From the NCBI GenBank assembly GCA_020430675.1, contig JAGQJJ010000269.1, forward strand, positions 1-6,037: a stretch of DNA of 6,037 nt. The letters run 5' to 3'. The notes under the pieces were generated by a model. That model was not told the origin of the DNA. It made no database searches and saw only the letters and a program-made list of their open reading frames with translations. Shown in pieces: positions 1 through 6,037 of the stretch (position 1 is its first letter; each line of letters starts with the position of its first letter). The translations under genes were made by a program, and so were the position numbers. This DNA comes from Myxococcales bacterium (GTDB lineage: Bacteria; Myxococcota; Bradymonadia; UBA7976; UBA1532).

Positions 1-1838
1 AGCGCTTCGCGCCCCGCGAAAGGCGCCCCGCTCACCTTGTCGTCCAGACCAATGAACGCGCCCACGCCCTCCAGGTCATCGAGGCCGTCCAGATTGTCAA
101 AGCCCTCCAGATCGCCCAGGTCATCGAGCATGGCTGGCGCGTCATCGTCCACGCCCAGCTCATCGAGCGCCTCGAACGGCCCCAGCCCATCGAGCCCTTC
201 TGGGTCTTCATCGGCGTCACCAAAGGGTTCGCCGATGGCGCCGAGCTCTTCCAGACCGTCGAGCTCCGAGAAGTCGATGTCGTCTGGCCCCAGCGAGTCG
301 GCCGCCGACCCTTCCGGATCGTCGAGGGCGTGGGGCTCGGCCAGGTCGTCAGGATCACCAAAATCGAAAGGCCCCTCGCTGTCGACCAGATCAGCCAGCG
401 CCGAGACCGCGCCAAAGTCGTCGGACTCCTCCAGCGCAGCCACCGTGGCCGCGGGCCCCGAGCCCAGGCGCTCGTCTTCGCGTGAGACGTAGACCTCCTG
501 GCTGCCCCCCGGCAGACCGGGGTAGCGGGGCGGACGCGCCGCGGCGACCGGCGGCACGGCTGGGACCGGCTCGGACAACGGCGTCTCGGCGGAAGCCCAC
601 CCGCCAAACGCCGCGTCGACCGAGTCCTCTTCGGGCACGACCGACTCATCGATCGGGTCATCGCCGCCCACCACCGGCGCCAGGCTCCAGTCCTCGCCCT
701 CAAGCGGCGGCTCAAGATCGGGCTCCAGCGCGCCGAGCACCGAGGCGTCGGCGGCCGCCGCCCGGGCGAGCGGCCCCGGTGAAGACGCCCAATCCGCATA
801 GCCGTCGTGGCCATCGTCGGCGGCGCTGGCGTCCATGGAAGGGAACGCTTCGTCGGGTTCGGTCGGCTCGGGCGGCGGGGTCAACGCCAGGGGTGGGCTG
901 CCGTCGAACAGGATGGGCGCGATCACCACGCCGGCGTGCGCGGACGGCTGATGCACCTCGGACGGCGGCCCCACCGCCTGCAGCTCGACCACGGGCAGCT
1001 CGACCGCGCGCCGCGGCGGCAACGGGCGCGGGCGACCTGGCCCCGCCGGCGCCGCCCGAGCGACATCCGTCGAGCCGGAAGGCCGCGAGCTGGCCTCGTC
1101 TCCCCGGGCGGCGCCGAAGCCATCGATCGGGCTGACGGGCGTGTCTACCGACCAGGCTTCGGGGGGCGCGCCCCAGGGGCTGTCCTGCGCGGACGGTGGC
1201 GGGGCACGGCCCAGATCGGAATCCGAGTCATCGGAGAACAACGGCGTCGGTGGCGGCAGCGGCGCCGCCGGCAGCGAGGGCTCGGTCAGCGGGGCCGGGA
1301 AGGTATCAAGCGCGTCGTCGGCGGCGCTGTCGCTGACGTCCTCCGGCTCGATGCTGCCCTCCGATGACGCCGACGGCGCTGGCGGGCGCAGGCCGGGCAG
1401 ACCGGTCATCGTGTCGCCGAACAGGTGCAGCGACCGCACGGCCGGCTGCGGGATGGTCAAGGGCGACTGTTCGAGGCCCTCGCTGACGGCCTTGAGCATG
1501 TAGTCGGTCTTCGGGGCCACCTCATCCGAGCCGCGCGGGCCCGGGAAGACGGGCACGGCGACCTCGGTGAGCGGGCCGAGCGGACCCGACGCCGCGCGAG
1601 CGCGGGCGGGCGCAGGCTCGGGCCGCGAGGGGCCCGCTCGATCGACGGCCGAATCGGCGACGGAGCCCACCGGCGACGGGTCAACCGCCGGCGGCCCCAA
1701 CGACATGGGCGCGTCGAAAGCGGTGCTGTTGAGCAGATCGAGGCGCGGGTGGTCGGGCGAGGCGCAGACCACGTCGACCAGCGGTCCCAAGGCGGGGCGC
1801 AGAGGGCGGTCCGGGCGCTCGGCCAACGCGGGCGGCAT
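1..1838 (-). CDS. Long acidic Pro/Ala/Asp-rich protein, 3' end outside window; may be the C-terminal extension of the ATPase
   Basis: An open frame of at least 612 codons from the ATG at 1838 to the left edge, with no stop. I do not recognise a catalytic domain. The first 35 residues (LAERPDRPLRPALGPLVDVV and around) resemble the last helix of MinD/FlhG-like ATPases. Most of the rest is low-complexity and probably disordered: Pro/Ala/Ser-rich at first, then increasingly acidic with Gly, Asp, Glu and Leu. A less biased island (TDYMLKAVSEGLEQSPLTIP, then VRSLHLFGDTMTGLP) lies at about 1395-1511. The final 80 residues carry a period-three hydrophobic pattern. There is no signal peptide or membrane segment, so it is presumably cytoplasmic. 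The start is uncertain: no ribosome site precedes 1838, and GTG 1772 or ATG 1706 are alternatives. The frame is chosen by its open length, its G/C third positions and the family-like N-terminus. It may be a scaffold, or an extension of the ATPase. Confidence 0.75.
   Translation of the reverse strand, partial: MPPALAERPDRPLRPALGPLVDVVCASPDHPRLDLLNSTAFDAPMSLGPPAVDPSPVGSVADSAVDRAGPSRPEPAPARARAASGPLGPLTEVAVPVFPGPRGSDEVAPKTDYMLKAVSEGLEQSPLTIPQPAVRSLHLFGDTMTGLPGLRPPAPSASSEGSIEPEDVSDSAADDALDTFPAPLTEPSLPAAPLPPPTPLFSDDSDSDLGRAPPPSAQDSPWGAPPEAWSVDTPVSPIDGFGAARGDEASSRPSGSTDVARAAPAGPGRPRPLPPRRAVELPVVELQAVGPPSEVHQPSAHAGVVIAPILFDGSPPLALTPPPEPTEPDEAFPSMDASAADDGHDGYADWASSPGPLARAAAADASVLGALEPDLEPPLEGEDWSLAPVVGGDDPIDESVVPEEDSVDAAFGGWASAETPLSEPVPAVPPVAAARPPRYPGLPGGSQEVYVSREDERLGSGPAATVAALEESDDFGAVSALADLVDSEGPFDFGDPDDLAEPHALDDPEGSAADSLGPDDIDFSELDGLEELGAIGEPFGDADEDPEGLDGLGPFEALDELGVDDDAPAMLDDLGDLEGFDNLDGLDDLEGVGAFIGLDDKVSGAPFAGREA
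39..278 (-). repeat. Acidic repeat with a hydrophobic residue every third position
   Basis: Within the acidic protein, short runs place Leu, Phe, Ile or Val at every third residue, separated by Asp, Glu, Gly or Asn pairs. Examples are FSELDGLEELGAI (about 234-272), LDGLGPFEALDELGV, and LDDLGDLEGFDNLDGLDDLE (about 69-128), a run that continues to the next hydrophobic residue. At DNA level this is an imperfect 9-base period that varies in sequence, so it looks kept at protein level. The function is unknown; such LD-rich segments often serve as binding motifs. Confidence 0.6.
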
Positions 1839-1910
1839 GCGGCGCAGGCCGGGAGGCGCCCGCTAGTCCGCCGGCAGAATGGGCAACGGCGCCGACCGGA
1901 AGCCCGGCTA
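1839..1910 (-). other. Two in-frame TAG codons interrupting the ATPase reading frame
   Basis: The TAG at 1908-1910 (codon 257 of the ATPase frame) and the TAG at 1863-1865 (codon 272) share the frame of both the ATPase and the long acidic reading frame. The 14 codons between them read PGFRSAPLPILPAD; the 8 after the second read RAPPGLRR and run straight into the ATG at 1838. All but two of these codons (ATT and CCT) end in G or C, like the flanking coding DNA. The segment aligns without gaps to the family pattern I recall after VCRR: aromatic-x-G, a Pro-x-Asp, then RR and Pro. Both TAGs are followed by C. No SD-like sequence precedes the ATG at 1838. This favours one interrupted gene over two separate ones, but does not prove it. 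Confidence 0.6.
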
Positions 1911-2678
1911 CCGCCGGCACACGACCGCCAGCGCGCCCAGCACGCGCTTTTGTTCGCGCGGCCCGGCCTGGTTGATGATCAACCGCGGCCGCATCTCGTC
2001 GATCAGCGTCTGCGCCTGATCGGCCACCTCGGCGTCCCGGGCGGCGAGGCGTTCGACCAGCTCATCGATCGAGTCGATGCGCTCGGCGCCGCGCGGCTGC
2101 ACCGCCCGCGCGAGCAGCCCTTGCACCCAGTCATGCCCGGCCAGGCCCAGCTCCAGGCGGCGGAAGACCGCGGCCTTGAGGAAGGCGTAGGCGTTCTGAA
2201 TCGAAGTGGGTTCGGGGCTCGTGACGACCAGCCGATGGCCGACCACATTGAAGAAGTCGAGCGTATTGTAATGCGTGCCGGCGCCCAGATCGATGAGCAC
2301 CGCGTCGGCGTCGAGGCGGGCCAGCGCGTCGACCAGGCGGCGCTTCTCGGCCGGCCGCGGATGCGCCGCGCGCAGGATCGCCGCCGCGCCGCTGACAAGG
2401 CGCAGGCCGGGGATGCCGGTCTCGATGCAGAAGTCGGCCAGCTCGGCGCCGCGCTGCGCAAAGAAGTCGGCGAGCGTGAAGGTGGGGTGCAGCAGCCCGA
2501 GCAGGGTGTGCAGGTTGGCCGCGCCCAGATCGGCGTCGACCACCACCACCTTTTGCCCGCGGCGCGCCAGCTCGACGGCCGCCCCGGCGCAGACCAGCGA
2601 TTTGCCGACGCCGCCCTTGCCGCCGCCAAAAGCCCAGATCGACGGCGCCCCTTGCCGCGTGCGCACCGGCCAGCTCAC
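1908..2678 (-). CDS. MinD/ParA-type (FlhG/FleN-like) P-loop ATPase, shorter than its family
   Basis: A 256-residue ATPase of the MinD/ParA/FlhG class, proteins that cycle between ATP-bound dimers and monomers to position cell-surface machines or chromosomes. Visible motifs are the deviant Walker A GGGKGGVGKS (18-27, with both signature lysines K21 and K26), the A' motif VVVVDADLGAAN (44-55), Walker B AVLIDLGAGT (126-135), and SPEPTSIQNAYAFLK (154-168), which is typical of FlhG/FleN-like members. A strand RPRLIINQA (230-238) precedes VCRR and then TAG. The family normally continues about 50-60 residues further, through a segment like [Y]xG...LGYxPxDD...RRxRP and a C-terminal helix. That segment is missing here but is encoded in the same frame beyond the stop (see the entry at 1839-1910). 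The start is GTG, overlapping the upstream TGA. Its partner or cargo is unknown; the operon suggests an envelope complex. Confidence 0.92.
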   Translation of the reverse strand: MSWPVRTRQGAPSIWAFGGGKGGVGKSLVCAGAAVELARRGQKVVVVDADLGAANLHTLLGLLHPTFTLADFFAQRGAELADFCIETGIPGLRLVSGAAAILRAAHPRPAEKRRLVDALARLDADAVLIDLGAGTHYNTLDFFNVVGHRLVVTSPEPTSIQNAYAFLKAAVFRRLELGLAGHDWVQGLLARAVQPRGAERIDSIDELVERLAARDAEVADQAQTLIDEMRPRLIINQAGPREQKRVLGALAVVCRR

Positions 2679-4141
2679 CGTCCGCTCCCGGGCGCGCCCC
2701 CGTCCGGCGACGGCGCGCTCCCCGCATCACCCACGCCGGCATCAGACGCCGCCGGGGCCGATCCGCCGTCGGGCGCGCCCTGCAGCGCCGCCTTCTGCAG
2801 CAAATGGCGGCGCAGATGGTTCAGCCGACCGTCGGCGTCCTTCTGCTTCAGATCCTCCCAAAGCGTGCGCATCAGGGTGCGGGTACGGTAGTCCTCGGTG
2901 TCATCCTGGTGCTTGACCAGCCAGGTGAGCAGCTCAGGATCATCGGTCGTGGCCAGCGCGCGCACCACCCCGAAGAGGAAGTTGCGTTGGCGCACGATCG
3001 GCATGATCGGCCCGCCTTCCTGCACCGGCAGGTTGCGCTCGGGGCACATCAGGTTCGGGTCGCGGGTGCGCTCCCAGGTCGCGCGCAGGGGCACGCTGCT
3101 CTCGAAGACCACCATCAGCTCAAGCGCGTTGACCGCCGCGCAGCGCACCACCAGCGCCGGATCTTCCAGCGCCGCGGCGATCGCCGAGAAGAGGCGCGGG
3201 TCGCGCAGTTGCCCCAGCGCCCAGACCGCGGCGAGGCGCACGTTCTCGGCATCGGCCGCCGTGGTCTGGATCTCGCGCAGCCGCTCGATGGCCGGCACGC
3301 GCAGCAGGCCGAGCATCAGCGCCAGCGCTTCAGGCTCCTTGCGCACCACGGGATCATCGACCAGGGTGCGCGCTGCGTCGCCGGCCCGGCGCTGGATGTC
3401 ATCGGCCTCTTGGTGGTGCCCGTAAAGCCCGAGCGCGATCAACGCGGTGAAGGTCAGCGCCTCGCGGGTGCGGGCCATCTCGGCCAGCGGCTCGATCGCG
3501 GCGGCCAGGCGATGCATGCCCGCCACATGCGCCGCGCGCGCGGCGACGCCCTCGTCGGCGTCGTTCAGCGCGGCGATCACCACCTTCTCCAACGCCGGCG
3601 TCACCACAAACTCGGGCCGGTCGGCGAGCATGTTCATGCCCGCGCGCCGCACCGCCGGATCGGGCGCCCGCATGTGGATCACGGCGACGCCGGGATGGGA
3701 GTAGCGCTGGATGAAACCGCCGGAGATGGCGTTGGTGACGCCGAGCAGCCCCATCGAGAAGACCATGAAATACAACCAGAAACGCACGCCCGAGCCGCGG
3801 CCCGACAACGCCAGCGCCTCTTCGTCTTCGTCGACCTCGGTCGCCGTCGCCTCGCCCGAGATGCGCGCGTCCAGCTCGGCCATCTCATCGCGCAGGATGT
3901 GTTCGGTGAACCCGCGGTAGAAGAGGTAGTCGCCGAGCGCGATCACGCTGGCCAACCCGCACAGCAGGCCCAGCGCGACCCAGAGCGCGACCAGGGCGAA
4001 GCTCAGCCCTGGCGAGCGGATCGATTCATCGATGTAGCGATGGATGCCGAGCGCGGCGCCGAAGAACGCCAGATTCGCGATGAGCAGGGTGGCCCAGCGT
4101 CGCCCGGAAGTGCCGAAGATGGCCTGACGAAGAGGTTGCAC
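2675..4141 (-). CDS. Membrane-anchored HEAT-repeat protein
   Basis: A 488-residue protein with three predicted membrane segments at about residues 16-34, 46-70 and 120-143. A charged loop (about 76-118, ending in TEVDEDEEALAL) separates the second and third. Residues about 158-450 are alpha-helical with HEAT/PBS-like repeats. The clearest runs over 299-345, with VRLAAVWALGQLRDP then LVVRCAAVNAL; others start near DPAVRRAGMNMLADRP (161) and DADEGVAARAAHVAGM. Such repeats are protein-binding scaffolds. The last 30 residues are a Gly/Ala/Ser/Asp/Pro tail. The basic N-terminus (GRRW) suggests the N-terminus is inside; three crossings would then place the HEAT domain in the periplasm (inference). 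The start is a GTG 3 bases after the preceding TGA, with only a weak ribosome site. The stop overlaps the ATPase start as GTGA. No catalytic motif is visible. It may link the outer-membrane barrels to inner-membrane or cytoplasmic parts. Confidence 0.84.
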   Translation of the reverse strand: MQPLRQAIFGTSGRRWATLLIANLAFFGAALGIHRYIDESIRSPGLSFALVALWVALGLLCGLASVIALGDYLFYRGFTEHILRDEMAELDARISGEATATEVDEDEEALALSGRGSGVRFWLYFMVFSMGLLGVTNAISGGFIQRYSHPGVAVIHMRAPDPAVRRAGMNMLADRPEFVVTPALEKVVIAALNDADEGVAARAAHVAGMHRLAAAIEPLAEMARTREALTFTALIALGLYGHHQEADDIQRRAGDAARTLVDDPVVRKEPEALALMLGLLRVPAIERLREIQTTAADAENVRLAAVWALGQLRDPRLFSAIAAALEDPALVVRCAAVNALELMVVFESSVPLRATWERTRDPNLMCPERNLPVQEGGPIMPIVRQRNFLFGVVRALATTDDPELLTWLVKHQDDTEDYRTRTLMRTLWEDLKQKDADGRLNHLRRHLLQKAALQGAPDGGSAPAASDAGVGDAGSAPSPDGGAPGSGR

Positions 4142-4144
4142 CCG

Positions 4145-4921
4145 TCAATCGCTGATGGTGGGCTCCTGCGGGAAGAAGAAGCCGAAGCCGACGGTCACCG
4201 CAAAGTTATTGCTGAACTCTGCGTTGGCCACCGTCTCGACGCCCGCTTCCCCCGACTCGGCGACCGAGTTCAGCGCGGACGAGAAGATATAGTCTCGCGC
4301 CTCGATGTTGAGCGCCATGCCGCGGGCCACGTAGGTCCGCAGGCCCAGCCCGGCCACCGCCATCGGCGTGAAGTCCTCGACGTCCTTCGAACCGGTGACC
4401 GACGAGCCGCCAGCGCCGACCAGCAGGTGCACGTCGTAGTTGACGATCGCCCGGCCGAACAGGGCGAACTTGCCGATCAGCGGGGTGTAGATCAGCTCGG
4501 CCGAGGCCAGGAGCTGCACGCTGGAGAACGAGCCGTTCTCGGCCTTTTCGGCCCGCTTGGCGGCGATCTCTTCAGCGAGCCCGGTGTCGAGCGCCGTGCC
4601 GTACATGCCGGTCACGCCGATGCCGACGGCGTCGGAGAAGTAGTAGTTGAACTGCGCGCCGAAGAGGATGTTGCGCTTGAAGGCGTCGTTGAGCGTGAAG
4701 CCGACCGTCGGCGCGGCTTCGAAGCGGCCGCCGCGCAGCAGCAGGCGATGGCGGATCGCGTCGCCCTCTTCGAGCTGTTCGAGCGCGCTGCGCCGCGGGC
4801 CCTGGATGCTCGCGGCGAAGGCATGACCGGCGACCAGGAGGCTGGCGAGCAGGGCGACGCCGGCCGCCAGACGGCCACCGCGACGGCCCCGCGTGGTGTT
4901 CGTGGTGCCCATCGTCCTCAC
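4145..4921 (-). CDS. Outer-membrane beta-barrel domain protein (second of the pair)
   Basis: A 258-residue probable outer-membrane barrel and a diverged paralogue of the gene before it. The GTG at 4921 overlaps the upstream TGA as GTGA; an ATG three codons in (4912) is an equally plausible start. The N-terminus (TTRGRRGGR, then LAAGVALLASLLVAGHAFA) is a signal peptide cleaved near residue 36. Conserved blocks match the neighbour in order: FEAAPTVGFTLNDAF, then a GIGVTGMYG strand, LIGKFALFGRAIVNYDVHLL, VAGLGLRTYVARGMALNIEA and a final FAVTVGFGFFFPQ. A charged segment around residues 115-130 (EEIAAKRAEKAENG) is probably a loop between strands. No lipobox cysteine is present, so it is not a lipoprotein. 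The two barrels are likely made together and may work as a pair. The specific role is unknown. Confidence 0.84.
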   Translation of the reverse strand: MRTMGTTNTTRGRRGGRLAAGVALLASLLVAGHAFAASIQGPRRSALEQLEEGDAIRHRLLLRGGRFEAAPTVGFTLNDAFKRNILFGAQFNYYFSDAVGIGVTGMYGTALDTGLAEEIAAKRAEKAENGSFSSVQLLASAELIYTPLIGKFALFGRAIVNYDVHLLVGAGGSSVTGSKDVEDFTPMAVAGLGLRTYVARGMALNIEARDYIFSSALNSVAESGEAGVETVANAEFSNNFAVTVGFGFFFPQEPTISD

Positions 4922-5700
4922 TTCAGCGTCCGGTACTCAAAGTCGGGCGGCAGGAAGAAGCTGACGCCCGTGGTCAACATGAGGTTGTTCACAAACTCGC
5001 TGCCAGCGGGATAGTCCTCGTTGTAGACGTTGTCCCGCAGCTCGATGTTGATGGTGAACCACCGGTTCATGAAGTAGCGCTGACCGAGGCCCGCCGAGAG
5101 CGTGGGGTGCCCCGCGAGCTCGGTCTGGGTGTACCCCGCGCCGAGCAGCGCGTAGGTGTCCCAGGGGATGATCCAGGTGTTGAAGAGCGCAAACTTGCCG
5201 TAGATGAAGGCGTATTCGAAGTTCAGCGTGGCGTACCACTTGATCTTCGAGACCTGCGGGAACAGCTCGTAATCTTCGATGACCTGATCGAAGAGATCGG
5301 TCTCGGTGCCCAGGCTGTAGCCGCCATTGGCGCCGATCGCCATGACTTCGGTGAGGTGGTAGTTGATGCTGCCGCCGGCCACGAAGGTATTGACCAGGGC
5401 GTCGTTGATGTTGGTGCCGAGGAACGGCGCCACCTCAACGCGCTGCTGCCGCAGGAAGGGTCGGCGCTGGATGACCCGGATCAGGTCGATCTCTTCCTTG
5501 CGCGACCGCTCGACCTCTTTGGCCGCGGCTTCGGTGTCGACGACATCAAAGGTCATCGAGCCTTCATCGCCCCCGTCGCCGCTGTCACCAGACAGCTCGT
5601 CGGGGCTGAAAGACATGTCCAAGTCGTCCTGCGCGTACGCTGACCCAGCGCCCGCGCACACGAGGAACATGACCAGGATCGCCCACGCTCGCCGGTTCAT
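4918..5700 (-). CDS. Outer-membrane beta-barrel domain protein (first of a tandem pair)
   Basis: A 260-residue secreted protein, probably an integral outer-membrane beta-barrel. Residues 1-23 form a signal peptide: a basic start (MNRR), a hydrophobic core, and an AYA cleavage site before QDD. Residues 24-50 are a short acidic, Gly/Ser/Asp-rich linker. A charged stretch around 58-90 containing IQRRPFLRQQRVEVAPF precedes a domain of alternating hydrophobic and aromatic strands to the C-terminus. Strand motifs include NINDALVNTF, FEYAFIYGKFALF, YALLGAGYT and FTINIELRDNVYN. The size and layout fit the myxobacterial-type 'outer membrane beta-barrel domain' family (recalled, not searched). It is the first gene of the operon and its TGA overlaps the start of the next gene by 4 bases. 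The family has no single known function; members include paralogous barrels associated with envelope complexes such as gliding machinery. Pore or scaffold activity is not shown by the sequence. Confidence 0.86.
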   Translation of the reverse strand: MNRRAWAILVMFLVCAGAGSAYAQDDLDMSFSPDELSGDSGDGGDEGSMTFDVVDTEAAAKEVERSRKEEIDLIRVIQRRPFLRQQRVEVAPFLGTNINDALVNTFVAGGSINYHLTEVMAIGANGGYSLGTETDLFDQVIEDYELFPQVSKIKWYATLNFEYAFIYGKFALFNTWIIPWDTYALLGAGYTQTELAGHPTLSAGLGQRYFMNRWFTINIELRDNVYNEDYPAGSEFVNNLMLTTGVSFFLPPDFEYRTLK

Positions 5701-5766
5701 GGCCTCCGTATCCTACACCTGGAGTTCTTCGCGTGTTTAGCACGGGCAAAGGGTCGGAACAACAAA
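5701..5766 (-). promoter_or_regulatory. Probable promoter region of the beta-barrel/HEAT/ATPase operon
   Basis: This gap lies between the ftsY terminator T-tract and the first ATG of the operon. A promoter is expected here because transcription from ftsY should end just upstream. On the minus strand a weak sigma70-like pair can be drawn: TTGTTC followed about 17 bases later by TAAACA. A TAGGAT also lies just before the start codon. None of these matches the consensus well, so the region is supported by context rather than by clear boxes. No operator or riboswitch structure was recognised. Confidence 0.3.
5703..5707 (-). promoter_or_regulatory. Shine-Dalgarno sequence of the first beta-barrel gene
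   Basis: GGAGG on the minus strand lies two bases before the ATG at 5700. The match to the anti-SD sequence is good, but the spacing is shorter than usual. It supports the ATG at 5700, which also gives a well-formed signal peptide. Confidence 0.5.
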
Positions 5767-5798
5767 AACCCCCGGCCCCCTGACGCCGCGCGGGGGGG
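5761..5798 (-). terminator. Rho-independent terminator downstream of ftsY
   Basis: On the minus strand a run of seven C (5792-5798) is followed by GCGCGGCGTCA and then GGGGGCCGGGGG, ending directly in TTTTTGTTGTT. The outer stem pairs CCCCC with GGGGG (5769-5773). An inner GGC/GCC pairing can stack beneath it, leaving a bulge on the 5' side. The T-tract immediately after a GC stem is the classical intrinsic-terminator layout. It sits about 50 bases past the ftsY stop and before the beta-barrel operon. The fold was judged by eye; no energy was computed. Confidence 0.8.
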
Positions 5799-5845
5799 TA
5801 CGCAACCCTCCCGACCCGGGCTTCGTCGTGGCTGCAAAAGTCCGC

Positions 5846-6037
5846 TCATTCGTCGGCGAGCAGCGCGTCAGCGAAGGCCGCGGCGTCGAACGCGCGCAGA
5901 TCGCCGACCTTTTCGCCGATGCCGATGTAGCGCACCGGCAGCTTCATCTCGTCGGTGATGCCGATCACCACCCCGCCCTTGGCGGTGCCGTCGAGCTTGG
6001 TCAGGACGACGCCGGTGAAGTCCATCGTCTCCTTGAA
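5846..6037 (-). CDS. ftsY: FtsY, signal recognition particle receptor GTPase (C-terminal end only)
   Basis: These are the last 63 residues of FtsY, ending at TGA; the 5' part lies beyond the right edge. FtsY is the membrane-associated SRP-type GTPase that docks ribosome-SRP complexes at the Sec translocon. The fragment begins in the strand leading to the guanine-specificity motif TKLDG, followed by [18 protein letters not shown] and the closing motif [14 protein letters not shown], all typical of the G domain of FtsY. Ffh has related motifs, but Ffh continues into a methionine-rich M domain. This protein instead stops about 14 residues after DLRAFD, as FtsY does. A strong terminator follows, so it is probably transcribed separately from the operon downstream. 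No defect is visible in the part present. Confidence 0.96.

What the first reader, a model, noticed from the sequence alone, without database searches (positions are those of the whole stretch)
1839..1910. One gene apparently split by two in-frame amber (TAG) codons 15 codons apart
Seen: the frame starting at 2678 is open to the left edge (about 892 codons) except for TAG at 1908-1910 and 1863-1865. G/C-ending codons continue across the gap, and no ribosome site precedes the next ATG. Known family (from memory): FlhG/MinD-like ATPases continue after VCRR with an aromatic residue, then a Pro-x-Asp and an RR...P segment. The encoded residues fit that spacing without gaps, with the first TAG at the aromatic position and the second after the Asp of PAD. 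Both TAGs have C as the next base. All four other visible genes end in TGA. Inference: amber readthrough or recoding, a recent nonsense-mutated gene, or sequence error. Two independent TAGs in the same frame are hard to explain by one error.
Basis: partly seen in the sequence, partly recalled or inferred. Interest (0 to 1): 0.72.

Follow-up and report, generated by a model that had tools for sequence, protein, structure and literature searches.

The report
ATPase gene broken beside internal repeat
In this DNA from an uncultured bacterium, a gene for a MinD-like ATPase with a long disordered tail is interrupted by two stop codons, and they sit in a short scrambled stretch that resembles DNA further along the same gene, so this looks like a locally damaged gene rather than a new way of reading the genetic code.

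Summary
In detail: on the minus strand one frame runs from 2678 to the left edge (892 codons) with only two stops, TAG at 1908-1910 and 1863-1865. The 35 relative rows aligned all read through both sites. Recoding is not supported: no relative examined has the stops; TAG terminates a syntenic gene in close relative L002; pylS is over cut-off in 0 of 38 related genomes; RNA folding is ordinary; and conservation is lost exactly around the TAGs. That loss is confined to codons 257-280: 5.8 bits against 37-68 in 26 relatives, with both flanks in the relatives' range. New here: the stretch lies in a 113-nt direct repeat (1806-1918 and 1580-1692, 80 of 113 identical; core 46 of 59), read in different frames and not seen in five relatives. 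Best reading: natural local recombination or conversion scrambled the end of the ATPase, and the TAGs are real stops. An assembly artefact is the main rival; no second copy of this gene was found and reads were not available.

The parts
1911..2678 (-). MinD/ParA-type ATPase core, 256 codons from GTG 2678 to the first TAG
   Evidence: Pfam PF01656 and PF10609 over cut-off; 70% identical to L001 (best segment 70%)
1908..1910 (-). first in-frame TAG, codon 257, at the position that is Tyr in 31 of 35 relative rows
1863..1865 (-). second in-frame TAG, codon 272, after Pro-Ala-Asp
1839..1910 (-). scrambled stretch, codons 257-280, holding both TAGs
   Evidence: 5.8 bits against 37.2-67.6 in 26 relatives, 0 of 26 lower; sliding windows
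1806..1918 (-). repeat copy A, overlapping the scrambled stretch
   Evidence: 80 of 113 identical to 1580-1692 without gaps; core 1841-1899, 46 of 59
1580..1692 (-). repeat copy B, in the tail-coding DNA, 226 nt away and in another reading frame relative to copy A
3..1838 (-). continuation of the frame: disordered-type tail, 612 codons from ATG 1838 and cut by the window edge; the protein collection lists it as a separate 597-residue call starting at the TTG of codon 297 (1788-1790)
2675..4141 (-). HEAT-repeat protein gene directly upstream, ending in TGA at the start codon of the ATPase gene
4145..5700 (-). two related genes upstream (4145-4921 and 4918-5700), same order as in L001, L002 and L003

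Best explanation
A MinD/ParA-type ATPase gene with a long disordered tail has been broken by a natural local rearrangement. A 113-nt stretch at the end of the ATPase fold and a stretch 226 nt further on in the tail-coding DNA share sequence through short ectopic gene conversion, template switching or duplication (which of these, and in which direction, is not resolved). Because 226 is not a multiple of three, the shared sequence is read in different frames in the two places. At copy A the result is a stretch, codons 257-280, that has lost its conserved protein sequence and holds two true TAG stops. The ribosome is expected to stop at the first TAG and give a 256-residue ATPase without the last part of its fold and without the tail; the tail frame is then untranslated or weakly started downstream. 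Shown: the stops, the confined loss of conservation, the repeat, the open frame in relatives. Inferred: that the event is biological, its mechanism, and the fate of the proteins.
For: Frame intact in relatives: L001, L002, L003 and L004 hold open frames of 1476, 1506, 613 and 1552 codons; 35 of 35 rows read through. Loss of conservation confined to codons 257-280: 5.8 bits against 37.2-67.6 (0 of 26 lower), while codons 245-256 beat 24 of 26 and codons 281-304 beat 5 of 26; 0 of 101 windows of 44 residues elsewhere (HEAT, both neighbours, ATPase core) fall below the lowest relative. Direct repeat: 46 of 59 and 80 of 113 identical; 0 of 1500 dinucleotide shuffles and 0 of 463 other window segments reach the core score; 0 of 1500 in each of three codon shuffles, extrapolated p 5e-8 to 2e-6; not seen in five relatives. 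Copy A is a mosaic: where the copies differ, it sides with the relatives 11 to 3 in codons 257-275 and 12 to 1 in 276-291. TAG terminates the orthologue of a neighbour gene in L002.
Against: The copies differ by 22-29%, so this is not a fresh copying event, and neither TAG is present at the matching place in copy B: both need later changes. Copy B is near chance to the relatives in that register, so direction is open. The stretch kept exactly the relatives' length and G/C third positions in 22 of 24 codons (chance 0.003 to 0.04 under neutral composition), which old untranslated DNA need not do. The ATPase core shows no decay (97 of 103 strongly conserved columns kept), so the event must be recent or the truncated product useful. 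By plain identity the loss is less striking: 6 of 11 columns against 7 of 12 to 11 of 11 in 16 relatives. One relative, P0096, has an equally deep local deficit at codons 312-323. No reads and no second copy were available.
Confidence: 0.58

Rival explanations
1. Assembly or sequencing artefact: the stretch of 70-110 nt is a wrong path or a bad consensus in a 6-kb contig, and the organism carries an intact gene.
For: Single record, no second copy listed at 90% or more, none in viral contigs; about 75% GC here; sharp edges with normal flanks; G-C swaps are frequent in the stretch (17 of 31 first- and second-position differences in codons 257-300 against 24 of 68 in the core).
Against: Random errors would not resemble another part of the gene, and a copying artefact should be nearly identical to its source, not 71-78%. 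No net insertion or deletion. 101 windows elsewhere in the contig look normal.
Confidence: 0.25
2. Working gene fission: the ATPase core and the tail are two separately translated and maintained proteins, and the stretch between the first TAG and ATG 1838 (or the TTG at 1788-1790) is a drifting spacer.
For: The most deficient segment, codons 257-278, nearly fills the gap between TAG 1908-1910 and ATG 1838. Both frames are stop-free; if the event were as old as the divergence of the copies, random change would leave the core stop-free in 131 of 400 and the tail in 20 of 400 simulations. The core is well conserved.
Against: No ribosome-binding site by eye before ATG 1838. The core would lack a segment that relatives and, weakly, the solved protein FleN share. 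No indel in the supposed spacer. No listed relative is split.
Confidence: 0.12
3. Amber readthrough or recoding: both TAGs are read as amino acids and one long protein is made.
For: Frame, spacing and G/C third positions continue through both TAGs, and homology resumes in the same frame.
Against: Conservation is lost exactly where readthrough would need it. No relative examined shares a TAG there. TAG is a terminator in L002. pylS over cut-off in 0 of 38 related genomes (22 of 38 have only weak matches below it; 1 of 14 controls is over the cut-off). RNA fold z -0.67. No in-frame TAG in the complete neighbour genes. The host's own tRNAs could not be examined, since no genome is held.
Confidence: 0.03

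Closest known systems
MinD/ParA-type ATPases with long disordered tails in Myxococcota-type MAGs (L001-L004, P0002 and relatives; some named flagellar biosynthesis protein FlhG by their source)
   Same: ATPase core about 60-70% identical, same upstream genes in L001-L003, acidic Leu-Asp-rich tail
   Different: Relatives are single frames without the stops and without the 113-nt repeat
FlhG/FleN and MinD proper
   Same: Core sequence; the lost segment aligns with FleN 5j1j residues 182-257 in L001 (that stretch alone has i-Evalue 0.002)
   Different: No N-terminal DQAxxLR motif in the window's protein (by eye; motif from passages of PMC12826062); long tail instead
Gene conversion or template-switch mutation clusters (recalled; only a search listing was seen)
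   Same: Clustered differences without net length change that resemble a nearby donor
   Different: Donor and recipient differ by 22-29%, so it is no fresh copy, and direction is open
Pyrrolysine-containing genes of Deltaproteobacteria (PMC8318568, passages seen)
   Same: In-frame amber in a bacterial gene
   Different: There the amber sits in a conserved active-site region shared with homologues; here conservation is lost and no relative has it

Membership tests
MinD/ParA-type ATPase | Deviant Walker A motif and family profile | tested here: met
   GGGKGGVGKS at residues 18-27; PF01656 45.1 and PF10609 44.1 bits, over cut-offs
MinD/ParA-type ATPase | Complete fold in one open frame | tested here: not met
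   Frame stops at codon 257, before the conserved end seen in 35 relative rows
FlhG | N-terminal DQAxxLR motif | tested here: not met
   Absent from the residues before the Walker motif (by eye; motif from PMC12826062)
FlhG | C-terminal membrane-targeting helix | not testable with these tools
Recoded amber gene | Protein conservation continues through the stops in homologues | tested here: not met
   Codons 257-280 below all 26 relatives
Recoded amber gene | Amber-reading tRNA or pyl genes in the host | not testable with these tools
   No genome of the host held; in 38 relatives of L001's genome pylS is over cut-off in none; tRNAs not scanned
Disrupted gene (pseudogene) | Stops inside a frame that is open in homologues | tested here: met
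Disrupted gene (pseudogene) | Loss of constraint along the whole gene | tested here: not met
   Loss confined to codons 257-280; core like the relatives
Ectopic gene conversion or template switch | Damaged stretch resembles a donor nearby beyond chance | tested here: met
Ectopic gene conversion or template switch | Donor nearly identical and direction clear | tested here: not met
   71-78% identity; direction open

The most novel reading that the evidence does not exclude
The gene still works as one unit: the host reads both ambers, by a suppressor tRNA or tolerated readthrough, so that the MinD-like ATPase is made mostly without and sometimes with its disordered tail, the split having been created by out-of-frame exchange between an ATPase segment and a tail segment.
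Probability: 0.03. Interest if true: 0.65.

Novelty: new member of a known kind. Interest (0 to 1): 0.22.

Why it matters
It shows that two in-frame ambers in one metagenome contig need not mean recoding: here they mark a short scrambled stretch that resembles another part of the same gene. If the event is biological, it is a case of a repeat-prone tail sharing sequence out of frame with the folded domain beside it and breaking it. It matters little beyond that and needs reads before anything is built on it.

Tried and rejected
Compensating frameshifts: a frameshift-tolerant profile alignment stays in frame 0 at penalties of 8 bits and more; the gains at 4, 5 and 6 bits are reached by 50, 63 and 62 of 120 substitution-only simulations. 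Small inversion: best gain 11.9 bits, reached by all 25 codon-shuffle controls. Special RNA structure: z -0.67, 48 of 200 shuffles fold as well. Copy in inverted orientation: 31 of 78 controls as high. Shared coding of both copies in the -1 frame: mismatches fall evenly on codon positions (10, 10 and 13 of 33), although 21 of 37 residues agree. Copy B as a clear duplicate of an intact ATPase end: its profile score in that register is ordinary, 999 of 5932 registers are higher. Three 113-nt units in tandem: the middle unit does not match (29 and 35 of 113). A second copy of the gene: none at 90% or more among the 92 hits and the best 120 of 2233 hits listed (both searches scored only the candidates sharing most words), none in viral contigs; the closest partial proteins P0097 and P0103 end before the region. 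Papers: four searches were seen as listings, and passages of two papers were read; nothing on this gene was seen there, and no claim is made that it is not in print.

Rows dropped before counting: my motif script took a segment from 26 loci (48 loci, L001-L048, had been fetched), and 55 relatives, proteins included, had enough aligned core. The 28 nearest were used, less duplicates: 27 (14 of them scored in turn), 26 (16 listed). In one search relative P0096 has a local deficit as deep as the window's (-11.0 at codons 312-323 against -10.8; its row has no residues past about codon 312); the next is -8.6. In one search 258 of 377 genomes had no match at 1e-40. In some searches internal stops were counted only in the matched core (up to residue 256); the open frames of the listed matches are 287-1552 codons long. 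In one search, 64 of 1245 segments from five relatives' loci match their own surroundings as well as the window's stretch does; the 12 best listed lie in tail-coding DNA of L002, L003 and L004.

Full report
What is there. The window is a single 6037-base record for which no genome is held. On the minus strand lie, in order, the end of an FtsY-like gene (name recalled from its motif, from no call), two related genes of outer-membrane type (my inference; no Pfam family over cut-off), a HEAT-repeat protein gene and a MinD/ParA-type ATPase gene. The order of the two related genes, HEAT and ATPase is the same in L001, L002 and L003; in L004 the HEAT gene was not found in between. The ATPase frame begins at GTG 2678 and is open for 892 codons to the left edge except for TAG at codon 257 (1908-1910) and codon 272 (1863-1865).

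What relatives look like. The nearest genomes hold the gene as one open frame: 1476 codons in L001 (70% identical), 1506 in L002 (68%), 613 in L003 and 1552 in L004, no stops inside the match. In 35 aligned relative rows (33 distinct) codon 257 is Tyr in 31, His in one and Leu in three, and there is no gap in codons 257-281. Of 377 genomes of the phylum of L001, 119 have a match at 1e-40; no listed match has a stop in the matched core, and the open frames are 287-1552 codons long. The same holds for the 14 of 57 relatives of L002 that match. So the stops were seen only in this contig. No second copy was listed in the protein collection: the only proteins over 90% identical are the window's own two, 256 and 597 residues.

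The stretch around the stops is not ordinary coding sequence. Against a profile of 26 relatives, each relative left out in turn, codons 245-256 of the window score better than 24 of 26; codons 257-280 score 5.8 bits against 37.2-67.6 (0 of 26 lower); codons 281-304 score better than 5 of 26. The most deficient segment is codons 257-278; one relative, P0096, has as deep a deficit elsewhere, at codons 312-323. None of 101 windows of 44 residues in the ATPase core, the HEAT gene and the two related genes falls below the lowest relative (7 to 11 relatives per gene), so the contig is not generally poor. By plain identity the contrast is smaller: 6 of 11 strongly conserved columns kept in codons 257-300, against 7 of 12 to 11 of 11 in the 16 relatives listed. 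At DNA level the sub-blocks of codons 257-275 are near chance or slightly above it in a larger null (0.4-3.8%); clear similarity resumes at codons 276-281. There is no net length change and no need for a frameshift. Third positions are G or C in 22 of 24 codons.

A repeat under the stops. The stretch matches DNA 226 nt further along the same gene in the same orientation: 46 of 59 without gaps (1841-1899 against 1615-1673), extending to 80 of 113 (1806-1918 against 1580-1692). Dinucleotide shuffles reach at most 20 against 26.5 (0 of 1500), and 463 other segments of the window at most 19. Three kinds of codon shuffle reach at most 23 against 32 (0 of 1500 each; extrapolated p between 5e-8 and 2e-6). 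In five relatives the corresponding segment has no notable match in its own tail (24 to 184 of 300 shuffles as high). Repeats as such are common in the tails of relatives: 64 of 1245 segments score as high. The offset of 226 is 1 modulo 3, so the copies are read in different frames. Copy A is a mosaic: where the copies differ and L001 and L002 agree, A sides with these relatives 11 to 3 in codons 257-275 and 12 to 1 in 276-291. Copy B is near chance to the relatives in that register. Neither TAG is present at the matching place in copy B.

How it most likely arose and what it does. The simplest account is a short ectopic exchange (conversion, template switch or duplication) between the end of the ATPase fold and the tail-coding DNA, out of frame, followed by point changes. 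It removes the conserved end of the fold and leaves two true stops. Direction is not resolved: preserved length and the residual signal in frame 0 favour an ATPase segment partly overwritten, near-chance DNA similarity favours replacement.

Why not recoding. Readthrough needs the protein sequence around the stops to matter, yet that is where constraint is lost. No relative examined has the stops. TAG directly follows the conserved end of the gene orthologous to 4145-4921 in L002. None of 38 genomes related to L001's has pylS over its cut-off, though 22 have weak matches and 1 of 14 controls is over it. The RNA is not unusually structured. The host's own tRNAs could not be examined.

Why an artefact remains possible. 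There are no reads and no second copy, the region is about 75% GC, and G-C swaps are frequent in codons 257-300 (17 of 31 first- and second-position differences against 24 of 68 in the core). Against it, random errors would not produce similarity to another part of the gene, and a copying artefact should be nearly identical to its source.

Verdict. Observation confirmed; recoding not supported; a naturally and locally disrupted MinD-like ATPase gene is the best explanation at 0.58, artefact 0.25, working fission 0.12, readthrough 0.03.

Noticed in passing
window 4145-5700: Two tandem related genes (about 28-34% identical across loci) keep their order in L001-L004 but have no Pfam family over cut-off.
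   Followed up: partly
L001 and L004, downstream of about 6900: The tails of relatives carry long repeats: Leu-Asp-rich in L001, a 17-residue-like Ala-Glu-Trp repeat in L004; the window's tail ends in the Leu-Asp type.
   Followed up: no
P0002-P0022, C-termini, beyond the window's left edge: The alignment consensus shows a conserved block at the end of the tails; three of these proteins (P0002, P0009, P0010) gave only ATPase families in Pfam.
   Followed up: partly
window 2061-1681, minus strand: The -1 frame is open for 126 codons across the first TAG and in the repeat reads like the tail protein (21 of 37 residues).
   Followed up: yes
L006, L007, L008, L009, L017, downstream of the ATPase gene: These marine loci (SAR324, Deltaproteobacteria and an unnamed proteobacterium in their titles) share a nearly identical stretch translated as RAGNKPGSVLT..., which looks like a conserved element or a gene in another frame.
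   Followed up: no
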